A DNA stretch of 64,000 nucleotides from positions 682,001 through 746,000 of the forward strand of contig NZ_CP046155.1 in the NCBI RefSeq assembly GCF_016403105.1, written 5' to 3'. Positions 1 through 64,000 of this stretch are shown here, piece after piece. The stretch is from Leptolyngbya sp. BL0902. Its GTDB lineage: Bacteria > Cyanobacteriota > Cyanobacteriia > Phormidesmidales > Phormidesmidaceae. Each line of letters starts with the position of its first letter. Positions within the stretch are counted from its first letter, which is position 1. Under the pieces are notes generated by a model. It was not told the DNA's origin, did no database searches, and was given only the letters and a program-made list of their open reading frames with translations. A program made the position numbers and the translations under genes.

Positions 1-766
1 CATAGAACCGCTCTGGAATCTGGGTCGGCATTTCGTCGATCAACAGGACGGGGTTGCCCGCTGGGTCTGGGTTCCCCACCGCAACCGGAGGCAGCGCCAC
101 CAGCATATCGTCCTGGGGCCGAGTGCCCGCCAAGGATTGCAGCGGCCCCACCCTGGCCCAGCCATTCAGCCGAGTGGGATGCACAATGCCCTTGGCGATG
201 CTCTCTAGGGCTGCGTCGTTAAAGAGAATTCCGCGAGTGACCAGGGCCAAAAACGCATCGGTTTCCGGCGTTTCCTGCCATTGCAGCCGTACCCGTTGGC
301 CAACCCAGGCCGTATCGGGACTGGTCAAAACCTCCATCCAGACCCAGTCTCGATCTTCGGCTTCGGCAGCGGTTTGATCCGGCAAGATCAGCCGTCCGGC
401 CCAGTCGGCCACGGGGCGATAGTTCTGGGGTGTTGCGGGTTGAATCGGTAAGGGCGTCGTCCAGATATCAGGGGACTCGGTGGTTGGGGTGTGCTGATTT
501 GGGTTCCCTAGGTTTGGACTGTCTGGGCTTGGACTGTCTGGGCTTGGGTTCCCCAACCCTGGAGTTGTGATCGCTGGCGTATCAGGAACTTGGGCCACCA
601 TTGCCGCTGTCATTGGCCCAAACCCGCCCCAGGCCAAGCAAAGCAGTGCCGTCAGCAGGGTCAAAAGTCCCCAACGACAGTGCTTCCAGGTCGATTTTAG
701 GCAGGGCTGCTGAGTCCGTCGTGGGATCATCAGGACAAGGCGAGACCAAAGACCAAGGCGGTTCAT
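1..766 (-). CDS. Exported or membrane-anchored hypothetical protein, 3' end outside window
   Basis: An open frame with no stop runs off the left edge on the minus strand; about 255 codons are visible. The start ATG (766) overlaps the TGA of the upstream glycosyltransferase gene as ATGA, so the two are probably translationally coupled. The N-terminus has a basic stretch, a hydrophobic segment at about residues 32-55, then a Pro/Ser/Asp-rich linker in which PSPDSPSPDSP is a short tandem repeat. A folded region follows with no motif I recognise. The product is probably anchored in or exported across the inner membrane. Function unknown. Confidence 0.6.
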   Translation of the reverse strand, partial: MNRLGLWSRLVLMIPRRTQQPCLKSTWKHCRWGLLTLLTALLCLAWGGFGPMTAAMVAQVPDTPAITTPGLGNPSPDSPSPDSPNLGNPNQHTPTTESPDIWTTPLPIQPATPQNYRPVADWAGRLILPDQTAAEAEDRDWVWMEVLTSPDTAWVGQRVRLQWQETPETDAFLALVTRGILFNDAALESIAKGIVHPTRLNGWARVGPLQSLAGTRPQDDMLVALPPVAVGNPDPAGNPVLLIDEMPTQIPERFY

Positions 767-2085
767 GGGTGATCCTGGGCAAGGGCTAAAACGATGTCGG
801 CGAGACGGGCGGCGGCTCCGGCGGGGCCACGGACGGCCCGGAGGTTTTCCCGGATGGCCGCTAGGGTGTGGGGCTGGGTGAGGTAGCCCACGGCCTGGTC
901 GGCAACGGCTTGGGGGCGGAGGGGGCCGATCAGTTCTGGCACAATTTCCGCCTTGGCCCACAGGTTGGGCCACGCAAACAGGCGACCTTCTTTATAAATT
1001 TGCCGCAAAATCACGGTGTTGATGCCCTTCGCAAAGGCATCCCCCACCAGGGGCAGGTTGGCCAACAGACCCGGAATGCCGTCCCACGCCTTCATCACCG
1101 AGAGCTTTTGGGTGGGCAGCAGCACCATCATCGGCACGCCCAAGGCCCCTAGTTCGGCGGTGTTGGCCCCCACGGTGGTAATGCACAACTGAAACTGGCT
1201 CATCACCTCATAGGCGGGGTGCGGCTGCCACAACATCACCTCCAGCCCGTTGGCATTGCGAAGCACAGGCAACCGATCCGGCGCAACCACTAACTCAGCG
1301 GTAGTGCAGCCCTCGAATAACTGGGTATCTGGATTTTGGTGGGCATCGGCAAACTGGGCTAGGGTTTCGAGGGGCAGCAGCGGGGCCACAGGAATCACAA
1401 ACCGCGCCTGGGGATATTGGCGGCGGATGGCCTCGGCGGTGGCTAGGCAGAAGGGCAGGCCCACGCTCAGTTTGTTGGCCTTAGAACCGGGCATGATGCC
1501 CACCAGCACCTCGTCGGGCTGGAGGTTGAGGGTGTCGCGCAGGTTGGCCAAGCCTGCCGTGGATGGGGCCACATCGGCCATCAGGTCGCCAATCACCTGG
1601 CACTTATGCCGAAACGGGGCCGGAGCCGCCTCCACAATGTTCGGCGTCATACAAGCGATGCCATCCACCCAGCGATGCCAGCGGGCCTCCCATTCGGCAT
1701 AGATCACCGTGCGGTAGCCCAGGCGTCGGCCCAAAATCACCGGATAGACTTGATCGCCACCTAGAAACAGGACAACACCCTGGGGCCGCCAGTCCCAGTT
1801 TTCAGCGGTTTTGCCCGCCAGCAAAAACGGGAAAAAGTGCGCCGCCCCCTGCACCCGATCCACCCCTGGAATCTGCGCCGCCATCGCCGCCTCGCGCCCG
1901 GAGGCATTGGTACAAGGGGACAGCACCACAGAAATACGCAGCAGGTCGGGATCGTCCACCCTCGCCCGTAACGCCTGCACCACAGGCCGCACCCAGGTCG
2001 AAATTTCCCCCGGCCCATTCGACAAAATCAGCAGATCGATCCCTGGAGATCCATCCCCTAGCGGTGTTTTGGTGTCATTTCCCAT
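763..2085 (-). CDS. Lipid-A-disaccharide synthase-related glycosyltransferase
   Basis: The 440-residue product starts with an LILSNGPGEISTWVRPVV segment near residue 17, typical of the cyanobacterial LpxB-related GT-B family. A late PTQKLSVMKAWDGIPG stretch also fits that family. Genuine LpxB joins UDP-diacylglucosamine to lipid X; the substrate of this paralogous group is not established, so a lipid or envelope sugar role is inferred. The ATG at 2085 was chosen over an upstream start (2181) because an AGGTGAGG-like ribosome-binding sequence precedes it and the extra 32 residues look unlike the family. Its stop overlaps the start of the next minus-strand gene (ATGA). Confidence 0.8.
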   Translation of the reverse strand: MGNDTKTPLGDGSPGIDLLILSNGPGEISTWVRPVVQALRARVDDPDLLRISVVLSPCTNASGREAAMAAQIPGVDRVQGAAHFFPFLLAGKTAENWDWRPQGVVLFLGGDQVYPVILGRRLGYRTVIYAEWEARWHRWVDGIACMTPNIVEAAPAPFRHKCQVIGDLMADVAPSTAGLANLRDTLNLQPDEVLVGIMPGSKANKLSVGLPFCLATAEAIRRQYPQARFVIPVAPLLPLETLAQFADAHQNPDTQLFEGCTTAELVVAPDRLPVLRNANGLEVMLWQPHPAYEVMSQFQLCITTVGANTAELGALGVPMMVLLPTQKLSVMKAWDGIPGLLANLPLVGDAFAKGINTVILRQIYKEGRLFAWPNLWAKAEIVPELIGPLRPQAVADQAVGYLTQPHTLAAIRENLRAVRGPAGAAARLADIVLALAQDHP

Positions 2086-2261
2086 CCTGTCCTCACCTTT
2101 GGTTGGAGAACGTCCTGTCCTGCACCCCAACCCATTGTTTAACCACGGTGCCTGCCACCAAGGCGAGAATGACCGCTGCATTTCCGCTGCATTCCACCCT
2201 CCGTTAGAATAACAGTGCCGTTGCCCCCCGCTGCCCTGTGACTCCGCCCCCCAGCCCTTCT

Positions 2262-2825
2262 ATGGAACCGTTGACCCGATCCCAGGTGTTGGTGGCCATG
2301 GGTGTGACCGCTGTGGTGCTGCTGATTATCGCCAAGGCATGGCTTTATTTTGAGCCATCCAAACAACTGCCCCTCACCTTCTCCTGGCGCGATGGGGGGC
2401 TAGGCATGGCGCTGGGGCTGGGGATTACCCTGGCCAGTGCCGCCATTTACGAGGTTTGGGGCCACTATCGCAAAAGCGCCGATGAGTATCTGTCCATTGT
2501 GCTCAAGCCCTTATACTGGCCGGATTTACTGTGGTTGGGGCTGCTCCCTGGCCTCAGCGAAGAACTGTTGTTTCGGGGCGTCATGCTGCCCGCCATTGGC
2601 CTCAACGGGCTGGGCATTCTGGTGTCGGGGGCCAGCTTTGGGGTGCTGCACCTCAGCAGTTTGCAACAGTGGCCCTACGTGGCGTGGGCCACTGCCATTG
2701 GGGTGTTATTGGCCATCAGTGCCGTGGCAACCGGAAACTTATTGGTGCCCATTGTGGCCCATGTGATGACAAATTTGGTGTCTAGCGTGGTGTGGAAACT
2801 GCGCCAGACTGGCCCAACTTTGTAG
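2262..2825 (+). CDS. CPBP family intramembrane metalloprotease
   Basis: An integral membrane protein of 187 residues with the CPBP (CAAX protease/bacteriocin-processing) signature. The EELLFRG motif supplies the Glu pair and Arg (residues 100-105), a His follows in FGVLHLSS, and a final His/Asn pair sits in PIVAHVMTNL. These residues form the glutamate/histidine active site in the family, and all are present. The N-terminal region has one clear membrane segment, and the catalytic half has several more. A GTG at 2238 would add eight residues; neither start has a good ribosome-binding site. It is divergent from the glycosyltransferase gene. Substrate unknown. Confidence 0.8.
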   Translation: MEPLTRSQVLVAMGVTAVVLLIIAKAWLYFEPSKQLPLTFSWRDGGLGMALGLGITLASAAIYEVWGHYRKSADEYLSIVLKPLYWPDLLWLGLLPGLSEELLFRGVMLPAIGLNGLGILVSGASFGVLHLSSLQQWPYVAWATAIGVLLAISAVATGNLLVPIVAHVMTNLVSSVVWKLRQTGPTL

Positions 2826-2839
2826 ATGCGACACTGCGC

Positions 2840-3835
2840 TTAAGGCTGGGGAGAATGGCTGGACGATGCCTGTTTCCGGCGCTGATGAATTTGAGCCATA
2901 AAAAATTCCTCTAGGCTAGGGCGGGCCTGCTGTAGAGAAATGAGTTCAGCCCCCATTTGGGCAAGCTGCTGCACAAATGGGTAGGGGTTGCCGCTGAGAT
3001 GACCATGCCACAGATTTCCCTGCACCTCTAGGTTGTCTAGCCAAGGATCAAGCTGACTGAACTGTCCGCCCCGACCCTTCACCTGATATTGGTCGGCTGT
3101 ACCGAGCAGGTCACTGAGGTGGCCTACACAGACCAAATTCCCCTGATCCAAAATGGCGATGCGATCACAAATTACCTCCACATCCGACAAAATGTGGCTG
3201 TTGAAAAAGATGGTTTTGCCCTCCCGTTTGAGAGCCAAAATAATTTCCCGTACCTGGAAGCGTCCGGTGGGATCAAGGCCCGACATCGGTTCATCTAAGA
3301 AAACCAAATCTGGGTCGTTAACAAGGGCTTGGGCAATGCCAATGCGTTGCAGCATCCCTTTGGAATATTGCCGCAGTTGCTTCTTCTTGGCCGCCTCCTG
3401 AGATAGTCCAACTAGGTCTAAAAGTTCGACGATGCGCCGCTGACGGGCAGCGGCAGAGAGGCCAAACAGTCCGGCGGTGTACTGCAAAAATTCCCACCCG
3501 GTTAAAAAGTCGTAGAAGTAGGGATTTTCGGGGAGATAGCCCAACCGTCGTTTCACGGCTTGATCGCCCAGGGGGTGCCCAAACAACTGAGCCTGCCCTG
3601 TGGTGGGGCGAATAATGCCCAGCAGGGTTTTGAGCAGCGTCGTCTTCCCAGCCCCGTTGGGGCCAAGCAGGCCAAAGGTTTCTCCCTGGTAAATGGTGAG
3701 GGAACAGTGCTGGAGCGAGGTAATCCGCTGGTTCAGCCAAAACCCGGTGCGATAGGCTTTGCCCAAATCCTGGGTTTCAATTACCACGGCCTGTGGCTGG
3801 GAATTGGCCGCAGGAGAGGACACAACGTTGCTCAT
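2840..3835 (-). CDS. ABC transporter ATP-binding protein
   Basis: A cytoplasmic ATPase subunit of 331 residues. Walker A is GPNGAGKTT (residues 58-66), the signature is the degenerate YSKGM (157-161), Walker B is LVFLDEP (177-183), and the switch His is in FFNSHIL (214). The overall form matches the CcmA/NatA-type ABC-2 exporters, which use a separate permease. No permease gene is adjacent, so the partner is elsewhere or the protein pairs with a distant subunit. It converges with the CPBP protease gene. The substrate cannot be told from the sequence. Confidence 0.85.
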   Translation of the reverse strand: MSNVVSSPAANSQPQAVVIETQDLGKAYRTGFWLNQRITSLQHCSLTIYQGETFGLLGPNGAGKTTLLKTLLGIIRPTTGQAQLFGHPLGDQAVKRRLGYLPENPYFYDFLTGWEFLQYTAGLFGLSAAARQRRIVELLDLVGLSQEAAKKKQLRQYSKGMLQRIGIAQALVNDPDLVFLDEPMSGLDPTGRFQVREIILALKREGKTIFFNSHILSDVEVICDRIAILDQGNLVCVGHLSDLLGTADQYQVKGRGGQFSQLDPWLDNLEVQGNLWHGHLSGNPYPFVQQLAQMGAELISLQQARPSLEEFFMAQIHQRRKQASSSHSPQP

Positions 3836-3933
3836 AAAACCGCCAGCCCAACAAGGACATCAACACCTGTCCTAGAATACACAGACAACCCCCTAGGCGT
3901 GCCCCTAGGGGGAAATATCTTGGGAAAACCGCC

Positions 3934-4083
3934 ATGGATCGCTCAAAAATCGTTGCCATTGTTACTGGGGCTGTCTCGCTGCTGCTGGCCGTAGGCTATT
4001 TGCTGCTGGTGCAACTGTTAGACTTTCGAGGGGAAATGATTCCCGCCCCGCTGTCTCTGGTGGCTGCTCGACTGATCGGGTAG
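3934..4083 (+). CDS. Small single-pass membrane protein (49 aa)
   Basis: ATG at 3934 opens a 49-codon frame ending in TAG. The product begins MDRSKIVAIVTGAVSLLLAV and has one strongly hydrophobic helix (about residues 6-29), then a short tail, RGEMIPAPLSLVAARLIG. It lies divergently from the ABC ATPase gene. The layout (short basic N-terminus, one helix, hydrophilic tail) is that of a genuine microprotein, and I believe similar proteins occur in other cyanobacteria, but I cannot verify this here. Function unknown. Confidence 0.6.
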   Translation: MDRSKIVAIVTGAVSLLLAVGYLLLVQLLDFRGEMIPAPLSLVAARLIG

Positions 4084-4413
4084 GGGGTGAGTGACCCAGC
4101 CTGCTCATGGCCCTGGGCGTTCCCCATAGAGTCATCTTGGGGAGAACCCCAGCATGAAATCTATCGCCCCCACGGCCTTGAGGATAAATTGACTGAAAAC
4201 AGCCCCAAGGATTAGAAAAATCTATCTTAGGCTAGAAATCTTGCTCTCATCTCCCAAAGGGCTGAACTGGCTAAGACTAGCGGCGTCTGAGTCCACCATT
4301 CTTCTCCGTTAAAGCCATCGCCCAGTTCCAAAACTGCCATCGGGTTAACTTTCCCATAGTATTATTGCGATTAAAATCGAAAAGTTTATTCCTTAGCAAA
4401 CTAGCAGGACACC
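4084..4413 (+). promoter_or_regulatory. ado upstream region with short palindrome
   Basis: This 330-base gene-free region precedes the alkane gene. The last 60 bases are AT-rich and hold a perfect inverted repeat, CGATT-AA-AATCG, at 4368-4379, about 35 bases before the start codon. A weak ribosome-binding sequence (AGGA, 4406-4409) precedes the ATG. The palindrome could be an operator. No convincing sigma-70 -35/-10 pair was found. The rest shows nothing recognisable. Confidence 0.3.
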
Positions 4414-5115
4414 ATGGCTATGCAATCCTTAGAGACTGAAACCATCTTTGACTATCAGTCTGAGAGCTATAAAGACGCCTACAGCCGCATCAATGCGATT
4501 GTGATTGAGGGTGAGCAGGAGGCCTACGACAACTACCGCAAGCTGGCGGAAAGCCTGCCCGACCATGGCGAGGAACTGCTGCGTTTGGCCAAAATGGAAA
4601 ACCGCCACATGAAGGGCTTCCAAGCCTGTGGCAAGAATCTCGCTGTCACCCCAGATATGGACTTTGCGCGGGAGTTCTTCGCCCAACTGCACCGCAACTT
4701 TCAGCAAGCCTGGGCCGAGGGCAAAATTGTCACCTGCCTGCTGATTCAGTCCTTGATTATCGAAACCTTCGCCATTTCGGCCTACAACATCTATATCCCG
4801 GTAGCCGACGACTTTGCCCGCAAAATCACCGAGGGCGTGGTGAAGGACGAATACATGCACCTCAACTTTGGCGAAGAGTGGCTGAAGGCCAACTTTGAAG
4901 CCTCCAAAGCCGAACTGGAGCAGGCCAACCGCGAGAATCTGCCCCTGGTGTGGGCCATGCTGAACCAAGTGGCCGACGATGCACGGGTGCTGGGCATGGA
5001 AAAGGACGCCCTGATCGAAGACTTCATGATCACCTACGGCGAAGCCCTCGCCAACATCGGCTTCTCCAGCCGCGAAGTGATGAAGCTCTCCGCCCAAGGG
5101 CTTGCTGCCGCCTAG
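4414..5115 (+). CDS. ado: Aldehyde-deformylating oxygenase (alkane biosynthesis)
   Basis: A 233-residue, ferritin-like di-iron enzyme that converts fatty aldehydes to alkanes plus formate. All six iron ligands known for the family are present: Glu34 (EGEQEAY), Glu62 and His65 (MENRH), Glu117 (LIIETF), and Glu146 and His149 (KDEYMH). The sequence is colinear with the Synechococcus elongatus enzyme over its whole length. The partner acyl-ACP reductase lies 277 bases downstream on the same strand, as in most cyanobacteria. A REP-like repeat separates the two. Confidence 0.97.
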
Positions 5116-5135
5116 ATCCTACGGTCATGTCACAC

Positions 5136-5230
5136 GCCCTCGCCCTAACTCCCTCTCCCTAAGGGCGAGGGACTTTGAAAACAGTTTCCGGCCCCCCTCT
5201 CCTCCCTGGGAGAGGGGCTGGGGGTGAGGG
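5136..5230. repeat. REP-like palindromic repeat, copy 1
   Basis: About 95 bases built from two stem-loops: CCCTCTCCCTAAGGGCGAGGG and CCCCTCTCCTCCCTGGGAGAGGGG. They are joined by ACTTTGAAA and TTTCCGG and bounded by complementary GCCCTCGCC and GGGTGAGGG. The same architecture recurs at 28906-29002 and at 61123/62641. It lies between ado and aar and could form a strong RNA hairpin that attenuates read-through. Confidence 0.75.
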
Positions 5231-5392
5231 TCACAGAAATTGCATCCCATCCGCCAACCCTACCCCACGGGCTTCTTCCTCCCTGGGGTTTCCGCCGCCT
5301 AGTTTCCATTAGGTCGGTGGCGGTTTATTCTAGGTAAATTGATCCCCTGCACCAATTCCCCTGGCGCACCCTACGCAGTAACGTAATTTGCA

Positions 5393-6445
5393 ATGTTTGG
5401 CCTAATCGGACACCTTACTAGCCTCGACCATGCCCAATCCGTCGCTCGTGATCTGGGCTACCCAGAATACGCAGACCAGGGAATTGATTTTTGGTGCAGT
5501 GCGCCGCCCCAAATTGTAGACACCATCCGCGTCACCAGCGCCACGGGGCAGCAGATCGAAGGCAAGTATGTGGAGTCCTGCTTTTTGCCGGAGATGTTGG
5601 CCTCCCGGCGGATCAAAGCGGCCACCCGCAAAATCATCAACGCCATGGCCCACGCCCAAAAGCACGGCATCGACATTACGGCCCTGGGCGGATTTTCCTC
5701 GATTATTTTTGAAAACTTCAACCTGAACCAAATTCAGCAGGTGCGAAACGTCACCCTCGAGTTTGAGCGCTTTACCACGGGCAACACCCACACCGCCTAC
5801 ATCATCTGTCAGCAGGTGAAAGCGGCCTCGGCCATGCTGGGGATTAACCTATCCGACGCCACCGTGGCCGTCTGTGGAGCCACCGGAGACATTGGCAGTG
5901 CCGTGTGTCGCTGGCTGAATGCCCGCACGGATATCAAGGATCTGCTGCTCGTCGCCCGCAACCAGGAGCGTTTGCAGAACCTCCAAGAGGAACTGGGCCG
6001 GGGGACGCCGATGGATTTGGATTCGGCCCTGCCCAAGGCCGACATTGTGGTGTGGGTGGCCAGTATGCCCAAGGGCGTCACCGTTGACCCCACCACCCTG
6101 AAGCGCCCCTGCCTGATGATTGACGGCGGCTATCCCAAAAACCTCGATCAGCAGTTCAGCTTCGAGGGCGTCCACGTCCTCAAGGGCGGCATCGTTGAGC
6201 ACTCCCTCGACATCGACTGGAAGATCATGAGCATCGTCAACATGGATGTGCCCGCCCGCCAGCTCTTTGCCTGCTTTGCCGAGGCCATGCTGCTGGATTT
6301 TGAGAAGTGGTACACCAACTTTTCCTGGGGCCGCAACCAAATCACCCTCGACAAAATGGACATGATCGGCCAAGCCTCGGTGAAACACGGTTTCCGGCCC
6401 CTGCTGGATCTCAACCGCCAGCCCCTCACCGCCCAAGCCTCCTAG
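5393..6445 (+). CDS. aar: Long-chain acyl-ACP reductase (alkane biosynthesis)
   Basis: A 350-residue enzyme that reduces fatty acyl-ACP to fatty aldehyde with NADPH, supplying ADO. The Rossmann nucleotide motif [10 protein letters not shown] is at residues 161-170. The catalytic cysteine that takes the acyl chain is Cys294 in [10 protein letters not shown], the same position as in Synechococcus elongatus AAR. The start [11 protein letters not shown] matches the family N-terminus exactly. It is followed after four bases by an acyltransferase gene, suggesting co-transcription. Confidence 0.97.
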
Positions 6446-6449
6446 GGTG

Positions 6450-7364
6450 ATGCCCCCAACCCCCCAGACCCGTCTCCACGACCTAGGGCCTGTGTTGGCC
6501 ACGATGGCGCAGGTGGCCAGGGAAGCCACCCAACAGCCAGCGGGGTCGCTGGATGGTCGTTCCATCGCAGATCGCGACCCGGCTCAAATTGACCGGATGC
6601 TGCCCTTCTTCGACTGGGTGTATCACCACTACTTTCGGGTCAAAACCGACGGTTGGGAGCACATCCCCACCCAGGGGCCAATGCTGATCGTGGGCTCCCA
6701 CAACGGCGGATTGGCTGCGCCCGATACCCTGATGATGACCTACGACTGGCTCCGCCGCTTTGGCAGTCAGCGCCCCTCCTACGCCATCATGGATCCTCGC
6801 ATTTGGCGCGTTTCCCCCATCCTAGGCCGCATGGGAGCCTGGATGGGCTGCCTGCGGGCCGATTCTCCCGCCGCCGTCCGTGCCCTACGAAAAAAAGCCT
6901 CGCTGCTGGTCTACCCCGGTGGCGCAAGGGACGTCTTTCGGCCCCATCGCCTGCGCGACCAAATTTGTTTCTTTGGCCAAAAAGGCTTCATCAAACTGGC
7001 CCTGCGGGAAGAAGTCCCCCTTGTGCCCGCCATTTCCTACGGTGCCCACGATACCCTCTGGGTGCTGGAAGACTTCTACGATCTGGCCAACACCTGGCGA
7101 CAACAACAGGGCTGGAACTGGCCCCTAAACCTCGATCCGGGCACCCTTCCCCTCTACCTCGGCTGGCCTTGGGGTGTCGCCTTTGGCCCCCTGCCCAATC
7201 TCCCCTGGCCCAAGTTTCTGCACACCCGCGTCTGCCCCCCCATCACCTTTCCCCGCTATGGCCTCGCCGCCGCCCAGGATGAGGATTACGTGAACACCTG
7301 CTACGAGCAAGTCTGCGGCACCATGCAGAAGGAACTTGACCAACTCTTCGCCCTTTACGAATAA
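6450..7364 (+). CDS. Lysophospholipid acyltransferase-family protein (MGAT-like)
   Basis: A 304-residue acyltransferase of the glycerolipid superfamily. The first catalytic block is GSHNGGLAAPDTLMM, a spaced-out form of the His/Asp motif seen in the MGAT/DGAT2-like branch. The second is VYPGGARDVFRP, followed by FIKLALREEVPLVPAISYG. It probably moves fatty acyl groups from acyl-ACP or acyl-CoA to a lipid acceptor. ATG at 6450 was preferred to the GTG immediately before it. It starts within five bases of the aar stop codon, so it may share its transcript and draw on the same acyl pool. The acceptor is unknown. Confidence 0.8.
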   Translation: MPPTPQTRLHDLGPVLATMAQVAREATQQPAGSLDGRSIADRDPAQIDRMLPFFDWVYHHYFRVKTDGWEHIPTQGPMLIVGSHNGGLAAPDTLMMTYDWLRRFGSQRPSYAIMDPRIWRVSPILGRMGAWMGCLRADSPAAVRALRKKASLLVYPGGARDVFRPHRLRDQICFFGQKGFIKLALREEVPLVPAISYGAHDTLWVLEDFYDLANTWRQQQGWNWPLNLDPGTLPLYLGWPWGVAFGPLPNLPWPKFLHTRVCPPITFPRYGLAAAQDEDYVNTCYEQVCGTMQKELDQLFALYE

Positions 7365-7427
7365 CCCTATTCCCCACTCCCTATTCCCCACTCCCTATTC
7401 CCCACTCCCTATTCCCTACTTCCCACT
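7365..7427. repeat. Tandem heptamer repeats (STRR-like)
   Basis: Four consecutive copies of a 14-base unit (CCCTATT + CCCCACT, the fourth with one change) begin directly after the acyltransferase stop and decay into further CCCACTT heptamers. This is the short tandemly repeated repetitive sequence type typical of cyanobacteria. Shorter traces occur at 48680-48708. Confidence 0.8.
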
Positions 7428-7442
7428 TCCCACTGCTGACCC

Positions 7443-8354
7443 ATGACCATGACCAACCCCACCCTCCCCACCGCTGCCGCTGGCCTCACCGAAGCCACCT
7501 CCGTCGCCATGGCCGAGGCGATTCAGTCCGTTGAAATCCAAACCTCCCTGGCGGAAAATCCCATCCCCACGGCCTATGCCCTAGCGGGAACTGGGGACGC
7601 CCCCATCCTGCTGATCCACGGGTTCGATAGTTCTCAACTGGAATTTCGGCGGCTGTGGCCCCTGCTGGCCCAATCTCATCAAACCTGGGCGGTGGATTTG
7701 CTGGGGTTTGGCTTTAGCGACCGTGCCCAGTGCCCCCAACTTTCCCCAGCGGCGATTAAGCAACACCTCTACGCCTTCTGGCAGCAGATGATCCGGCGTC
7801 CGATGGTGCTGGTGGGAGCCTCCATGGGGGGAGCCGCCGCCATCGACTTTGCCCTCACCTACCCCGATGCCGTGGCCTCCCTGGTGTTGATTGACAGCGC
7901 GGGCTTTGCCGCTGGCCCCGCCATGGGCAACCTCATGGTGCCACCCTTGGATAGCCTCGCCACAGGCTTTTTGCGCAGCGCCTGGGTGCGTCGCAGCATC
8001 AGCAAATCCGCCTATTTTGATAAAGCCTTCGTTACCCCCGACGCCGAACTCTGCGCTGCCCTGCATCTGGAATGCCCCCGATGGAAAGAAGCCCTAATTG
8101 CCTTCACCAAAAGCGGCGGCTACAACTTCCTCGACGACAAAATTGCCCAAATTACCCAGCCGACTCTGGTGATTTGGGGCAAGCAGGATCGGATTTTGGG
8201 GACTCGCGATGCAGGGCGTTTCCAGCAAGCTCTCCCCCACAGTCATCTGGTGTGGATCGACGCCTGCGGCCATGTGCCCCACCTCGAAAAACCTCAGGAC
8301 ACCGCTGAAGCCATCCAAACCTTCCTAGCCCGCCTCTGCCCCACCCGCGCCTAG
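7443..8354 (+). CDS. Alpha/beta-fold hydrolase
   Basis: A 303-residue serine hydrolase. It shows an HGFDSSQLEF oxyanion segment (near residue 59), the nucleophile elbow GASMGG, an acid in WGKQDRILG and the catalytic His in ACGHVPHLEKP. The N-terminal 35 residues are low-complexity and probably not part of the fold. It lies 78 bases downstream of the acyltransferase gene, across the tandem repeats, on the same strand. Esterase or lipase-like activity is likely; a link to alkane or lipid metabolism is inference from position only. Confidence 0.85.
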   Translation: MTMTNPTLPTAAAGLTEATSVAMAEAIQSVEIQTSLAENPIPTAYALAGTGDAPILLIHGFDSSQLEFRRLWPLLAQSHQTWAVDLLGFGFSDRAQCPQLSPAAIKQHLYAFWQQMIRRPMVLVGASMGGAAAIDFALTYPDAVASLVLIDSAGFAAGPAMGNLMVPPLDSLATGFLRSAWVRRSISKSAYFDKAFVTPDAELCAALHLECPRWKEALIAFTKSGGYNFLDDKIAQITQPTLVIWGKQDRILGTRDAGRFQQALPHSHLVWIDACGHVPHLEKPQDTAEAIQTFLARLCPTRA

Positions 8355-8606
8355 TGTGGGAAGGGCAGAATGAGCCGAGCGTTGGCGCTTATGCCGCGCC
8401 TCGGTTTCTTCACACCGTCTTTGTCTGGTAATCGGGATGAGATAGCTCTAGATCATCTAACGGAGAAAACGATACCCTAGAACCTCATGGAATTTTTAAA
8501 GACTATCGCATGGAGTATTCATAAAAAATACACTTCAGTAGCACTTTAGTGGTCAATTTATAACTTTGCCTGGTGACGCTGTACCTCAGTCCATAACAGA
8601 AAGCTC

Positions 8607-9308
8607 ATGTCGAACCGATCCCGTCGAGCTGGCCAGAACATACGTGAACTTGCCCTAAGGAGGCGCTTTAAGGCGGTAGCATCCTTCATCGGTGCAGGTT
8701 TACTCATTACTTTGCCATTTCTCCTAGTTGAAATTTTCAATAACTTCTTCAACCAAATTGCACTTGGCAATCCCGATCAACCACAGACATCGCTTGATAT
8801 GCCACTTGTTTTCTACTTGGCATTTGTAGTTGCAGCTCTGAGCCTAGTGGTTAATGGCGTCTTCATATGGCAGCAAGCTAATCGTGCTGACCAAGGTGCT
8901 AAGGGAGAAGAGGAGATTGGTCGCGAACTATCTTCCTTAGAACATGATGGGTGGAGCATTGAGTATGGAATGCGTTTAGGTAATAAGCTCGGTGATGCTG
9001 ATATAGTGTGCATCTCACCTCGGGGCAAAGCCTATGTCATTGATTTTAAATCCCATAAAGGTGAGGTTATAGCTGATGGAGATCAGCTCCGTCGTCGCAT
9101 GGGGAAAGAAAAATATCCCTTTGAAAAGGATTTCATCAATCAGGTGATGAAGCAAGCTCTACAGGTTCGGAAGCAAAAAGACCTGAAATTTGTTACCCCA
9201 ATCTTAGCCTTCTCCTCAGCTAGGGTATCTGTACCATCAAATAAGTTGCGTAACGTTTATATAGTTGAAAAGGTGAAATTAGTTTCTTTCTTAAGATCTC
9301 TAGGTTGA
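8607..9308 (+). CDS. NERD-domain (nuclease-related) membrane protein
   Basis: A 233-residue protein with two membrane segments (about 24-43 and 67-89) followed by a cytoplasmic NERD domain. GEEEIGREL, GDADIVCIS (Asp132) and AYVIDFKSHKGE (Asp146, Lys148) match the Glu/Asp-x-Lys pattern of restriction-endonuclease-like folds. NERD proteins are linked to nucleic acid processing, but the true activity is unproven. The gene is more AT-rich than its neighbours and flanked by 252 and 119 gene-free bases, which hints at recent acquisition. Confidence 0.75.
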   Translation: MSNRSRRAGQNIRELALRRRFKAVASFIGAGLLITLPFLLVEIFNNFFNQIALGNPDQPQTSLDMPLVFYLAFVVAALSLVVNGVFIWQQANRADQGAKGEEEIGRELSSLEHDGWSIEYGMRLGNKLGDADIVCISPRGKAYVIDFKSHKGEVIADGDQLRRRMGKEKYPFEKDFINQVMKQALQVRKQKDLKFVTPILAFSSARVSVPSNKLRNVYIVEKVKLVSFLRSLG

Positions 9309-9427
9309 TTTTGGCTGGTTATTGAGTTTCCAGAACCGCATGTCAATCGTGAACGAGGAAACTGTTTAATCGAACAATAGTTGTATTAGCTGATGGTGAA
9401 TTTTTGCAATATCATTGCAAACCTTCT

Positions 9428-12028
9428 TTACTCGCTCTCGTCCTCTACTTGGCGCAGGAGGATGATGGTGATGTCGGTTTGTTGGGCAATTTCTAGGGGC
9501 ACGTTGCCTTTTAGCACCTGGCTGAGTAGGTTTTCGCGGGACGCGCCTAGGAGAATTGCGTCGCTTTGGCACTGGTGGGAGAGGTCAATGATGGCCTCAG
9601 AAACGGAGGTGTGGGTAACAACGTGGGTACGGACGGGCCGATGCAGAGCGGTTTCGAGGTCGTCGGCCAGAACCGAGAGGTATTGCGGCGTCAGGCACTT
9701 GCCCTGTTCGGGGTGGCAGATGGTGCAGAGGTGAATGTCGGGGGTTTTGCCGAGGGTGATCAATCCCGGCAGCAGACGGTGGGCACTTTGGGCATTGGGG
9801 CCACCCGCCGTGGGCAGCAGCCAGTGGTTAAAGGTGAGGTTGCGCCCTGGACGGACGACCAGGACTTGGCAAGGGGCTTGGCGAATCAGGGTATCCACCA
9901 CGCTGTTGATGACGCGACCGGGGGTGAGGGTGGGGTGGTGCCAGCCCATGAGGACAAGGTCGATGTGGCGGTCGCGGATGATTTCCAGCAGGGTGCGGCC
10001 AATTTCGTGGGCGGCACGGACTTGGAAATGGACGGATAGGCCGCTGTGTTCGGCGTAGGAGAGGGCCAGTTGGCGCAGGGGTTCCGCCGCTTGCAGGTCT
10101 ACCTTGGCCTCGGCGGGAGCCACGCTGCGCGGCACCCGCACCACATGGACGCACTCTAGTTCGTAGTGCAATCCGTGGGCGATGGCGGCGGCGATTTTGA
10201 TGAGATCAGGGGCGGTGTTGGGGTCGGCGAGGGGGACGAGTAAGCGACCCTGCCCGGTGGCCGGAGCCCGTTGTTGGAAAACCACATAGGAGGGTTCGGC
10301 CTGGGGGCCAAGTTCTGGCAGGTCGCCGCTGACCTGATCGGACTCGGCCCGGATGATGTCGGCGCGGGTGATGATGCCCACCAGTTTGTTGCCCTCGGTG
10401 ACGGGCAAACGGCTGAGCTTGAGGCGGTTCAGCAGGTGCAGCACCCTGGGCAGAGGCGCATCGGGGGAAACGGTGACGGGGTGAGGCGTCATCAAATCCT
10501 TCAGGGTGAGGTAGGGTTCGAGGCCGCTGGCCTCGCCTAGGTCGCTTTGGGTGACGATGCCCACCAGTCGGCCTTCTTCCAGCACCGGGAAGCCGCGATG
10601 GTGGGATCGAGAAAAGGCTTGGACAACTTCCGGCAGAGTGATTTGGCTGGAGAGGGTTTCTACCCGCCGCTGCATCAAGTCCGCCGCTGTGAGGTGCGCC
10701 CAGGGGTTGTTGGCCTGGGCCACGGGTTCGAGGTGAATGCCCTTCATTTCTAGCAGGCGATTATATATAGAGCCTTGATTGGCTCGGTCGGCAATCAGGT
10801 AGGCGATGCCGGAACCAATCATCAGGGGCAGCACCAGGTTAAAGTTGGCGGTCATCTCAAAGACGATGACGATGGCGGTAATGGGCACCCCCGTCACCGC
10901 ACTAAAAAACGCGCCCATTCCGGTGAGGGCGTAGGTCGTCGTGCTACCTAGCGCTTCTGGCATGGGCCAAGCCCCGAACCCTGTGTAGGCTGCCTGAGCC
11001 AGGAAACTCACTAGGCACCCCAACGCCGCCCCCAGCACCAGGGACGGGGCAAAAATTCCCCCCGCTGCGCCTGATCCGTAGGCCAGCAGCGTCAGCAAAA
11101 ACTTGACCACAAAGGCCACGGCGATCAACTGCCAACCCGCCGATCCGGTAACGAAAAATTCCTGAAGGCCCGTGTTATCCACCGCCGCCACGGGCACAAA
11201 CACCCCCACCAGGCCCGTGATCAACCCCGCCAAGCCAATGCGCCCCGGCAAACCCAGGGTTTTGAACTGCCGAAAAAAGGCCAAACTGCCGAAGATACCC
11301 CGCCGAAACAGCGACCCCAGCAGTCCGGCCAGCAGCCCCAACACCACCAAAAACGGCAGGTCATAGACCGACAGGCTGACGGGCTTGGCTTCCATCACCA
11401 GGTTGAGCCCCTGGCCCCCCAACAGCCGCGACACCACCGCCCCAATAAACGAGGCCAAAATGGCGCTGCCCAGGGTGAGGTCAGAGAAATCCTGGAGCAG
11501 TTCCTCCACCACAAACAGCACCCCGGCAATGGGTGCATTGAACCCCGCCGCCAGCCCCGCCGCCGCCCCCGCCGAAATGAGTTGCCGTCGATACTCCGGT
11601 GAGGTGGGCACCCAACGGCTGAGCTGCGCCGCTAGGGCCGCTCCAATCTGCACCGTTGGCCCCTGGCGTCCCAAGGATAGGCCCGACCCCAGGGCCAGCA
11701 GCGTACTGCCCAGTTTCACTAGAGCCACCCGCAAATTTAGGGGCATTTTGGCAAACCCCAGCGCCGCTTTTACCTGGGGAATGCCGCTGCCCGACGCCTC
11801 CGGGGCCAGCCGCTCCACCAGCCAGCCCGACAGGTAGCCGCCACCCAGGCCAATCAACGGCAGCGCCAGCCAGAGCGGTAAGGTGGTGTGGGTGCGCCAC
11901 AGGGTCAGCCATTCCACCCCCTGCTTTAGCAGCACCGCCGCCAACCCCGACACCAGCCCAATCACGCAGGCTTCGACCACGGCTACGCGCTTTCGACTGA
12001 GGAACGGCTCTAGGCGCTTTTGTAACAT
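9428..12028 (-). CDS. ClC-type chloride channel/transporter with CBS pair and USP domains
   Basis: An 866-residue membrane protein. The ClC core (about 1-435) shows GSGIPQVKAAL (80-90), GRQGPTVQIGAA (120-131), GFNAPIAGVLFVVEE and GGIFAPSLVLGAALG (323-337). A CBS pair follows (about 450-570), then two universal-stress-protein-like halves (about 590-866), with ATP-type glycine signatures such as GWHHPTLTPGRVINSVVD. The gating glutamate of the usual GREGP motif is replaced by Gln122. In this family that glutamate couples chloride to protons, so channel-like conduction or altered coupling is inferred. The CBS and USP domains suggest control by adenine nucleotides. Confidence 0.9.
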   Translation of the reverse strand: MLQKRLEPFLSRKRVAVVEACVIGLVSGLAAVLLKQGVEWLTLWRTHTTLPLWLALPLIGLGGGYLSGWLVERLAPEASGSGIPQVKAALGFAKMPLNLRVALVKLGSTLLALGSGLSLGRQGPTVQIGAALAAQLSRWVPTSPEYRRQLISAGAAAGLAAGFNAPIAGVLFVVEELLQDFSDLTLGSAILASFIGAVVSRLLGGQGLNLVMEAKPVSLSVYDLPFLVVLGLLAGLLGSLFRRGIFGSLAFFRQFKTLGLPGRIGLAGLITGLVGVFVPVAAVDNTGLQEFFVTGSAGWQLIAVAFVVKFLLTLLAYGSGAAGGIFAPSLVLGAALGCLVSFLAQAAYTGFGAWPMPEALGSTTTYALTGMGAFFSAVTGVPITAIVIVFEMTANFNLVLPLMIGSGIAYLIADRANQGSIYNRLLEMKGIHLEPVAQANNPWAHLTAADLMQRRVETLSSQITLPEVVQAFSRSHHRGFPVLEEGRLVGIVTQSDLGEASGLEPYLTLKDLMTPHPVTVSPDAPLPRVLHLLNRLKLSRLPVTEGNKLVGIITRADIIRAESDQVSGDLPELGPQAEPSYVVFQQRAPATGQGRLLVPLADPNTAPDLIKIAAAIAHGLHYELECVHVVRVPRSVAPAEAKVDLQAAEPLRQLALSYAEHSGLSVHFQVRAAHEIGRTLLEIIRDRHIDLVLMGWHHPTLTPGRVINSVVDTLIRQAPCQVLVVRPGRNLTFNHWLLPTAGGPNAQSAHRLLPGLITLGKTPDIHLCTICHPEQGKCLTPQYLSVLADDLETALHRPVRTHVVTHTSVSEAIIDLSHQCQSDAILLGASRENLLSQVLKGNVPLEIAQQTDITIILLRQVEDESE

Positions 12029-12196
12029 TACAGATCGGCGGACTGGCCTAATTTTTCTAAGGAAATGCCCTCAAAATAGTAGCCCGTCCTGGCTAGGATG
12101 ACAGGCCAGAGGACTGTTTTAGCCTTGAGACTCACTTGCCTGAACTCGATACTGAACCTGGTAAAGTAGCCAATGTACGGTTATGGTCTGGCAGCC

Positions 12197-12592
12197 ATGA
12201 ATGACCCCAATGTTTCTATGAGCGGCTGTTCCACCTTCGCGAGCCCCGATCCAGGAATCTCCTTCTCAACCCCAGAACCAGGGCTCACGATTGACGATGT
12301 GCAGCGCCACCTCAACCGCTCGCGGGCCTCGGTTTACCGCTACGCCAACACCGACCCCGCCCTGCTCAACCCGCCCTACAACCCCCAAAAGCTGAATCCT
12401 GAACTGCGTCAGAATAAGGACGAACCGCTGCTATTCCGTGCCCAGGAAGTGCGCCGCTTTGCCGAGGAAGTGCTGGGGCTTCAGCCCATCATTCAGGTGC
12501 AGCCCGCCCCTGAAACTGCCACCAACGACCTGCTGCGGCAAATTCTGGCGGAACTCAAGGCCATTCGCCAGCACCTAGAGCGGCAAGATTAG
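12197..12592 (+). CDS. Conserved hypothetical protein, possible DNA-binding helix-turn-helix
   Basis: A 131-residue protein. The middle part, LTIDDVQRHLNRSRASVYRY, looks like a helix-turn-helix of the MerR/excisionase sort, and a basic segment follows. The C-terminus, LLRQILAELKAIRQHLERQD, is an amphipathic helix that could oligomerise. ATG at 12197 is preferred; an in-frame start at 12173 would add eight residues. It is divergent from the ClC gene, so it may regulate it. That is positional inference only. Confidence 0.6.
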   Translation: MNDPNVSMSGCSTFASPDPGISFSTPEPGLTIDDVQRHLNRSRASVYRYANTDPALLNPPYNPQKLNPELRQNKDEPLLFRAQEVRRFAEEVLGLQPIIQVQPAPETATNDLLRQILAELKAIRQHLERQD

Positions 12593-12783
12593 GGCCAGAA
12601 CCAGATCGCCACCGCCTCCATTGGCCCAGGGATAAGGTTATTCAAGCTTTTCACCCCTATCAGGAAAATCAATCGTAAATCTGGTGGGATTTACCGAACA
12701 GAGATGTTATCGTTTTATTCATAGACTTTTGTCGATGCAAAAGTTTTCAACATTTATTAACTTCAATAAAAGGATTTACGGTG

Positions 12784-14493
12784 ATGGCGATGGGCATCAC
12801 GAATCGGATTAGCTTCCGCCACTGGCGGGGCGACTTGTTTGGGGGCGTCACCGCTGCGGTGATTGCGTTGCCGATGGCCCTGGCCTTTGGGGTGGCCTCT
12901 GGGGCTGGCCCTGCATCGGGTCTCTATGGGGCCGTGATTGTGGGCTTTTTTGCGGCGTTGTTTGGGGGCACGCCGACCCTGATTTCCGAGCCTACGGGGC
13001 CGATGACAGTGGTGTTCACTGCCGTTATCGCTCAACTGGTGGCGGCAAATCCCGAAAACGGCTTGGCGATGGCCTTTACGGTCGCCATGCTGGCGGGTTT
13101 CTTCCAGATTATTTTTGGAGTTCTCAAACTGGGGCGCTACGTCACCCTCATGCCCTACCCGGTGATTTCCGGCTTTATGTCGGGGATTGGGGTAATTCTG
13201 ATTATCCTGCAACTGGGGCCATTTTTGGGCCATGCCACCCCCAAGGGCGGCGTGGTCGGCACCCTCACCAGTTTGCCAGAACTGATCAGCACCCTGGATC
13301 CGGCAGAGGTGGCTCTGGGGGTGTTCTCCCTGGCGGTGCTGTTTTTAATGCCGAAGCAGATGAAGCGCTGGGTTCCCCCCCAGTTGCTGGTGCTGGTGGC
13401 TGGGACGATTCTGGCGCTCACCGTATTTGCGGGGTCTGACCTGCGGCTGATTGGGGAAATTCCCACTGGATTGCCTATCCTGCAACTGCCCATCTTCAGC
13501 GCTGACCAACTGCGGGTGATGCTGGTGGATGGCCTGGTGCTGGGGATGCTGGGCTGTATTGATGCCCTGCTGACGGCGATGATTGCCGACAGCATTACCC
13601 GTACCCAAAGCGACCCCAACAAGGAACTGATCGGCCAAGGGATCGGCAACCTGATGTCGGGTCTGTTTGGCGGTATGCCCGGTGCCGGGGCCACCATGGG
13701 TACGGTGGTCAACATCCAGGCTGGGGGGCGCACGGCGCTATCGGGGCTGATTCGGGCCGCGATTCTGCTGGTGGTCGTCCTCTGGGCGGCTCCGCTGACC
13801 AAGGTGATTCCCCTGGCGGTGCTGGCGGGGATTGCCGTGAAAGTTGGCTTTGACATTCTGGACTGGAGCTTCCTGAAACGGGCGCACCATGTGTCTTGGA
13901 AGGGCACCGCCATCATGTATGGGGTGATGTTCCTCACCGTGTTTGTAGACTTGATTGTGGCCGTGGGGGTGGGCGTGTTCATCGCCAATATGCTCACCAT
14001 CGACCGCCTCAGCAGCCTGCAATCGGAGGGTGTGCGCACCATCACCGACTTTGACGGCGACTTTCCCCTCAACGAGGAAGAAAACGCCCTCATGGATCGG
14101 GCCAAGGGTCGGATTCTGCTCTTCCACCTAGATGGCCCCATGATCTTCGGCGTGGCGCGGGCCATTTCCCAAGAGCACACCGCCATGGAAGACCACGATG
14201 TGCTGATTGTGGACTTGCAGGATGTGCCTCACCTGGGCGTCACCGCTGCCCTGGCGCTGGAAAACGCCATCCAGGACGCGGCAGATGCCGGACGCCAGGT
14301 GTTCCTCGTTGGTGCCAAGGGCAAAACCCTGAAGCGTCTGGAAAAACTGGGTGTGCTGCGGTTTGTTCCCGCTGAGCACCTGGTCCAAACTCGCGCCGAA
14401 GCCCTGAAGGCATCTCTCAAGGTGCTGGCGACCATCGACGGCATCGACTCCTCCAGCGACATGGCCGAATCGGAAGTCCCCCGCATGGTCTAG
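12784..14493 (+). CDS. bicA: Sodium-dependent bicarbonate transporter BicA (SulP family)
   Basis: A 569-residue SulP transporter with a C-terminal STAS domain. The N-terminus ITNRISFRHWRGDLFGG and the following ALPMALAFGVASGAG and TLISEPTGPMTVV closely follow Synechococcus BicA. The STAS part, about 430-550, includes the VLIVDLQDVPHLGVTAALAL core. BicA imports HCO3- with Na+ at low affinity and high flux. The start is uncertain: GTG 12781, ATG 12784 and ATG 12790 are all in frame behind an AAAGGA sequence (12768-12773). The Na+/H+ antiporter downstream would restore the sodium gradient. Confidence 0.93.
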   Translation: MAMGITNRISFRHWRGDLFGGVTAAVIALPMALAFGVASGAGPASGLYGAVIVGFFAALFGGTPTLISEPTGPMTVVFTAVIAQLVAANPENGLAMAFTVAMLAGFFQIIFGVLKLGRYVTLMPYPVISGFMSGIGVILIILQLGPFLGHATPKGGVVGTLTSLPELISTLDPAEVALGVFSLAVLFLMPKQMKRWVPPQLLVLVAGTILALTVFAGSDLRLIGEIPTGLPILQLPIFSADQLRVMLVDGLVLGMLGCIDALLTAMIADSITRTQSDPNKELIGQGIGNLMSGLFGGMPGAGATMGTVVNIQAGGRTALSGLIRAAILLVVVLWAAPLTKVIPLAVLAGIAVKVGFDILDWSFLKRAHHVSWKGTAIMYGVMFLTVFVDLIVAVGVGVFIANMLTIDRLSSLQSEGVRTITDFDGDFPLNEEENALMDRAKGRILLFHLDGPMIFGVARAISQEHTAMEDHDVLIVDLQDVPHLGVTAALALENAIQDAADAGRQVFLVGAKGKTLKRLEKLGVLRFVPAEHLVQTRAEALKASLKVLATIDGIDSSSDMAESEVPRMV

Positions 14494-14534
14494 GGTTCCC
14501 TCCCAACCTAGGGTGGGCACTAACCACCCTACAC

Positions 14535-14578
14535 TTCCGGCTTCCTTCTCCTGGGGGAAGAGGCGCTGGGGGTGAGCG
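14535..14578. repeat. Degenerate half of the REP-like repeat
   Basis: The stretch TTCCGGCTTCCTTCTCC, then GGGGGAAGAGGCGCTGGGGGTGAGCG, matches the right half of the REP-like element at 5136 and 28906, with several substitutions that weaken the stem. The left half is missing. It lies between bicA and the antiporter gene. Confidence 0.45.
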
Positions 14579-14624
14579 TCAGCCCGCCAATTTTCAACCA
14601 TTGTGTTAGAAGGTATCCACACTG

Positions 14625-16040
14625 ATGACTGAGATTCTATCCAGCCTATCCTGGCTATCCTGGGCCGACACGCCCCTGACCTCCACCCTGTCGCCCCTGC
14701 TGGCGGCGGCAACCGAAACCGACGCCGAAACCGGGCCGATTGTCCTGGCTGGGGTGTTGCTCAGCCTGGTGGTGATCTACATCGCCAGCAAACTCGGTGG
14801 CGAACTGTCTCGCCTGGTAGACCTGCCCCCGGTGTTAGGGGAACTGGTGGCCGGGGTGATTGTGGGAGCCTCCGCCCTACACCTGATTGTCTTCCCCGAA
14901 AGCGGGGCCGTTGCGGCAGATTCCCAATTGATGAGCCTGCTGCAATGGCTGGGTGGATTGTCCCCCGAAGCCGTCACCGAGGTGTTCAAAAGCCAGAGCG
15001 AAGTGGTCTCGGTGCTGGCAGAACTGGGCGTGATCATTCTGCTGTTTGAAATCGGCCTAGAATCCGACCTGCGCGAATTGCAAAAGGTGGGCTACCAGGC
15101 GGCAATTGTGGCCGTTGTGGGTGTGGTTGCTCCCTTTGCTCTGGGCACCGTTGGGCTGATGACTCTGTTCCATGTGCCCACCATTCCCGCCATTTTTGCG
15201 GGTGCTGCGTTGACCGCCACCAGCATCGGCATTACCTCCAAGGTGCTGTCGGAAATTGGCCAGCTCAAATCCGCCGAGGGCCAAATTATCGTCGGTGCAG
15301 CGGTGATTGACGACGTACTGGGCATCATCGTCCTAGCCGTGGTCGCCAGCTTGGCCAAAACGGGCGAAGTAGACGTGATGAACGTCATCTACCTGATCGC
15401 TAGCGCCACCGGGTTCCTGCTAGGCGCTATCTTCCTGGGCAAATTCTTCAACACCTCCTTCGTCGCCATTGCCGACAAACTGCAAACTCGCGGCAACCTG
15501 GTGATTCCGGCCCTCACCTTCGCCTTTTTGATGGCCTTCCTCGCCAACGTCATTCACCTAGAAGCCATTCTGGGGGCCTTCGCCGCTGGTCTGGTGCTGG
15601 ATGAAACCGACAAGCGCAAGGAGCTTGACCTCCAAATCATGCCCATCGCCGACATCCTAGTGCCGATCTTCTTCGTCACCGTGGGGGCCAAGGCCGACCT
15701 AGGCGTGCTCAACCCCGCCGTTCCTGCCAACCGCGAAGGTCTGGTCATTGCCCTCTTCCTGCTGGCCGTCGCCATCCTGGGCAAAGTGGTCACGGGCTGG
15801 ACCACCTTCGGCCAAGCTCAGCTCAACAAGCTGGCCATCGGCATCGGCATGGTGCCTCGCGGCGAGGTAGGCCTGGTGTTTGCGGGCATCGGCTCCGCCA
15901 GCGGCGTGCTGTCCAAACCCCTGGAAGCGGCCATCATCATCATGGTGATCGCCACCACCTTCCTGGCTCCGCCCTTCCTCCGCATTGCCTTCAAGGGCTC
16001 CGAGGAAGAGACCACGGCCAAAGCCGACCCGGCCTCCTAA
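14625..16040 (+). CDS. Na+/H+ antiporter, CPA2 family (NhaS3/NapA-like)
   Basis: A 471-residue membrane antiporter. The ion-binding aspartate pair of CPA2 proteins is at Asp229-Asp230 in GAAVIDDVLGIIVLA. Other family blocks are LPPVLGELVAGVIVG (68-82), LLFEIGLESDL and GMVPRGEVGLVFAGIG. It exchanges Na+ for H+ across the cytoplasmic or thylakoid membrane. The position directly after bicA is a known cyanobacterial arrangement and suggests it recycles Na+ entering with bicarbonate. The paralogue assignment (NhaS3) is inferred. Confidence 0.9.
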   Translation: MTEILSSLSWLSWADTPLTSTLSPLLAAATETDAETGPIVLAGVLLSLVVIYIASKLGGELSRLVDLPPVLGELVAGVIVGASALHLIVFPESGAVAADSQLMSLLQWLGGLSPEAVTEVFKSQSEVVSVLAELGVIILLFEIGLESDLRELQKVGYQAAIVAVVGVVAPFALGTVGLMTLFHVPTIPAIFAGAALTATSIGITSKVLSEIGQLKSAEGQIIVGAAVIDDVLGIIVLAVVASLAKTGEVDVMNVIYLIASATGFLLGAIFLGKFFNTSFVAIADKLQTRGNLVIPALTFAFLMAFLANVIHLEAILGAFAAGLVLDETDKRKELDLQIMPIADILVPIFFVTVGAKADLGVLNPAVPANREGLVIALFLLAVAILGKVVTGWTTFGQAQLNKLAIGIGMVPRGEVGLVFAGIGSASGVLSKPLEAAIIIMVIATTFLAPPFLRIAFKGSEEETTAKADPAS

Positions 16041-16219
16041 CCTAGCGCTAGGGCCAACCCGTAGGGGCGAGGTCTCCTCGCCCTGGGCATCCCCCCATCA
16101 TCCTTACCCTATCGTGGCTCACCTGGTTTCCTAAAACCCAACCCAAAGCGTCAACGCTGAGACGATGGCTCCTACGGTAGGGGCGCTAAACTGACACCAT
16201 TTCTCTTTGGGCGTTGGCG

Positions 16220-17293
16220 ATGCATCTGTTTCCATTTCGGCGATGGTCTGAGGTGACAGGGAACTTTCCAAAGGCCCTGTCAATGCTATTGATCTTGGGG
16301 GCAGGCATTCTCCTACTTAGCCTCAAAGTTGGTCTAAATCAGTGGTCATTGGTACCCCAAGCCTCTCTGAGTCAGCCTGCCGCCCTGCCCACCCAGATCG
16401 AGCGAGTAGAAACCGGAATTTTTGCCATCAGCGTTTACGATATTGACCTCACAAGCAACTCGTTTTATGCCGATTTCTATGTGTGGTTTAAGTGGAGAGG
16501 AGCCATTGATCCCATTACCTATCTAGAAGTCACCAACAGTATCAGCGATTGGTCAATGATGTCTGTCCCGGCCCACCCTGAACCAGAGCAATTACCCGAC
16601 GGGCGCTTTTACCAAATCTCACGGGTGGAGGGTCGTTTCCTCCAACCCTTTGACCTCAAACGCTATCCCCTCGATCAGTACAACCTCAGCATTTTCATGG
16701 AGAACTCGGCCTACACCACGGATCAACTGGTCTATGTCGCGGATAACGAGGCATCGGGCTATTCCCAGTTTTTGACCATTCCCGGTTGGTCAATTATGGG
16801 ATCTGCCATCGATAGTCTGGTGCGAACCTACGACACCAACTTTGGCGATCCGCGTCTGTCGAGTCAGTCGGAACATTCGGTGCTGTGCTACTCCCTCAAC
16901 ATTGCCCGCCCCTGGAGCTTTTTTGTTTGGAAACTGCTGTTGCCGCTGTTAATTGTGCTGGCCTCAAGCTGTGCCGCTTTGTTGCTGGCTCCCCAGCACA
17001 TTGATTCGCGGGTAGCGCTTCCGGTAACGGCTCTGTTGACGGCGGTTTTTCTGCAAGAGACCTACGCAGACGCCCTACCAGACCTAGGCTATCTAGTGCT
17101 GATGGATAAAATCTACGTGATTGCCTACATCCTAATTTTTGCCTCCATTGTAGAGGTGATCATCACCGCCTACTGGATGGATAAAAACGATGCCACCTGG
17201 ACAAAGCGAGTGATGTGGGCAGACTGGGTTCTGCTAGGTTTACAAATCGTTGTGATGACCACTGGATTAACCTGGTTAGTGACACAATCTTAA
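16220..17293 (+). CDS. Pentameric ligand-gated ion channel homologue (Cys-loop superfamily)
   Basis: A 357-residue protein with the full prokaryotic pLGIC layout: a leader helix (about 20-40), an extracellular beta domain (55-230) with the hallmark RYPLDQYNLSIFMEN (148-162), pre-M1 ARPWSFFVW, M1 (236-256), pore-lining M2 IDSRVALPVTALLTAVFLQE (261-280), an M2-M3 loop with Pro, M3 with YVIAYILIFASIVEVIITAYW, and M4 (334-355). The eukaryotic disulfide loop is absent, as in GLIC and ELIC. GLIC is proton-gated; the ligand here is unknown. ATG 16220 is chosen over TTG 16214. Its neighbours are a bicarbonate/sodium/proton transport group. Confidence 0.85.
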   Translation: MHLFPFRRWSEVTGNFPKALSMLLILGAGILLLSLKVGLNQWSLVPQASLSQPAALPTQIERVETGIFAISVYDIDLTSNSFYADFYVWFKWRGAIDPITYLEVTNSISDWSMMSVPAHPEPEQLPDGRFYQISRVEGRFLQPFDLKRYPLDQYNLSIFMENSAYTTDQLVYVADNEASGYSQFLTIPGWSIMGSAIDSLVRTYDTNFGDPRLSSQSEHSVLCYSLNIARPWSFFVWKLLLPLLIVLASSCAALLLAPQHIDSRVALPVTALLTAVFLQETYADALPDLGYLVLMDKIYVIAYILIFASIVEVIITAYWMDKNDATWTKRVMWADWVLLGLQIVVMTTGLTWLVTQS

Positions 17294-17390
17294 AAGCATC
17301 TGAAGCATGATGAGCGGCCATGGCAGATTCCAATTGATGCAATATTCACAATAACCAAAGGGCTTAGGTGTCCTGTCTCTAGATCGGGGC

Positions 17391-17414
17391 AATGCCATCT
17401 ACGGGGATGGCATT
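17391..17414 (+). promoter_or_regulatory. Perfect 9-bp hairpin ahead of the Mrp-like operon
   Basis: AATGCCATC and GATGGCATT form a perfect stem around a six-base loop, 75 bases before the mrpC start. No T-run follows, so a simple intrinsic terminator is unlikely. It could end the channel transcript, stabilise the leader or act as an operator. The mrpC gene itself has a GGGGAGG ribosome-binding sequence at 17472-17478. Confidence 0.4.
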
Positions 17415-17489
17415 CTGGCAAGATAAAGTTAATCTAGAAAGTTATTCAATTGTCATTGAAGAAAGTTATTTGGGGAGGCAAAGAAAAGA

Positions 17490-17846
17490 ATGGAAATCGG
17501 GGGAAGTACGATACTCTATGCCTGTGTCTATGCCACCATTTTGATGGGCTTTTTCGGCATCATCTTTAAAGAACACTTGGTCATGAAAATCATCGCCATG
17601 GATGTGATGAGTACCGGAGTGGTCGCCCTATTTGTGTTGGTGGCAGCAAGAACTGGGGTACGTACTCCCATTTTGACCGAGGGCGCAAGTTCTAGCTATG
17701 CCGATCCGGTGCCCCAGGCGGTAATTTTGACCGCCATTGTGATTGGTTTCTCCATCCAAGCCTTGATGCTGGTGGGGGTGATGAAACTGGCGAGGGATAA
17801 CCCCACGCTAGAAGCTCGCATTATCGAAAAGGGGTATGAGCCATGA
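17490..17846 (+). CDS. mrpC: Mrp-type cation/proton antiporter subunit C (NuoK-like)
   Basis: A 118-residue, three-helix membrane protein of the NuoK/MnhC family. The MGFFGIIFKEHLVMKIIAMD and VPQAVILTAIVIGFSIQAL segments are typical, including the Glu within the second helix region. It works within a multi-subunit Na+(K+)/H+ antiporter. Its stop overlaps the start of the next gene (ATGA at 17843), a sign of coupled translation. It opens the C-D-D-E-F operon. Confidence 0.85.
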   Translation: MEIGGSTILYACVYATILMGFFGIIFKEHLVMKIIAMDVMSTGVVALFVLVAARTGVRTPILTEGASSSYADPVPQAVILTAIVIGFSIQALMLVGVMKLARDNPTLEARIIEKGYEP

Positions 17847-19330
17847 CTCCCCTAGCAACACCCCCCTTGACGATGACGCCCTTTACCATCCTGTGGATTA
17901 CGCTGCCCTTTGCGGTGGGTTTCAGTATTTACCTGCTGCCCCAGGTAGATCGCATTCTCACCCTGGCGGTAACGCTGGTCTCGGTGGCCTACGCGAGTGC
18001 GCTGGTTTTTCAGCCTGAAGCCCTCACCATCGATCTGCTAGATAGTTTTGGCGTATCGCTGCTGGCAGATAAACTGAGCGCCTGGTTCATTTTGACCAAT
18101 GCCCTCGTTACCGCCGCCATTGTGCTGCACGGTTGGGATAGCCCCAAAACCGAGTTTTTCTACACCCAGTTAATTATTCTTCACGGCAGCGTCAATGCCA
18201 CGTTTATTTGTGCAGATTTAATCAGCCTCTACGTGGCCCTAGAAATGGTTGGGATCACCACGTTTTTGCTGATTAGTTATCCCCGTACCGATAAAACCCT
18301 GTGGGTGGGGCTGCGCTATTTATTTGTCAGCAATGTGGCCATGCTGTTTTATCTGATGGGGACGGTGTTGGTCTATCGCACCCATCAGTCCTTTGCCTTT
18401 GAGGGGCTGCGGGGTGCCCCCATCGAAGCGCCTGCTCTCATTTTGATGGCCCTATTGGTGAAGGGTGGCATTTTTGTCTCTGGGCTGTGGTTGCCGCAGA
18501 CCAACGTCGCCGCCGATAGTGCGGTATCCGCCATGATGTCGGGGGCGGTAGAAAAAGCGGGGGTGTTTCCGCTACTCCGTATCGCCCTGACCCTGGAGGA
18601 GTTGGAACCTGTGATCCAAACCTTTGGTATGGGGACAGCCCTGCTAGGCGTGACCTATGCCTTGGTCTCCACTGATGCCAAGCGGGTGCTGGCCTGTAGC
18701 ACGCTGTCCCAACTGGGCTGGCTGCTGGTGGCCCCAGCGGTAGCAGGGTTCTATGCCCTGGCCCATGGGTTGGCCAAGGCAACGATGTTTCTCACCGTGG
18801 GGCAGTTGCCCCAGCGAGACCTGGCCCAACTGCGCCAGCGCCCCATCCCCACCGCCCTGTGGATTCCCCTCACGGTGGGGAGTTTGTCCATTTCGGGGGC
18901 TCCCTTTCTGGCGGGGTTTGGGGCCAAGGTGCTGACCCTTGATGCCCTACTGCCTTGGCAGGCCACGGTGATGAATACTGCTGCCTTGGGCACAGCGGCC
19001 ACCTACGCCAAATTTATCTTTTTGCCCCATCGGCCCACCCTGGTGATGGCTGGGGACAATGCCCCTAAAAAGGGATTCTGGCTGGCGATCTGGCTGTTGT
19101 TGTGCAGCGTCATTATCGCCAGTGCCGGATACCGGGATGCCTATACCTGGGCCAACGCCCTGAAGGTTCTGGCCTTTTTAGGGGGGGGCTGGCTGGTCTA
19201 TGGGCTGCTGCGTCGTCATCTGACGATGCCCGTGCCTCGGGCTGCTGAGGAGTTTGAACCGTTAATTGGAGGAATGAGCGTCATGTTAGTGGTGCTGTTT
19301 TGGATGGTGTGGTCATGGTCGGTGGCCTAG
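17843..19330 (+). CDS. mrpD: Mrp-type antiporter subunit D (NuoN/NdhD-like), copy 1
   Basis: A 495-residue polytopic membrane protein of the proton-translocating NADH dehydrogenase/Mrp family. The conserved block ATLISLYVALEMVGITTFLL-like (FICADLISLYVALEMVGI), the lysine-bearing LLVKGGIFVSGLWLP and KRVLACSTLSQLGWLL are all visible. These Glu and Lys residues carry protons in the family. Comparable genes are called NdhD5/NdhD6 in Synechocystis. A second start lies ten codons downstream. The next gene is a clear paralogue, so the operon carries a duplicated D subunit. Confidence 0.88.
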   Translation: MTPLATPPLTMTPFTILWITLPFAVGFSIYLLPQVDRILTLAVTLVSVAYASALVFQPEALTIDLLDSFGVSLLADKLSAWFILTNALVTAAIVLHGWDSPKTEFFYTQLIILHGSVNATFICADLISLYVALEMVGITTFLLISYPRTDKTLWVGLRYLFVSNVAMLFYLMGTVLVYRTHQSFAFEGLRGAPIEAPALILMALLVKGGIFVSGLWLPQTNVAADSAVSAMMSGAVEKAGVFPLLRIALTLEELEPVIQTFGMGTALLGVTYALVSTDAKRVLACSTLSQLGWLLVAPAVAGFYALAHGLAKATMFLTVGQLPQRDLAQLRQRPIPTALWIPLTVGSLSISGAPFLAGFGAKVLTLDALLPWQATVMNTAALGTAATYAKFIFLPHRPTLVMAGDNAPKKGFWLAIWLLLCSVIIASAGYRDAYTWANALKVLAFLGGGWLVYGLLRRHLTMPVPRAAEEFEPLIGGMSVMLVVLFWMVWSWSVA

Positions 19331-19403
19331 GGCAAAAACGGGGTAGCCCTATCACCCCAAGGAAAAGCGCGTCCCCAATCTGGCTTGGCCAAGGGGGGTG
19401 GCG

Positions 19404-20858
19404 ATGACTCTATTCACCGTTGTGTGGATGGTTCTACCGTTCTTGGTAGGCTTCAGTATCTACCTGCTGCCCCGGCTAGATCGGCCCTTGGCCTTGGGTG
19501 TCACCCTGGTGTCTTTGGCCTACGGTATCAGCCTATTTTTTCAGCCCGGTGGTTTTGATATCCGCTTGATGGACAGCTTTGGGGTGACGCTACTCGCGGA
19601 CAACCTCAGCGCCTGGTTCATCCTCACCAACACCCTGGTGACGGCGGCGGTCGTGATCTACTGCTGGCCTACGGCTAAATCGGCCTTCTTTTATACCCAG
19701 GCCATCATTCTCCACGGCAGCATCAACGCCACTTTTATCTGTGCCGACTTCATTAGCCTCTACGTGGCCCTTGAGGTCGTTGGTATTGCGGCCTTTTTGC
19801 TGATTGCCTACCCCCGCAGCAACAAAACCCTGTGGGTAGCCTTGCGCTATCTGTTCATCAGCAACACCGCCATGCTGTTCTACCTGATCGGGGCGATTTT
19901 GGTCTACCAAACCCACCAGTCCTTTGCCTTTACTGGGCTGCGCGGTGCCCCCGTCGAGGCTGTAACACTGATTATCGGTGGGTTGCTCACCAAGGGCGGT
20001 ATCTTCGTATCTGGGCTTTGGCTTCCCCTCACCCACTCCGAGGCAGAAAGCCCGGTGTCGGCCCTGCTGTCTGGGGTCGTGGTAAAGGCGGGGGTGTTTC
20101 CCCTGGTGCGCTTTGCCCTAATGATGGAGGAACTCACCCCGCTGATGGCTGTGCTGGGGGTAGCCTCTGCCCTGCTAGGGGTGATCTACGCCCTCTGCCA
20201 AACCGATGCCAAGCGGGTGTTGGCCTGTAGCACCCTATCCCAACTGGGCTGGATTTTGGCCGTGCCCCCGGCGGCGGGGCTCTTTGCCCTGGCCCATGGG
20301 CTGGCTAAGGCAACCCTGTTCCTCACCGTGGGCAACTTGCCCAGCCGCGACCTACCCCGCCTGCGCCAACAGCCGATTCAGACGAGCCTGTGGGTGCCCC
20401 TCACCCTGGCCAGTCTCTCCATTTCTGGCTTTCCAGGGCTGGTGGGCTTTGGCTCCAAACTGGCAACCCTCAAAGCGGCCCTGCCCTGGCAACCGCCGCT
20501 GCTCAACCTCGCGGCAGTGGGTACGGCGGTGCTCTATGCCCAATTTATTTTTCTACCCCATCAGCGAGACGACAAGGACAACTGGCTGTCGGCCAAGCCA
20601 GGATTGTGGTGGGCATTGGGGCTTCTGATTGGGGCGATGGTCGTGGCCAATGGAGCCTATGTTGGAGCCTACACCCTAGCAAACCTAATCAAGGTGCTGG
20701 TCATTCTTGGGGTGGGTTGGCTGCTTCAACAATGGCTGTTGGTGCGGATGTCGGTAGGTTTTCCCCGTGGCCTAGAAGCCTTTGAGCACCTAATTGGAGG
20801 CATGAGTTTGGCCTTAGTTGCACTGTTTTGGATGGTGGGATCATGGTTGGCAATTTAA
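19404..20858 (+). CDS. mrpD: Mrp-type antiporter subunit D (NuoN/NdhD-like), copy 2
   Basis: A 484-residue paralogue of the preceding gene, alignable end to end: FLVGFSIYLLPRLDRPL versus FAVGFSIYLLPQVDRIL, and KRVLACSTLSQLGWIL in both. The Glu of FISLYVALEVVGI and the Lys of LLTKGGIFVSGLWLP are kept, so both copies look functional. ATG 19404 was preferred to GTG 19398; a GGGGGG-rich ribosome-binding stretch precedes it. The pair arose by tandem duplication and has diverged considerably, so the two copies probably occupy different positions in the complex, as MrpA and MrpD do elsewhere (inference). Confidence 0.88.
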   Translation: MTLFTVVWMVLPFLVGFSIYLLPRLDRPLALGVTLVSLAYGISLFFQPGGFDIRLMDSFGVTLLADNLSAWFILTNTLVTAAVVIYCWPTAKSAFFYTQAIILHGSINATFICADFISLYVALEVVGIAAFLLIAYPRSNKTLWVALRYLFISNTAMLFYLIGAILVYQTHQSFAFTGLRGAPVEAVTLIIGGLLTKGGIFVSGLWLPLTHSEAESPVSALLSGVVVKAGVFPLVRFALMMEELTPLMAVLGVASALLGVIYALCQTDAKRVLACSTLSQLGWILAVPPAAGLFALAHGLAKATLFLTVGNLPSRDLPRLRQQPIQTSLWVPLTLASLSISGFPGLVGFGSKLATLKAALPWQPPLLNLAAVGTAVLYAQFIFLPHQRDDKDNWLSAKPGLWWALGLLIGAMVVANGAYVGAYTLANLIKVLVILGVGWLLQQWLLVRMSVGFPRGLEAFEHLIGGMSLALVALFWMVGSWLAI

Positions 20859-21232
20859 ATATTCTGCTGCGGCTGACAATCTGGTTTTTGCTGACTGCCG
20901 ATTTTAGTATTGCGAATATTTTGATTGGCCTTGCTGTAGCTTTCTTGCTGCCCAGGGGCATTCCTCGCCCCAGCAATATTAAGCAGTGGTTGCACGTCCT
21001 GGGGGAGGTGATAGTGGCCATTCCCCAGGCTTACAAAGAAGCCATTGAAATCATGATCTTTCCCCACAACCATGAAGTAGTGACGGTAGATCGGGCGAAA
21101 CGACAGCAAACCCCTAGTCTGTTATTTTTAGATATTTTTCTGATCACCTTCACCCCCAAAACCATCGTCCAGCGCTACCGCGAACAGGGCTGGTACGAAG
21201 TCCATCGTGTTACCCGGAGGCCCAACCCATGA
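20843..21232 (+). CDS. mrpE: Mrp-type antiporter subunit E
   Basis: A 129-residue MnhE-type membrane protein. The sequence LNILLRLTIWFLLTADFSIANILIG begins the membrane region. LGEVIVAIPQAYKEAIEIMI and the tail SLLFLDIFLITFTPKTIVQRY follow family order. ATG 20843 was chosen; it lies 16 bases inside the end of the upstream D gene, and the frame extends to a TTG at 20828. The stop codon overlaps the next start (ATGA). It is thought to be needed for assembly of the antiporter complex. Confidence 0.82.
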   Translation: MVGNLNILLRLTIWFLLTADFSIANILIGLAVAFLLPRGIPRPSNIKQWLHVLGEVIVAIPQAYKEAIEIMIFPHNHEVVTVDRAKRQQTPSLLFLDIFLITFTPKTIVQRYREQGWYEVHRVTRRPNP

Positions 21233-21510
21233 CCGTACAGCCCATGGTCTTGCTGCTCATTGCGATGATTGGCGCTCTGCTGATCCCGATGATCGAAGCC
21301 TTCCTCGATGACGACATTTGGCAGCGAATGCTGGCCTTTGCTAGCATTGCCACTAAAACCTCCGTCATGATTTTGGTGGTGTCCGTCCTGCGCGACGACT
21401 GGATGATCGGCGTGGTGGGTATCCTCATCCTCAGCGTGGGCAATGCGGCCCTAATGCTGTTAGCCCAGGTACTCAAGCGCCTGAGTGCGGTCATGGATGG
21501 GGAGGGCTGA
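21229..21510 (+). CDS. mrpF: Mrp-type antiporter subunit F-like small membrane protein
   Basis: A 93-residue, three-helix protein placed where MrpF belongs, with its ATG overlapping the mrpE stop. Helices lie at about 5-24, 34-52 and 57-80. Family resemblance is weaker than for C, D and E, so the assignment rests partly on order. No subunit G, A or B gene follows; the next gene is a radical SAM protein on the same strand after about 100 bases. Confidence 0.65.
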   Translation: MTVQPMVLLLIAMIGALLIPMIEAFLDDDIWQRMLAFASIATKTSVMILVVSVLRDDWMIGVVGILILSVGNAALMLLAQVLKRLSAVMDGEG

Positions 21511-21610
21511 GGGCAAGCTATCCCAAACGCAAAGACTTATTGAAAAAATCCCACGTCTGGGGAGGGACTACCTACAATAGGCCACAATCCTTTGGTGGTA
21601 GCAAGTAGGT

Positions 21611-22780
21611 ATGAGATCCTGGCTGAATCAACTGCGGCTCCGCTGGTTTTTGGCCACAAAATCCCTGGGCTACGGCACAGATTTTGTGGAAGTTCTGTAC
21701 CGTATTTACCTCAACCACAGCAAAATCATTCACTTTCGGGATGGCTATCCGGTTTACTCGCTTTCTACCCCAGCGCTGTTTAGTAAGCCCGCCGCCCACT
21801 TCATCGCCCGCACCCTATACCGAGGCATCCAAAACCGCAACCTGCCCAATTTAATGAGCCTTGCGGTGAACGACACCTGCAATGCCCACTGTGGACACTG
21901 TAGCTTTTACGATGGCGTAGACGATCCCCACCGCCAGCCCATGACCCTGTCCCAGTTTGCCCAGGCCATTGCGGCGGCTCAAGACTTGGGGGTTTCGGTG
22001 ATTAATATTGTCGGCGGTGAGCCCCTACTGCGGCCCGACCTAGCGGGGATTATCCGATCCGTAGACAAGGATCGCTCCACCGTACTACTCTTTACCAACG
22101 GCTGGCACCTGGCCGACCGGGCGGCAGAATTGCGGCGGGCTGGACTAGATAGCGTCTACGTCAGCCTGGATGCGGCGGACGCCCAGCGCCATGATATTCT
22201 CCGGCAAACCCCTGGATTATTTGAACGGGCCGTATCGGGGCTGAAGGTGGCCCAAAAGTTGGGTTTTTCCATCGGTATTTCCGCCACCCTAACCCCAGAA
22301 GCCTACCAATCTGGCGAACTCAAACGCCTGGTAGAACTGGGTAAATCCCTCGGCGTCCATGAAGTTCTTGTCTTCGATGCCCTGCCCAGCGGACGACTTC
22401 AGCACCGAGAAGACCTGATCGACAACGGCGACTGGGTGGAGGCCATGATCCAATCGGCGGTGCCCTACAACCAGGATGATCGCTATCCCGGCGTCGTTTT
22501 TTCGGCCTATATCAGCAGCCATCGGAGTGTTGGGTGTTCCTGCGGCACTAGCTATTTCTACTTATCACCCTACGGCGATGTGATGTCCTGCGACTTTAAC
22601 CACGCTATCTTTGGCAACGTGCTAGAAGAACCACTCTGGAAGGTGTGGCAACGATTGAGCAGCAACCCCGATTTTGCCCAGGCCAAGTGGGGCGGATGTA
22701 AGGTAAAAGACTCCGACTTTCTACAGAAAGAAACGGTACAGATTGGCAGCAGAGTGCAGCAGGTCTGGCCTGATGATTAA
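21611..22780 (+). CDS. Radical SAM enzyme with C-terminal cysteine-rich (SPASM-like) region
   Basis: A 389-residue radical SAM enzyme. The 4Fe-4S/SAM motif CNAHCGHC is at Cys90, Cys94 and Cys97, preceded by MSLAVNDT. IVGGEPLLRPDL is the GGE segment that binds SAM. The C-terminal third has GCSCGTSYFYLSPYGDVMSCDFN and a later GGCK, giving extra cysteines for an auxiliary cluster. The N-terminal 80 residues may dock on the membrane. It heads a co-directional group with an internally duplicated membrane protein, a small membrane protein and a UbiA prenyltransferase. The reaction is unknown; an isoprenoid or lipid substrate is inferred from context. Confidence 0.82.
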   Translation: MRSWLNQLRLRWFLATKSLGYGTDFVEVLYRIYLNHSKIIHFRDGYPVYSLSTPALFSKPAAHFIARTLYRGIQNRNLPNLMSLAVNDTCNAHCGHCSFYDGVDDPHRQPMTLSQFAQAIAAAQDLGVSVINIVGGEPLLRPDLAGIIRSVDKDRSTVLLFTNGWHLADRAAELRRAGLDSVYVSLDAADAQRHDILRQTPGLFERAVSGLKVAQKLGFSIGISATLTPEAYQSGELKRLVELGKSLGVHEVLVFDALPSGRLQHREDLIDNGDWVEAMIQSAVPYNQDDRYPGVVFSAYISSHRSVGCSCGTSYFYLSPYGDVMSCDFNHAIFGNVLEEPLWKVWQRLSSNPDFAQAKWGGCKVKDSDFLQKETVQIGSRVQQVWPDD

Positions 22781-22877
22781 CCGCTGGGTTAGACGGGCAT
22801 TAGAGCAATCTTGCAGAACCCCATAGACTGACGCAGCGTAGCAAGGTTTAGTGTATGAACCAGGATGGGCCATCAAA

Positions 22878-23900
22878 ATGTTAATCAACTCTCTCTGGTT
22901 ATTGGGCCATTGTGCCTTTGAAAGGACAGCAACCCCAGCGACCTTGATTTTTCAGGCCGTTGTGTTTCTAACGGTAGGATTTGGGCTGTGGTTTTTGAGT
23001 AAGGTTCAAACCCAGATTCTAGCCCGCTTCGGCATTATGGCCGTGGGTGTCCTCATTTTTGAACTGTTTACTGCTCCCATGTGGCGAAATGCTCACCTGG
23101 GAGAATGGGCCTACCTATACCATGACGTCAGCTGGATTCTGACCATCGGCTGGAGTATTTTGTTTCTCGGCGTCGTCGAAATTGTCGATAAGCTCCTCCC
23201 TAGCTGGCGAGAATGGAAACGGTTTTTGACATACTTAGGGGTGCTAATTGTTCTGACCTTACCCCTAGAAATTTGGGTGGTGAACATCGATATTCGCAGC
23301 TATGCACCCGAAGTATTAGACTCCCTGAGTGGGCTCACCATGGCTAGTGTTCCCATCGAGCTAATTTACTATGTCCCTGTCTTTGCTGGATTGGTCATTG
23401 GCTTTTACAAATACTGGACGTTTGTCCTAGAAGATAAACTGTTGATTCCCCTCAAGAAAATTCGCTGGGCGAGGGGTATTGCCATGACAGCCCTCGCTAT
23501 CTTCATGTTTGAGGTGATGGTGGAACCTATGGTGGTGAATGCAGGCTTTCCGAGCTGGTCTTTTATTTTCCACGACATTAGCATCATTATGACCGGAATT
23601 TGGGTGGGCGTAATTGCGATAACAGCCCTGTTTGTCTATCGCTTTTTTCCCCATTATCCCATTGCCACTCGATACGCCCTTGCGCTCTCTATTTGTACGG
23701 CCATAGCACTGCCTATTGAATACTATCTGTTCGTTAACGATATTCGAGTTTATGGGCCTAGTGCCATCGCTAATTTTTCAGGATTCACCATCCCAATTAT
23801 CAATGCCCCCATCGAAATTGCCTTTGCCATTCCCTGCTATATGGCTTTGGTGATTGCCCTAGTGCGCTACTGGGAAATTGCCCTCGATAATCGCCTGTGA
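22878..23900 (+). CDS. Internally duplicated polytopic membrane protein of unknown function
   Basis: A 340-residue, about ten-helix protein in two homologous halves offset by about 150 residues. Both carry E-x(4)-PM-x2-N, HD(V/I)S, LP(L/I)E, DIR-x-Y-x-P, PIE and YW-x(3-4)-L(E/D) (numbered from ATG 22878: Glu62/212, His82-Asp83/232-233, Glu131/281, Asp138/288, Glu161/313). Acidic and His residues buried at matched sites suggest an active site or pore. The PIE and DIR-Y blocks faintly resemble lycopene-cyclase-type membrane domains, which also occur in pairs; this is only a suggestion. ATG 22878 is preferred to GTG 22851. Function unknown. Confidence 0.7.
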   Translation: MLINSLWLLGHCAFERTATPATLIFQAVVFLTVGFGLWFLSKVQTQILARFGIMAVGVLIFELFTAPMWRNAHLGEWAYLYHDVSWILTIGWSILFLGVVEIVDKLLPSWREWKRFLTYLGVLIVLTLPLEIWVVNIDIRSYAPEVLDSLSGLTMASVPIELIYYVPVFAGLVIGFYKYWTFVLEDKLLIPLKKIRWARGIAMTALAIFMFEVMVEPMVVNAGFPSWSFIFHDISIIMTGIWVGVIAITALFVYRFFPHYPIATRYALALSICTAIALPIEYYLFVNDIRVYGPSAIANFSGFTIPIINAPIEIAFAIPCYMALVIALVRYWEIALDNRL

Positions 23901-23907
23901 GGATTCT

Positions 23908-24318
23908 ATGACCTTTCCTAAAATTGCTCTGAATACGCTGATAGGTAGTCTTGTGATAGCTGTGGGCTTAGCGATGACTCTCGGCCCTAGTACCGCTGGC
24001 ATTTTATTCCTCTACTCGATTATTTGCACCCTAGGTATTGGGGCGGTTTTTTGGGCGGCCCTAGCCTTTATCGTTGGCTGGTTAATGACGACCCTTGTGG
24101 CGGCAGTTCGGGGAGAACATGCCCCCACCCAGCCTACCTCCAGCCCTCAATCCGATGCCCTCACAGCCTACGTCCGCCGCGCCCTACAAGCGGGGGCCAA
24201 CGATGACCAACTTCTGCGCCGCCTAGAACGCCAGGGCTGGACAGAGGACGAAATTATCCAGGCGATCCAGCGTGTTCAGGAGATCCCCGATGCGCCCAAT
24301 GCTTCAGGGGCGGCTTAA
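23908..24318 (+). CDS. Small membrane protein with C-terminal helical tail
   Basis: A 136-residue protein starting seven bases after the duplicated membrane protein gene, so almost certainly co-transcribed. Two membrane helices (about 8-28 and 35-61) are followed by a Pro/Ser linker. A C-terminal helical domain contains LLRRLERQGWTEDEIIQAIQRV, which looks like a UBA- or SAP-like three-helix bundle. I do not recognise the family. It could be an adaptor that holds a soluble partner at the membrane (inference). Confidence 0.65.
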   Translation: MTFPKIALNTLIGSLVIAVGLAMTLGPSTAGILFLYSIICTLGIGAVFWAALAFIVGWLMTTLVAAVRGEHAPTQPTSSPQSDALTAYVRRALQAGANDDQLLRRLERQGWTEDEIIQAIQRVQEIPDAPNASGAA

Positions 24319-24394
24319 AGACTGTCCTAGGGATGCGGCTATGGTAGACGAATCCATTTACCTTGGGGCTGTATGTCGTCAATCTTGCTGAACT

Positions 24395-25477
24395 ATGCCG
24401 CCTGATCCCCAGGAAACGAACGCTTTTCCACCACAGCAGCCCAGGGATAGATTCCCTACGCCTACCCCTAGCAATGTAGGTGAACCTAGGGCGAATCTAG
24501 GTCTACTTAAACGGTTTTGGATCTACCAAAAAGAACGCTTTCCCCTGGTTAAGCATGGTTTCTTGATAGCTATTTTTAGCGGGTCGGCTGTGGGCTATGG
24601 GGCCAGACTTACCAATACTTCCCCAACCTTTGCTTCGGCGCTTGTTGCTTTTTTAAGCACCTTTGCTTTTTTCTGGCAGATGCGAGTTGCCGATGAATTT
24701 AAGGATTTGACTGACGATGCCCAATATCGCCCCTATCGTCCGGTGCCGCGAGGCCTGGTGAGTTTGCGGGAGTTGGCTATTGCAGGAGTTATCAGTGCAG
24801 TTCTTCAGGCCAGTTTAGCGCTGTGGTTAGCGCCTGCTTTGCTAGGGTTTATGGTGTGCGTTTGGGCCTACTTTGGTCTGATGTGCAAAGAATTTTGGGT
24901 GCGAGACTGGCTGAAAACCCGCCCCGTTTTCTACGTCCTCAGCCACATGGTCATTGTGCCAATGATTGGCGGCTATGCCATAGCAGTTCAAACCGTTCCT
25001 GCGACAGGAATTGCCCTGAATTGGAACCTGATTCCTTTTCTGCTCACCTGTTTTTGCAATGGTTTAGTGATTGAAATAGGCCGCAAAACTCGCCTCCCTG
25101 CCGGAGAAGAAATCGGCGTCGAAACCTATAGTGCTCTGTGGGGCTTGGCGATGGCGGTGCGGCTGTGGCTAGGGGCTGTTGTCTTGACCGCGATCTCTTC
25201 GCTGTGGGCCGCTGGACAGATTCAGACCCTAGGGGTGGTGGTTCCCCTCTTGATGGCACTGTTGGGATGGGTGGGGTTTAAGGCATGGCCGTGGCTAGGG
25301 GCATCTGCCGCTGGCTTGGCCATGCAACCGTCCTCGCCCTCGTCTGCGACACCGGAGCCGGAGGCAACTGCCAGAACGCCCGCAGCCTATGACCTGCTAG
25401 ATGGGCCAACAGCCCTGTGGACGCTGGGAGTCTACCTAGGGCTGGGCTGGCTACCGTGGTTCTGGGGAGGGGGGTAG
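24395..25477 (+). CDS. UbiA-family prenyltransferase
   Basis: A 360-residue integral membrane prenyltransferase. The first aspartate motif is RVADEFKDLTDDAQYRPYRP (Asp100, Asp104), typical of a UbiA subgroup with YRPYRPVPRGLVS. The second aspartate motif is not canonical: EIGRKTRLPAGEE keeps Glu227 where Asp-x3-Asp is usual. Members attach isoprenoid chains to aromatic or lipid acceptors; some form terpenoid lipids or extend carotenoids. The 35 N-terminal residues are disordered. It closes the radical SAM/membrane protein group on the same strand. Confidence 0.8.
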   Translation: MPPDPQETNAFPPQQPRDRFPTPTPSNVGEPRANLGLLKRFWIYQKERFPLVKHGFLIAIFSGSAVGYGARLTNTSPTFASALVAFLSTFAFFWQMRVADEFKDLTDDAQYRPYRPVPRGLVSLRELAIAGVISAVLQASLALWLAPALLGFMVCVWAYFGLMCKEFWVRDWLKTRPVFYVLSHMVIVPMIGGYAIAVQTVPATGIALNWNLIPFLLTCFCNGLVIEIGRKTRLPAGEEIGVETYSALWGLAMAVRLWLGAVVLTAISSLWAAGQIQTLGVVVPLLMALLGWVGFKAWPWLGASAAGLAMQPSSPSSATPEPEATARTPAAYDLLDGPTALWTLGVYLGLGWLPWFWGGG

Positions 25478-25506
25478 TCGCTGCTGTTACTACGGTGTGG
25501 AGAGTA

Positions 25507-26766
25507 TCAATCCTCTGATGTATCCTCTAGCGCTGGTTCAGCGGGCGACCGTTGGGGCGCTGGGGACTGGGGAGCCTCGTCTTCAGCGCGTTTGAGTAGC
25601 GTGTCGGTGGCGATGCAGTCATCGTCGCTGTAGAGAACCCTGACCACGGCGCGGTAGAGGGTGCCGGGGGCGAGGGGGGTTTCGGAATTGGCTGCTAGGG
25701 TCTGGAGATTTTGGGCCGCGGCCTGGTTGAGGAAGGGATAGCCCGTACTCTTGAGAACGGTGGTGGAAATGTTGAGGGTGTCAGCGTCTTCTCCGGGCAG
25801 CAGCACAAAGCCTAGCATCCCGTCGCTGGGCTCAGGTTGAAGGCAGATACGCAGGTCGTAGGGCACCTCCAGGGAAAAGGTTTCCTCGGCCAGGGTGGGA
25901 GGTTCGCCAAGGACTTCAGCCACGGTGCGTCGCCATGCGGTGAGGGCCGTTTCGGCTTCGGTGGTTGTGGTGAGGGTAGGACTATACTCCACCCTGGCAA
26001 TGAGGTCGCGAGCAGACTGCGACGGGCCTAGGTCGGCGGCTTCCTGGCGGGGGCTCCGGGAGGCTGCATCACCCGAACTAGCCGCCACTTCGCCATTTCT
26101 GGGTCGCGATGGTTCCTCAGCCCTGGGCGCTGGGTTCTCCCGGCCATTCTGGCTGGTGGGGGTAGAGGCGGCGGTTTCCTCCGAGGGGCTGGCCTCCTCG
26201 TCCTCTGCTAGATCGGTTGGGATGGGAAGGTTGGGCCGATTTCCGGGCGTATTGGGAATCACGATGGGACTGCGACTTCCCAAACGGGACGGGAAAGGGC
26301 TGACCGTGAGGGGCGCACCTAGCCCAGAGGAGGGAATGCGGGGCAGGGAACTGAGCCCACCGGGCAGGGGCGGCAGCGGAGTAGCGCGGGAGGTGACGGG
26401 CGGAAATAGATCGTTGAGATCACGGCCAGCGGAAAAGTCGCCCGATGGGAAATCTCCCGGCAGCCCATCTCCCGGCTGAAAGGAATAGGCGGGGCTGTTG
26501 AAATCGGGAAGACGGCTTTGCTCTTCAGCGGAGAGCTCGATGATGGGCACCCGGCGCTCGGCCTCGCGGTTGCCCGGTGCCCCCATCGCCATGCTCTGCA
26601 AATTAGCAAAGGATGGCCCCACCGCAAACAGCGCCCCATGGAAACCCACCGAGGCGATGGCGGCGATCCACTGAGGTTGACGCAGGACAGCAGGAATCCC
26701 CTTGAGCGCTGCGGGGTTAGGTTTGAGCGCCGCTAGGTTGATGGGTAGCCCTTTCAACAGTTTCAT
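25507..26766 (-). CDS. TonB-like protein with single membrane anchor and Pro-rich linker
   Basis: A 419-residue protein. One membrane segment at about 41-58 follows a cytoplasmic stretch that repeats NLAALKPNPAALKGIPAVL-type units. A Pro/Ser/Glu-rich linker runs to about 270. The C-terminal domain includes VLKSTGYPFLNQAAAQNLQ, which resembles the TonB C-terminal fold signature (SSGYPxLDxAA). A TonB-type role, carrying inner-membrane energy to outer-membrane receptors, is plausible, but no ExbB/ExbD or receptor gene is near. ATG 26766 is preferred to the longer frame at 26790. Confidence 0.55.
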   Translation of the reverse strand: MKLLKGLPINLAALKPNPAALKGIPAVLRQPQWIAAIASVGFHGALFAVGPSFANLQSMAMGAPGNREAERRVPIIELSAEEQSRLPDFNSPAYSFQPGDGLPGDFPSGDFSAGRDLNDLFPPVTSRATPLPPLPGGLSSLPRIPSSGLGAPLTVSPFPSRLGSRSPIVIPNTPGNRPNLPIPTDLAEDEEASPSEETAASTPTSQNGRENPAPRAEEPSRPRNGEVAASSGDAASRSPRQEAADLGPSQSARDLIARVEYSPTLTTTTEAETALTAWRRTVAEVLGEPPTLAEETFSLEVPYDLRICLQPEPSDGMLGFVLLPGEDADTLNISTTVLKSTGYPFLNQAAAQNLQTLAANSETPLAPGTLYRAVVRVLYSDDDCIATDTLLKRAEDEAPQSPAPQRSPAEPALEDTSED

Positions 26767-26920
26767 CGTGCTTCTAAATCCCTCACCCATGGGGTGAATT
26801 CAGTGTGTGGCGCGTTGGCGATCCCCATCCATGGACGGGGCTCCGGTGGCCAAGTTCCTGCCCTAGCCTAGCGAATCATGCCCCCCTTTGGGGTGGGTTT
26901 AGCGGCCAATTAGGCGCTGG

Positions 26921-27694
26921 CTAGGGGCCAATTAGGGGCCAAGCCTTGCCAACGCGAATTACCATCAGCGAGAAGTAGGGCAGATCTAGGTCGGGATAGG
27001 CGGCTAGGTCGCGATAGATGATTTGATCGGGCTGGCTGGCCCGCACCACCACGGAGCTGGTAGATAGCAGATCCCGCTGTTTCAGCACCGCCCACACCGA
27101 GGCATAGACAGAACGCACCTTCATCAGCACCACCACATCGGCCCAATCGAGGGTGCGTTCGAGGTCGTCCACGCCGTAGAAGGCAGGTAGCACCGCCAGT
27201 TTTTCCGCCTGCACCGTGAGGGGAATCCCCAGGGCACTGACCGCCGCCATGGGGGAACAGACCCCCGGAATCCGGTGAATGGTGACGTCAGAATGGGCGA
27301 GACTTAGGGCATCGGCTAGGTAAGTAAAGGTGCCGTAGAAACTAATGTCGCCCTCGCAGGCAAAGACCACATCCTGCCCGGTTTTCAGCACTTCCCACAC
27401 CTGATCCGCCGCCCGCCGCCATGCTGCCTGGAGCTGGTCATCCTCCACTACAAAGGGGAAGTCTAGGGGCAACTGCCGCTGATGGGCTTGCAGGTGAGGG
27501 GTCACAATGCGTTGGGCCACTCCTATTTGTCCCGGTCGCCCCTGGGGAAAGGCCACTACCGGAGCGGCCTGCAATGCCTTCAGGGCCTTGAGGGTAATCA
27601 GGTCGGGATCGCCGGGGCCAATGCCCAGACCCGTGAGGGTGCCTAGCTTGGGGGCAAGCCCTTCGGAAGCCAGACCTTCGGGAGCAAACGCCAT
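26921..27694 (-). CDS. cobI: Precorrin-2 C20-methyltransferase
   Basis: A 257-residue SAM-dependent methyltransferase of the cobalamin pathway. GLGIGPGDPDLITLKALKAL opens the tetrapyrrole methylase fold, and EGDISFYGTFTYLADAL and RIPGVCSPMAAVSALGIPL are typical CobI/CbiL blocks. It adds the C20 methyl group to precorrin-2 (or its cobalt form). The first 19 residues are a low-complexity leader. It lies four bases downstream of the DAHP synthase gene on the same strand, suggesting a shared transcript despite unrelated pathways. Confidence 0.92.
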   Translation of the reverse strand: MAFAPEGLASEGLAPKLGTLTGLGIGPGDPDLITLKALKALQAAPVVAFPQGRPGQIGVAQRIVTPHLQAHQRQLPLDFPFVVEDDQLQAAWRRAADQVWEVLKTGQDVVFACEGDISFYGTFTYLADALSLAHSDVTIHRIPGVCSPMAAVSALGIPLTVQAEKLAVLPAFYGVDDLERTLDWADVVVLMKVRSVYASVWAVLKQRDLLSTSSVVVRASQPDQIIYRDLAAYPDLDLPYFSLMVIRVGKAWPLIGP

Positions 27695-27698
27695 AGAC

Positions 27699-28769
27699 CT
27701 AGGATGCCGCCACCAGGGAAGGCTCTACGGCGCTGGCCAACTGCCGCAGCATGGTGGCCGTGGTCTCGAAGTCCACACAGGCATCGGTGATGCTTTGGCC
27801 GTAGGTGAGTTCCCGCAGGTTGTCGGGGATGGGCTGGTTGCCCGCCTTCAGGTGGCTTTCAATCATCACCCCCAGAATGTGGCGGGAGCCACCCCGCACC
27901 TGGCTGGCTACGTCCTCCAGCACCGACACCTGGCGGGTGTGGTCTTTGTTGGCGTTGGCGTGGCTGCAATCGATCATCATGCGGTGGTTCAGCTTTAGCT
28001 TGGCCATTTCTTCGGCGGCTTTGTCCACGTGGGCTTGGCTGAAGTTGGGGCCACCCTTGCCGCCCCGCAGGACGAGGTGACAGTCGGGGTTGCCCGTGGT
28101 GGTGACGATACTGGCCAACCCATGGTGGTTGATGCCCAGGAAATGGTGGGGCTGGCTGGCGGCGACCATGGCATTCTCCGCCGCTTGCAGACTGCCGTCG
28201 GTGCTGTTTTTGAAGCCGATGGGCATGGATAGACCGGAGGCCATTTCTCGGTGGGTTTGGCTTTCGGTGGTGCGGGCTCCAATGGCTGTCCAGGCAATCA
28301 CGTCCGCGATGTACTGGGGCGTGACGGGATCCAGCAATTCCGTGGCCGAGGGCAGACCCAGGTGGGCCAAATCTAGCAGCAGCTTGCGGGCGAGGCGTAG
28401 CCCGGTGTTGATGTCGTAGCTGCCGTCGAGGTGGGGATCATTAATCAAGCCCTTCCAGCCCACGTTGGTGCGGGGTTTTTCAAAGTACACCCGCATGATA
28501 ATTTCGAGCTGGCCCGATAGCTCGTGGCGCAGGTTCACCAGCTTTTGACCATACTCGTAGGCGGCATCCACATCATGGACAGAGCAGGGGCCAACAATCA
28601 CCAGCAGGCGGCGATCCTCGTTGTAGAGAATGTGGCGAATCCGATCCCTAGCCTCAGACACCAGCGCCGCCGCCTCATTGGTCATCGGTAGCTCGTGGTG
28701 CAGCAGGGCTGGGCTAACGAGGGGACGGGTCTCAACAACATGAAGATCTTGGGTTTGCTGCATAGCCAT
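27699..28769 (-). CDS. aroF: 3-deoxy-7-phosphoheptulonate synthase, class I
   Basis: A 356-residue enzyme for the first step of the shikimate pathway, joining phosphoenolpyruvate and erythrose 4-phosphate. VIVGPCSVHD, FEKPRTNVGWKGLINDPHLDG, GARTTESQTHRE and MIDCSHANANKDH carry the PEP- and metal-binding residues of the AroF/G/H family. It belongs to the feedback-regulated AroF/AroG/AroH class by length; which amino acid inhibits it cannot be read here. An ATG two codons inward (28763) is possible. Confidence 0.95.
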   Translation of the reverse strand: MAMQQTQDLHVVETRPLVSPALLHHELPMTNEAAALVSEARDRIRHILYNEDRRLLVIVGPCSVHDVDAAYEYGQKLVNLRHELSGQLEIIMRVYFEKPRTNVGWKGLINDPHLDGSYDINTGLRLARKLLLDLAHLGLPSATELLDPVTPQYIADVIAWTAIGARTTESQTHREMASGLSMPIGFKNSTDGSLQAAENAMVAASQPHHFLGINHHGLASIVTTTGNPDCHLVLRGGKGGPNFSQAHVDKAAEEMAKLKLNHRMMIDCSHANANKDHTRQVSVLEDVASQVRGGSRHILGVMIESHLKAGNQPIPDNLRELTYGQSITDACVDFETTATMLRQLASAVEPSLVAAS

Positions 28770-28905
28770 GGCCTAGGGGAACGTGCAACGGAAAACAAAT
28801 TGAGCCTAACGCACCCAGGGACCTGGAACCGTCGGGCTGATGGAAAGGTTTTTAAATAGTAACGTACGCCACTGGGTCGTCTGAGGGGATCGCTAGGTTC
28901 CTGCG

Positions 28906-29002
28906 GCCCTCACCCTAAATCCCTCTCCCAACTTGGGAGAGGGACTTTGAAGAATCTTCCGGCTCCCCTCTCCTTCCTGGGAGAGGGGTTGGGGGAGAGG
29001 GC
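28906..29002. repeat. REP-like palindromic repeat, copy 2
   Basis: About 97 bases with the same plan as the copy at 5136: CCCTCTCCC-AACTT-GGGAGAGGG, then ACTTTGAAGA, then GGCTCCCCTCTCC-TTCC-TGGGAGAGGGG, bounded by GCCCTCACCC and the degenerate GGGGGAGAGGGC. Both stems are nearly perfect. It lies between the GNAT gene and the aroF upstream region and could act as a terminator in either direction. Confidence 0.75.
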
Positions 29003-29018
29003 TCAACCATGGCAGGAT

Positions 29019-29513
29019 CTACTGGGCCGATGAAACTAAGGATGGGGCGGTGACGCTTTCGGGTTGGCCGAGGGCGGGGAGCATTTCTACGGCGGTGTTG
29101 TTGAACAGCACCATGGTGGTAGAGGCGTTTTCCTCGAAGCCAATGCGCTGGTAGAAGCCCTGCTGGCGTGTGGTCATCAGATAGACCCGCTCCACCCGGC
29201 TCATGTGGGGATGGCTGAGCAGGGTTTCCACCATTTTGCGGCCCAGTCCGCCACCCTGGTAGGCCGGGTCGATCACCACATCCCAGATGGTAGCCCGAAA
29301 CACGCCGTCGGAGGTGGCCCGCGCAAAGCCCATCAGTACCTCACCATCCCAGGCTGTGACCACCGGAAAGCTGTGGGCAATGGCGGTGGCCATGTCGGCC
29401 TCCGTGCGATCCTGCGCCCAAAAGGCCGCTGTCCGAAACAGGCGAATGACCTGGGCCATGTCGGCCTCAGAGAACTGGTCGGCATACTTGAACTGAATGG
29501 TGCTGCAATCCAT
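29019..29513 (-). CDS. GNAT family N-acetyltransferase
   Basis: A 164-residue acetyltransferase fold. The acetyl-CoA pyrophosphate loop is QGGGLGRKMVE, preceded by the ATIWDVVIDPAY beta strand. FYQRIGFEE is the usual last core motif. The 25 C-terminal residues are low-complexity. The acceptor (protein, amine or antibiotic) cannot be told. No operon partner is visible; a REP-like repeat lies just beyond its stop. Confidence 0.85.
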   Translation of the reverse strand: MDCSTIQFKYADQFSEADMAQVIRLFRTAAFWAQDRTEADMATAIAHSFPVVTAWDGEVLMGFARATSDGVFRATIWDVVIDPAYQGGGLGRKMVETLLSHPHMSRVERVYLMTTRQQGFYQRIGFEENASTTMVLFNNTAVEMLPALGQPESVTAPSLVSSAQ

Positions 29514-29917
29514 CAGAAACCTGCTGTTCCCGGTACGGGCTATGGGTGGGTAGACGAAAGACTATAGATGGACAGAGAACTGCCAAGGGTCGTTTCCTCA
29601 GGGCAAGCCAGGGAGTAGAGAAGATTGGCAGTGGAATCACAGAGGCGGACAGGGGAAAGCTGAGAAACGTGAACTTTCTCTAGTCAGAATAAACAGATTT
29701 TCTGAATAGTGGTATACCAAAACGGAAATTTTCTTGACATTGTCAGGGCTTCCTTATATCGACCTGGCATTGCATGGGCTCCTAGATCCCCCAGAGAGGA
29801 TGGGCTTGGGGTGTAGATGGGTGCTCGCGAACCCAGCCTTGGGAGGAGAAGGCACTCCCGCTAGACGCAGGGCACGGGCGGGAGATGCTGCGGTGAGGCT
29901 GATTGTGGGGGAGTAGG
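29514..29917. other. 404-base gene-free region with a promoter-like element
   Basis: No credible gene was found on either strand. A plus-strand TTGACA (29734-29739) is followed after 15 bases by TATATC, a promoter-like pair with a short spacer. It points away from both flanking minus-strand genes. Downstream, CTCCCGC at 29856 and GCGGGAG at 29878 can pair around a 15-base loop. Either a small RNA or chance is possible. Confidence 0.3.
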
Positions 29918-30403
29918 TTAGATGGCCAAGCCAAGCTGTAGGCCCAGGAATGCATGGATGAACATGATGCCCAGGGCAACGGTGCCTAGGTAGGCGTGGA
30001 CGGTGCGGAGAATGGGCTGTCCGCCGCCAAACTTGGTGATGGAGATGGCTCCATTGGTGCCCAGCAGCCCAATGACTAGGGTACCTGTCCAAAAGTGGGC
30101 GCTTTCAAACAGGGGTTGACCCTGCATCACCAAGGACAGCACGCCCCCGGTATATCCCAGGGTGATGAAGGTAAACATCCACAGGGCAAGGCGCTTGTGA
30201 ATGGTGCGCTGCTCGGCCATTTTTTCGGTGTCGCTGCCCAGCCGCCCCTGCCAGCCTGCCCAGGCCGTGTAGGAACCCATCACAAAAATCACAATGCCCA
30301 TCATCAGGGGGTGGCCCCAGTGAACAATGGGTTCGGGGGTGCCAAATCCGGCAAACCAGTCGGCAATGGGCTGTAAAACGCCGCGAATCGTCTCAACCAT
30401 CAT
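29918..30403 (-). CDS. DUF4079 membrane protein
   Basis: A 161-residue, four-helix membrane protein of the cyanobacterial DUF4079 family, with histidines at helix ends (VHWGHP, TIHKRLALW, TVHAYLG, MFIHAFLG) arranged as in cytochrome b561-type haem proteins. Haem binding is inferred from this pattern, not proven. A TAGGAGACC ribosome-binding site suits either the first or the second ATG (30403 or 30400). It stands alone on its strand. Confidence 0.82.
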   Translation of the reverse strand: MMVETIRGVLQPIADWFAGFGTPEPIVHWGHPLMMGIVIFVMGSYTAWAGWQGRLGSDTEKMAEQRTIHKRLALWMFTFITLGYTGGVLSLVMQGQPLFESAHFWTGTLVIGLLGTNGAISITKFGGGQPILRTVHAYLGTVALGIMFIHAFLGLQLGLAI

Positions 30404-30580
30404 GGTCTCCTAACTCCTAAACTGCATTCAGTGCATGGTGCAGTGAACTCTCTTACCGTGCCATATTTTGGGGTTGCTAGGGATGATTTGGCCCCCAGGA
30501 TGGGAACCCTGATGCCCGTGGGAGAGGTCGGGTAGGGCAGGGGTTTGATACAGTCGATACAGACATTCCCCAAGGGTTCT

Positions 30581-31498
30581 ATGGCTGGTTCTGACACGCA
30601 TTCTTTGGATCCGGGTGTGTTGTGGAGCAAAATCCAGCACCAGACCCGCCACGCCCTGGCCTGTGGGGCACTTCAGCCGATCCACACCGAGTATGAGTTT
30701 GTGGAGCAGGGCGGTATGCGGTTTTTGGTGCGGGTGCTGGCTAATTTAAAACTCAAGGAGCAATACAACCGCACCCAAATGGTGCAGCATCGGCAAGGAA
30801 AGCCCGTCAATCCGTTTTTGCCCTACGACCCGGATTTGTTTGTGGCGGATTTATCCGATAGCCACCTGTGCCTGTTGAATAAGTACAACGTGGTAGATCA
30901 CCACATCCTGATTGTGACGCGGGCCTTTGAGGAGCAGGATACCTGGCTCACCTCGGCTGACTTTGAAGCCCTGGCCCTGGGCATGGCGGAAATCGACGGC
31001 TTGGCCTTCTACAACGGTGGTCGCCTCGCCGGAGCCAGCCAGCGCCATAAGCACCTGCAACTGGTGCCCCCGCCCCTCTGCCCGGATGGTAGTCCTCTGC
31101 CCGTAGACCAGGCTATTGCTCCCCTGCTCTTGGGGGCTAGCGGCGATCCCCAGACCATCGCCGTCTACCAGCATCCCCAATTTCCCTTCCCCCACGCCAT
31201 TGCCAGACTCGAAGGCCCAACGCCCAACGCCCAAGGGTTGCTGGCCACTTACCATGCCCTGCTCGACCATCTGGGGGCAGACCGCCGCGCCGCCGCGACA
31301 GAATTTCCCTACAACCTCCTCGCCACCCGCCGCTGGATGATGGTGGTGAGCCGCCGCCAGGAGCATTACCGATCTATTCCGGTGAATTCCCTAGGATTTG
31401 CCGGGTCGCTGCTGGTGAAGAGCCATGAACAACTGGCTCTGCTCAAAACCCTTGGCCCCATGACGATTTTGCAGGGGGTGGCGGCAGCGGCGAATTAG
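30581..31498 (+). CDS. ATP adenylyltransferase (Ap4A phosphorylase)
   Basis: A 305-residue HIT-superfamily enzyme. ASQRHKHLQLVP supplies the His-x-His-x-Gln catalytic motif, and LLNKYNVVDHHILIVTR and FYNGGRLAGAS fit the Apa1/Apa2 phosphorylase group. It cleaves diadenosine tetraphosphate to ADP and ATP with phosphate, or works in reverse. ATG 30581 was chosen from homology; the frame stays open to 30545. Its end overlaps the converging purN stop by four bases. Confidence 0.9.
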   Translation: MAGSDTHSLDPGVLWSKIQHQTRHALACGALQPIHTEYEFVEQGGMRFLVRVLANLKLKEQYNRTQMVQHRQGKPVNPFLPYDPDLFVADLSDSHLCLLNKYNVVDHHILIVTRAFEEQDTWLTSADFEALALGMAEIDGLAFYNGGRLAGASQRHKHLQLVPPPLCPDGSPLPVDQAIAPLLLGASGDPQTIAVYQHPQFPFPHAIARLEGPTPNAQGLLATYHALLDHLGADRRAAATEFPYNLLATRRWMMVVSRRQEHYRSIPVNSLGFAGSLLVKSHEQLALLKTLGPMTILQGVAAAAN

Positions 31499-32136
31499 GC
31501 CATTTGGCTGGCGGCGAGGGCAATGGCCGCAGGATAGATCCGGTGCTCCTGCACTTGGATGCGGGCCTGGAGGGTGTCTGGGGTATCGTCTGGCAGTACG
31601 GGCACTACCGCCTGGATAATAATCGGGCCACTGTCCACCTTCAGTTCGACATGGTGAACCGTGCAGCCCGACACTTTGACCCCCGCCGCTAGGGCTTGAT
31701 CAACAGCGTGGATACCCGGAAAGCTGGGCAGCAAGCTGGGGTGAATGTTCAACACTTTGCCAGGAAAGGCATCAATCAACACCTGGGTGACGCAGCGCAT
31801 CCAGCCCGCCATAATCACCCAATCGGCCCCGTGGGCCTGGACGGTGCTGATGATGTCCTGGTCGAGGGCTTCCCGGCTGGGGTAGTGGCGATGGTTGAGC
31901 AACACCTTGGGCAGGCCCAGTCGTTCTGCCCGCTCGGCTACCTTAGCCTTGGGGTTGTTGTAGATCACCACCTGCACCTGGGCGTGCAAATCGCCTTGGG
32001 CAATGGCCGTAGCGATGGCCTCCAAATTGCTGCCATTGCCCGACGCCAGCACCGCCAGCTTCAGCGGTTCTGAAAAACGAGGCCAGGGCGAGGGCGGCAG
32101 CGGGGACAGAAGAGCCAAATCGGGGTCAAGCATCAT
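31495..32136 (-). CDS. purN: Phosphoribosylglycinamide formyltransferase
   Basis: A 213-residue enzyme of purine synthesis that formylates GAR using 10-formyltetrahydrofolate. The core starts at LKLAVLASGNGSNLEAI (near residue 26). NIHPSLLPSFPG and GCTVHHVELKVDSGPII hold the catalytic Asn, His and Asp of the family. The first 25 residues are an extension not needed by the fold. Two adjacent ATGs are possible starts. Confidence 0.93.
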   Translation of the reverse strand: MMLDPDLALLSPLPPSPWPRFSEPLKLAVLASGNGSNLEAIATAIAQGDLHAQVQVVIYNNPKAKVAERAERLGLPKVLLNHRHYPSREALDQDIISTVQAHGADWVIMAGWMRCVTQVLIDAFPGKVLNIHPSLLPSFPGIHAVDQALAAGVKVSGCTVHHVELKVDSGPIIIQAVVPVLPDDTPDTLQARIQVQEHRIYPAAIALAASQMA

Positions 32137-32257
32137 CAGGGCCTTGGGCGCATGAAAAGTAAGCCATTTACGGCCATCATCCTAGCGGGAATAGGGGCCA
32201 GACGCGAGTTTTCTACGGATTCCGGCTAGAAGCAAGCGTTCCGAACGACCGGACGAC

Positions 32258-32398
32258 CTAACGGCGGCGACGACAACGCTCCGAGCAGTATTTCACCTCG
32301 TCCCAGCAGTCGGCCCACTTTTTGCGCCAGGTAAAGGGCCGCTGGCAGACGGGGCACAGTTTCGTGGGTAGATCGGCCTTAGCACGCTGTTTTGCCAT
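32258..32398 (-). CDS. DUF2256-type small Cys-rich protein
   Basis: A 46-codon gene. The product has two Cys pairs, KLCPVCQRPF and YCSERCRRRR, separated by a WRKKWADCWDEV segment; this is the DUF2256 pattern and implies a single zinc site. The C-terminus is strongly basic, so nucleic acid binding is possible. It follows the GUN4 gene by three bases on the same strand and is likely co-transcribed. Confidence 0.8.
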   Translation of the reverse strand: MAKQRAKADLPTKLCPVCQRPFTWRKKWADCWDEVKYCSERCRRRR

Positions 32399-32401
32399 TG
32401 G

Positions 32402-33109
32402 TTAGCGGTTGTTTTCGTCCCAGGCAGGGTGAGACAGCAGAGAGGCCATCATCCGCACGCCGCGCAGTTGGTTAGACAGGGGCAAGTGGCCATCGGGGGC
32501 GCTGAGATCCCAAATAAAGCCGCCGGGATAGCGCGTCCAAATGTTGTCGTCTTTCCAGGCGATACGAGGCCAGAGTTTATCCCAGTTTTGGCCCAGCCCC
32601 AGCCACAGGCGACGCTGCACCGAAAAGCCAAACTTGCCTTCGGAATAGATTTGCCAGAGCCGATCAAGGGTCTGCAAGTCTAGGTTGGGGAACATCTCCA
32701 CTTCGGTGAAGTAGACCCATTTGCGCTTGACGGCGGTGGGGCCAGCCAACTCACACATTTTGACCAGGGTGAGGCGGTCGGCTTCCTGAAAATCTTGGGC
32801 GATCAGGCAATCTTGAATGGGGGAATAGTCGATCTCGGCGGCGGAGGGCATAGGTACGCGACCGTCCGGCCAGGTTTCGGCCAAAAAGTCTTGCAGGTCT
32901 TCCTGTTGGGTGGCGTAGAGCACCTGCACCATGCGGCCATCCAGCAGGGTGGGCGGCGCGTCTTTGCGGTTTAACAGGGTGGTTTTGAGGGTGTCTAGAC
33001 CGTCTGCGCCTAGGGCCACCAGTTCGTGAACCGCCGAGAGTTGCCGCTTAAGGGAATCGCCCTGAAGCTGTTGTCGCAAGTCCTCCAATGTGCCGCTTTC
33101 CGAAACCAT
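32402..33109 (-). CDS. gun4: GUN4 domain protein, regulator of magnesium chelatase
   Basis: A 235-residue protein. The N-terminal helical part (to about 85) is the cyanobacterial extension. The GUN4 domain follows from about 90, with DYSPIQDCLIAQDFQEADRL, FPNLDLQTLDRLWQIYSEGKFGFSVQ and AWKDDNIWTRYPGGFIWDL. GUN4 binds protoporphyrin IX and Mg-protoporphyrin and stimulates Mg-chelatase in chlorophyll synthesis. The neighbouring DUF2256 gene probably shares its transcript. Confidence 0.94.
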   Translation of the reverse strand: MVSESGTLEDLRQQLQGDSLKRQLSAVHELVALGADGLDTLKTTLLNRKDAPPTLLDGRMVQVLYATQQEDLQDFLAETWPDGRVPMPSAAEIDYSPIQDCLIAQDFQEADRLTLVKMCELAGPTAVKRKWVYFTEVEMFPNLDLQTLDRLWQIYSEGKFGFSVQRRLWLGLGQNWDKLWPRIAWKDDNIWTRYPGGFIWDLSAPDGHLPLSNQLRGVRMMASLLSHPAWDENNR

Positions 33110-33185
33110 AAATCCTTAAATGCCATGCACTGTGAAACTGCCCTTTTCAATGATATGGCAATATCGGCGGTTTCTGGGGTTGGGC

Positions 33186-33623
33186 CTAGGGTTGGGGCAG
33201 GTCGGGCAGGGGATGGCTGAGGAAGGCGTATTCTTCGACCACTTGGCCACCGATTAGGTGTTCTTGAATGATGCGCTCAATCACCGATGGGGTGGCGCTG
33301 TGGTACCACACGCCATCGGGATAAACCAGCAGAATTGGCCCCTTTTGGCACACCCGCAAACAGTGAACCTTGGTGCGAAAGATGCTGGTGGGCCGCTCGG
33401 CGGTGGGAATGTCTAGCTTTAGTTCCTTGAGGCGGTTTTTCAGGTAATCCCACGCCTCCAAGCTGGCGGCTTTGTCGCAGCACTTGGGGATGGATTGATC
33501 GGCGCAGATCAACACATGGCGCTGAATGCTGGTGAGGGCCAGGGCATCGACACTCTGCTGGAGAACACCTTGCTGGAGGGCCGTTTCCGAGGTTGAGGAA
33601 GCGGGGATAGGAGAATTAGTCAT
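33186..33623 (-). CDS. (2Fe-2S) ferredoxin, thioredoxin-like type
   Basis: A 145-residue protein whose C-terminal part matches the thioredoxin-fold ferredoxins: [12 protein letters not shown] and [21 protein letters not shown] supply the cluster cysteines. It probably passes single electrons; partner unknown. The start at 33623 overlaps the minE stop by eight bases, so translation may be coupled. A longer frame extends upstream to 33725 but lies within minE and was not used. Confidence 0.82.
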
Positions 33624-34170
33624 CGCGGTTAGGATCGTCGGACGGGATGGGTGATGGGGAATCGTCGGGGGTGGTGGATTCGACGACATCGGAGAGTTCG
33701 ACAGAGTTCTTGGACTTGGCAGCACTCTCCGAAGGGGCGTCCTTAGTGGCGGACGGGGTCGCCTCTACCGTCGCGGCTTCTGCTTTTGCGTCTACTGCAG
33801 CGGAACTGAGGACGGGGGCTGAACCTGAATCGGTCTGAGGTGTGTCGGATTCCTTGGCCGCTGCTTTAGGAGCGGTATCCAGATTTTCGGGCACCACGGG
33901 GGAGGTGGGCCGCACCCGACGGATGGGTAGGTTAGCAATCAGGGCGGTCATGCGCTGGTCGCTTTCTAGGTTAAATTCCAGGTGCTCCTGATCCAGTTCC
34001 ACGTAGCGCGACACCACCTCCAAAATTTCCTGGCGCATTTGCTCTACCAGGTCGGGGCTGAGGTCGGTGCGGTCGTGGGCGAGGACAAACTGAAGCCGTT
34101 GCTTGGCCGACTCCCGGCTGGTGGGGGTGCGGTTGCGGTTAAAGAGTTTATCGAGCAGGTCGCTGAGCAT
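33616..34170 (-). CDS. minE: Cell division topological factor MinE with long C-terminal tail
   Basis: A 184-residue protein. Residues 1-90 are MinE proper: [13 protein letters not shown] is the membrane-targeting/anti-MinCD helix, and [21 protein letters not shown] is the MinD-contact strand and helix. The remaining 90 or so residues are low-complexity, rich in Ala, Ser, Asp, Glu and Pro, and are not part of known MinE (usually 85-110 residues). ATG 34170 is preferred by homology, though the frame opens at 34194. minD lies directly upstream. Confidence 0.88.
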
Positions 34171-34338
34171 GGGGACGGGGGCTGTGAATGACATCGAACA
34201 CCGAGGGCAGGGGCGGAAGCGGGTTTGTGGGACGTTCTAGATGGGGGAACACTAGACTACAGCTACAGCTTGCAAGCGATGGATTCCAGGGGATGGCCTC
34301 TGCGCTACAGGCTCCAAACCTAGGACGATTCCCGGAAC

Positions 34339-35136
34339 TTATCCCCGCAAAAAACGACGAATGCGGCTAAAGATGTCGTCGTGGGTGGCGGTGAGATCGA
34401 GCAGGGGCACCTCTTCCCCCAGTAGCCGCCGAGCAATGTTTTGGAAGGCCATCCCCGCCATGGAGAGCTTCTCATCCAGCACCAGGGGTTCGCCCCGGTT
34501 GGAGGACACAATCACCCGCTCGTCGTCGGGAATCACCCCCAACAGCGGCACCGCTAGGATATCTAACACATCGCGCACGGACATCATTTGGTCTTCCTGC
34601 ACCATGGCGGGTTTGAGGCGGTTCACCAGCAGCTTGGTGTATTTCACGTCGCTGGCCTCCAGCAGGCCCACCACGCGGTCGGCATCGCGCACGGCGGACA
34701 CCTCCGGCGTCGTCACCACAATGGCTTCGTTGGCGGGGGCAATGGCGTTCTGAAACCCCAGCTCAATCCCCGCCGGACAGTCGATGATCACAAAGTCGTA
34801 CTGGCCCTTCAGCCCCGCCACCAGTTCCTTCATTTGGTCGGGGGTGATGGCTTCTTTGTTGCGGTTTTGGGCCGCTGCCAGCAGGGCCAAGTTGGGCTGG
34901 CGCTTGTCTTTTACTAGAGCTTTTTCGATGGTGCAATCCCCTGCCAACACATCCAGGGCGGTGTAGACAATGCGGTTCTCTAGCCCCAGCAGCAGATCGA
35001 GGTTCCGCAACCCAAAGTCGGCATCGATTACCACGACCTTTTGGTTGCGCTGCGCCAGGGCCATGCCCAGGTTGGTGGTGCAGGTGGTTTTGCCTACCCC
35101 GCCCTTGCCAGAGGTCATTACAATGATGCGCGTCAT
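34339..35136 (-). CDS. minD: Septum site-determining protein MinD
   Basis: A 265-residue ATPase that places the division site. SGKGGVGKTT is the deviant Walker A (residues 9-18), VVVIDADFGLRNLDLLLGL follows, and the last residues DDIFSRIRRFLRG form the amphipathic membrane-binding helix. MinD recruits MinC and is released by MinE. minE follows on the same strand. minC, often next to minD in cyanobacteria, is not found in this window. Confidence 0.96.
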   Translation of the reverse strand: MTRIIVMTSGKGGVGKTTCTTNLGMALAQRNQKVVVIDADFGLRNLDLLLGLENRIVYTALDVLAGDCTIEKALVKDKRQPNLALLAAAQNRNKEAITPDQMKELVAGLKGQYDFVIIDCPAGIELGFQNAIAPANEAIVVTTPEVSAVRDADRVVGLLEASDVKYTKLLVNRLKPAMVQEDQMMSVRDVLDILAVPLLGVIPDDERVIVSSNRGEPLVLDEKLSMAGMAFQNIARRLLGEEVPLLDLTATHDDIFSRIRRFLRG

Positions 35137-35464
35137 AGGCTAACCCAGCGTTCTACCGTCTAAACTTTACAACTCCAACGAATTTTACGAGGAATTTACA
35201 CAACCGAGACATCCGGTTTCAGAATCCTTCGTTGTATGAAGTTTGGCCCCGCGCCTGGGGGAATGTGCGTAAAGGCACCGCAAGAATTGTATCTAAAGGG
35301 TTAGATAGCTCAGGAATTTGGGTACACCAAAGGTAGACCCGCTATCCTTAGCCAACGAACAACAGCCAACGAACAACGGCGGCGGTCGGGGGGGGATCCG
35401 GGGCCAAAACCAAGGGATAGCCGATCAGCCGTAGTCCATCAACCGTAGGGATCAGGAGTGAAGT
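35137..35464. other. Divergent intergenic region, minD and SRPBCC gene
   Basis: No gene seen in 328 bases. Two adjacent copies of AGCCAACGAACAAC lie near 35351-35378, followed by a G-rich tract. An AGGAG ribosome-binding site (near 35455) precedes the plus-strand gene. The minD side is AT-rich and likely holds its promoter. Confidence 0.5.
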
Positions 35465-36061
35465 ATGGTGGTTAGCCTTGATGGAGAGCTTGTTCCTTCT
35501 AAATCTCAGGGCGTGGTAGATCTCGCCCGGTTCTCAGCCCACGAACAGCTTGTCCTGCGGCAGGGGGAGGTGTTAATTGTGCCCCAGTCTCGGCCCCAGG
35601 AACCCGCAGCGGTGATGGCCCATATGTACGTCCCGCTAGATCGCTCCCACATTTGGCCGCAAATCACCAGCTATCGGCGCTGGACGCAGTTTTTCCCGAA
35701 TATTACCCACAGTGAAGTGCTGGAGTCCGTCAAAACCGCCGGACAGCGCTACCGCCGCCTGTACCAGGTGGGACGCAAGGGGTTCATGATGATGACGGCC
35801 CAGGTGGAAATCTACCTTCAAGTATTTGAAACCGCCTGCGAGCACGTTCAATTTCGCCTAGAGCAAGGCACCTTCTCCTACTTTGACGCCGATCTGCACC
35901 TGCAAGACATGGGCGAGGGTACCCTGCTCACCTACCGCGTACAGGCGGCTCCTACCATCCCCGTGCCCACCTTCCTGATCGAGCAGGGCATGAAGATCGA
36001 CCTACCCGGTAACATGAGACAGATGCGGCAGGTATTGTGTCAGGGCTATGGCGTGGGTTAA
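35465..36061 (+). CDS. DUF1997 / SRPBCC-fold protein
   Basis: A 198-residue protein from the cyanobacterial DUF1997 group, a START-like (SRPBCC) fold that encloses a hydrophobic ligand. The end, PVPTFLIEQGMKIDLPGNMRQM, resembles the closing helix of such proteins. AGGAGTGAAGT precedes the ATG. It overlaps the next gene by 14 bases, so they form an operon. A lipid- or pigment-handling role is possible but unproven. Confidence 0.78.
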   Translation: MVVSLDGELVPSKSQGVVDLARFSAHEQLVLRQGEVLIVPQSRPQEPAAVMAHMYVPLDRSHIWPQITSYRRWTQFFPNITHSEVLESVKTAGQRYRRLYQVGRKGFMMMTAQVEIYLQVFETACEHVQFRLEQGTFSYFDADLHLQDMGEGTLLTYRVQAAPTIPVPTFLIEQGMKIDLPGNMRQMRQVLCQGYGVG

Positions 36062-36413
36062 GCGGCTACGAGGTACGTTTTGGCTGGGGTTGGGCTACTT
36101 GCTGTCGCCCCTCTCCTGGTGGAATGACCTGATTTTTAACTTTCCCTTGGCCTACGGCTTTGCCTATCTAGTAACCTGGGGCCATCGCGATGGGTTTTGG
36201 GCGGCCACGGTGGTGGGCTACTGGCTGTCCAACGTGCTGGGCATGGTGATGATGCAGTGGGGCACCACAGATATTCTGTTCACCGACCAGCCCCGCAACT
36301 GGAAACGAGGTCTGTGGGTAGGCTTGGCAAGCTCCACCGCCTATACCTTGGCGATTGCAGGGCTGGTGTATTTTCACATCCTCAATCTGCCGGATTTTCT
36401 GGCTGTGGACTAG
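36048..36413 (+). CDS. Conserved small membrane protein
   Basis: A 121-residue protein with three to four membrane segments (about 11-45, 50-74, 93-115), overlapping the preceding SRPBCC gene by 14 bases. I do not recognise a family by motif. The aromatic-rich surface (SPLSWWNDLIFNFPLAY) suggests membrane packing. The overlap implies it works with the SRPBCC protein. It converges with a 63-residue minus-strand gene and overlaps its stop. Confidence 0.72.
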   Translation: MAWVKRLRGTFWLGLGYLLSPLSWWNDLIFNFPLAYGFAYLVTWGHRDGFWAATVVGYWLSNVLGMVMMQWGTTDILFTDQPRNWKRGLWVGLASSTAYTLAIAGLVYFHILNLPDFLAVD

Positions 36414-36601
36414 TGGTAGCGTTCCACAAAGGCCCGTCCGGCAGACATGGCCGCACTGCTGGTGGTATAGAAGGTGCCATCGCTGAGGACGTCTAGGGTG
36501 GGGTTCACCAGCCAGCATTGGTAGCCGTTATCCTTGGAGTGGCTAACGCCGATGATCCAGCCCGCCATGGCCGATAACTGCACCACTGCCTGGTTGTCCA
36601 T
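36410..36601 (-). CDS. Small conserved hypothetical protein (63 aa)
   Basis: A complete 63-codon frame starting MDNQAVVQLSAMAGWIIG and ending AGRAFVERYH. An RBS-like GGAGACAAC lies just upstream of the ATG. No membrane helix or cysteine cluster is visible. The alternating pattern suggests a small alpha/beta fold. Function unknown. Confidence 0.6.
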   Translation of the reverse strand: MDNQAVVQLSAMAGWIIGVSHSKDNGYQCWLVNPTLDVLSDGTFYTTSSAAMSAGRAFVERYH

Positions 36602-36785
36602 AGTTGTCTCCTCCGCCCGACCTCGGCCATAGCGCTGTGCGAAGGCTATGGTTCAGACGCTTAGGGCGATTGTGAACTACCCGTATTAAGCCAGGTTTTT
36701 GCTTAAACGACCAGGATCGTCTACTTTTATTTGGTTTTATGGGGATATTGGGTTGGATGGGGAGCCTTGCGGAGTCACGTCTGCC

Positions 36786-37097
36786 CTACACCCGGAAGGG
36801 TTCAGATTCGGGGGTAAATTCGATGGGCAGCACCGCTTCCACGTTTTCTTGGGGGTTGGGAATGATGACGTGGGTGGTGACTTCGGCGTAGCCCGGACAG
36901 GCACTCGCCGCTTCTAGCCCTGCGGCCACCGCCCGATGCACTTCACCAATGGGGCCGCGCACCGCCACAAACTGCCGCCCACTTTCCGAGCGGTCATACT
37001 TGGTCAATGTCACCCGTCCGGCCTTGACCATGGCATCGGCAGCGGCCAGCACCGCCGGAAAGGTTTGGGTTTCAATTACGCCAACCGCAATGGTCAT
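36786..37097 (-). CDS. ccmK3: Carboxysome shell hexamer protein, CcmK3-like
   Basis: A 103-residue single BMC-domain protein. AVGVIETQTFPAVLAAADAM and RGPIGEVHRAVAAG are family blocks, and HVIIPNPQENVEAVLPIEF is the C-terminal strand. The pore loop reads RSES, with an acidic residue as in CcmK3 and unlike the KIGS of CcmK1/2. It is a minor shell component thought to tune permeability. AAGGACACC is a good ribosome-binding site. The usual CcmK4 partner gene is not adjacent; CcmK4 or CcmK5/6 identity cannot be excluded. Confidence 0.8.
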   Translation of the reverse strand: MTIAVGVIETQTFPAVLAAADAMVKAGRVTLTKYDRSESGRQFVAVRGPIGEVHRAVAAGLEAASACPGYAEVTTHVIIPNPQENVEAVLPIEFTPESEPFRV

Positions 37098-37158
37098 GGG
37101 AGGTGTCCTTGGTGGGTAGGTGGATTAACAAAACGGTATACAAACTATACCCTGAGGG

Positions 37159-37746
37159 CTAGACCTTAATACCGCTGGGTTCTCCGGGGGCGGCGATGAT
37201 CCGATCACAGCCAGATTCGGGCTTGGCCCAGTCGCAATGGCAGTCCTTGGGATCGCCCCAGCAGAGGGTGAGGTACAACTCTGTTTGCGCCGCCGCTATC
37301 TCGGCCCATTCACAGGTCGCTATCAGGGGGTCTACCTGGTCGAGGTCGGTGGGCTGGGGTGGACGCCCCGCCAACCACAGATGTAGGTTGGGGATGGCAT
37401 TGCGCCAAAATTGGATGATGGCAGGCTTGGCAGCGGTGAGGGCCAGCTTGTCGTCGGGGATGGCAATCAGTTGGGGATGCAACTCTGGTACCCGCAGGCT
37501 ATGACCCTGGAAATGGCAGGTGTTCCACACTAAACCCGACACGCCATGCTGACGCTGGTAGCTGTGGATCTGCGACCGAAAGTCTTGAATGGCAAACACC
37601 TTACTGAGCTTGTCGGCCCCTAGTGCCTTGGCAATCACCGGGTTATCCAGCCGCTCATGGGAAGACAGCACCACCCGCTCCCCTCGCCAGGTGGCCCGCA
37701 GTTCTTGATCTAAAAATGCCAGCAGTTGTTCGGTGGTGTAGGTCAT
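37159..37746 (-). CDS. Conserved hypothetical protein
   Basis: A 195-residue soluble protein starting MTYTTEQLLAFLDQELRATW. A late WGDPKDCHCDWAKPESGC region has three cysteines and one His nearby, possibly a metal site. No family is recognised. ATG 37746 is preferred over a frame that opens at 37812, which would add a non-conserved-looking leader. It follows the nucleoside hydrolase gene on the same strand with a gap of 193 bases. Confidence 0.65.
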   Translation of the reverse strand: MTYTTEQLLAFLDQELRATWRGERVVLSSHERLDNPVIAKALGADKLSKVFAIQDFRSQIHSYQRQHGVSGLVWNTCHFQGHSLRVPELHPQLIAIPDDKLALTAAKPAIIQFWRNAIPNLHLWLAGRPPQPTDLDQVDPLIATCEWAEIAAAQTELYLTLCWGDPKDCHCDWAKPESGCDRIIAAPGEPSGIKV

Positions 37747-37939
37747 GGTTGGCCTTTGCCGTGGTGATACCAGGGGAGCGATCTGCCTCGCTGGGTATGC
37801 CCATCCTAACAAGGGATCCAGGGTAGTTTTGTTCTCCTCCTGTTGTTTTGCCTCCGACGTTGGCGGTTCGCACCCCCTGTTTGGCGATCAATCGCTATCT
37901 CACCAGCGCCATCCCACCAGCACCCCCTCAAGCTCAGCC

Positions 37940-38875
37940 CTACAATCGGGCCAGTCGCTCGGTTAACAGCCGATAGACACCATCCCCATGGACGGCTTCG
38001 AGAATGGTGGCATTGGCTGGGGTGGACTCGGTGGGGTGGGGGTTGGCCACGGTGCGGCCCAGGCAGAGGGGGCTGTCGGTTTCAATGGCCAGGTGCATGG
38101 GGCGACCGGAAAACAAATCGGGATTGAGAAGATAGGCAATCACGCAGGGATCGTGGAGGGGCGCACCTGCAACGCCATTGCCTTCGCCCTCCCGCTGACC
38201 GTAGTAGCGCAGCAGCCCAGCGGCAGCTTGGCCCACGGGGGTACCGAGGCTTTCCAGGGCGGCGAGGCGTTCTGGGGTGGTGATCACCTGGTGAGTCACG
38301 TCCAGGGGAATCAGGGTGAGGTTGAGCCCCGCTTCTACCACGATCCTGGCGGCGTGGGGGTCGGCATAGAGATTGAATTCGGCGCTGGGGGTGACGTTGC
38401 CCCGGCCTAGGGCACCGCCCATGGTGACAACGTGATCGATGGTTTGGGCGATCTCAGGGGCCTGAACCAGCGCCACCGCCAGGTTGGTGAGGGGGCCGAG
38501 GGTGGCCAGGGTGATGGGCGCTGGGGCAACTTTGCACTGGTGAATGAGGAAATCAACGGCGTGCTGGGGCAGCAAGGGCTGGGTGGGCTCTGGCAGGGTT
38601 GCGCCATCCAGCCCCGTTTGGCCATGGACATGCTCGGCGGTGACGGGGGCACGCAGGATGGGCCGAGGACATCCTGCGTAGATAGGAACCTCCCAGCGCT
38701 GGGCCAGTTGGCCAATGCGGCGGGCGTTGTACTGGGTCAGGTGTAGGGGCACGTTTCCCGCCACGGTGGTAATGCCCAGCAGGTCAAACTCATCGGGGCT
38801 GGCCAGGGCCAGGAGCAGGGCGATGGCATCGTCAACACCCGGATCGCAGTCAATAATGAGGGGTCGCCGTACCAT
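37940..38875 (-). CDS. Inosine-uridine preferring nucleoside hydrolase
   Basis: A 311-residue enzyme with the calcium-binding signature IIDCDPGVDDAIALLLAL near the N-terminus. The downstream ITTVAGNVPL, ATLGPLTNLA, VVTMGGALGRGNVTPSAEFN and LHDPCVIAYL blocks complete the active site. It splits N-glycosidic bonds of nucleosides to free base and ribose. Base preference cannot be told. A divergent SLH lipoprotein gene starts 101 bases away. Confidence 0.92.
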   Translation of the reverse strand: MVRRPLIIDCDPGVDDAIALLLALASPDEFDLLGITTVAGNVPLHLTQYNARRIGQLAQRWEVPIYAGCPRPILRAPVTAEHVHGQTGLDGATLPEPTQPLLPQHAVDFLIHQCKVAPAPITLATLGPLTNLAVALVQAPEIAQTIDHVVTMGGALGRGNVTPSAEFNLYADPHAARIVVEAGLNLTLIPLDVTHQVITTPERLAALESLGTPVGQAAAGLLRYYGQREGEGNGVAGAPLHDPCVIAYLLNPDLFSGRPMHLAIETDSPLCLGRTVANPHPTESTPANATILEAVHGDGVYRLLTERLARL

Positions 38876-38976
38876 GGGTTCGCTCCAATGCAGGATGATT
38901 GCCCCGTCGGGGAAAGGCGGTCTTCCACCCTCCGCAACGTCGATGGGCGGCTGCTACCGTAAGATAATCCTACGTT

Positions 38977-40032
38977 GTGTTGGGGGTTGCCTTGGCCCGG
39001 TTTGCGTCGTCCCGATTGGTATGGCTTGCGTTGGCGAGTGTGGCTCTAACGGGCTGTGCTGGCGGTTCCTTGGGAAATTCTCTGCAAAAATCCCTGGAAG
39101 CGGATCCCCAACTACAAACTCAATTTCCTGCCGACAATGAGGCCGCCCAGGCAGAATCGACCCCCACGATAGATGGGGCTGGCCCCTTGGCGGAGGCAGA
39201 ACCCAACGCCGCCACAACGGCCCGACCCCAACCGGGGGATACGGCCTTTATTGGCCCTGCTGCCCCCCCAGGAGAGCGTGTGCCCAATGGCAATGGCGCT
39301 GCCGCTAGCCCAGGATCACAACCCGCCCAGATCGCCGATGCCAGTACGCTGCTTGACGACGTTCCTGCCGATCTCAAACCCTACGTGCAGGACTGGCTAA
39401 CCCTAGGGAACACCGCTGGGGAGGGCTTTGCCGACATTCCCTTTCAGCCCAGCCGCACCATTAGCCGGGGGGAATATGCCCACTGGCTCTTTGCCGCCAA
39501 TAATCAGTTCTACAGCGATCAGCCCACCAAGCGGATACGGCCCGGATCGCCCACCAGCACCCCTGCTTTTCAGGATGTGCCTCCCAGTCATCCCTACTTT
39601 GCCGCCATTCAGGGCTTAGCCGAGGCCGGAATCATCCCCAGCGCCCTCAGCGGTAATGCCGTCGCCGTCACCTTTCGCCCCGACGATCCCCTCACCCGCG
39701 AAAACCTGCTGCTGTGGAAGGTGCCCCTGGATACTCGCGCTGTTCTGCCCGTGGCCACGGTGGAGGCGGTGCAATCGGCCTGGGGGTTTCAGGATGCCGC
39801 CGACATTGAACCTCTGGCCCTGCGGGCGGTGCTAGCGGATCGTCAAACCGGAGACTTTGCCAATGTGCTGCGGGCCTTTGGATTTACCACGCTATTTCAG
39901 CCGAAACGGGCTGTATCCCAGGCCGAATCCGCTGCGGTACTCTGGCGCTTTGGCCACCAAACCGAAGGCGTCTCGGTACCGGATGTGATTCGCCGCACTG
40001 CCACCGATGCTCCCTCGGAGGCGGCCCGCTAG
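38977..40032 (+). CDS. SLH-domain lipoprotein
   Basis: A 351-residue protein. The signal peptide ends in the lipobox LTGC (Cys26), so it is a lipoprotein. A Pro/Ala-rich linker follows (about 45-130), then two SLH-like repeats: a short one at GFADIPFQP...ISRGEYAHWLFAA and a full one with FQDVPPSHPYFAAIQGLAEAGIIP and FRPDDPLTRENLLLWK. SLH domains bind peptidoglycan or secondary polymers, so this protein probably bridges cell wall and membrane. The GTG start has no strong RBS; alternative TTG codons exist nearby. Confidence 0.78.
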   Translation: MLGVALARFASSRLVWLALASVALTGCAGGSLGNSLQKSLEADPQLQTQFPADNEAAQAESTPTIDGAGPLAEAEPNAATTARPQPGDTAFIGPAAPPGERVPNGNGAAASPGSQPAQIADASTLLDDVPADLKPYVQDWLTLGNTAGEGFADIPFQPSRTISRGEYAHWLFAANNQFYSDQPTKRIRPGSPTSTPAFQDVPPSHPYFAAIQGLAEAGIIPSALSGNAVAVTFRPDDPLTRENLLLWKVPLDTRAVLPVATVEAVQSAWGFQDAADIEPLALRAVLADRQTGDFANVLRAFGFTTLFQPKRAVSQAESAAVLWRFGHQTEGVSVPDVIRRTATDAPSEAAR

Positions 40033-40088
40033 CCCCTGCATTTATCCCCCATCCACGGGAGCGTTTCGCGTTGCACACCCCACAAAAG

Positions 40089-40141
40089 AACGAACCTTTC
40101 TAACCCTAGGGTTTCCCTAGAAAATGTCAGAAAAGTTCGTT
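40089..40141. terminator. Bidirectional terminator candidate between SLH gene and psaK
   Basis: AACGAACCTTTCT (40089-40101) pairs with AGAAAAGTTCGTT (40129-40141) with one G-U pair in RNA. A six-T run follows on the plus strand (40151-40156) and T-rich sequence on the minus strand. The loop holds the palindrome AACCCTAGGGTT. It separates two converging genes, as a bidirectional terminator would. Confidence 0.6.
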
Positions 40142-40204
40142 GTGAAATCGTTTTTTAGGAAACAGCTTGCTTGATAAAACTCGGCAAACTAAAGACCCTA
40201 GCTA

Positions 40205-40480
40205 TTACAAAGCGCCCAGGTTAGCAAGGCCCAAAATCACCCCGGCTCCTAGCAAGTGGCCAAAGCTGGTGGTGCCTAGCACCGCGCCCACGCCAAAGCC
40301 GCCAAACAGGTTGGAGGAGGGCATCGCTGGCCCCACGCTGGGATATTTAATCGTGAATTTGCCAATGGCGATGGCCAAAATATTGCAGACAATCATCACC
40401 GCAGCCACCTTGGGGCTCCAGGTGAGGGTGGTGGGAACCACCGCGAGGACAGGGGCCGTTAGAACAGGTAGAAATGCCAC
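40205..40480 (-). CDS. psaK: Photosystem I reaction centre subunit PsaK
   Basis: A 91-residue, two-helix subunit of photosystem I that supports antenna and trimer interactions. The block TWSPKVAAVMIVCNILAIAI and KYPSVGPAMP are PsaK hallmarks, and a second helix begins near GTTSFGHLLGAGVILGL. The start was set at GTG 40480 because a GGAGG sequence (40489-40493) lies eight bases before it; the first open codon, a TTG at 40495, overlaps that sequence. PsaK paralogue type (PsaK1 or PsaK2) is not decided. Confidence 0.93.
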   Translation of the reverse strand: MAFLPVLTAPVLAVVPTTLTWSPKVAAVMIVCNILAIAIGKFTIKYPSVGPAMPSSNLFGGFGVGAVLGTTSFGHLLGAGVILGLANLGAL

Positions 40481-40682
40481 AGGAATAACCTCCAAAACAC
40501 AACCGAGATGAGCAGACGGCGATCACCCAGGGGGGGAAGGCCGATGGGTCAGGGTCGTCTATCCCCGGCTGGCTGGGCTACCAGGGGCATGACCGCTAGG
40601 CTTACTTTTCCACGGAGCTATGGATTTCGGTGAAGGGATGTTGCAAGAATTTACAATCTTGGAAAGTACCGACGGTAGATCT

Positions 40683-41111
40683 ATGGAACATGCCTTAACC
40701 TGGTTCCCCCTGCTAGGAACGTTTATCTGGCTGGCCTGGGCGGGCTGGAATGAATATCAAAAGGTGCAAACCTACGAAGCCTGGGCCACCGGGGCCGAAC
40801 GTAGCAAGTACGACATTCGCGCGGTCTTAGCCCAGCGGGGTACCACCCTCACCTGGGGTAAACCCACTCGCCAAGGCCCCATTGATCTGACCAGCGTTGC
40901 CCTAGAGAACATCGACACCATTACCCTGCATATCAACGGTGCGCCCGCCCCAGCAAACACCTTCGTTAAACGGGGGCAGCGGATTGAGCTAGCGCTGATT
41001 GACCGCCAGGGCACGACCCATCGGGTTCCCTTCATTGAGTTTCCTATGGCCCAACAGTGGAAAAAAGCCTTGCAGGAATCGCTACAGGCGCTAAAATCGG
41101 CATCATCTTAA
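40683..41111 (+). CDS. Conserved hypothetical protein with N-terminal membrane anchor
   Basis: A 142-residue protein. A membrane helix (about residues 4-22) is followed by a soluble domain of about 115 residues with alternating strands (TITLHINGAPAPANTFVKRGQ). The C-terminus, MAQQWKKALQESLQAL, is helical. ATG 40683 is chosen because the helix starts there; the frame stays open to ATG 40620 and neither has a good RBS. It sits just before ftsQ on the same strand. Confidence 0.6.
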   Translation: MEHALTWFPLLGTFIWLAWAGWNEYQKVQTYEAWATGAERSKYDIRAVLAQRGTTLTWGKPTRQGPIDLTSVALENIDTITLHINGAPAPANTFVKRGQRIELALIDRQGTTHRVPFIEFPMAQQWKKALQESLQALKSASS

Positions 41112-41138
41112 TGGCTCTGAGGCGCTGCCGACGCTGCT

Positions 41139-41984
41139 ATGTCTGACGTTTCTTCTGTTTCCCGCGACCAACTTCAGGCCCGTCGTAAAACCCTACGCCG
41201 CCGCCGCCGCTTGTCCCTCAGCCAATCCCTTTGGCGCTGGTTGGCCATGGCAGGGCTGACGGGAGCGGCATTTTGGGGAGCTACCCGCCCCATTTGGCTA
41301 ATCTACGGCCCCCACCAAATCCAGGTCAGCGGCAATGAGCGGCTCAGCGATGAAGCATTGCAGGCCCTAGTTCCCATTGACTATCCCCAGTCGCTCCTGA
41401 AGCTAGAGCCCGAGGCCCTGGCCCAGCAACTCCGCCACCGTGCGCCCTTGGTGGAGGTCAAGGTAAGTCGTCAAATGCTGCCGCCTCGGCTCAATGTGCA
41501 GGTGCGAGAGCGGGTTCCGGTGGCCGTTGTATTGCCAGCCCTAGGCTCCGAGGGAGAAGCCTCCGAGTATTTGCAGGCGGGCTTGATTGACGCCCAGGGC
41601 GCTTGGATGCCCACCTCTAGCTTTGGTTTACAGACCGCCAGCGCCGCCAACCTTCCCACTTTGCGCCTGCGAGGTCTCCAGCCCCACTATCAACGCTACT
41701 GGCCCCAGATCTATGCCACCATCCGCACCAGCCCCGTGGCTGTCCAAGAGTTAGACTGGCACGACCCCAGCAACCTGGTGCTCCACACGGATTTAGGTGT
41801 GGTCTACCTCGGCTCCTATGGCCCCGATCTTGAGCGCCAACTTGCCACCCTCGACCAAATGCGCCACCTACCAGATCAGGTACCCCCCGCTGAGGTGGCT
41901 CATATTGATCTGACAAATCCTGACCGTCCGTCTCTGTCCCTCGCGGCTCCCTCAGAGACCGAACCCAGCCCCGCAACGCCCTAA
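41139..41984 (+). CDS. ftsQ: Cell division protein FtsQ (POTRA domain)
   Basis: A 281-residue divisome protein. The basic cytoplasmic N-terminus is followed by one membrane helix (about 32-53) and a POTRA domain beginning IQVSGNERLSDEALQAL. The beta domain comes next, with LPTLRLRG and ELDWHDPSNLVLHTDLGVVYLG. It links early and late division proteins in the periplasm. ftsZ lies 359 bases downstream on the same strand, as commonly seen in cyanobacteria. Confidence 0.88.
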   Translation: MSDVSSVSRDQLQARRKTLRRRRRLSLSQSLWRWLAMAGLTGAAFWGATRPIWLIYGPHQIQVSGNERLSDEALQALVPIDYPQSLLKLEPEALAQQLRHRAPLVEVKVSRQMLPPRLNVQVRERVPVAVVLPALGSEGEASEYLQAGLIDAQGAWMPTSSFGLQTASAANLPTLRLRGLQPHYQRYWPQIYATIRTSPVAVQELDWHDPSNLVLHTDLGVVYLGSYGPDLERQLATLDQMRHLPDQVPPAEVAHIDLTNPDRPSLSLAAPSETEPSPATP

Positions 41985-42343
41985 ACGCCACCCAGAAAAC
42001 AGGTCTAGCAATGAGCCCCAGGATAGACCCTCTACCTGGTGCTCTCGGGACTCGGGGGATCCTGTCTCAATCAGCGAAGATGCGATGGACTGCAACCGTC
42101 ACAGATTGCATCACAATGACCTGGATCACCATCCCCCTGGATGATTTCGCCCACCGTACCGCCAATAATCTATTGCCTTCGGGGGCTACTTTTAGATTTT
42201 CTTTAGAAATTAGACAAAGCGGTCCGATTTTTGATTTCGTTTGTTTTTTTTAACTGAAGTAATCTATAGTTGTCTAGAATCAGCCAGGGTTAGCCAGAGT
42301 AGACCTCAGGGCTATTGTTCATCCTCTGTATTCAAAATTGCCT
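41985..42343 (+). promoter_or_regulatory. ftsZ upstream region with candidate promoter
   Basis: A 359-base gene-free stretch. A TATAGT -10 candidate (42265-42270) lies 18 bases after TTGTTT (42241-42246), within a T-rich tract (an eight-T run at 42243-42250). The transcript would have a leader of about 65 bases. A small open frame (42011-42253) has no RBS and was not accepted. Confidence 0.35.
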
Positions 42344-43657
42344 ATGATTTTTGAGCCCCCAAGTTCTGGCGATTTTCCCAGTGGCAAACCTCGCTCCCAC
42401 ACCGACAACCACCTTGTCTCTAGCCCCGCCGACGATGGTACTTCGGTCGATGAACAGCCCGATGCTACCGTTCCAGTTTTTCACCCCATTGGAAGCCAGC
42501 CTAGTCAACCCAACGATGCTACCGCTATGCCCGGAGATACGCTAAACCACAACACCGCATTGCCCAGTAGCGTTGCTCGTATCAAAGTGATCGGGGTCGG
42601 TGGCGGTGGCTGCAATGCCGTCAATCGCATGGTTCACAGTGGGCTGACTGGGATTGAGTTCTGGTCGGTCAACACCGATGCCCAAGCCCTGGACATCGCC
42701 GCTGTTTCCAATACCTTGCACATCGGCCAGAAGCTCACCCGTGGGTTAGGGGCGGGTGGCAACCCCGCCATTGGTCAAAAGGCCGCTGAGGAGTCTCGGG
42801 AGGAAATCGCCGCTGCCCTCGAAGAGTCTGACCTCGTCTTTATTACCGCTGGTATGGGTGGAGGGACGGGCACCGGGGCCGCTCCCATTGTGGCCGAAAT
42901 TGCCAAGGAAGCCGGAGCGCTCACCATTGGGGTTGTGACCCGTCCGTTCACCTTTGAAGGTCGGCGACGGATGACCCAGGCTGATGAAGGCATTGCGGCC
43001 CTCCAGGGGCGTGTTGACACCTTAATTGTGATCCCCAACGATAAACTTCTCTCCGTTATCTCCGAGCAAACCCCCGTCCAAGAGGCTTTCCGCACCGCCG
43101 ACGACATTCTGCGCCAGGGGGTACAGGGCATCTCAGACATCATTATGATTCCTGGCCTGGTCAACGTGGACTTTGCCGACGTCCGAGCCGTCATGGCCGA
43201 TGCGGGCACCGCCCTGATGGGGATTGGCGTGGGTTCCGGCAAGTCGCGGGCCAGGGAAGCAGCCATTGCGGCTATTTCCTCGCCTCTACTGGAAGCCTCC
43301 ATTGATGGCGCGTCTGGGGCGGTCTTCAACGTGACGGGTGGTTCTGACCTCACCCTCCACGAAGTGAACGCAGCGGCGGAAATCATCTACGAAGGAGTGG
43401 ATCCAAACGCCAACATCATCTTTGGGGCCGTCATCGACGAACGCCTGCAAGGGGAAGTGAGAATTACCGTCATCGCCACGGGCTTTAATACCCGCCCTGG
43501 GGTGCCGCCAGCAGTAGAAGCCGAGCGGGTTACACCCTTTAAGCGCAACCTTACCCCTCCCCCTCCTCCCCCTCCCCCTCCCTCTGGTGGTGGTGGCCTA
43601 GGCTCAGGGCTGGATATTCCAGACTTTCTCCAGCGACGACGCCCCAACAACCGCTAG
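42344..43657 (+). CDS. ftsZ: Cell division protein FtsZ
   Basis: A 437-residue tubulin-like GTPase that forms the Z ring. The first 78 residues are an unstructured extension; the GTPase core begins at [31 protein letters not shown] is the tubulin signature, and [11 protein letters not shown] is the T7 loop. The tail has a run of nine prolines, a Gly patch and the conserved C-terminal peptide [13 protein letters not shown] 44 (42344) is preferred to the TTG two codons earlier. Confidence 0.97.
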
Positions 43658-43677
43658 GCGTTCGCCCCCACGAACGC
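43658..43677 (+). terminator. Hairpin after ftsZ, possible terminator
   Basis: GCGTTCG and CGAACGC form a perfect seven-pair stem around CCCCCA, three bases after the ftsZ stop. No T-run follows. It could end ftsZ transcripts or reduce read-through into thiD. Confidence 0.35.
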
Positions 43678-43748
43678 GCCTTCAGAAAAGTAACGCCCCC
43701 GTAAACCGTCACGGCTTCTAGACTGTGACCTCGTTGAGCTGTGATCCG

Positions 43749-44576
43749 ATGACTTCGTCTTCTAGGTACCCAGTCGCCCTCACTATCGCGGGTTCCGACA
43801 GCGGTGGTGGGGCGGGCATTCAGGCCGATTTGCGAACCTTTGCCTTCCATCGGGTTCACGGTACCAGTGTGCTCACCTGTGTTACCGCCCAAAATACCGT
43901 GGGCGTCACCCGAGTGGATGCGCTGTCTCCTGAGGCGGTGGTGGCCCAGATGGAAGCGGTGACGAGCGACATCACGGTGAACGCAATCAAGACGGGAATG
44001 CTGCTCAACGATGGCATCATTCACGCCGTGAGTGACCTGATTGGGCAACTCCCGCACCCCATTCCTACGGTGGTGGATCCGGTGATGGTGTCCCGCGCCG
44101 GGGCTCAGCTCATTGATGATGCTGCTGTTGCGACACTGACCGAGCGGCTGATCCCCCAGGCCACTATCCTGACCCCCAACCGCTACGAAGCCGAACTGCT
44201 GACGGGGCTTACCTTGGCTACCCTAGCTGACATGGAAGCCGCTGCCCGCCAAATTTATCAGCTTGGCCCCCAAGCGGTGCTGGTCAAAGGCGGCGGCATG
44301 GCCGACGACCTCAAGGGTACCGATGTGTGGTTTGATGGCCAGACTCTGGAGGTGCTCACCACCGAAATCGTCCACACCCCCAATACCCACGGCACCGGAT
44401 GCACCCTTTCCGCCGCCATCGCCGCCAACCTGGCCCTGGGAAAACCTGCCCTAGATGCTGTGCGAGCCGCCAAACAATACGTCACCCAGGCTCTACACCA
44501 TTCCCTCACCATTGGCCAGGGCCAAGGCCCAGTGGGGCACTTCTATCCCTTGCTAAGTCTAGATTCACAATCCTGA
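43749..44576 (+). CDS. thiD: Hydroxymethylpyrimidine/phosphomethylpyrimidine kinase
   Basis: A 275-residue ribokinase-fold enzyme for thiamine synthesis that phosphorylates HMP twice. LTIAGSDSGGGAGIQADLRTF binds substrate, KTGMLLN and VVDPVMVSRAGAQLI follow, and HTPNTHGTGCTLSAAIAANL carries the catalytic Asp/Cys region. ATG 43749 is chosen; a GTG at 43725 adds eight residues. It stands after ftsZ without a metabolic link. No thiamine riboswitch is evident upstream. Confidence 0.93.
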   Translation: MTSSSRYPVALTIAGSDSGGGAGIQADLRTFAFHRVHGTSVLTCVTAQNTVGVTRVDALSPEAVVAQMEAVTSDITVNAIKTGMLLNDGIIHAVSDLIGQLPHPIPTVVDPVMVSRAGAQLIDDAAVATLTERLIPQATILTPNRYEAELLTGLTLATLADMEAAARQIYQLGPQAVLVKGGGMADDLKGTDVWFDGQTLEVLTTEIVHTPNTHGTGCTLSAAIAANLALGKPALDAVRAAKQYVTQALHHSLTIGQGQGPVGHFYPLLSLDSQS

Positions 44577-44600
44577 AGAGACTGTGAAACGGGAGCTATT

Positions 44601-44972
44601 CTAGGATGCCTCAACCCCCAACAGCCGCGCCACCACAGTTTCGATAGCGGGGGCGAGGGCTTGCAGCACGGGGGACAATATCACCACCGTACCTGCCGTG
44701 ATGATGATGGTGCGGGCAATCATCAGGTTATCCCGCGAAAGCTGGAAGAACCGATCATCCCAGCGTTTAATTTCCTCCGCCAACTGCTGATCCCGGCGCT
44801 TCCCATCCTCCGTGAGTTGGTTCACATCAGTTGTGAGTTGATTGACATCGGCAGTGATGCGGTTTACATCGGCAGTGATGCGGTCTACTTTGATGCCGAT
44901 GCGATCAATAGTTTCGCTGTTTTTAGCCACGAGGGCTTCGATGCGGTCTAGGCGGTCGTTGCTTTGGGTCAT
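44601..44972 (-). CDS. Coiled-coil protein with C-terminal membrane helix
   Basis: A 123-residue protein. Residues 10-60 are a run of heptads (DRITADVNRITADVNQLTTDV) that form a coiled coil, and a hydrophobic helix (about 88-112) anchors the end. The heptad DNA is itself nearly repeated every 21 bases, suggesting expansion by slippage. Similar short coiled-coil/TM proteins occur widely in cyanobacteria without known role. ATG 44972 is preferred to a frame starting at 45011. Confidence 0.65.
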   Translation of the reverse strand: MTQSNDRLDRIEALVAKNSETIDRIGIKVDRITADVNRITADVNQLTTDVNQLTEDGKRRDQQLAEEIKRWDDRFFQLSRDNLMIARTIIITAGTVVILSPVLQALAPAIETVVARLLGVEAS

Positions 44973-45123
44973 GGTTAAATCGCAGAAAACCCCGTGCCTA
45001 CAGTATGCCAAAGGAACCTACGACCGAGGGATGATCCATCCTGGCAGAGGCTCCGACGTGCTTGTCTCGCGGGGCACTGCATGACAAAGACGCTACCGAC
45101 CAGGATGGCGAACTGGCCCTTGC

Positions 45124-45774
45124 CTAGGCTTTTTCCATCAGCGCGATGTTGGAGAAGACAAAGTCTTGCACTTGGGGGCCGTTGTCCGTGGTGGTCTCGA
45201 TGTGGCGGTGGGAGAGGATGTGGTAGCCACCCACGGCGTCGTAGTTGTCCTCGAAGGTGCTGAGGCCACCCTTTTGGGCTCCGGTTTGGGGATCGTGGTA
45301 GACAGAATCGTAGCGGTGGGAGAGGTAGCCCGCCCCGGTGTCGTGGCTGCTGAAGGTGTGGATGGTGACGACCACGCCGTGGATATGGCGATGCACCATG
45401 GAAACCTCGTTATCGCGGATGTGGTACTTGTCGCCCTCGGCTTTGCCGCCCATCAGGATTTCGATGGATCCATCGGCGAGGGTTTCGCCATAGCGGAAGG
45501 TGTTGGCCCCGTGGGTCGCTTCAAAGCTGCGGCGAACCCGGTGAATGGCCACTTCAAAAAGCTGGCCGTGGATGGCTTTTTGGGCGGCTTCATCCTCAAT
45601 CCCGGTGACTTCCGGTTTTAGATCCGCGCCCACCTTGGCCTTGCCTGTGTAAACCTGGCCGTTGTCGGTAAAGGTGACGTCGGCGGTGTAGCCTGGAAAA
45701 TCTTGATCCCAGGTGTAGCGGTTTTCGTAGGCGGCGCGAAACAGTTCCTGAGCCGCAATTTGGGTTCCAACCAT
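45124..45774 (-). CDS. DUF3386 protein
   Basis: A 216-residue soluble protein of the cyanobacterial and plant DUF3386 family. AYENRYTWDQDFPGYTADVTF and YDAVGGYHILSHRHIETTTDNG are the blocks at either end. The repeated His-rich strands (VHRHIHGVVVTIHTFSSHD) look like a beta sheet. Function not known. It is a single gene with a good ATG and an RBS-like GGAGAG sequence. Confidence 0.85.
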   Translation of the reverse strand: MVGTQIAAQELFRAAYENRYTWDQDFPGYTADVTFTDNGQVYTGKAKVGADLKPEVTGIEDEAAQKAIHGQLFEVAIHRVRRSFEATHGANTFRYGETLADGSIEILMGGKAEGDKYHIRDNEVSMVHRHIHGVVVTIHTFSSHDTGAGYLSHRYDSVYHDPQTGAQKGGLSTFEDNYDAVGGYHILSHRHIETTTDNGPQVQDFVFSNIALMEKA

Positions 45775-45904
45775 GAAAAATCTCTCCGGTTAAAGCGTCG
45801 GGGCACCTAGGTCTTGAACAACGGTCTTAGCCACCGTTGCCTAGGTGGTGTGTTCCCTTAGCATAGCGAGATTTGCCCCCGGTCGCCGCCGTTGCGCCCT
45901 TGGC

Positions 45905-46645
45905 TTAGCGGCTGGAATAGGTGAGGGAACGCCACGCGAAATGGGGCAGGGCCAACATCCGTCGCCAGCGCCAGGGTTCTTGGTAAAGCCGATAGAGCCA
46001 CTCTAGGTTGTAGCGGCACATCCAGCCTGGGGCGCGAGTTTTGACGCCTGCCCAAATGTCAAAGCTGCCGCCCACGCCAATCCAAATGCTGTTGGGGCAC
46101 AGGTGGCGATGGTCGCGGATCCAAAGTTCCTGCCGGGGGACGCCCAAGCCTACCAAAATCACGCTGGGTTGCAAATCCGCCAGCCGTTGCAGAAAAGCGG
46201 GCTGTTCTTCGGGGCTGAGGAAGCCGTGCTGGGTGCCCACGATGCGAATTCCCGGTGCCTGACGCTGCCAATACAGGGCGGCGTGATCGGTAATGCCGGG
46301 GGCACCGCCATAGAAAAAGGCAGTTTCTGGCGCGGCCAACCGTTGCAACACTTGTCCAGCCATCTCAATGCCGGGGGTGCGCTCGACACGTTTGCCCTTG
46401 GCCCGAAAATAGAGGACGACCCCTGCGCCGTCGGGAATGACTAGGTCGGCCCCCAAAATAATCTGGCGGAGGGTTGGGTTGCTATCGGCCTGCATGGCCA
46501 TTTCAGCGTTGAGGGTGACAACATGGGATCCTTCCCCCGCCCGATACTGGGCTAGCAGCCAATCTGGATAGTCTGCGCCCACATGGACAGGCAGCCCCAT
46601 CACCTTCAGGGTTTTTACCGCATCCGACCGATTTGCCAGCACCAT
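45905..46645 (-). CDS. WecG/TagA/CpsF family glycosyltransferase
   Basis: A 246-residue GT26-type enzyme that joins a sugar (often N-acetylmannosamine or its uronate) to lipid-linked acceptors in wall or capsule synthesis. VVTLNAEMAMQADSNPTLR, ADLVIPDGAGVVL and VILVGLGVPRQELWI are the conserved motifs, and the catalytic Asp lies in IPDGAG. ATG 46645 is chosen from homology; the frame opens at 46720. Acceptor not known. Confidence 0.87.
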   Translation of the reverse strand: MVLANRSDAVKTLKVMGLPVHVGADYPDWLLAQYRAGEGSHVVTLNAEMAMQADSNPTLRQIILGADLVIPDGAGVVLYFRAKGKRVERTPGIEMAGQVLQRLAAPETAFFYGGAPGITDHAALYWQRQAPGIRIVGTQHGFLSPEEQPAFLQRLADLQPSVILVGLGVPRQELWIRDHRHLCPNSIWIGVGGSFDIWAGVKTRAPGWMCRYNLEWLYRLYQEPWRWRRMLALPHFAWRSLTYSSR

Positions 46646-46899
46646 GGCCCTTTTCCTCACTCTGCCAGTGTTCTTGCCCCAGCCATCGCCCCAACGTCTT
46701 CCTAGAAGCGACGGAACCACCCTGGGAACGATGTCGATTAATCAATGTCGATTAACCATAGAGACCATACCTCGGAAGCGATCTGATTTGTTGCATTTCT
46801 CAACGATTTCCTGGGAATTTCATCATAGCCCTGCAACGGTGCAAGGTAGGATGAAACTCAACTAGACTCGATCCTCGGTTGGGAGAGGTTTTTAGCGCC

Positions 46900-47262
46900 A
46901 TGACAGACCCCCTTGCTCCCCTTCCTATTACTTTGCCCCTGCCCGACGACGCCCAGCAGGAGGGGGAATGGTTGCGCTCGGTGCTGCTGCGGTGGCTGAA
47001 TGCCGAATATCTGCCCGAACCCGCCAATGAGGCCATTGCCGAACGGGTGGCCCAGGTGTTTACCCGGCAGCGCATGGAGGGCGAAGACGACCTGGGTTCC
47101 CTGGTGATGGCCATTTTGACGGAACTGCAAGCCTTTGATTTTTCCCAAAGCTTCTATGGCGAGTTTGCGGTAGCCAATGCGGTGGGAGATTTAATTTGTG
47201 ACCGCCTGGGCATTGATCGCTGCTGTGGTCGATCCAGCACCCTAGATGTCAACGAGGTTTGA
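46900..47262 (+). CDS. Conserved hypothetical protein (cyanobacterial type)
   Basis: A 120-residue acidic, helical protein with WLRSVLLRWLNAEYLPEPANEAIAERVAQVF in the first half. A short Cys pair lies near the end (DRCCGRSS). It has no motif I can assign. It is divergent from the WecG gene and 248 bases before mrp/apbC. ATG 46900 is preferred; an upstream ATG at 46879 has no better RBS. Confidence 0.65.
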   Translation: MTDPLAPLPITLPLPDDAQQEGEWLRSVLLRWLNAEYLPEPANEAIAERVAQVFTRQRMEGEDDLGSLVMAILTELQAFDFSQSFYGEFAVANAVGDLICDRLGIDRCCGRSSTLDVNEV

Positions 47263-47510
47263 GGCCAAAACCTTACGGAACGACACCGATTCCTCGGTGG
47301 TGCATTGCGACTCATCAGTCTCGTCAAGCCCTAACCGAGGCGCGATCTAGCCGCGAGCGCACCCTATAGTTCTGACTGTTGTCACGATAAATCTCACCTT
47401 ATGCGGGTTGGGGTCTATGGTGCCTCTCGATCAAGACAACGCCCAAATCGGGGACGGTGGCCCTTAAGATAGGTTAGGTAAAAGACTGTTAAGCGCCTGC
47501 CATCAACCCC

Positions 47511-48584
47511 ATGAGCCTAACCCTAAGTCCCGATTCCGTGCTAGAGGTGTTGCGTCCGGTTCAAGACCCAGAGCTGCAAAAGAGCCTGGTGGAACTGAAC
47601 ATGATCCGCAATGTGGCCATCCAGGACGGTGAAGTGAGTTTTACCCTGGTGCTTACCACCCCTGCCTGTCCCCTGCGCGAGTTTATTGTGGAGGACTGCG
47701 AGAAGGCGGTGAAAACCCTGCCGGGGGTGACGGCGGTGAAGGTGGATGTCACCGCTGAAACGCCTCAGCAAAAATCCCTGCCCGACCGCACGGGCATCGA
47801 CGGCGTGAAGAATATTGTGGCGGTCTCCAGCGGCAAGGGGGGGGTGGGCAAAAGCACCGTGGCGGTGAACCTGGCCGTTTCCCTCGCCCAGGCCGGGGCC
47901 AAGGTGGGCTTGATTGATGCGGATATCTACGGCCCCAACGCGCCGATGATGATGGGCCTGAGCGATGCCAACGTGATGGTGCGCCAAGGGCCGCAGGGAG
48001 AAGTCCTCGAACCCGCCTTTAACCATGGGGTGAAGATGGTTTCCATGGGCTTTTTAATCGACCGCGACCAGCCTGTGATTTGGCGCGGCCCCATGCTCAA
48101 TGGCGTGATTCGCCAGTTTCTCTACCAGGTGCAGTGGGGCGAACTGGATTACCTGATTGTGGATATGCCCCCCGGCACGGGCGATGCCCAACTCACCCTG
48201 GCCCAGGCGGTGCCCATGGCGGGGGCGGTAATTGTCTCCACGCCTCAGGATGTGGCGATTTCCGATGCCCGTCGGGGTTTGCGGATGTTCCAGCAGCTTC
48301 AGGTGCCTGTCCTGGGCGTGGTGGAAAACATGAGCTATTTCATTCCGCCCGATGCCCCGGAAAAGCGCTACGACATTTTTGGATCTGGCGGGGGCGAGAA
48401 AATTGCCGCCGACCTAGGCGTACCACTGCTGGGCTGCGTTCCCCTCGAAACCGCCGTGCGCGAAGGGGGCGATCAGGGGGTGCCGATTGTGGTGCAGTTC
48501 CCCGAATCCGCCTCGGCCAAAGCCTTGAAGGCGATCTCCCAACAACTGGCGGCAAAGGTGTCGGTGGCGGCGTTGGCTAGCTAA
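47511..48584 (+). CDS. mrp: Iron-sulfur cluster carrier protein Mrp/ApbC
   Basis: A 357-residue P-loop protein with an N-terminal MIP18-like domain (to about 85) and an ATPase domain. SSGKGGVGKSTVAVNLAVSL is the deviant Walker A; DADIYGPNAPMMMG and VDMPPGTGDAQLT are Mrp blocks. It transfers Fe-S clusters to apoproteins. The CxxC that binds the cluster in many homologues (near NMSYF) is absent here: the stretch reads IPPDAPEKRYDIFGSGGG. This is unrelated to the Mrp antiporter genes at 17.5 kb. Confidence 0.92.
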   Translation: MSLTLSPDSVLEVLRPVQDPELQKSLVELNMIRNVAIQDGEVSFTLVLTTPACPLREFIVEDCEKAVKTLPGVTAVKVDVTAETPQQKSLPDRTGIDGVKNIVAVSSGKGGVGKSTVAVNLAVSLAQAGAKVGLIDADIYGPNAPMMMGLSDANVMVRQGPQGEVLEPAFNHGVKMVSMGFLIDRDQPVIWRGPMLNGVIRQFLYQVQWGELDYLIVDMPPGTGDAQLTLAQAVPMAGAVIVSTPQDVAISDARRGLRMFQQLQVPVLGVVENMSYFIPPDAPEKRYDIFGSGGGEKIAADLGVPLLGCVPLETAVREGGDQGVPIVVQFPESASAKALKAISQQLAAKVSVAALAS

Positions 48585-48711
48585 GGTATGGGGTCTAGCC
48601 TGGGAGCCCTAGCCTGTAGGGACTCGGTAGGCATTGCTCACCCTACCCCTCGCCGTTATTTGTCTGTCCTTGTCTTTCCTGTTTCCTACTCCCCACTCCC
48701 CACTCCCTTCC

Positions 48712-49968
48712 ATGGTCAATCTGCAATTTTCACGCAACTGGCGGTCTTGGTTCAGCCCTTGGCAGGGGGTGGACTGGATACTGATGGTTTTGGTGGTAGG
48801 GCTGACGGGGTTTGGTGCCCTGGTGATCAACAGCACCCAACTGCACCTAGATACCTCCTACGGCCTGAATCACCTGGTACTGGGGGGCATCGGCCTGGGT
48901 ATTTGCCTGTGGTTTGCCCGCTGCCGCTACGAAAATCTGCTGAACTGGCAGTGGGTGATCTATGGTGCGGTTAACCTGTCCCTGCTGGCGGTAATTTTTA
49001 TCGGCACCGTGGGCCTGGGGGCGCAGCGCTGGATTACCATCGGTGGGTTCAACATTCAGCCCTCGGAGTTTGCCAAGCTGGGGATGATCATCACCCTCGC
49101 CAAACTGCTCAGCCAGCGAGACGCCTCTACCTTGGGGGGCGTGTTCAAGGCCGTGGCCATTACGGCAGTGCCCTGGGCGCTGGTGTTCATTCAGCCCGAC
49201 CTCGGTACCTCCCTGGTGTTTGGGGTGGTGGTGATGGGGATGCTGTACTGGGCCAACTGCAATCCGGGCTGGCTGGTGCTGTTTATCTCCCCCTTGGTGG
49301 CGGCGATTATGTTCCACCTGCTGTTTCCGGGCTGGCTGGTGTGGAGTGTGCTCATGGGGCTGATTGCCTGGAACACCCTGCCCTGGCGCTGGTTTAGCAG
49401 CATTTTGGCCACCGCTGTCAACCTCGTTTCGGGCAAGCTGGGGGATATCTTCTGGGGGCTGCTGCAAGACTACCAAAAGGATCGCCTCATCCTGTTCCTC
49501 GACCCCGACAAAGACCCCCTCGGCGGCGGCTACCACTTGATCCAGTCTCGCATTGCCATTGGGGCGGGCCAAATTTGGGGCCAAGGGATAGGGGAAGGGA
49601 GCCAAACCCAGCTCAACTTCATCCCCGAACAACACACCGACTTTATCTTTTCCGCCGTGGGGGAAGAACTGGGGCTGGTGGGCTGTGCGGCCCTGCTCAT
49701 TACCTATCTGCTGATCTGCTTTCGGATTTTGATCATCGCCCAAAACGCCAAGGATGATTTTGGATCCTTGATTGCCGTGGGGGTGTTCTCCATGCTGGTG
49801 TTCCAAATTTCCATCAACATCGGCATGACCATCGGCCTTGCCCCCATTACCGGGATTCCCCTACCCTGGATGAGCTACGGACGCTCTGCCCTACTGACGA
49901 ACTTCATGGCCCTGGGCATTGTGCAATCGGTGGCCAACTATCGACACCGCCTGAAATTTACCGATTAG
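48712..49968 (+). CDS. rodA: Rod shape-determining protein RodA (SEDS glycosyltransferase)
   Basis: A 418-residue, ten-helix SEDS protein that polymerises peptidoglycan strands during elongation. VGLGAQRWITIGGFNIQPSE and IGAGQIWGQGIGEGSQTQLNF are hallmark loops. HTDFIFSAVGEELGLVG holds the catalytic region. ATG 48712 follows a run of C-rich heptamers; earlier in-frame starts reach 48634 but lie in that repeat. The neighbours give no operon with MreBCD. Confidence 0.92.
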   Translation: MVNLQFSRNWRSWFSPWQGVDWILMVLVVGLTGFGALVINSTQLHLDTSYGLNHLVLGGIGLGICLWFARCRYENLLNWQWVIYGAVNLSLLAVIFIGTVGLGAQRWITIGGFNIQPSEFAKLGMIITLAKLLSQRDASTLGGVFKAVAITAVPWALVFIQPDLGTSLVFGVVVMGMLYWANCNPGWLVLFISPLVAAIMFHLLFPGWLVWSVLMGLIAWNTLPWRWFSSILATAVNLVSGKLGDIFWGLLQDYQKDRLILFLDPDKDPLGGGYHLIQSRIAIGAGQIWGQGIGEGSQTQLNFIPEQHTDFIFSAVGEELGLVGCAALLITYLLICFRILIIAQNAKDDFGSLIAVGVFSMLVFQISINIGMTIGLAPITGIPLPWMSYGRSALLTNFMALGIVQSVANYRHRLKFTD

Positions 49969-50032
49969 CCCCTGCGCCATCTGGGCGGTTGTTTGCTACA
50001 GTGGCAGGGCAAAATTCCGTTCTGGCTGGGCT

Positions 50033-51805
50033 ATGGTGTTTCAGAGGTTGAAGGCAAAGCCGCTGGCGTTAGCCGTGGGGGTTGCCCTGTTTGTGGGGGG
50101 CGGGGCACTGGCCTTTTGGGCGCTGGGGCGTCGCAGCAGTCTGATGCAGGGGCTTCCGGCGGGGGCCAATGCCATCCCCAGCAATGCCGTTGTGGTGGCC
50201 TCCCTCTCCACCGACGAAGGCCAGTGGCGACGGCTGCGTCAGTTTGGCACCGCCGAAACCCAAGCCCAGTTTGACCAAGCCCTGGTGGACTGGCGAGATC
50301 GTCTCCTCACCGACGCAGGGCTGAATTTTAACGCCGATCTTCGCCCTTGGGTGGGGTCAGAAATTACCCTAGCTGTGCTGCCGTCAGATCGCCCTGGGGC
50401 CTCTCCCCTCACGGATCTTGAGGGATCCTTGGCCTCTAATGTGGTGGTGGCGCTGCCCATTAATAATGTTGGACAGGCCCAGCAGGGTTTAGGCAATCGC
50501 TTGGTGCAGGCGGAGGGCATTGGCGACAACCCCTATCGCGGCATCACCATTCAGCAGATGGAGAGCGGCGAGGGAGAACCGATCTACGGGGCGGTGCTGA
50601 GCCCGGAACTAGCCCTGGTTAGCCCCCAAGTGGCGCTACTGCGGCAGTCCATCGATGCTTTTCGGGATAATCAATCGGTGGTGGAACGGCCTGGATTTAC
50701 GCGGGCCTTTGAGCAGGTGGAACGCTCCCGCGCCCTTGCCCGCCTCTATGTGGATGTGCCCTCGGCGGTGCAGGCGTTGGCCAATACCGCCGATCCCGCC
50801 ATTCCCGCCAGTCGGCTAGAGGCCCTGCGTACCCCTCGATCCTTGGTGGCGGCGGTGCTGGTGGAAAACCAAGGGGTCGCCATTCAGGCAATTAGCTGGC
50901 TGGATCAGGGGCCTGTGGTCTTCAACACCAGCAACCCGGCGGATCAGATGCCCCAGCGCCTCCCGGCCAGCACTCTGATTATGCTGTCCACCGGAAACTT
51001 CCAGCAGTTTTGGGAAGATTTCAAGGCGGGAAGACAACTCTCGGCGGCCTTTCCCCTCCGGCCAGAGGAAATTGCCCTAGGCATCCAGTCCAGCACGGGC
51101 CTGGTGATGGAGGAAGACCTGGTGCCCTGGATGGGGGGCGAAATGACCCTAGGCATTCTAGAACCGCCAGCCCCCAGCGGCTCGGATGCCCCGGCCATGC
51201 CCAATCCGGCCCTGGTGATGATGGTGAAAGCCAGCGACCGAGACGCCGCCACCGCTGCCCTCAATCGACTGAATGCGGTGATGGCCGACCGCTACCGCTA
51301 CCGCGTGGAAACCGTGGATCAGGGCGGTGTAGCCATCACCCAGTGGGTGGCCCCCTTCGATTCCCTCACCATGGCCCACGGCTGGCTGGAGGGAGATGTG
51401 GTCTTTTTCACCATTGGGCAGGGCATCACGGATTTGATTGTGCCCCGGCCCAACCGGGCGTTGGCCACCGCTTCCGCCTTCCAAGCCACCACCGGACGGG
51501 CTCCTCGGCCCAACAATGGCCACTTTTTTATCAACCTGCGGGACATGGCCACGGTGGAAAATAGCCTGCTGCTGCCCCCGCTGCCCACCGAAGGCTTGAT
51601 CAGTGCCGCTGCCCTAGAGGCCATTGGTGTCACCGCCACGGTGCTGAGCGACCGCCAAGTGCGCTACGACATCACCACCACCCTGCGCCGAGGCAACCGC
51701 CCAGGGCCACTACCCGCCCCCGCCGGAGCCGCCGCCCCAGAGGTCGAACCCAGCCCAGACCCCGAACCATCCCCAGAACCCGCTCCAGAGGCCAACCCCC
51801 AATAA
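50033..51805 (+). CDS. DUF3352 membrane-anchored protein
   Basis: A 590-residue protein of the DUF3352 family. One N-terminal helix (about 12-31) anchors a large extracytoplasmic domain that includes LPANAVVVASLSTD-like strands and VFFTIGQGITDLIV. The last 40 residues are Pro/Glu/Ala-rich. The family occurs in cyanobacteria and has no defined role. It starts 65 bases after rodA on the same strand. Confidence 0.82.
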   Translation: MVFQRLKAKPLALAVGVALFVGGGALAFWALGRRSSLMQGLPAGANAIPSNAVVVASLSTDEGQWRRLRQFGTAETQAQFDQALVDWRDRLLTDAGLNFNADLRPWVGSEITLAVLPSDRPGASPLTDLEGSLASNVVVALPINNVGQAQQGLGNRLVQAEGIGDNPYRGITIQQMESGEGEPIYGAVLSPELALVSPQVALLRQSIDAFRDNQSVVERPGFTRAFEQVERSRALARLYVDVPSAVQALANTADPAIPASRLEALRTPRSLVAAVLVENQGVAIQAISWLDQGPVVFNTSNPADQMPQRLPASTLIMLSTGNFQQFWEDFKAGRQLSAAFPLRPEEIALGIQSSTGLVMEEDLVPWMGGEMTLGILEPPAPSGSDAPAMPNPALVMMVKASDRDAATAALNRLNAVMADRYRYRVETVDQGGVAITQWVAPFDSLTMAHGWLEGDVVFFTIGQGITDLIVPRPNRALATASAFQATTGRAPRPNNGHFFINLRDMATVENSLLLPPLPTEGLISAAALEAIGVTATVLSDRQVRYDITTTLRRGNRPGPLPAPAGAAAPEVEPSPDPEPSPEPAPEANPQ

Positions 51806-51922
51806 CGCCCCCAACCCCAACTTCCCATTCCCGACTCCCCAGTTCGCCATAGACATGACCCCAGGTTTGCAGTCGGCAAAAGTCGGTAGGATAGAAACAG
51901 ACCCTTCCTTCACAGAACTCCT

Positions 51923-52939
51923 ATGGATTTGATCGCGCTCCAGGGCTGGCTGGATAATGCCTCCTTTGCGGTGCTGTTTGTCACCCTACTGCTCTACTGG
52001 TGTGGCGTGGCGTTTCCCCAAGCCCGCCTCTTGCCCAGCCTCGGCACGGCAGGCATGGCCGTAGGCAACCTCACCATCGCCGCCCTGCTGATCGCCCGCT
52101 GGATGGAGGGGGGCTACTTCCCCATGAGCAACCTCTACGAGTCGTTGTTTGCTCTGGCCTGGGGTATCACCGCCATGCACCTAGTGGCGGAACGCATGAG
52201 CCGCAGCCCCCTGGTGGGGGCCGTCACCGCTCCCATCGCCATGGCCATCACCGCCTTTGCCACCCTCACTCTGCCCGACAATATGCAGGGGTCTGAGCCA
52301 TTGGTGCCCGCCCTCAAATCCAACTGGCTGATGATGCACGTTAGCGTCATGCTGATTAGCTACGCCGCCCTGTTGGTGGGGTCGTTGCTGGCCATTGCTT
52401 TCCTTGTCGTCACCCGTGGCCAAGCGGTGGAACTGAAGGGGAGTTCCGTCGGCACGGGCAGCTTCCGCAACCTCAAGGTGCAGCGGGCCAAGCAAGCCGA
52501 GGCCGTTGCCCTGGGCAGCGAGACCGCCAACGATGTTCTCCTGGGCAGCGGTGGCACCGCAGTCATAGAAAAGCCTGCGGTACTCGCCAGCCAGACCGTC
52601 ACCCTCTCGCCCCAGCGCCTCACCCTGGCCGACACCCTCGACAATATCAGCTATCGCATGATTGGCCTGGGCTTTCCGCTGCTCACCATCGGCATCATCG
52701 CCGGGGCCGTGTGGGCCAACGAAGCCTGGGGCTCCTACTGGAGCTGGGATCCCAAAGAAACCTGGGCGCTAATTACCTGGCTGGTGTTCGCCGCCTACCT
52801 CCATGCCCGCATCACCAAGGGCTGGCAAGGACGCCGCCCCGCTATCCTTGCTGCTACAGGGTTTGCGGTGGTTTGGATCTGCTACCTGGGGGTGAATATC
52901 CTCGGCAAAGGGCTGCACAGCTACGGCTGGTTTTTCTAG
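51923..52939 (+). CDS. ccsA: Cytochrome c biogenesis protein CcsA (Ycf5)
   Basis: A 338-residue membrane protein that, with its partner, delivers haem to apocytochrome c on the lumen side. The WWD haem-handling motif is [18 protein letters not shown], near residue 270. Conserved histidines flank it ([33 protein letters not shown]). A loop of about 70 residues between helices is an expansion. The partner Ccs1/ResB is not in the window. Databases often name it CcsB. Confidence 0.92.
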
Positions 52940-53064
52940 GCAGCCTCAATTGTCTGAGCGGTCAGCCAAAGCACCTACAAGATAAACTTTTCCCAAAACT
53001 TTGACGTGGCTTAAGGCAGAACCGATAGGCTAATGGCAATCTCCCTAGAAAATGGAGGACTGTC

Positions 53065-53742
53065 ATGAGCAGTTTTAACGCGGATCTTTTGAATCGAGAC
53101 TACGAAGTGAAAATCGGTGAGTATTTTGGTCGTGGCTGGGCCATCTTTAAAGAATTTGCCTGGGGCTATATTCTATTTACCCTAGTCATCGGGATTATCA
53201 GCGGGCTCCTTTCCCAACTGCCATCGCCTCTTGGTATGAGAGCACCTGAAGGTGAACTGGGCGGCGGCAACTTGCTTTTCAGTATTATTTCCCCCGCTTT
53301 AGGAGCGGGCTTTTATTTTGTTTCCTTTCAAATTGCCCGTAATCGACCGAAGAACTTCAGTGATTTCTTTGGCGGCTTCAAGAAGTTCTTGCCCCTATTC
53401 CTGACTTCCCTGGTCTCAGGCATCCTGATTTTCCTGGGCCTGATTGCTTTAGTTATTCCTGGTATTTACTTAGCCGTTGCCTACATGTTTGCTCAGCTCT
53501 TTGTGATTGACAAAAACATGAGCTTTTGGTCAGCCATGGAAACCAGCCGCAAGCTGATTAGTAAGCGATGGTTTTCCTTCCTCATCTTGAGTTTTGCGTT
53601 GGGTCTGCTTGTGCTGGCAGGTTTCCTGTTACTGGGAGTTGGGGCGCTAGTGACCATTCCTCTGTCTACCTGTGTGCTAGCCGCTGCCTACGAAGATATT
53701 GTGGGGCTGAACTCCGTGTCGGAAGAGAGTTCCTGGAGCTAG
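53065..53742 (+). CDS. Multi-pass membrane protein, unassigned
   Basis: A 225-residue protein with a soluble N-terminus (YEVKIGEYFGRGWAIFKEF) and about five helices. The GLIALVIPGIYLAVAYMFAQLFVID segment resembles the DUF975 and glycerophosphodiesterase-membrane families, in which each unit is a helix hairpin. AAATGGAGGACTGTC gives a strong Shine-Dalgarno before the ATG at 53065. No function can be named. Confidence 0.75.
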   Translation: MSSFNADLLNRDYEVKIGEYFGRGWAIFKEFAWGYILFTLVIGIISGLLSQLPSPLGMRAPEGELGGGNLLFSIISPALGAGFYFVSFQIARNRPKNFSDFFGGFKKFLPLFLTSLVSGILIFLGLIALVIPGIYLAVAYMFAQLFVIDKNMSFWSAMETSRKLISKRWFSFLILSFALGLLVLAGFLLLGVGALVTIPLSTCVLAAAYEDIVGLNSVSEESSWS

Positions 53743-53810
53743 CCTACGGCTGATCCAACCTTCGACTTCGGACGCGACAACCGTGTCCCAACCGTCTTGG
53801 AATCATGCAG

Positions 53811-53829
53811 GGGTCAGGTCTCCTGACCC
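53811..53829 (+). terminator. Intrinsic terminator candidate
   Basis: GGGTCAGG (53811-53818) pairs perfectly with CCTGACCC (53822-53829) around TCT, and TTTGAT follows. The hairpin is about 70 bases after the stop of the multi-pass membrane protein gene, which it likely terminates. The short T-tract makes it only moderately convincing. Confidence 0.5.
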
Positions 53830-53895
53830 TTTGATAGGTCCGAGTTCTAGCAGGTTTTGTCCGTGAAATGGGAACAAGGACTTGAGCATCGATGT

Positions 53896-54252
53896 CTAGC
53901 CTTGGCCCTGGCTTAGGGTTTGCTGAAGGTTGGTAGTAAAGGCTTCCAGTTGGGTGAGCTTGGTCAGCATTTGGTGCTGGCGCTGGTGGCGGGTATGGGG
54001 CTGGCGGGCGGTTTGCAGAAAGGCCACATCCATGGCAATCAGGCGTAGGGTGCGGCTCATCTCGGTTAGAACGGGCTGTAGATTGGGGCCGTTGGGGGCG
54101 TCATCGGTGCCGAGGGGGAGAATCTGCTGCTGAAAAAGCTGCTGCACCGTCAGAAAGTGGCCTTGGAGGTCTCTGGGGTTGGGGTTGGCCCGTTGGCAGA
54201 GGTCGCTGACGGTGGATAGGTGCGACTGGAAGGCTTGGACAGCGGTAGACAT
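53896..54252 (-). CDS. PatD-like protein
   Basis: A 118-residue helical protein. LQGHFLTVQQLFQQQILPL, LTEMSRTLRLIAMDVAFLQTAR and RHQRQHQMLTKLTQLEAF fit the heterocyst-frequency control protein PatD as I remember it. PatD binds FtsZ in Anabaena, but homologues exist in non-heterocystous strains, and this assignment is by pattern only. ATG 54252 is preferred. It is divergent from the LysR regulator gene. Confidence 0.5.
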   Translation of the reverse strand: MSTAVQAFQSHLSTVSDLCQRANPNPRDLQGHFLTVQQLFQQQILPLGTDDAPNGPNLQPVLTEMSRTLRLIAMDVAFLQTARQPHTRHQRQHQMLTKLTQLEAFTTNLQQTLSQGQG

Positions 54253-54366
54253 GGCAGAAGTGACAGCGGCTATGGCAAAAATCATAGAATATTTATGGCA
54301 AATGGTGATATTTTGATAGAATGAAATCTATAGAAAAGTTCGTGTGCCCACCAGGGAGGCAGAACG

Positions 54367-55395
54367 TTGATCCACGCCACGCTACACCAGCTCAAAGTCT
54401 TTGAAGCCACCGCCCGCCACGGCAGCTTTACCCGCGCTGCGGAAGAACTCTACCTCACCCAGCCTACGGTATCCATTCAGGTGAAGCAACTCACCAAGGC
54501 GGTGGGGCTTCCCCTGTTTGAGCAAATTGGTAAGCGTCTCTATCTCACCCAGGCGGGCCAAAAGCTGCTGGAAACCTGCCAAGAAATCTTCAGCGGTCTA
54601 GATCAGTTTGAGATGGCCATCTCAGACCTGAAGGGGCTCAAGCAAGGCCAGCTTCGCCTTGCCGTCATTACCACCGCAAAATACTTTGTGCCGCGCCTGC
54701 TGGGGCCATTCTGTCAACGCTTCCCCGGCATTGATATCTCCCTCAAGGTGACGAATCACCAAAACATCCAGGAGCGCATGGCCAACAACGATGACGACCT
54801 CTACATCATCAGTTCGCCGCCAGAGCAGCCCGACCTGAATATCCATCCCTTTTTAGAGAATCCCCTGGTGGTGATTGGGCCGAAGGATCACCCCTTGGCA
54901 GGCAAAACCAAGGTGCCTATTCAGGCCCTCAATGGCGAACAATTCATCATGCGCGAACCTGGTTCTGGCACTCGCCACGCAGTGCAAAAACTGTTTGCCG
55001 AGCACAATGTAGACGTGAAAGTGCGCCTAGAACTGGGCAGCAATGAAGCCATTAAGCAGGCGATTGCAGGCGGGCTGGGGGTGTCGGTGTTGTCCCTCCA
55101 CACCATCATTTCCGAGGGCACCAGGGGCGAATTCACCATCCTCGACATCGAGCATTTCCCCATTGAACGCCATTGGTATGTGGCCAGTTTGGCGGGTAAG
55201 CAATTGTCCGTTGTTTCCCAAGCCTTCCTCACCTACCTGATGGAAGAAAGTCATGCCATGGTTGAAAAATGCCTCCCTGGCATCAGCCTCACGGGCCATG
55301 CGATTTCTCCCGTCGGTCTTACCCTGCCCGCCAAACTGGAAACGGCCCAAGGACAAGCACGGGATCGCGCCACTGTTCAAGCCACGACAAACTAG
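54367..55395 (+). CDS. LysR family regulator, NdhR/CmpR type
   Basis: A 342-residue transcription factor. The winged HTH is HQLKVFEATARHGSFTRAAE with TQPTVSIQVKQL. The effector domain includes ITTAKYFVPRLLGPFCQRFPG and MREPGSGTRHAVQKLFAE. These match the cyanobacterial regulators of inorganic carbon uptake (NdhR/CcmR and CmpR), which respond to 2-oxoglutarate, 2-phosphoglycolate or related metabolites. Which one is not decided. A TTG start follows GGGAGG by about eight bases. BicA in this window could be a target (inference). Confidence 0.83.
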   Translation: MIHATLHQLKVFEATARHGSFTRAAEELYLTQPTVSIQVKQLTKAVGLPLFEQIGKRLYLTQAGQKLLETCQEIFSGLDQFEMAISDLKGLKQGQLRLAVITTAKYFVPRLLGPFCQRFPGIDISLKVTNHQNIQERMANNDDDLYIISSPPEQPDLNIHPFLENPLVVIGPKDHPLAGKTKVPIQALNGEQFIMREPGSGTRHAVQKLFAEHNVDVKVRLELGSNEAIKQAIAGGLGVSVLSLHTIISEGTRGEFTILDIEHFPIERHWYVASLAGKQLSVVSQAFLTYLMEESHAMVEKCLPGISLTGHAISPVGLTLPAKLETAQGQARDRATVQATTN

Positions 55396-55532
55396 GCGTC
55401 CTAGAGTAAGCATCTTAGAGTAGGCGTCTTAGATAATGGAGCGACGTTGGGCTGTTGGTTAGTTCGTCCTCAAGCCCTAAACTGGCCTAGCGTCATCTGC
55501 TATAACTGGATGCATCTTCCTGTGATGCATCC

Positions 55533-56483
55533 ATGCTTTCCTACGTTAAAACTACGGTTTTCCCCTACTTAAAAAATCAAGTTCTGCCCTCACGGCCTGT
55601 TCAGTTATTTCTACAAACGGGGCTGAAGTGGGATCGAGATAATGTGCCTGGCATGGCAGCGGCGCTTTCGTACTATGCCCTCTTCTCAATGTTCCCACTG
55701 TTGTTAGTGCTGCTCAGTATCTTTGGTGTGCTGATTGGCCCTAATACGGAGGCTTTCCTGATGATTCAAGACGTTGTTGAGCGCTTTCTGCCCGTAGAAG
55801 TCCATGAGTTAATCAAAGAAACTGTCATTGCTCTAAACCGCAATAGTGTTGGTGCTGGTCTCGTCGGATTTGTGCTCTTGCTTTTTATGGCGAGCACAAT
55901 TTTTGTCATTCTCAAACGCTATGTGAACCAAATTTGGCAATCTCCTAGTCGCGTTACGGAAGTAGGATCACCTGTGAAGATGGTTGCTTTCTTTATCGCT
56001 AACAAGCTGTCTGGATTCCTGCTCGTTTTTGGAACAGCACTGCTGTTAGTAGTGTCGCTACTCTCGAATATTATTATCAAAATTATCTTGAAAACCGTAA
56101 ATGAGTTTCAGGCTCTCTTGCCATTTATTCAGGTGGATGAAATACAGCTTACGCGAGGATTGCAAGTGAGCTCATCCTTCTTTATTCTATCCATTGCCTT
56201 TTGTGTTCTGCTAAAAATTTTGCCAACCGTTCGTGTTAGTTGGAATGATGTTTGGCTGGCGGCAATTATCACCGCATCAGCTCTGGTTGGCTTGCAGCAG
56301 CTTGTGAGTAATAGCGTCATCTCGATTGGCAGTCGTTTCCTCTCCTATGGCGTCATTGGCAGCGTCATGATTTTGATGCTGTGGATATTTTTGACCTGCC
56401 AAATTTTCTTCTTCGGCTGCGAATTTTCCTATGTCTATGCCCATTTATTTGGGAGTCGCCGTTCCCGCTCTCTGAATGAGTAG
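55533..56483 (+). CDS. YihY/BrkB family membrane protein
   Basis: A 316-residue, six-helix inner membrane protein. The N-terminal GMAAALSYYALFSMFPLLLV and ASTIFVILKRYVNQIW are YihY/BrkB blocks; KLSGFLLVFGTALLLVV follows. The family was once called ribonuclease BN in error, and it is associated with virulence and complement resistance in some bacteria. The role in cyanobacteria is unknown. The gene is AT-richer than its neighbours. Confidence 0.86.
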   Translation: MLSYVKTTVFPYLKNQVLPSRPVQLFLQTGLKWDRDNVPGMAAALSYYALFSMFPLLLVLLSIFGVLIGPNTEAFLMIQDVVERFLPVEVHELIKETVIALNRNSVGAGLVGFVLLLFMASTIFVILKRYVNQIWQSPSRVTEVGSPVKMVAFFIANKLSGFLLVFGTALLLVVSLLSNIIIKIILKTVNEFQALLPFIQVDEIQLTRGLQVSSSFFILSIAFCVLLKILPTVRVSWNDVWLAAIITASALVGLQQLVSNSVISIGSRFLSYGVIGSVMILMLWIFLTCQIFFFGCEFSYVYAHLFGSRRSRSLNE

Positions 56484-56871
56484 CGCTCCTGATAACGGCT
56501 ATCAGTCGGGCACCTGGATTAATTACTTTATTGCGAATTCCTAGGGCCTGAAATCGTTGGAATTTTGTTGCCATTCTCAATAAGATTTGTATTTTTCGAG
56601 GTGCCCAGTCACAACTTCACCCCGGCTATCGCTGCCAGATGGCATCCGTAAGTAAGTGGTCACAATTATGGGTAAAACGCATTTTGACTTCGCTCAATGC
56701 CCCCCCACAAGGCCGCAAGAGGGTTGAGCGCAGTCGAAACCCGGAGCCAAACTTAATTTGGCTATTCTACTTATCCATTGCCCAAAGTTAACAAATCTTG
56801 TCGGATATTCAGGATTGGCTAAGGGGAAATGCTTTAATGCTGGCTACCCCCCATTTTTACCGCTGACACCG
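56484..56871. repeat. 388-base gene-free region with an imperfect inverted repeat
   Basis: Arms TTTTGACTTCGCTCAA (56682-56697) and TTGAGCGCAGTCGAAA (56724-56739) match at 14 of 16 positions around a C-rich loop. This is a palindromic intergenic repeat of the type found dispersed in cyanobacteria. No gene or RNA is seen in the rest. Confidence 0.5.
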
Positions 56872-57462
56872 ATGAGCTTCTTAAATCTGAAATCCACAAA
56901 CCCCAGCCCCGAAGATATTGCCCGCTGGTGCCGTTGGTTGGGCTGGACGGGCCTGGTGATGCAGGCAATGTTGGGCTTTATTCCGTTGCTGGTGGTGGTC
57001 ACGCGCATCTTTACGGGGCAACAGATTGGCCGTTTTGGCTGGGGGCTGTGGTTGGCCATGGCGTGCTTGCTCTTGCTGCTGTTCAGCATTTACTGGTGCT
57101 TCCGCTATACCCGCATCGCGGCCCGCCTGGTACTAGCCGAGCGGCGTCCCTCCAAGCCAGCGGTGAAGCGTGCCATCAAACTGGGGCTGCTCTCCAACCT
57201 CGCCATTGTCACCCTGGCCACCGTCATTGCCCTTTGGCAGGTGAGCGCCATGACCCTGCGCCTGTTATCGGTTCCTCAAGGGGCTACGGTGATTGCGCCC
57301 AATGCGGCGGTGCCTGCTGCTGCTGCCCTGATCACGCCCTCCAATATGATCACAATCTATGCCATGATCAGCACGATTGCGGCGGGGTTGGTGGGGTTAA
57401 TAGTGGCGCTATTGCTGATTTATCTGATTGGTCGTCATCGTGTTTCCCAGGATTCCTTTTAG
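56872..57462 (+). CDS. DUF3611 membrane protein
   Basis: A 196-residue protein with four membrane segments of the DUF3611 family found in cyanobacteria and chloroplasts. CRWLGWTGLVMQAMLGFIPLLVV, FRYTRIAARLVLAERRPSK and IYAMISTIAAGLVGLIVALLLIY are typical. ATG 56872 is preferred over a much longer frame starting at 56758. Role unknown. Confidence 0.82.
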   Translation: MSFLNLKSTNPSPEDIARWCRWLGWTGLVMQAMLGFIPLLVVVTRIFTGQQIGRFGWGLWLAMACLLLLLFSIYWCFRYTRIAARLVLAERRPSKPAVKRAIKLGLLSNLAIVTLATVIALWQVSAMTLRLLSVPQGATVIAPNAAVPAAAALITPSNMITIYAMISTIAAGLVGLIVALLLIYLIGRHRVSQDSF

Positions 57463-57506
57463 TTGGGAAAACTTGGGCAAGCTATACCAAGGGGTGAGGG
57501 AAAATT

Positions 57507-57608
57507 ATGGAATCAAGTCGTTGGCAAGAGTGGATATTTGTGGCGGGCTATGTCTCTTTTTTGGTGACGGTGACTTGGCTGGTTGTGCGGCCAAGGTCTG
57601 AGGATTGA
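57507..57608 (+). CDS. Possible 33-residue membrane microprotein
   Basis: ATG 57507 opens 33 codons: a short hydrophilic start (MESSRWQEW), one hydrophobic helix (IFVAGYVSFLVTVTWLVV) and a basic end. A GGGGTGAGGG sequence before the ATG is a fair ribosome-binding site. It lies 44 bases downstream of the DUF3611 gene. Too short to be sure. Confidence 0.4.
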   Translation: MESSRWQEWIFVAGYVSFLVTVTWLVVRPRSED

Positions 57609-57739
57609 GCTGCGCTATGATGAGCAAGTACCTGCCGAGCACATGAGAAACATTAGATCTGAGAATACAGACCTGAAACGATAGGCGCTACCAACATCGG
57701 TTCCGAAGATAAACCTGCTGAACGTAGGGGAGGCACGTA

Positions 57740-58444
57740 ATGGTACTAACTGCTCAGCAACTGGCCGACTTAATGCCAGATGCTACCCAATTAGACAGTG
57801 ATGAGCCGGAGATGGAAAGTTCGCTACACTACGCCCAATTGGCTTTATTGGTGGCCTGTCTAGAATGGCTTTGGCGAGATCGGGATGACTTTTTTATTGG
57901 GGCCAATCTCACCATTTACTTCAGCCGGGAGCAGCTTAAAAATCGGGATTTTCGTGGCCCTGACTTTTTCCTAATTAACCAGACCCAGCGGCATCCCCGT
58001 CGATCTTGGGTCGTGTGGGAAGAGGGTGGACAGTATCCTGACTTAATCATTGAGCTACTCTCTCCCGCCACCGCCAAAACTGACCGCAGCCTGAAAAAGC
58101 AGCTTTACCAAGATCGCTTTCGCACCCCAGAATATTTCTGGTTCTCCCCAGAAACCCTGGAATTTGAAGGTTATCGGCTGGTTGGCCAACACTACGAACC
58201 CATTGCGCCATCCCCCACAGGCCAGCGCTGGAGCGAGGTTTTGGGTCTTTACCTAGGTGTGCGAGATGGCGTGTTGCGCTATTTTTACCCCACTGGTGAG
58301 CCAGTTCCTACCCCAGAGGAAGCCGCCGCCGCCGCCATAGCCCAAGCGGAGCAAGCCCAGGTTCAGGCTAGGCAGGCCCAAGAGCGAGTCGCTCGTTTGG
58401 CAGAACAATTGCGGGCGCTGGGCATTGAACCGGAGGATGGGTGA
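57740..58444 (+). CDS. Uma2 family protein (DUF820, putative endonuclease fold)
   Basis: A 234-residue protein of the Uma2/DUF820 family, abundant in cyanobacteria. FRGPDFFLI and PDLIIELLSPATAKTDRSLKKQLY form the PD-(D/E)xK-like core; Lys in the last block is the conserved one. A C-terminal helix (EEAAAAAIAQAEQAQVQARQ) is a coiled coil. DNA cleavage is inferred from the fold, not shown. AGGGGAGG precedes the start. Confidence 0.85.
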   Translation: MVLTAQQLADLMPDATQLDSDEPEMESSLHYAQLALLVACLEWLWRDRDDFFIGANLTIYFSREQLKNRDFRGPDFFLINQTQRHPRRSWVVWEEGGQYPDLIIELLSPATAKTDRSLKKQLYQDRFRTPEYFWFSPETLEFEGYRLVGQHYEPIAPSPTGQRWSEVLGLYLGVRDGVLRYFYPTGEPVPTPEEAAAAAIAQAEQAQVQARQAQERVARLAEQLRALGIEPEDG

Positions 58445-58511
58445 GCTCGCCAAATTCCTGCTCTCTACGTCGGCATCCATGGCGGCATCCAGAGAGACAC
58501 CGGACAACATC

Positions 58512-58961
58512 TCACCACTGGCGACGATAATCGTGCTCGACATAGCGCTTGATTTGGCGAGTCATGCGGCGGATGCCTTCCTTTTCGTCGCGGCGGATGA
58601 AGGGCAGAAAAGCGCGGGAAAGCAGCCCAGAGATGCGTTCTTGGTGGATATATTTGGTACGGTTAGGGCCGATGTCTTCTAGCTCAAAGACGTGCTCGCT
58701 ACGGAATCCAGGCACTTTGGCAATCCAGCGCAGACAGCGGTTGGGCTGGACTACCAAAATGCGGGGTTGAAATTCGGTTTCGTCTTCCCCTTCTAGGCGG
58801 CGCAGGGCCAGAAGGATATCTCCGCCCGGACGGATGGGGCGGCTGGGGTCGCAGTCGTAGAGAAAGGTATTCCAGCGATGCCATTCTTCTTTACGAATCA
58901 GGGCATCCCAAACGGCAAACCGGGGCGCGTCAATGGTGACTTCACTGTAGAGGCTGGGCAT
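58512..58961 (-). CDS. SRPBCC family protein
   Basis: A 149-residue START-like/polyketide-cyclase fold protein. MPSLYSEVTIDAPRFAVWDALIRKEEWHRWN is the classical first strand and helices, and the C-terminal helix RRDEKEGIRRMTRQIKRYV closes the pocket. It probably binds a hydrophobic ligand. It converges with the Uma2 gene. Confidence 0.82.
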   Translation of the reverse strand: MPSLYSEVTIDAPRFAVWDALIRKEEWHRWNTFLYDCDPSRPIRPGGDILLALRRLEGEDETEFQPRILVVQPNRCLRWIAKVPGFRSEHVFELEDIGPNRTKYIHQERISGLLSRAFLPFIRRDEKEGIRRMTRQIKRYVEHDYRRQW

Positions 58962-59232
58962 GGCAAACCGGGAACGAGGCGAACTGGGGAACCGTGCGCC
59001 AAAAACGGTAGCTCTATTTTCCCACAGAGGTTTCCCCTTGGTGGATCGGCCACGGAGGGGCGCTTTTGGATAGCTAAAGCGGAGGAAAGGGCTGGATCAC
59101 GTCAAGAAAGCTTGTGATTGACCGTGTTGGGCGGTGAGATTTTGGTGCGCGGGAGTAAATTCGGCTTAAGATTCCCTACGTAACGCCTTCGTGCATAGCG
59201 TTTATACCCAGCGATTGTCTACAGGTTTTGGC

Positions 59233-60624
59233 ATGGCACAACTCACCCCCAACTCTAGCTACAGCCTCAATTTGCGATTGAAAATTCCCAACCGGGCGGG
59301 GATGTTGGCCCGCATTACCCAGGCCATTGCCGATGCGGGGGGGAATCTTGGGGACTTAACCCTGATCAGCCGCAGCCGCCACGATGTAGTGCGCGAACTC
59401 CATGTGGATGCCTCCGGGGAAGACCATGTGGAAGCCATTGTGCAGGCGGTGAAAGCCGTTGAAGATATTGAAGTTCTAGACATTTGCGACCGCACCTTCC
59501 AAATCCACGAGGGCGGCAAAATTAGCGTGGAAAGCAAGCTGGAACTCAACAACCAGGACGACCTCGCCATGGCCTACACCCCTGGGGTGGGGCGGGTGTG
59601 CTTAGAAATTGCTGAGCATCCCGACCGTGTGTTTGACCTGACAATTAAGGGCAACACCATTGCCATCGTCACTGACGGTAGTGCCGTGCTGGGCCTGGGC
59701 AACCTTGGCCCCGCCGGAGCCCTGCCCGTGATGGAAGGCAAAGCCCTGCTGTTCAAAAAGTTTGCCGGACTGGATGCCTTTCCCATTTGTTTGGATACCC
59801 AGGACACCGATGCGATTGTGACCGCTGTGAAGCAGTTGGCCCCGGTGTTTGGCGGCGTCAACCTGGAGGACATCAGCGCTCCCCGCTGCTTTGAAATCGA
59901 GGCCCGCTTGCGGAAGGAACTGGATATTCCCGTCTTCCACGACGACCAGCACGGCACCGCCATCGTCACCCTCGCGGCGCTGATGAACGCCCTGAAGCTG
60001 GTGAACAAAACCCTGCCCACGGTCAAAGTGGTGATTAACGGGGCCGGAGCCGCCGGGGTGGCCATTGCCAAGCTGCTGCAACGGGCGGGGGCCAGCCGCA
60101 TCGTCCTGTGCGATTCCAAGGGCATCCTCTCCCACAGTCGCGATGATCTCAATGAGCAAAAGCGGGAGTTTGCCGTTGAAGAATCCGGCACCCTAGCCGA
60201 CGCCATGGCAGGGGCCGATATCTTCCTGGGCGTGAGTGCGCCGGGGGTAGTCTCGGTGGCGATGGTGGAATCGATGGCTAAGGATCCCATCGTCTTTGCC
60301 ATGGCCAACCCGATTCCCGAAATCCAGCCGGAACTGGTGGCCGACAAAGTGGCGGTGATGGCCACCGGACGCAGCGACTACCCCAACCAAATCAACAACG
60401 TGCTGGCGTTTCCCGGTGTGTTGCGCGGTGCCCTCGACTGCCGCGCCCGCGAAATTACCCCCTCCATGTACCTAGAAGCGGCCTTGGCCATTGCCGATCT
60501 GGTCAGCCCCCAAGATCTCAACCGCGAACACATCATTCCCTCGGTGTTTGATGACCGGGTGGCCAATGCGGTGGCTTCTGCCGTCAAACACGCCGCCCGC
60601 GTGGATGGGGTGGCCGTTAAGTAG
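59233..60624 (+). CDS. NAD(P)-dependent malic enzyme with N-terminal ACT domain
   Basis: A 463-residue enzyme that decarboxylates malate to pyruvate. The ACT domain (about 8-85) begins NLRLKIPNRAGMLARITQAI. The malic enzyme part shows AYTPGVGRVC (substrate), VTDGSAVLGLGNLGP, FHDDQHGTAIVTLAAL and the dinucleotide motif INGAGAAGVAIAKLL. An ACT domain suggests allosteric control by a small molecule. ATG 59233 is chosen; a GTG at 59191 adds 14 residues. It has no operon partner nearby. Confidence 0.92.
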   Translation: MAQLTPNSSYSLNLRLKIPNRAGMLARITQAIADAGGNLGDLTLISRSRHDVVRELHVDASGEDHVEAIVQAVKAVEDIEVLDICDRTFQIHEGGKISVESKLELNNQDDLAMAYTPGVGRVCLEIAEHPDRVFDLTIKGNTIAIVTDGSAVLGLGNLGPAGALPVMEGKALLFKKFAGLDAFPICLDTQDTDAIVTAVKQLAPVFGGVNLEDISAPRCFEIEARLRKELDIPVFHDDQHGTAIVTLAALMNALKLVNKTLPTVKVVINGAGAAGVAIAKLLQRAGASRIVLCDSKGILSHSRDDLNEQKREFAVEESGTLADAMAGADIFLGVSAPGVVSVAMVESMAKDPIVFAMANPIPEIQPELVADKVAVMATGRSDYPNQINNVLAFPGVLRGALDCRAREITPSMYLEAALAIADLVSPQDLNREHIIPSVFDDRVANAVASAVKHAARVDGVAVK

Positions 60625-60741
60625 CCTCTAGGGGGCTTCTCGCCTACGATACCTGTCCTGGAGGCAACTCCAGGACGCCTCTCTACTACGGGCAATCGCT
60701 TGCCCGTAGGGCGGTTCAGCCTGAAGCTATCCGGTTCTGTC

Positions 60742-61092
60742 ATGAAACTCGCTACCGTCCACCTCACCCATGAATTAGCCCAAACTTCAGCCGATCTGCC
60801 TTGGGCAGCGTGTGGCAAAGTGGCGCTTGATTTAGCCCATACGCTAGACATCCAAAGCATTACCTGTAAGGCTTGCCTGAAATCAATAGCAGGAAAGAAA
60901 CTCCTCGGTGAACCGCTCAAACCTGTCACTGTTCATCTCATTCACGAGTTAGCCCAAACGTCAGATGATCTCCCGTGGATGGCCTGCGGAAAACTTGTGC
61001 TCGACGGAAGCCATACTTCAGACATTCGAGACGTTACCTGCAAAGCTTGCCTCAAATCGGTGGCAGGTCAGAAACTTTGGCAGGATGAGTAG
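60742..61092 (+). CDS. Small protein of two tandem Cys/His repeats
   Basis: A 116-residue protein made of two about 50-residue repeats. Each has TVHLxHELAQTS, DLPW-x-ACGK, a following His, and TCKACLKS. The matched His and Cys (ACG, CKAC) resemble a single-zinc binding module, seen twice. No larger domain is present. Upstream lies malic enzyme and downstream the IS element. Function unknown. Confidence 0.6.
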   Translation: MKLATVHLTHELAQTSADLPWAACGKVALDLAHTLDIQSITCKACLKSIAGKKLLGEPLKPVTVHLIHELAQTSDDLPWMACGKLVLDGSHTSDIRDVTCKACLKSVAGQKLWQDE

Positions 61093-61122
61093 ATCACAAA
61101 CGCACTCTTTTGCTACGATCCA

Positions 61123-61154
61123 GCCCTCACCCTAAATCCCTCTCCCAAGCTGGG
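61123..61154. repeat. REP-like repeat copy 3, left part, interrupted by IS
   Basis: GCCCTCACCC, TAAATCCCTCTCCCAAGC and TGGG match the left part of copies at 28906 and 5136. The element breaks off exactly at the left end of the insertion sequence and resumes at 62641. Confidence 0.75.
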
Positions 61155-62640
61155 CTACTAAGTACACACAAGTCAGGTTGGAGTAGGATGCGGTTAGTAA
61201 TCGTGGGGGAATTGCGGTGGAAAATCCTATCCTAATTCACGCTGAAGTATCACAGGGCAGTGCTTTTGGGGATCGCCGCCTGGAAAAAAGGGGGCGGCGC
61301 TGTATGACTCTATGCGTGAGTCGCTATCGGTGAACATCCGGGCGATGAGCCGCAACCGAGCGGAACAGGTAGGGTACTATCGCTTTCTGGAGAATCAGAA
61401 TGTGAGCGTCTCAGAACTGGTCAGGAGTGCCGCAGACCACTGCCAGCAACAGGTGGCGGGGCGTCATGTGTTGGCTATCAGCGACAGTAGCGAAATTAAC
61501 TTGCAGGCTCAGGCGAAGCATCTCAAGCCTGAGGACGTCGGGGTGGTCGGCAATCATCGTGATATCGGGTTTTTCGTCCATCCGACCCTAGTGGCCGATG
61601 CGGAGAGTGGCTTTCCCTTGGGCTTGAGTGCGATTCAACGATGGCATCGTGACCCGAAACGACCCGACAAACATCAGCGGCACTATCCTCAGTTGCCGAT
61701 TGAGGAGAAAGAATCCTATAAGTGGCTGCGCTCTGCCGAGGACAGTCGAGTCCCCTTGATGGCTGGGGATGCTGTGTGTGTGACCCATGTGGGTGACCGT
61801 GAGAGCGATATCTACGAAGAGTGGGTTCGGGTGCCTGATGCCCACACGCACCTGTTAGTGCGCGCTTGCCGTAACCGACGACTGCACGATAAGTCCACGA
61901 TGCTCTACGAGACACTGGCTCAGCAACCCGTTGAGGGCACCTATGCCGTTGAGGTGCTGGCCGACCCTCGTGGTCACCGAGAGTCCCGTGAAGCTTGGCT
62001 AGCGGTGCGCTTTACGCCCGTTACCCTTCGCCGCCCCCGGAAGGTCGATGCCCACGACTATCCCGAATTGGTTTCCCTCTATGCCGTGGAGGCCAAAGAG
62101 GTCACGCCACCTGCCGGAGTCAAGCCCATTCATTGGCGCTTACTGACGACCCATCCCGTCACGACCGTGGAGCAAGCGTTACAAGTGATTCAGTGGTATC
62201 GGTGGCGCTGGCAGATTGAACAGTTCTTTGCGTTGCTTAAGCGAGTCGGCCTTGACCTTGAATCCACCCGCCTGGAGTCGGTTAAGGCCATTGAACGCCT
62301 CACCATCCTGGCCTTAATGGTGACCTTGAGGCTGCTCCAACTGAAAACCGGTCGAGCCGATGAATCTCTCTCCGCCTCGGTGACCTTTAGCGAACCGCAA
62401 CAGCAATGCCTGGAGCAGTTGATGCCGACGTTGCAGGGGCGAACCCGAAAACAGCAGAATCCCTTCTCCCCAGGCTCCCTACCTTGGGCCACTTGGCTCA
62501 TTGCACGCCTGGGGGGATGGTCGGGCTATCGCTCCCAACCGCCACCCGGCATTCGTACCTTGAGCCAAGGACTTAGAAAATTTGAGGCCATCTTTGAGGG
62601 ATGGTCACTCGCCCAAAGCTCAGTTGTGTGTACTTAGTAG
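61155..62640 (+). mobile_element. IS50-like insertion sequence (IS4 family)
   Basis: A 1486-base element ending in perfect inverted repeats of 17 bases (CTACTAAGTACACACAA). The left end continues as AAGT, and the 19 bases agree at 12 positions with the IS50 outside end as I know it. The transposase stop lies inside the right repeat. The flanks CTGGG and CCCAG extend the symmetry to 22 bases but belong to the palindromic REP-like host repeat. No 9-base target duplication is visible. Confidence 0.8.
61217..62637 (+). CDS. IS50-like transposase in two frames
   Basis: An IS4-family (Tn5-like) transposase of about 473 residues if frameshifted. The first frame, from GTG 61217, gives HAEVSQGSAFGDRRLEK. 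It meets A6G5 (61284-61294) and then a -1 frame (open to 62637) that continues LYDSMRESLSVNIRAMSRN. The downstream frame carries AISDSSEINL (Asp), VGDRESDIYEEW (Asp) and YRWRWQIEQFFALLKRVG, the Y-x2-R-x3-E-x6-K signature. The slip site could be programmed, a mutation or a sequencing error. The longest unshifted frame starts at ATG 61312. Confidence 0.8.
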
Positions 62641-62715
62641 CCCAGGGAGGAGAGGAACTTTGAAGGATTTTCCGGCTCCCCTCTCCTTCCTGGGAGAGGG
62701 GCTGGGGGTGAGGGC
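62641..62715. repeat. REP-like repeat copy 3, right part
   Basis: After the IS, CCCAGGGAGGAGAGGAACTT, TGAAGGATTTTCCGG, CTCCCCTCTCCTTCC-TGGGAGAGGGG and GGGGGTGAGGGC match the rest of copies 1 and 2. The second stem is intact; the first is split by the insertion. Confidence 0.75.
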
Positions 62716-62777
62716 CATAAAAGATTTGTGATCTACTGATGGTGCCTATTCCCAAAGGGCTGGGCTAAGTGCTGTGC

Positions 62778-64000
62778 CTAACTCGCCTCAATTTGCTGTA
62801 CCACCGTGCGGGCCGAGTAGCTCACCCCAGCGGTACCTTCGCCGGGATGGGTGGAATCGCCCACCAGCCAGAGGCCGTTGATGGGGGTGCGGTTGGCAAA
62901 GCCAAAAGGGCCATAGCTGCTGACCCGCATTCCCAGCCCGCCGACGATGCCCTGCTGACGGGCGGTGAAGTGGGCGAAGGTGCGGGGGGTGGCGGCTTCG
63001 ACGTGGATGATGTGCTTGGGATCTAGATCGAAATAGCTGGAGAGGCGGCGAAGGGCTCCATCGGTGTAGGCTTGCTTGAGGGCGGCGTAGTCCTGGGTTT
63101 GCCACCAGGGGCCAACCTCGGTGAAGGTGGAGGCGATAATGGTGGCCTGCCCCGCCGGAGCCCGACCATCCCCAGGATGGCTGACGGAGACAAAGAGGGA
63201 GTTGTTTTCGCCGATGGGGCCGTCGTAATTATAGAGAAATTGCAGGTGGGGCGGGCAGTTGGGGGGGATGGCCTCGGCTTCCACGCCCAAGTAAATGACG
63301 AAAGCCCCGCTGCTGGGGGGCAGGTTTTTCACCCGACGACGGTAGCCCTGGGGAGCCTGATCGCCCAGAAGTTCCACCAAATTTTGCACCGTGACATTGG
63401 CGACGACGTGATCCGCAGGCTCGACCCAGGTTTTGCCGGATTTCTGCTCCTGCACCGTCACCTCTGTAACCCGTCCCCCTTGGGTGTGAACCTGCTGGAC
63501 GGTGTGGCGCAGTTGCAGCAGTCCACCATCTCGCGCCAGGGATTTTTCTAGGGCATCGCTCAGCGTCTGCATACTGCCCTTGAGGTGAAACAACCCCTGG
63601 GGCGCTTGGGACACACTGAGGGCGGTGGCGGCGTAGAGCAGGGCGGTTTCGTCGGCGTTGACCTGGGAATAAAGCTTGAGTTGCAAATCCAAAAAGGTCT
63701 TCAGGCGGCGATCCTGGGCCAACCCCAAGGATTGAAGCGCTTGGCCCACGGTGGCAAAGGTGTAGGGCACAGTGCGGAGGGTGTCGGGTCGCAGGGATTG
63801 GAGCAATCGGCCCAGATCCCACAGATTACGGGGGGGCAACACCGGATCGCGCCCCTGGAACCGCCAGCTTGGGGCAAACAAATCCCGCAACAACTGCCAT
63901 AGGGGTTCGCTGCCGGGAAATTGCCGCTGCCGTTCCGCCTGCCATGCGTCGGGATCGCGCCACACCTGGATCGGCTCGGTTTCCCCCGGTAAAAAGACCG
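62778..64000 (-). CDS. crtD: C-3',4' desaturase CrtD (carotenoid), 5' end outside window
   Basis: At least 407 residues of an FAD-dependent carotenoid desaturase. The frame is open to the window end, so the FAD-binding N-terminus is not seen. The C-terminal FAD motif INGLWLVGDSTHPGEGTAGVSYS is clear. LFHLKGSMQTLSDALEKSL and DHVVANVTVQNLVELLGD suit the CrtI/CrtD/CrtO-type amine oxidase fold. CrtD introduces the 3',4' double bond of myxol-type carotenoids. A CrtISO-type isomerase cannot be fully excluded without the missing part. Confidence 0.82.
   Translation of the reverse strand, partial: VFLPGETEPIQVWRDPDAWQAERQRQFPGSEPLWQLLRDLFAPSWRFQGRDPVLPPRNLWDLGRLLQSLRPDTLRTVPYTFATVGQALQSLGLAQDRRLKTFLDLQLKLYSQVNADETALLYAATALSVSQAPQGLFHLKGSMQTLSDALEKSLARDGGLLQLRHTVQQVHTQGGRVTEVTVQEQKSGKTWVEPADHVVANVTVQNLVELLGDQAPQGYRRRVKNLPPSSGAFVIYLGVEAEAIPPNCPPHLQFLYNYDGPIGENNSLFVSVSHPGDGRAPAGQATIIASTFTEVGPWWQTQDYAALKQAYTDGALRRLSSYFDLDPKHIIHVEAATPRTFAHFTARQQGIVGGLGMRVSSYGPFGFANRTPINGLWLVGDSTHPGEGTAGVSYSARTVVQQIEAS

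What the first reader, a model, noticed from the sequence alone, without database searches (positions are those of the whole stretch)
21611..25477. Unexplained four-gene membrane/radical SAM/UbiA module
Four co-directional genes encode a radical SAM enzyme with extra cysteines, a duplicated polytopic protein, a small two-helix protein with a helical tail (7-base gap to the previous gene) and a UbiA prenyltransferase with a non-canonical second aspartate motif. I know of no named pathway with this set. The set suggests synthesis or modification of an isoprenoid or membrane lipid, and the duplicated protein faintly recalls paired lycopene-cyclase domains that sit beside UbiA elongases in C50 carotenoid clusters. 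The gaps to the Mrp-like operon upstream and the TonB-like gene downstream suggest a separate unit.
Basis: partly seen in the sequence, partly recalled or inferred. Interest (0 to 1): 0.65.

Follow-up and report, generated by a model that had tools for sequence, protein, structure and literature searches.

The report
Split, undescribed lipid-pathway gene set
Four neighbouring cyanobacterial genes that looked unexplained are a conserved set that is inherited together with a second, distant pair of genes, and together they look like an undescribed pathway that builds and modifies an isoprenoid-type lipid.

Summary
The four genes are real. Their order (rSAM, duplicated membrane protein DUP, SMALL, UbiA) recurs in 7 of the 9 genomes I found with DUP, in four cyanobacterial lineages; all 9 hold all four genes, even where scattered.

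In 6 of the 9 the next gene is a rifampin-phosphotransferase-like dikinase, and a DUF3419 (BtaA-like) gene belongs to the set. In the window's genome these two lie together at a distant locus. In its genus UbiA was found only in the 3 of 26 genomes with DUP, DUF3419 only in two of those three.

UbiA belongs to a wider operon (UbiA, dikinase, DUF3419, GNAT, acyl-AMP ligase) in other phylum members and one proteobacterial plasmid; rSAM, DUP and SMALL are an add-on. All 28 UbiAs aligned have E-x-x-R-K at the second Asp motif.

DUP is a tandem duplication. Its similarity to CrtYc/CrtYd lycopene-cyclase domains passes a domain test but fails others. Best reading: membrane half of an undescribed isoprenoid aminolipid pathway. 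Product unknown.

The parts
21611..22780 (+). Radical SAM protein with SPASM-like C-terminal domain (389 aa), here called rSAM
   Evidence: Pfam PF04055 3.4e-23, PF13186 7.3e-06; homologs 65-71% identical beside DUP in the other lineages
22851..23900 (+). DUP: duplicated polytopic protein, 340-349 aa (GTG at 22851 or, judging by homologs, ATG at 22878); possible remote similarity to CrtYc/CrtYd lycopene-cyclase domains at residues 119-191 and 272-317
   Evidence: internal repeat Z 16.3; domain HMM with shuffles and controls; against; model pLDDT 71.6
23908..24318 (+). SMALL: two hydrophobic segments (by eye) and a tail; the listed ORF begins at a TTG at 23878 that overlaps DUP
   Evidence: sequence; homologs after DUP in all 9 DUP-bearing genomes
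24395..25477 (+). UbiA-superfamily intramembrane prenyltransferase with first motif DEFKDxxxD and second motif EIGRK in place of DxxxD
   Evidence: PF01040 below cut-off; top structure and only PDB sequence match is digeranylgeranylglyceryl phosphate synthase 6m31; motif table

Best explanation
The four genes encode the membrane part of a larger, undescribed biosynthetic pathway for an isoprenoid-type aminolipid. Shown by sequence: four genes conserved together, plus a rifampin-phosphotransferase-like dikinase and a BtaA-like (DUF3419) protein that lie downstream in other cyanobacteria and at a second locus (about 4.207-4.211 Mb of contig 1) in this genome; and a wider core operon of UbiA, dikinase, DUF3419, often GNAT and acyl-AMP ligase, sometimes a CTP_transf_1-like protein, without rSAM, DUP or SMALL. 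Inferred: UbiA moves a polyprenyl (geranylgeranyl or phytyl) chain onto a polar acceptor in the membrane; the dikinase phosphorylates a hydroxyl of the hydrophobic intermediate; DUF3419 adds a 3-amino-3-carboxypropyl (homoserine-type) head from SAM, as BtaA does on diacylglycerol; the acyl-AMP ligase and GNAT, where present, acylate the amine. In the cyanobacterial variant DUP, with invariant acids E140, E170, E290 and E322, cyclises or isomerises the prenyl chain by protonation, rSAM does one radical step on the same chain, and SMALL is an accessory subunit. The roles of DUP, rSAM and SMALL are the least certain steps.
For: Gene order rSAM-DUP-SMALL-UbiA in 7 of 9 DUP-bearing genomes, dikinase directly after UbiA in 6 of 9. 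Retention of rSAM, DUP, SMALL and UbiA in 9 of 9, including FACHB-1136, where rSAM, DUP-SMALL, UbiA and dikinase-DUF3419 lie on four contigs. Genus profile: DUP in 3 of 26; UbiA (E <= 1e-15) in the same 3 and 0 of the other 23; DUF3419 in 2 of those 3 and 0 of the other 23; the third is an 87% complete MAG, and several of the 23 are only 83-87% complete. Of 20 loci fetched for the 21 other UbiA-bearing genomes, 18 have the dikinase beside UbiA (one a fragment), the other two have UbiA within about 300 bases of a contig end; 15 have DUF3419 (one a fragment). In G080 acyl-AMP ligase and UbiA are one 870-residue protein. A plasmid of Roseinatronobacter sp. S2 has consecutive genes UbiA, PEP/pyruvate-binding, DUF3419, two hypotheticals, AMP-binding. 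Lipid-type neighbours in the 20 loci: HMG-CoA reductase in 4, diacylglycerol-kinase domain in 4, MMPL in 4 (one by similarity only). UbiA is nearest to archaeal ether-lipid prenyltransferases among solved structures. Dikinase with RPH-like domain order and the His motif in 26 of 27 loci with it, the exception cut by a contig end. DUP domain tests.
Against: No product, substrate or biochemistry is known for these proteins. DUP as a CrtYcd relative: a full-length CrtYcd HMM ranks full-length DUP near the bottom of the 375 listed ORFs (331-374; a fragment at 35); profile-profile comparison is not significant (hhalign E 0.14; local test Z 0.8; global test Z 2.2 with 5 of 200 shuffles as high); Pfam Lycopene_cyc matches 1 of 8 members, below cut-off; the second acid of the cyclase PxEE motif is missing. 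Fold neighbours of the DUP model are at noise level and no cyclase was among them. Aminocarboxypropyl transfer is extrapolated from BtaA. In this genome GNAT and acyl-AMP ligase were not seen beside dikinase-DUF3419 and were not searched genome-wide (cap reached).
Confidence: 0.42

Rival explanations
1. DUP is not an enzyme but an Insig-like or other intramembrane lipid-binding or scaffold protein that holds UbiA and rSAM together.
For: Foldseek's top two for the model are MvINS 4xu6/4xu4 (E 0.23, 0.34); VIA Z 7.2, rmsd 3.2 over 131 residues of half 1.
Against: That Z is within what unrelated helical models give, by the tool's own note, and a heme A synthase ties with it (Z 7.4, rmsd 15.1); domain tests point to CrtYc/CrtYd in both halves; paired Glu residues are invariant in 8 of 8.
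Confidence: 0.28
2. A C50-carotenoid cluster: UbiA is a lycopene elongase and DUP a CrtYe/CrtYf-type cyclase.
For: UbiA plus a CrtY-like protein resembles CrtEb with CrtYef, which together lead to cyclic C50 carotenoids (passages of PMC2889829; that CrtEb is a UbiA-superfamily protein is recalled).
Against: The core operon carries this UbiA without DUP; I recognised no phytoene synthase or desaturase by eye in the ORF lists of the DUP loci; rSAM, dikinase and DUF3419 have no place in that pathway; UbiA second motif differs from the genome's own UbiA paralogs.
Confidence: 0.08
3. A specialised meroterpenoid-like metabolite rather than a membrane lipid: UbiA prenylates an amino-acid-like or aromatic acceptor and the rest tailor and activate it.
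For: Patchy distribution: strong DUP matches in 2 of 386 phylum genomes and 3 of 26 in the genus; acyl-AMP ligase, GNAT and a carboxylic-acid-reductase-like neighbour in Calothrix.
Against: BtaA-like, diacylglycerol-kinase, HMG-CoA reductase and MMPL neighbours of the core lean to lipids; I recognised no large NRPS or PKS gene by eye in the loci read.
Confidence: 0.2
4. Chance neighbours, or accessory genes of the adjacent Mrp-like antiporter operon.
For: Same strand, 100 bases downstream; the Mrp-like operon is also upstream of rSAM in BSH.14.
Against: In Calothrix, MO_188.B28 and G256 the set sits in other surroundings; co-occurrence in the genus.
Confidence: 0.02

Closest known systems
CrtYc/CrtYd (CrtYcd, CrtYef) type lycopene cyclases, Pfam PF18916
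   Same: Two repeats with a PxE-led helix; the best-domain score of the window DUP is reached by 0 and 1 of 400 local shuffles in two runs, with hits in both halves
   Different: More helices per repeat, no second acid of PxEE, below the Pfam cut-off, bottom ranks with a full-length CrtYcd HMM, no carotenoid genes recognised beside it
Digeranylgeranylglyceryl phosphate synthase and other UbiA-superfamily prenyltransferases
   Same: Fold and first Asp motif; 6m31 is the only PDB sequence match at E <= 1 and the top Foldseek match
   Different: Second motif E-x-x-R-K in 28 of 28 aligned; distinct operon partners
Rifampin phosphotransferase / PigC / PRK06241-type dikinases (for the partner gene outside the window)
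   Same: ATP-grasp, large middle region, C-terminal His domain; matches to 5fbs and NF004881
   Different: Below every curated cut-off listed for the two proteins scanned; substrate unknown
BtaA (betaine-lipid synthesis, DUF3419; partner gene outside the window)
   Same: Pfam PF11899 over cut-off
   Different: BtaB was not looked for; acceptor unknown; sits with UbiA and dikinase

Membership tests
CrtYc/CrtYd-type lycopene cyclase (for DUP) | Reaches the curated cut-off of PF18916 | tested here: not met
   1 of 8 members matches at 8.7e-04, 20.3 bits against 27; window protein no match. Caveat: fused CrtYcd-like proteins of Calothrix also fall below this cut-off
CrtYc/CrtYd-type lycopene cyclase (for DUP) | Two repeated domains similar in sequence to CrtYc/CrtYd | tested here: inconclusive
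   For: in a domain-HMM ranking of 591 ORFs ranks 7-16, right after six CrtYcd, are DUP copies or fragments, though of 19 DUP entries others rank 20-29, 47, 62 and 315; 0-8 of 400 shuffles reach the best-domain score in 8 of 8 members; 12 control membrane proteins give 50 or more of 400. Against: full-length HMM ranks
CrtYc/CrtYd-type lycopene cyclase (for DUP) | P-x-E-(E/D) motif in each repeat (as a family hallmark recalled; present twice in each of the 7 CrtYcd sequences used) | tested here: not met
   DUP keeps PIE at 168-170 and PIE at 320-322 but not the second acid
UbiA prenyltransferase superfamily | UbiA fold and first Asp-rich motif | tested here: met
   the window protein alone is below the Pfam cut-off, the NIES-4105 homolog above it
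UbiA prenyltransferase superfamily | Canonical second Asp-rich motif | tested here: not met
   E-x-x-R-K in 28 of 28 aligned; absent from the 5 paralogs of this genome
Radical SAM/SPASM | CxxxCxxC and C-terminal auxiliary-cluster cysteines | tested here: met
   PF04055 and PF13186 over cut-off; C90/94/97 and C309/311/327/363 invariant in 5; the number of auxiliary clusters is not testable here
C50 carotenoid (CrtEb/CrtYef) cluster | Carotenoid genes as neighbours | tested here: inconclusive
   none recognised by eye in the ORF lists of the DUP loci; no family search for them was run
BtaA (for the unlinked DUF3419 gene) | SAM-dependent 3-amino-3-carboxypropyl transfer to a lipid hydroxyl | not testable with these tools
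   family match only; the BtaA reaction was read in passages of PMC10685587

The most novel reading that the evidence does not exclude
A class of bacterial lipids not yet described: isoprenoid aminolipids made by a UbiA with a basic (E-x-x-R-K) second motif, an RPH-like lipid dikinase and a BtaA-like head-group enzyme, with a cyanobacterial branch that adds a radical SAM step and a tandem CrtY-like intramembrane cyclase acting outside carotenoid synthesis.
Probability: 0.28. Interest if true: 0.82.

Novelty: new variant of a known kind. Interest (0 to 1): 0.6.

Why it matters
If right, it names a bacterial lipid or terpenoid pathway whose genes are annotated piecemeal (UbiA family, PEP/pyruvate-binding, DUF3419, hypothetical, AMP-binding on the plasmid record), gives a context to a membrane family with no Pfam entry, and offers a direct test of whether CrtY-type proteins act outside carotenoid synthesis.

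Tried and rejected
Fold search of the DUP model: no Foldseek match with E <= 0.001; seven chains at Z 5 or more and none at 8; no lycopene cyclase was listed, which says nothing either way. Profile comparisons of DUP with CrtYcd that were not significant: hhalign, a local profile test that aligned 4 columns, a global test (the known CrtY repeat gave Z 5.7 there as a positive control, DUP against UbiA -0.9, UbiA against CrtYcd 0.7). PDB sequence search with DUP: one meaningless match. Plasmids: no DUP. PDB searches with DUF3419, GNAT and the CTP_transf_1-like protein: nothing useful. Rfam: nothing in 21000-26000 at gathering scores. Promoter/terminator scan: no more than in shuffles. C50-carotenoid and Mrp-accessory readings set aside. 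UbiA tree: Calothrix-group and Nodosilinea-group UbiAs are clades (100/100 each); deeper nodes unresolved, and one origin of the DUP-bearing group is neither shown nor excluded (3 changes).

Literature: searches listed no paper that I recognised as describing this set. I saw listings and abstract starts, plus passages of PMC12419801, PMC9235831, PMC10685587 and PMC2889829; no paper was read whole. The library holds open-licence papers only.
Full report
What is there. The four ORFs are at the stated coordinates: rSAM 21611-22780, DUP 22851-23900, SMALL (ATG) 23908-24318, UbiA 24395-25477, all on the + strand. rSAM is a radical SAM/SPASM protein; the 25 best of its 72 NCBIfam matches (heme b synthase, MoaA, NirJ2 and others) all lie below their cut-offs. 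DUP has no Pfam or NCBIfam family at E <= 1. UbiA is a divergent UbiA-superfamily protein, the weakest of six UbiA matches in this genome.

Conservation. A scan of genome contigs with DUP, which reaches close relatives only, found seven loci: Phormidium sp. FACHB-1136, Nodosilinea sp. BSH.14, Leptolyngbyaceae MO_188.B28, three Calothrix strains and Dulcicalothrix desertica PCC 7102. A DUP profile over 386 genomes of the phylum gave two strong matches, the window's own genome and G256, and one weak 40-residue match; the rSAM profile at E <= 1e-60 gave the same two. Seven have rSAM-DUP-SMALL-UbiA in this order: the window, MO_188.B28, the four Calothrix/Dulcicalothrix and G256. In BSH.14 rSAM is on another contig, still after the Mrp-like operon and 241 bases from that contig's end, while DUP-SMALL-UbiA are together. 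In FACHB-1136 rSAM, DUP-SMALL and UbiA are on three contigs. So the genes can be scattered, yet all four are present in 9 of 9.

The missing half. In MO_188.B28, the four Calothrix/Dulcicalothrix and G256 the gene after UbiA is a dikinase with a PPDK_N ATP-grasp domain and a C-terminal PEP-utilizer His domain (Pfam run on three of these six). A DUF3419 gene follows it in G256 and, after one short reverse ORF, in NIES-4105; it lies about 6-6.5 kb from the dikinase in PCC 7716 and PCC 7103, with GNAT and acyl-AMP ligase, and on another contig with GNAT in MO_188.B28. In the window's genome dikinase (979 aa) and DUF3419 are adjacent at about 4.207-4.211 Mb of contig 1 (4.31 Mb), while the window module is at about 0.704-0.707 Mb. 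FACHB-1136 has the same pair on a fourth contig. DUF3419 was found in 7 of the 8 genomes searched; the miss is BSH.14, an 87% complete MAG (G021), which also lacks a close dikinase (best 8e-21). Dulcicalothrix was not searched for it. In the genus, DUP is in 3 of 26 genomes, UbiA (E <= 1e-15) in the same three and none of the other 23, DUF3419 in two of the three and none of the other 23. Some of the 23 are only 83-87% complete. If genomes were independent, an exact match of 3 in 26 would have probability 1 in 2600 (my arithmetic); they are related, so this is a guide only.

The wider core. UbiA (E <= 1e-20) is in 22 of 386 phylum genomes. I fetched loci for 20 of the 21 other than the window's (G256 included, G082 not). 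Eighteen have the dikinase beside UbiA, one of them as a fragment at a contig end; in the other two UbiA lies within about 300 bases of a contig end on its downstream side. Fifteen have DUF3419 (one a fragment), ten GNAT, eleven an acyl-AMP ligase, five a CTP_transf_1-like protein; that last family name rests on one member at 24.6 bits against 24, another gave no Pfam match. A distant match to the same protein (27%, 6e-07) lies 7.5 kb upstream of rSAM in MO_188.B28. In the 19 loci other than G256's no rSAM, DUP or SMALL was found. In G080 acyl-AMP ligase and UbiA form one 870-residue protein (AMP-binding at 33-389, UbiA at 586-846 below cut-off), a fusion that links the two steps. A plasmid of the alphaproteobacterium Roseinatronobacter sp. 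S2 has consecutive genes annotated UbiA, PEP/pyruvate-binding, DUF3419, two hypothetical proteins, AMP-binding; by similarity the two are the CTP_transf_1-like protein (1e-21; no Pfam match) and a GNAT-like protein (4.5e-33; Pfam 0.097). It was the only plasmid record with such a UbiA. Other neighbours in the 20 loci: HMG-CoA reductase in four, once with a diacylglycerol-kinase domain in the same ORF; diacylglycerol-kinase domain in four; MMPL in three by Pfam and a fourth by similarity.

Enzyme readings. The dikinase has the order ATP-grasp, large middle region, C-terminal His domain. Its closest solved structures are 5fbs and relatives, labelled PEP synthase in the PDB (that they are rifampin phosphotransferase is recalled), and its best NCBIfam models include PRK06241, PigC, RedH and RPH, all below cut-off. 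The His motif is present in 26 of 27 loci with a dikinase hit, two of them duplicates; the exception (G070) is cut by a contig end. RPH's three-domain layout was seen in an abstract (PMC4844700). This suggests phosphorylation or phospho-activation of a bulky hydrophobic substrate (inference). DUF3419 is treated as the BtaA family: BtaA makes diacylglycerol-O-homoserine from SAM, and a gene annotated DUF3419 was identified as a putative betaine-lipid synthase there (passages of PMC10685587). UbiA: the model's top PDB matches are digeranylgeranylglyceryl phosphate synthase and archaeal UbiA homologs, and the former is the only PDB sequence match (E 7e-04). In all 28 members aligned the second motif reads E-x-x-R-K; the five UbiA paralogs of this genome lack it. 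Basic residues there could bind a phosphate directly (inference).

DUP. Half 1 and half 2 align over 129 columns, Z 16.3. For the comparison with lycopene cyclases I used seven CrtYcd-like proteins (two of the Calothrix group, two from other phylum genomes, two Thermus, one Deinococcus), assigned by annotation or by PF18916, which three of the four phylum proteins reach only below its cut-off. A domain HMM from their 14 repeats was run against 591 ORFs of the fetched loci and window: after six CrtYcd proteins, ranks 7-16 are all DUP copies or fragments (E 0.05 to 0.47); of the 19 DUP entries the others rank 20-23, 26, 29, 47, 62 and 315. With shuffles inside 15-residue windows, 0, 0, 1, 0, 3, 7, 8 and 2 of 400 reached the best-domain score in the 8 members; on the whole-sequence score 1, 2, 3, 36, 4, 14, 1 and 185 of 400. 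Twelve other membrane proteins gave 50 or more of 400 on the best domain and 16 or more on the whole score. In the window protein the hits fall at 119-191 and 272-317, equivalent places of the two halves. Against: the full-length CrtYcd HMM puts the DUP entries at ranks 331-374 of 375 listed, one fragment at 35; hhalign E 0.14, though in the same register; global profile test Z 2.2; Pfam Lycopene_cyc 1 of 8. In the phylum scan with that family 9 of 11 matching genomes lie at E 0.0047-0.0087, so the genome-wide 5.5e-04 of the MO_188.B28 DUP is only about ten times better than noise. I put remote homology at about even odds and a cyclase-like function as plausible, not shown. The DUP model has about ten long helices; Foldseek's first match is MvINS (E 0.23), and the VIA ranks (heme A synthase 7.4 at rmsd 15.1, MvINS 7.2 at rmsd 3.2) are within noise.

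Mechanism and limits. Shown: gene content, order, co-occurrence, families, motifs. Inferred: that the product is an isoprenoid aminolipid, the order of steps, and the roles of rSAM, DUP and SMALL. The window's own genome was not searched for GNAT or acyl-AMP ligase. The UbiA tree does not resolve whether the rSAM-DUP-SMALL add-on arose once.

Novelty. No described pathway with this set was recognised in the search listings, in open-licence papers only. Each enzyme except DUP and SMALL belongs to a known family, so I rate it a new variant of a known kind.

Noticed in passing
window 16214-17293 (+): A protein with a weak match to the neurotransmitter-gated ion-channel transmembrane region (PF02932, 1.1e-04, below cut-off) sits between a Na+/H+ exchanger and the Mrp-like operon: a possible prokaryotic pentameric channel gene in an ion-antiporter cluster.
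   Followed up: partly
window 12781-21510 (+): SulP permease, Na+/H+ exchanger, channel-like gene and Mrp-like subunits in one co-directional run; the same run precedes rSAM in Nodosilinea sp. BSH.14 (L107).
   Followed up: partly
L052 3816-5093, L064 11663-12937, L053 1-1917, L065 6332-7870: HMG-CoA reductase genes near the core UbiA in four genomes of the cyanobacterial phylum (one, G063, of the window's class), although cyanobacteria are generally held to use the MEP route (recalled); one copy shares an ORF with a diacylglycerol-kinase domain.
   Followed up: partly
L069 7527-10142 (-): Natural fusion of an acyl-AMP ligase and a UbiA-superfamily domain in one 870-residue protein of genome G080.
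   Followed up: yes
L023 1090-1863, L025 1009-1824, L117 1414-2175: Fused CrtYcd-like proteins in Calothrix-group genomes and another cyanobacterium, below the Pfam PF18916 cut-off; passages of PMC2889829 name this type from Actinobacteria, Archaea and Bacteroidetes, with homologs in fungi.
   Followed up: no
L108 10603-13695, L109 8169-11252: Carboxylic-acid-reductase-like protein (AMP-binding, carrier domain, thioester reductase) on the opposite strand between the dikinase and the DUF3419-GNAT-ligase group in Calothrix (the family searches were run on the PCC 7716 copy).
   Followed up: no
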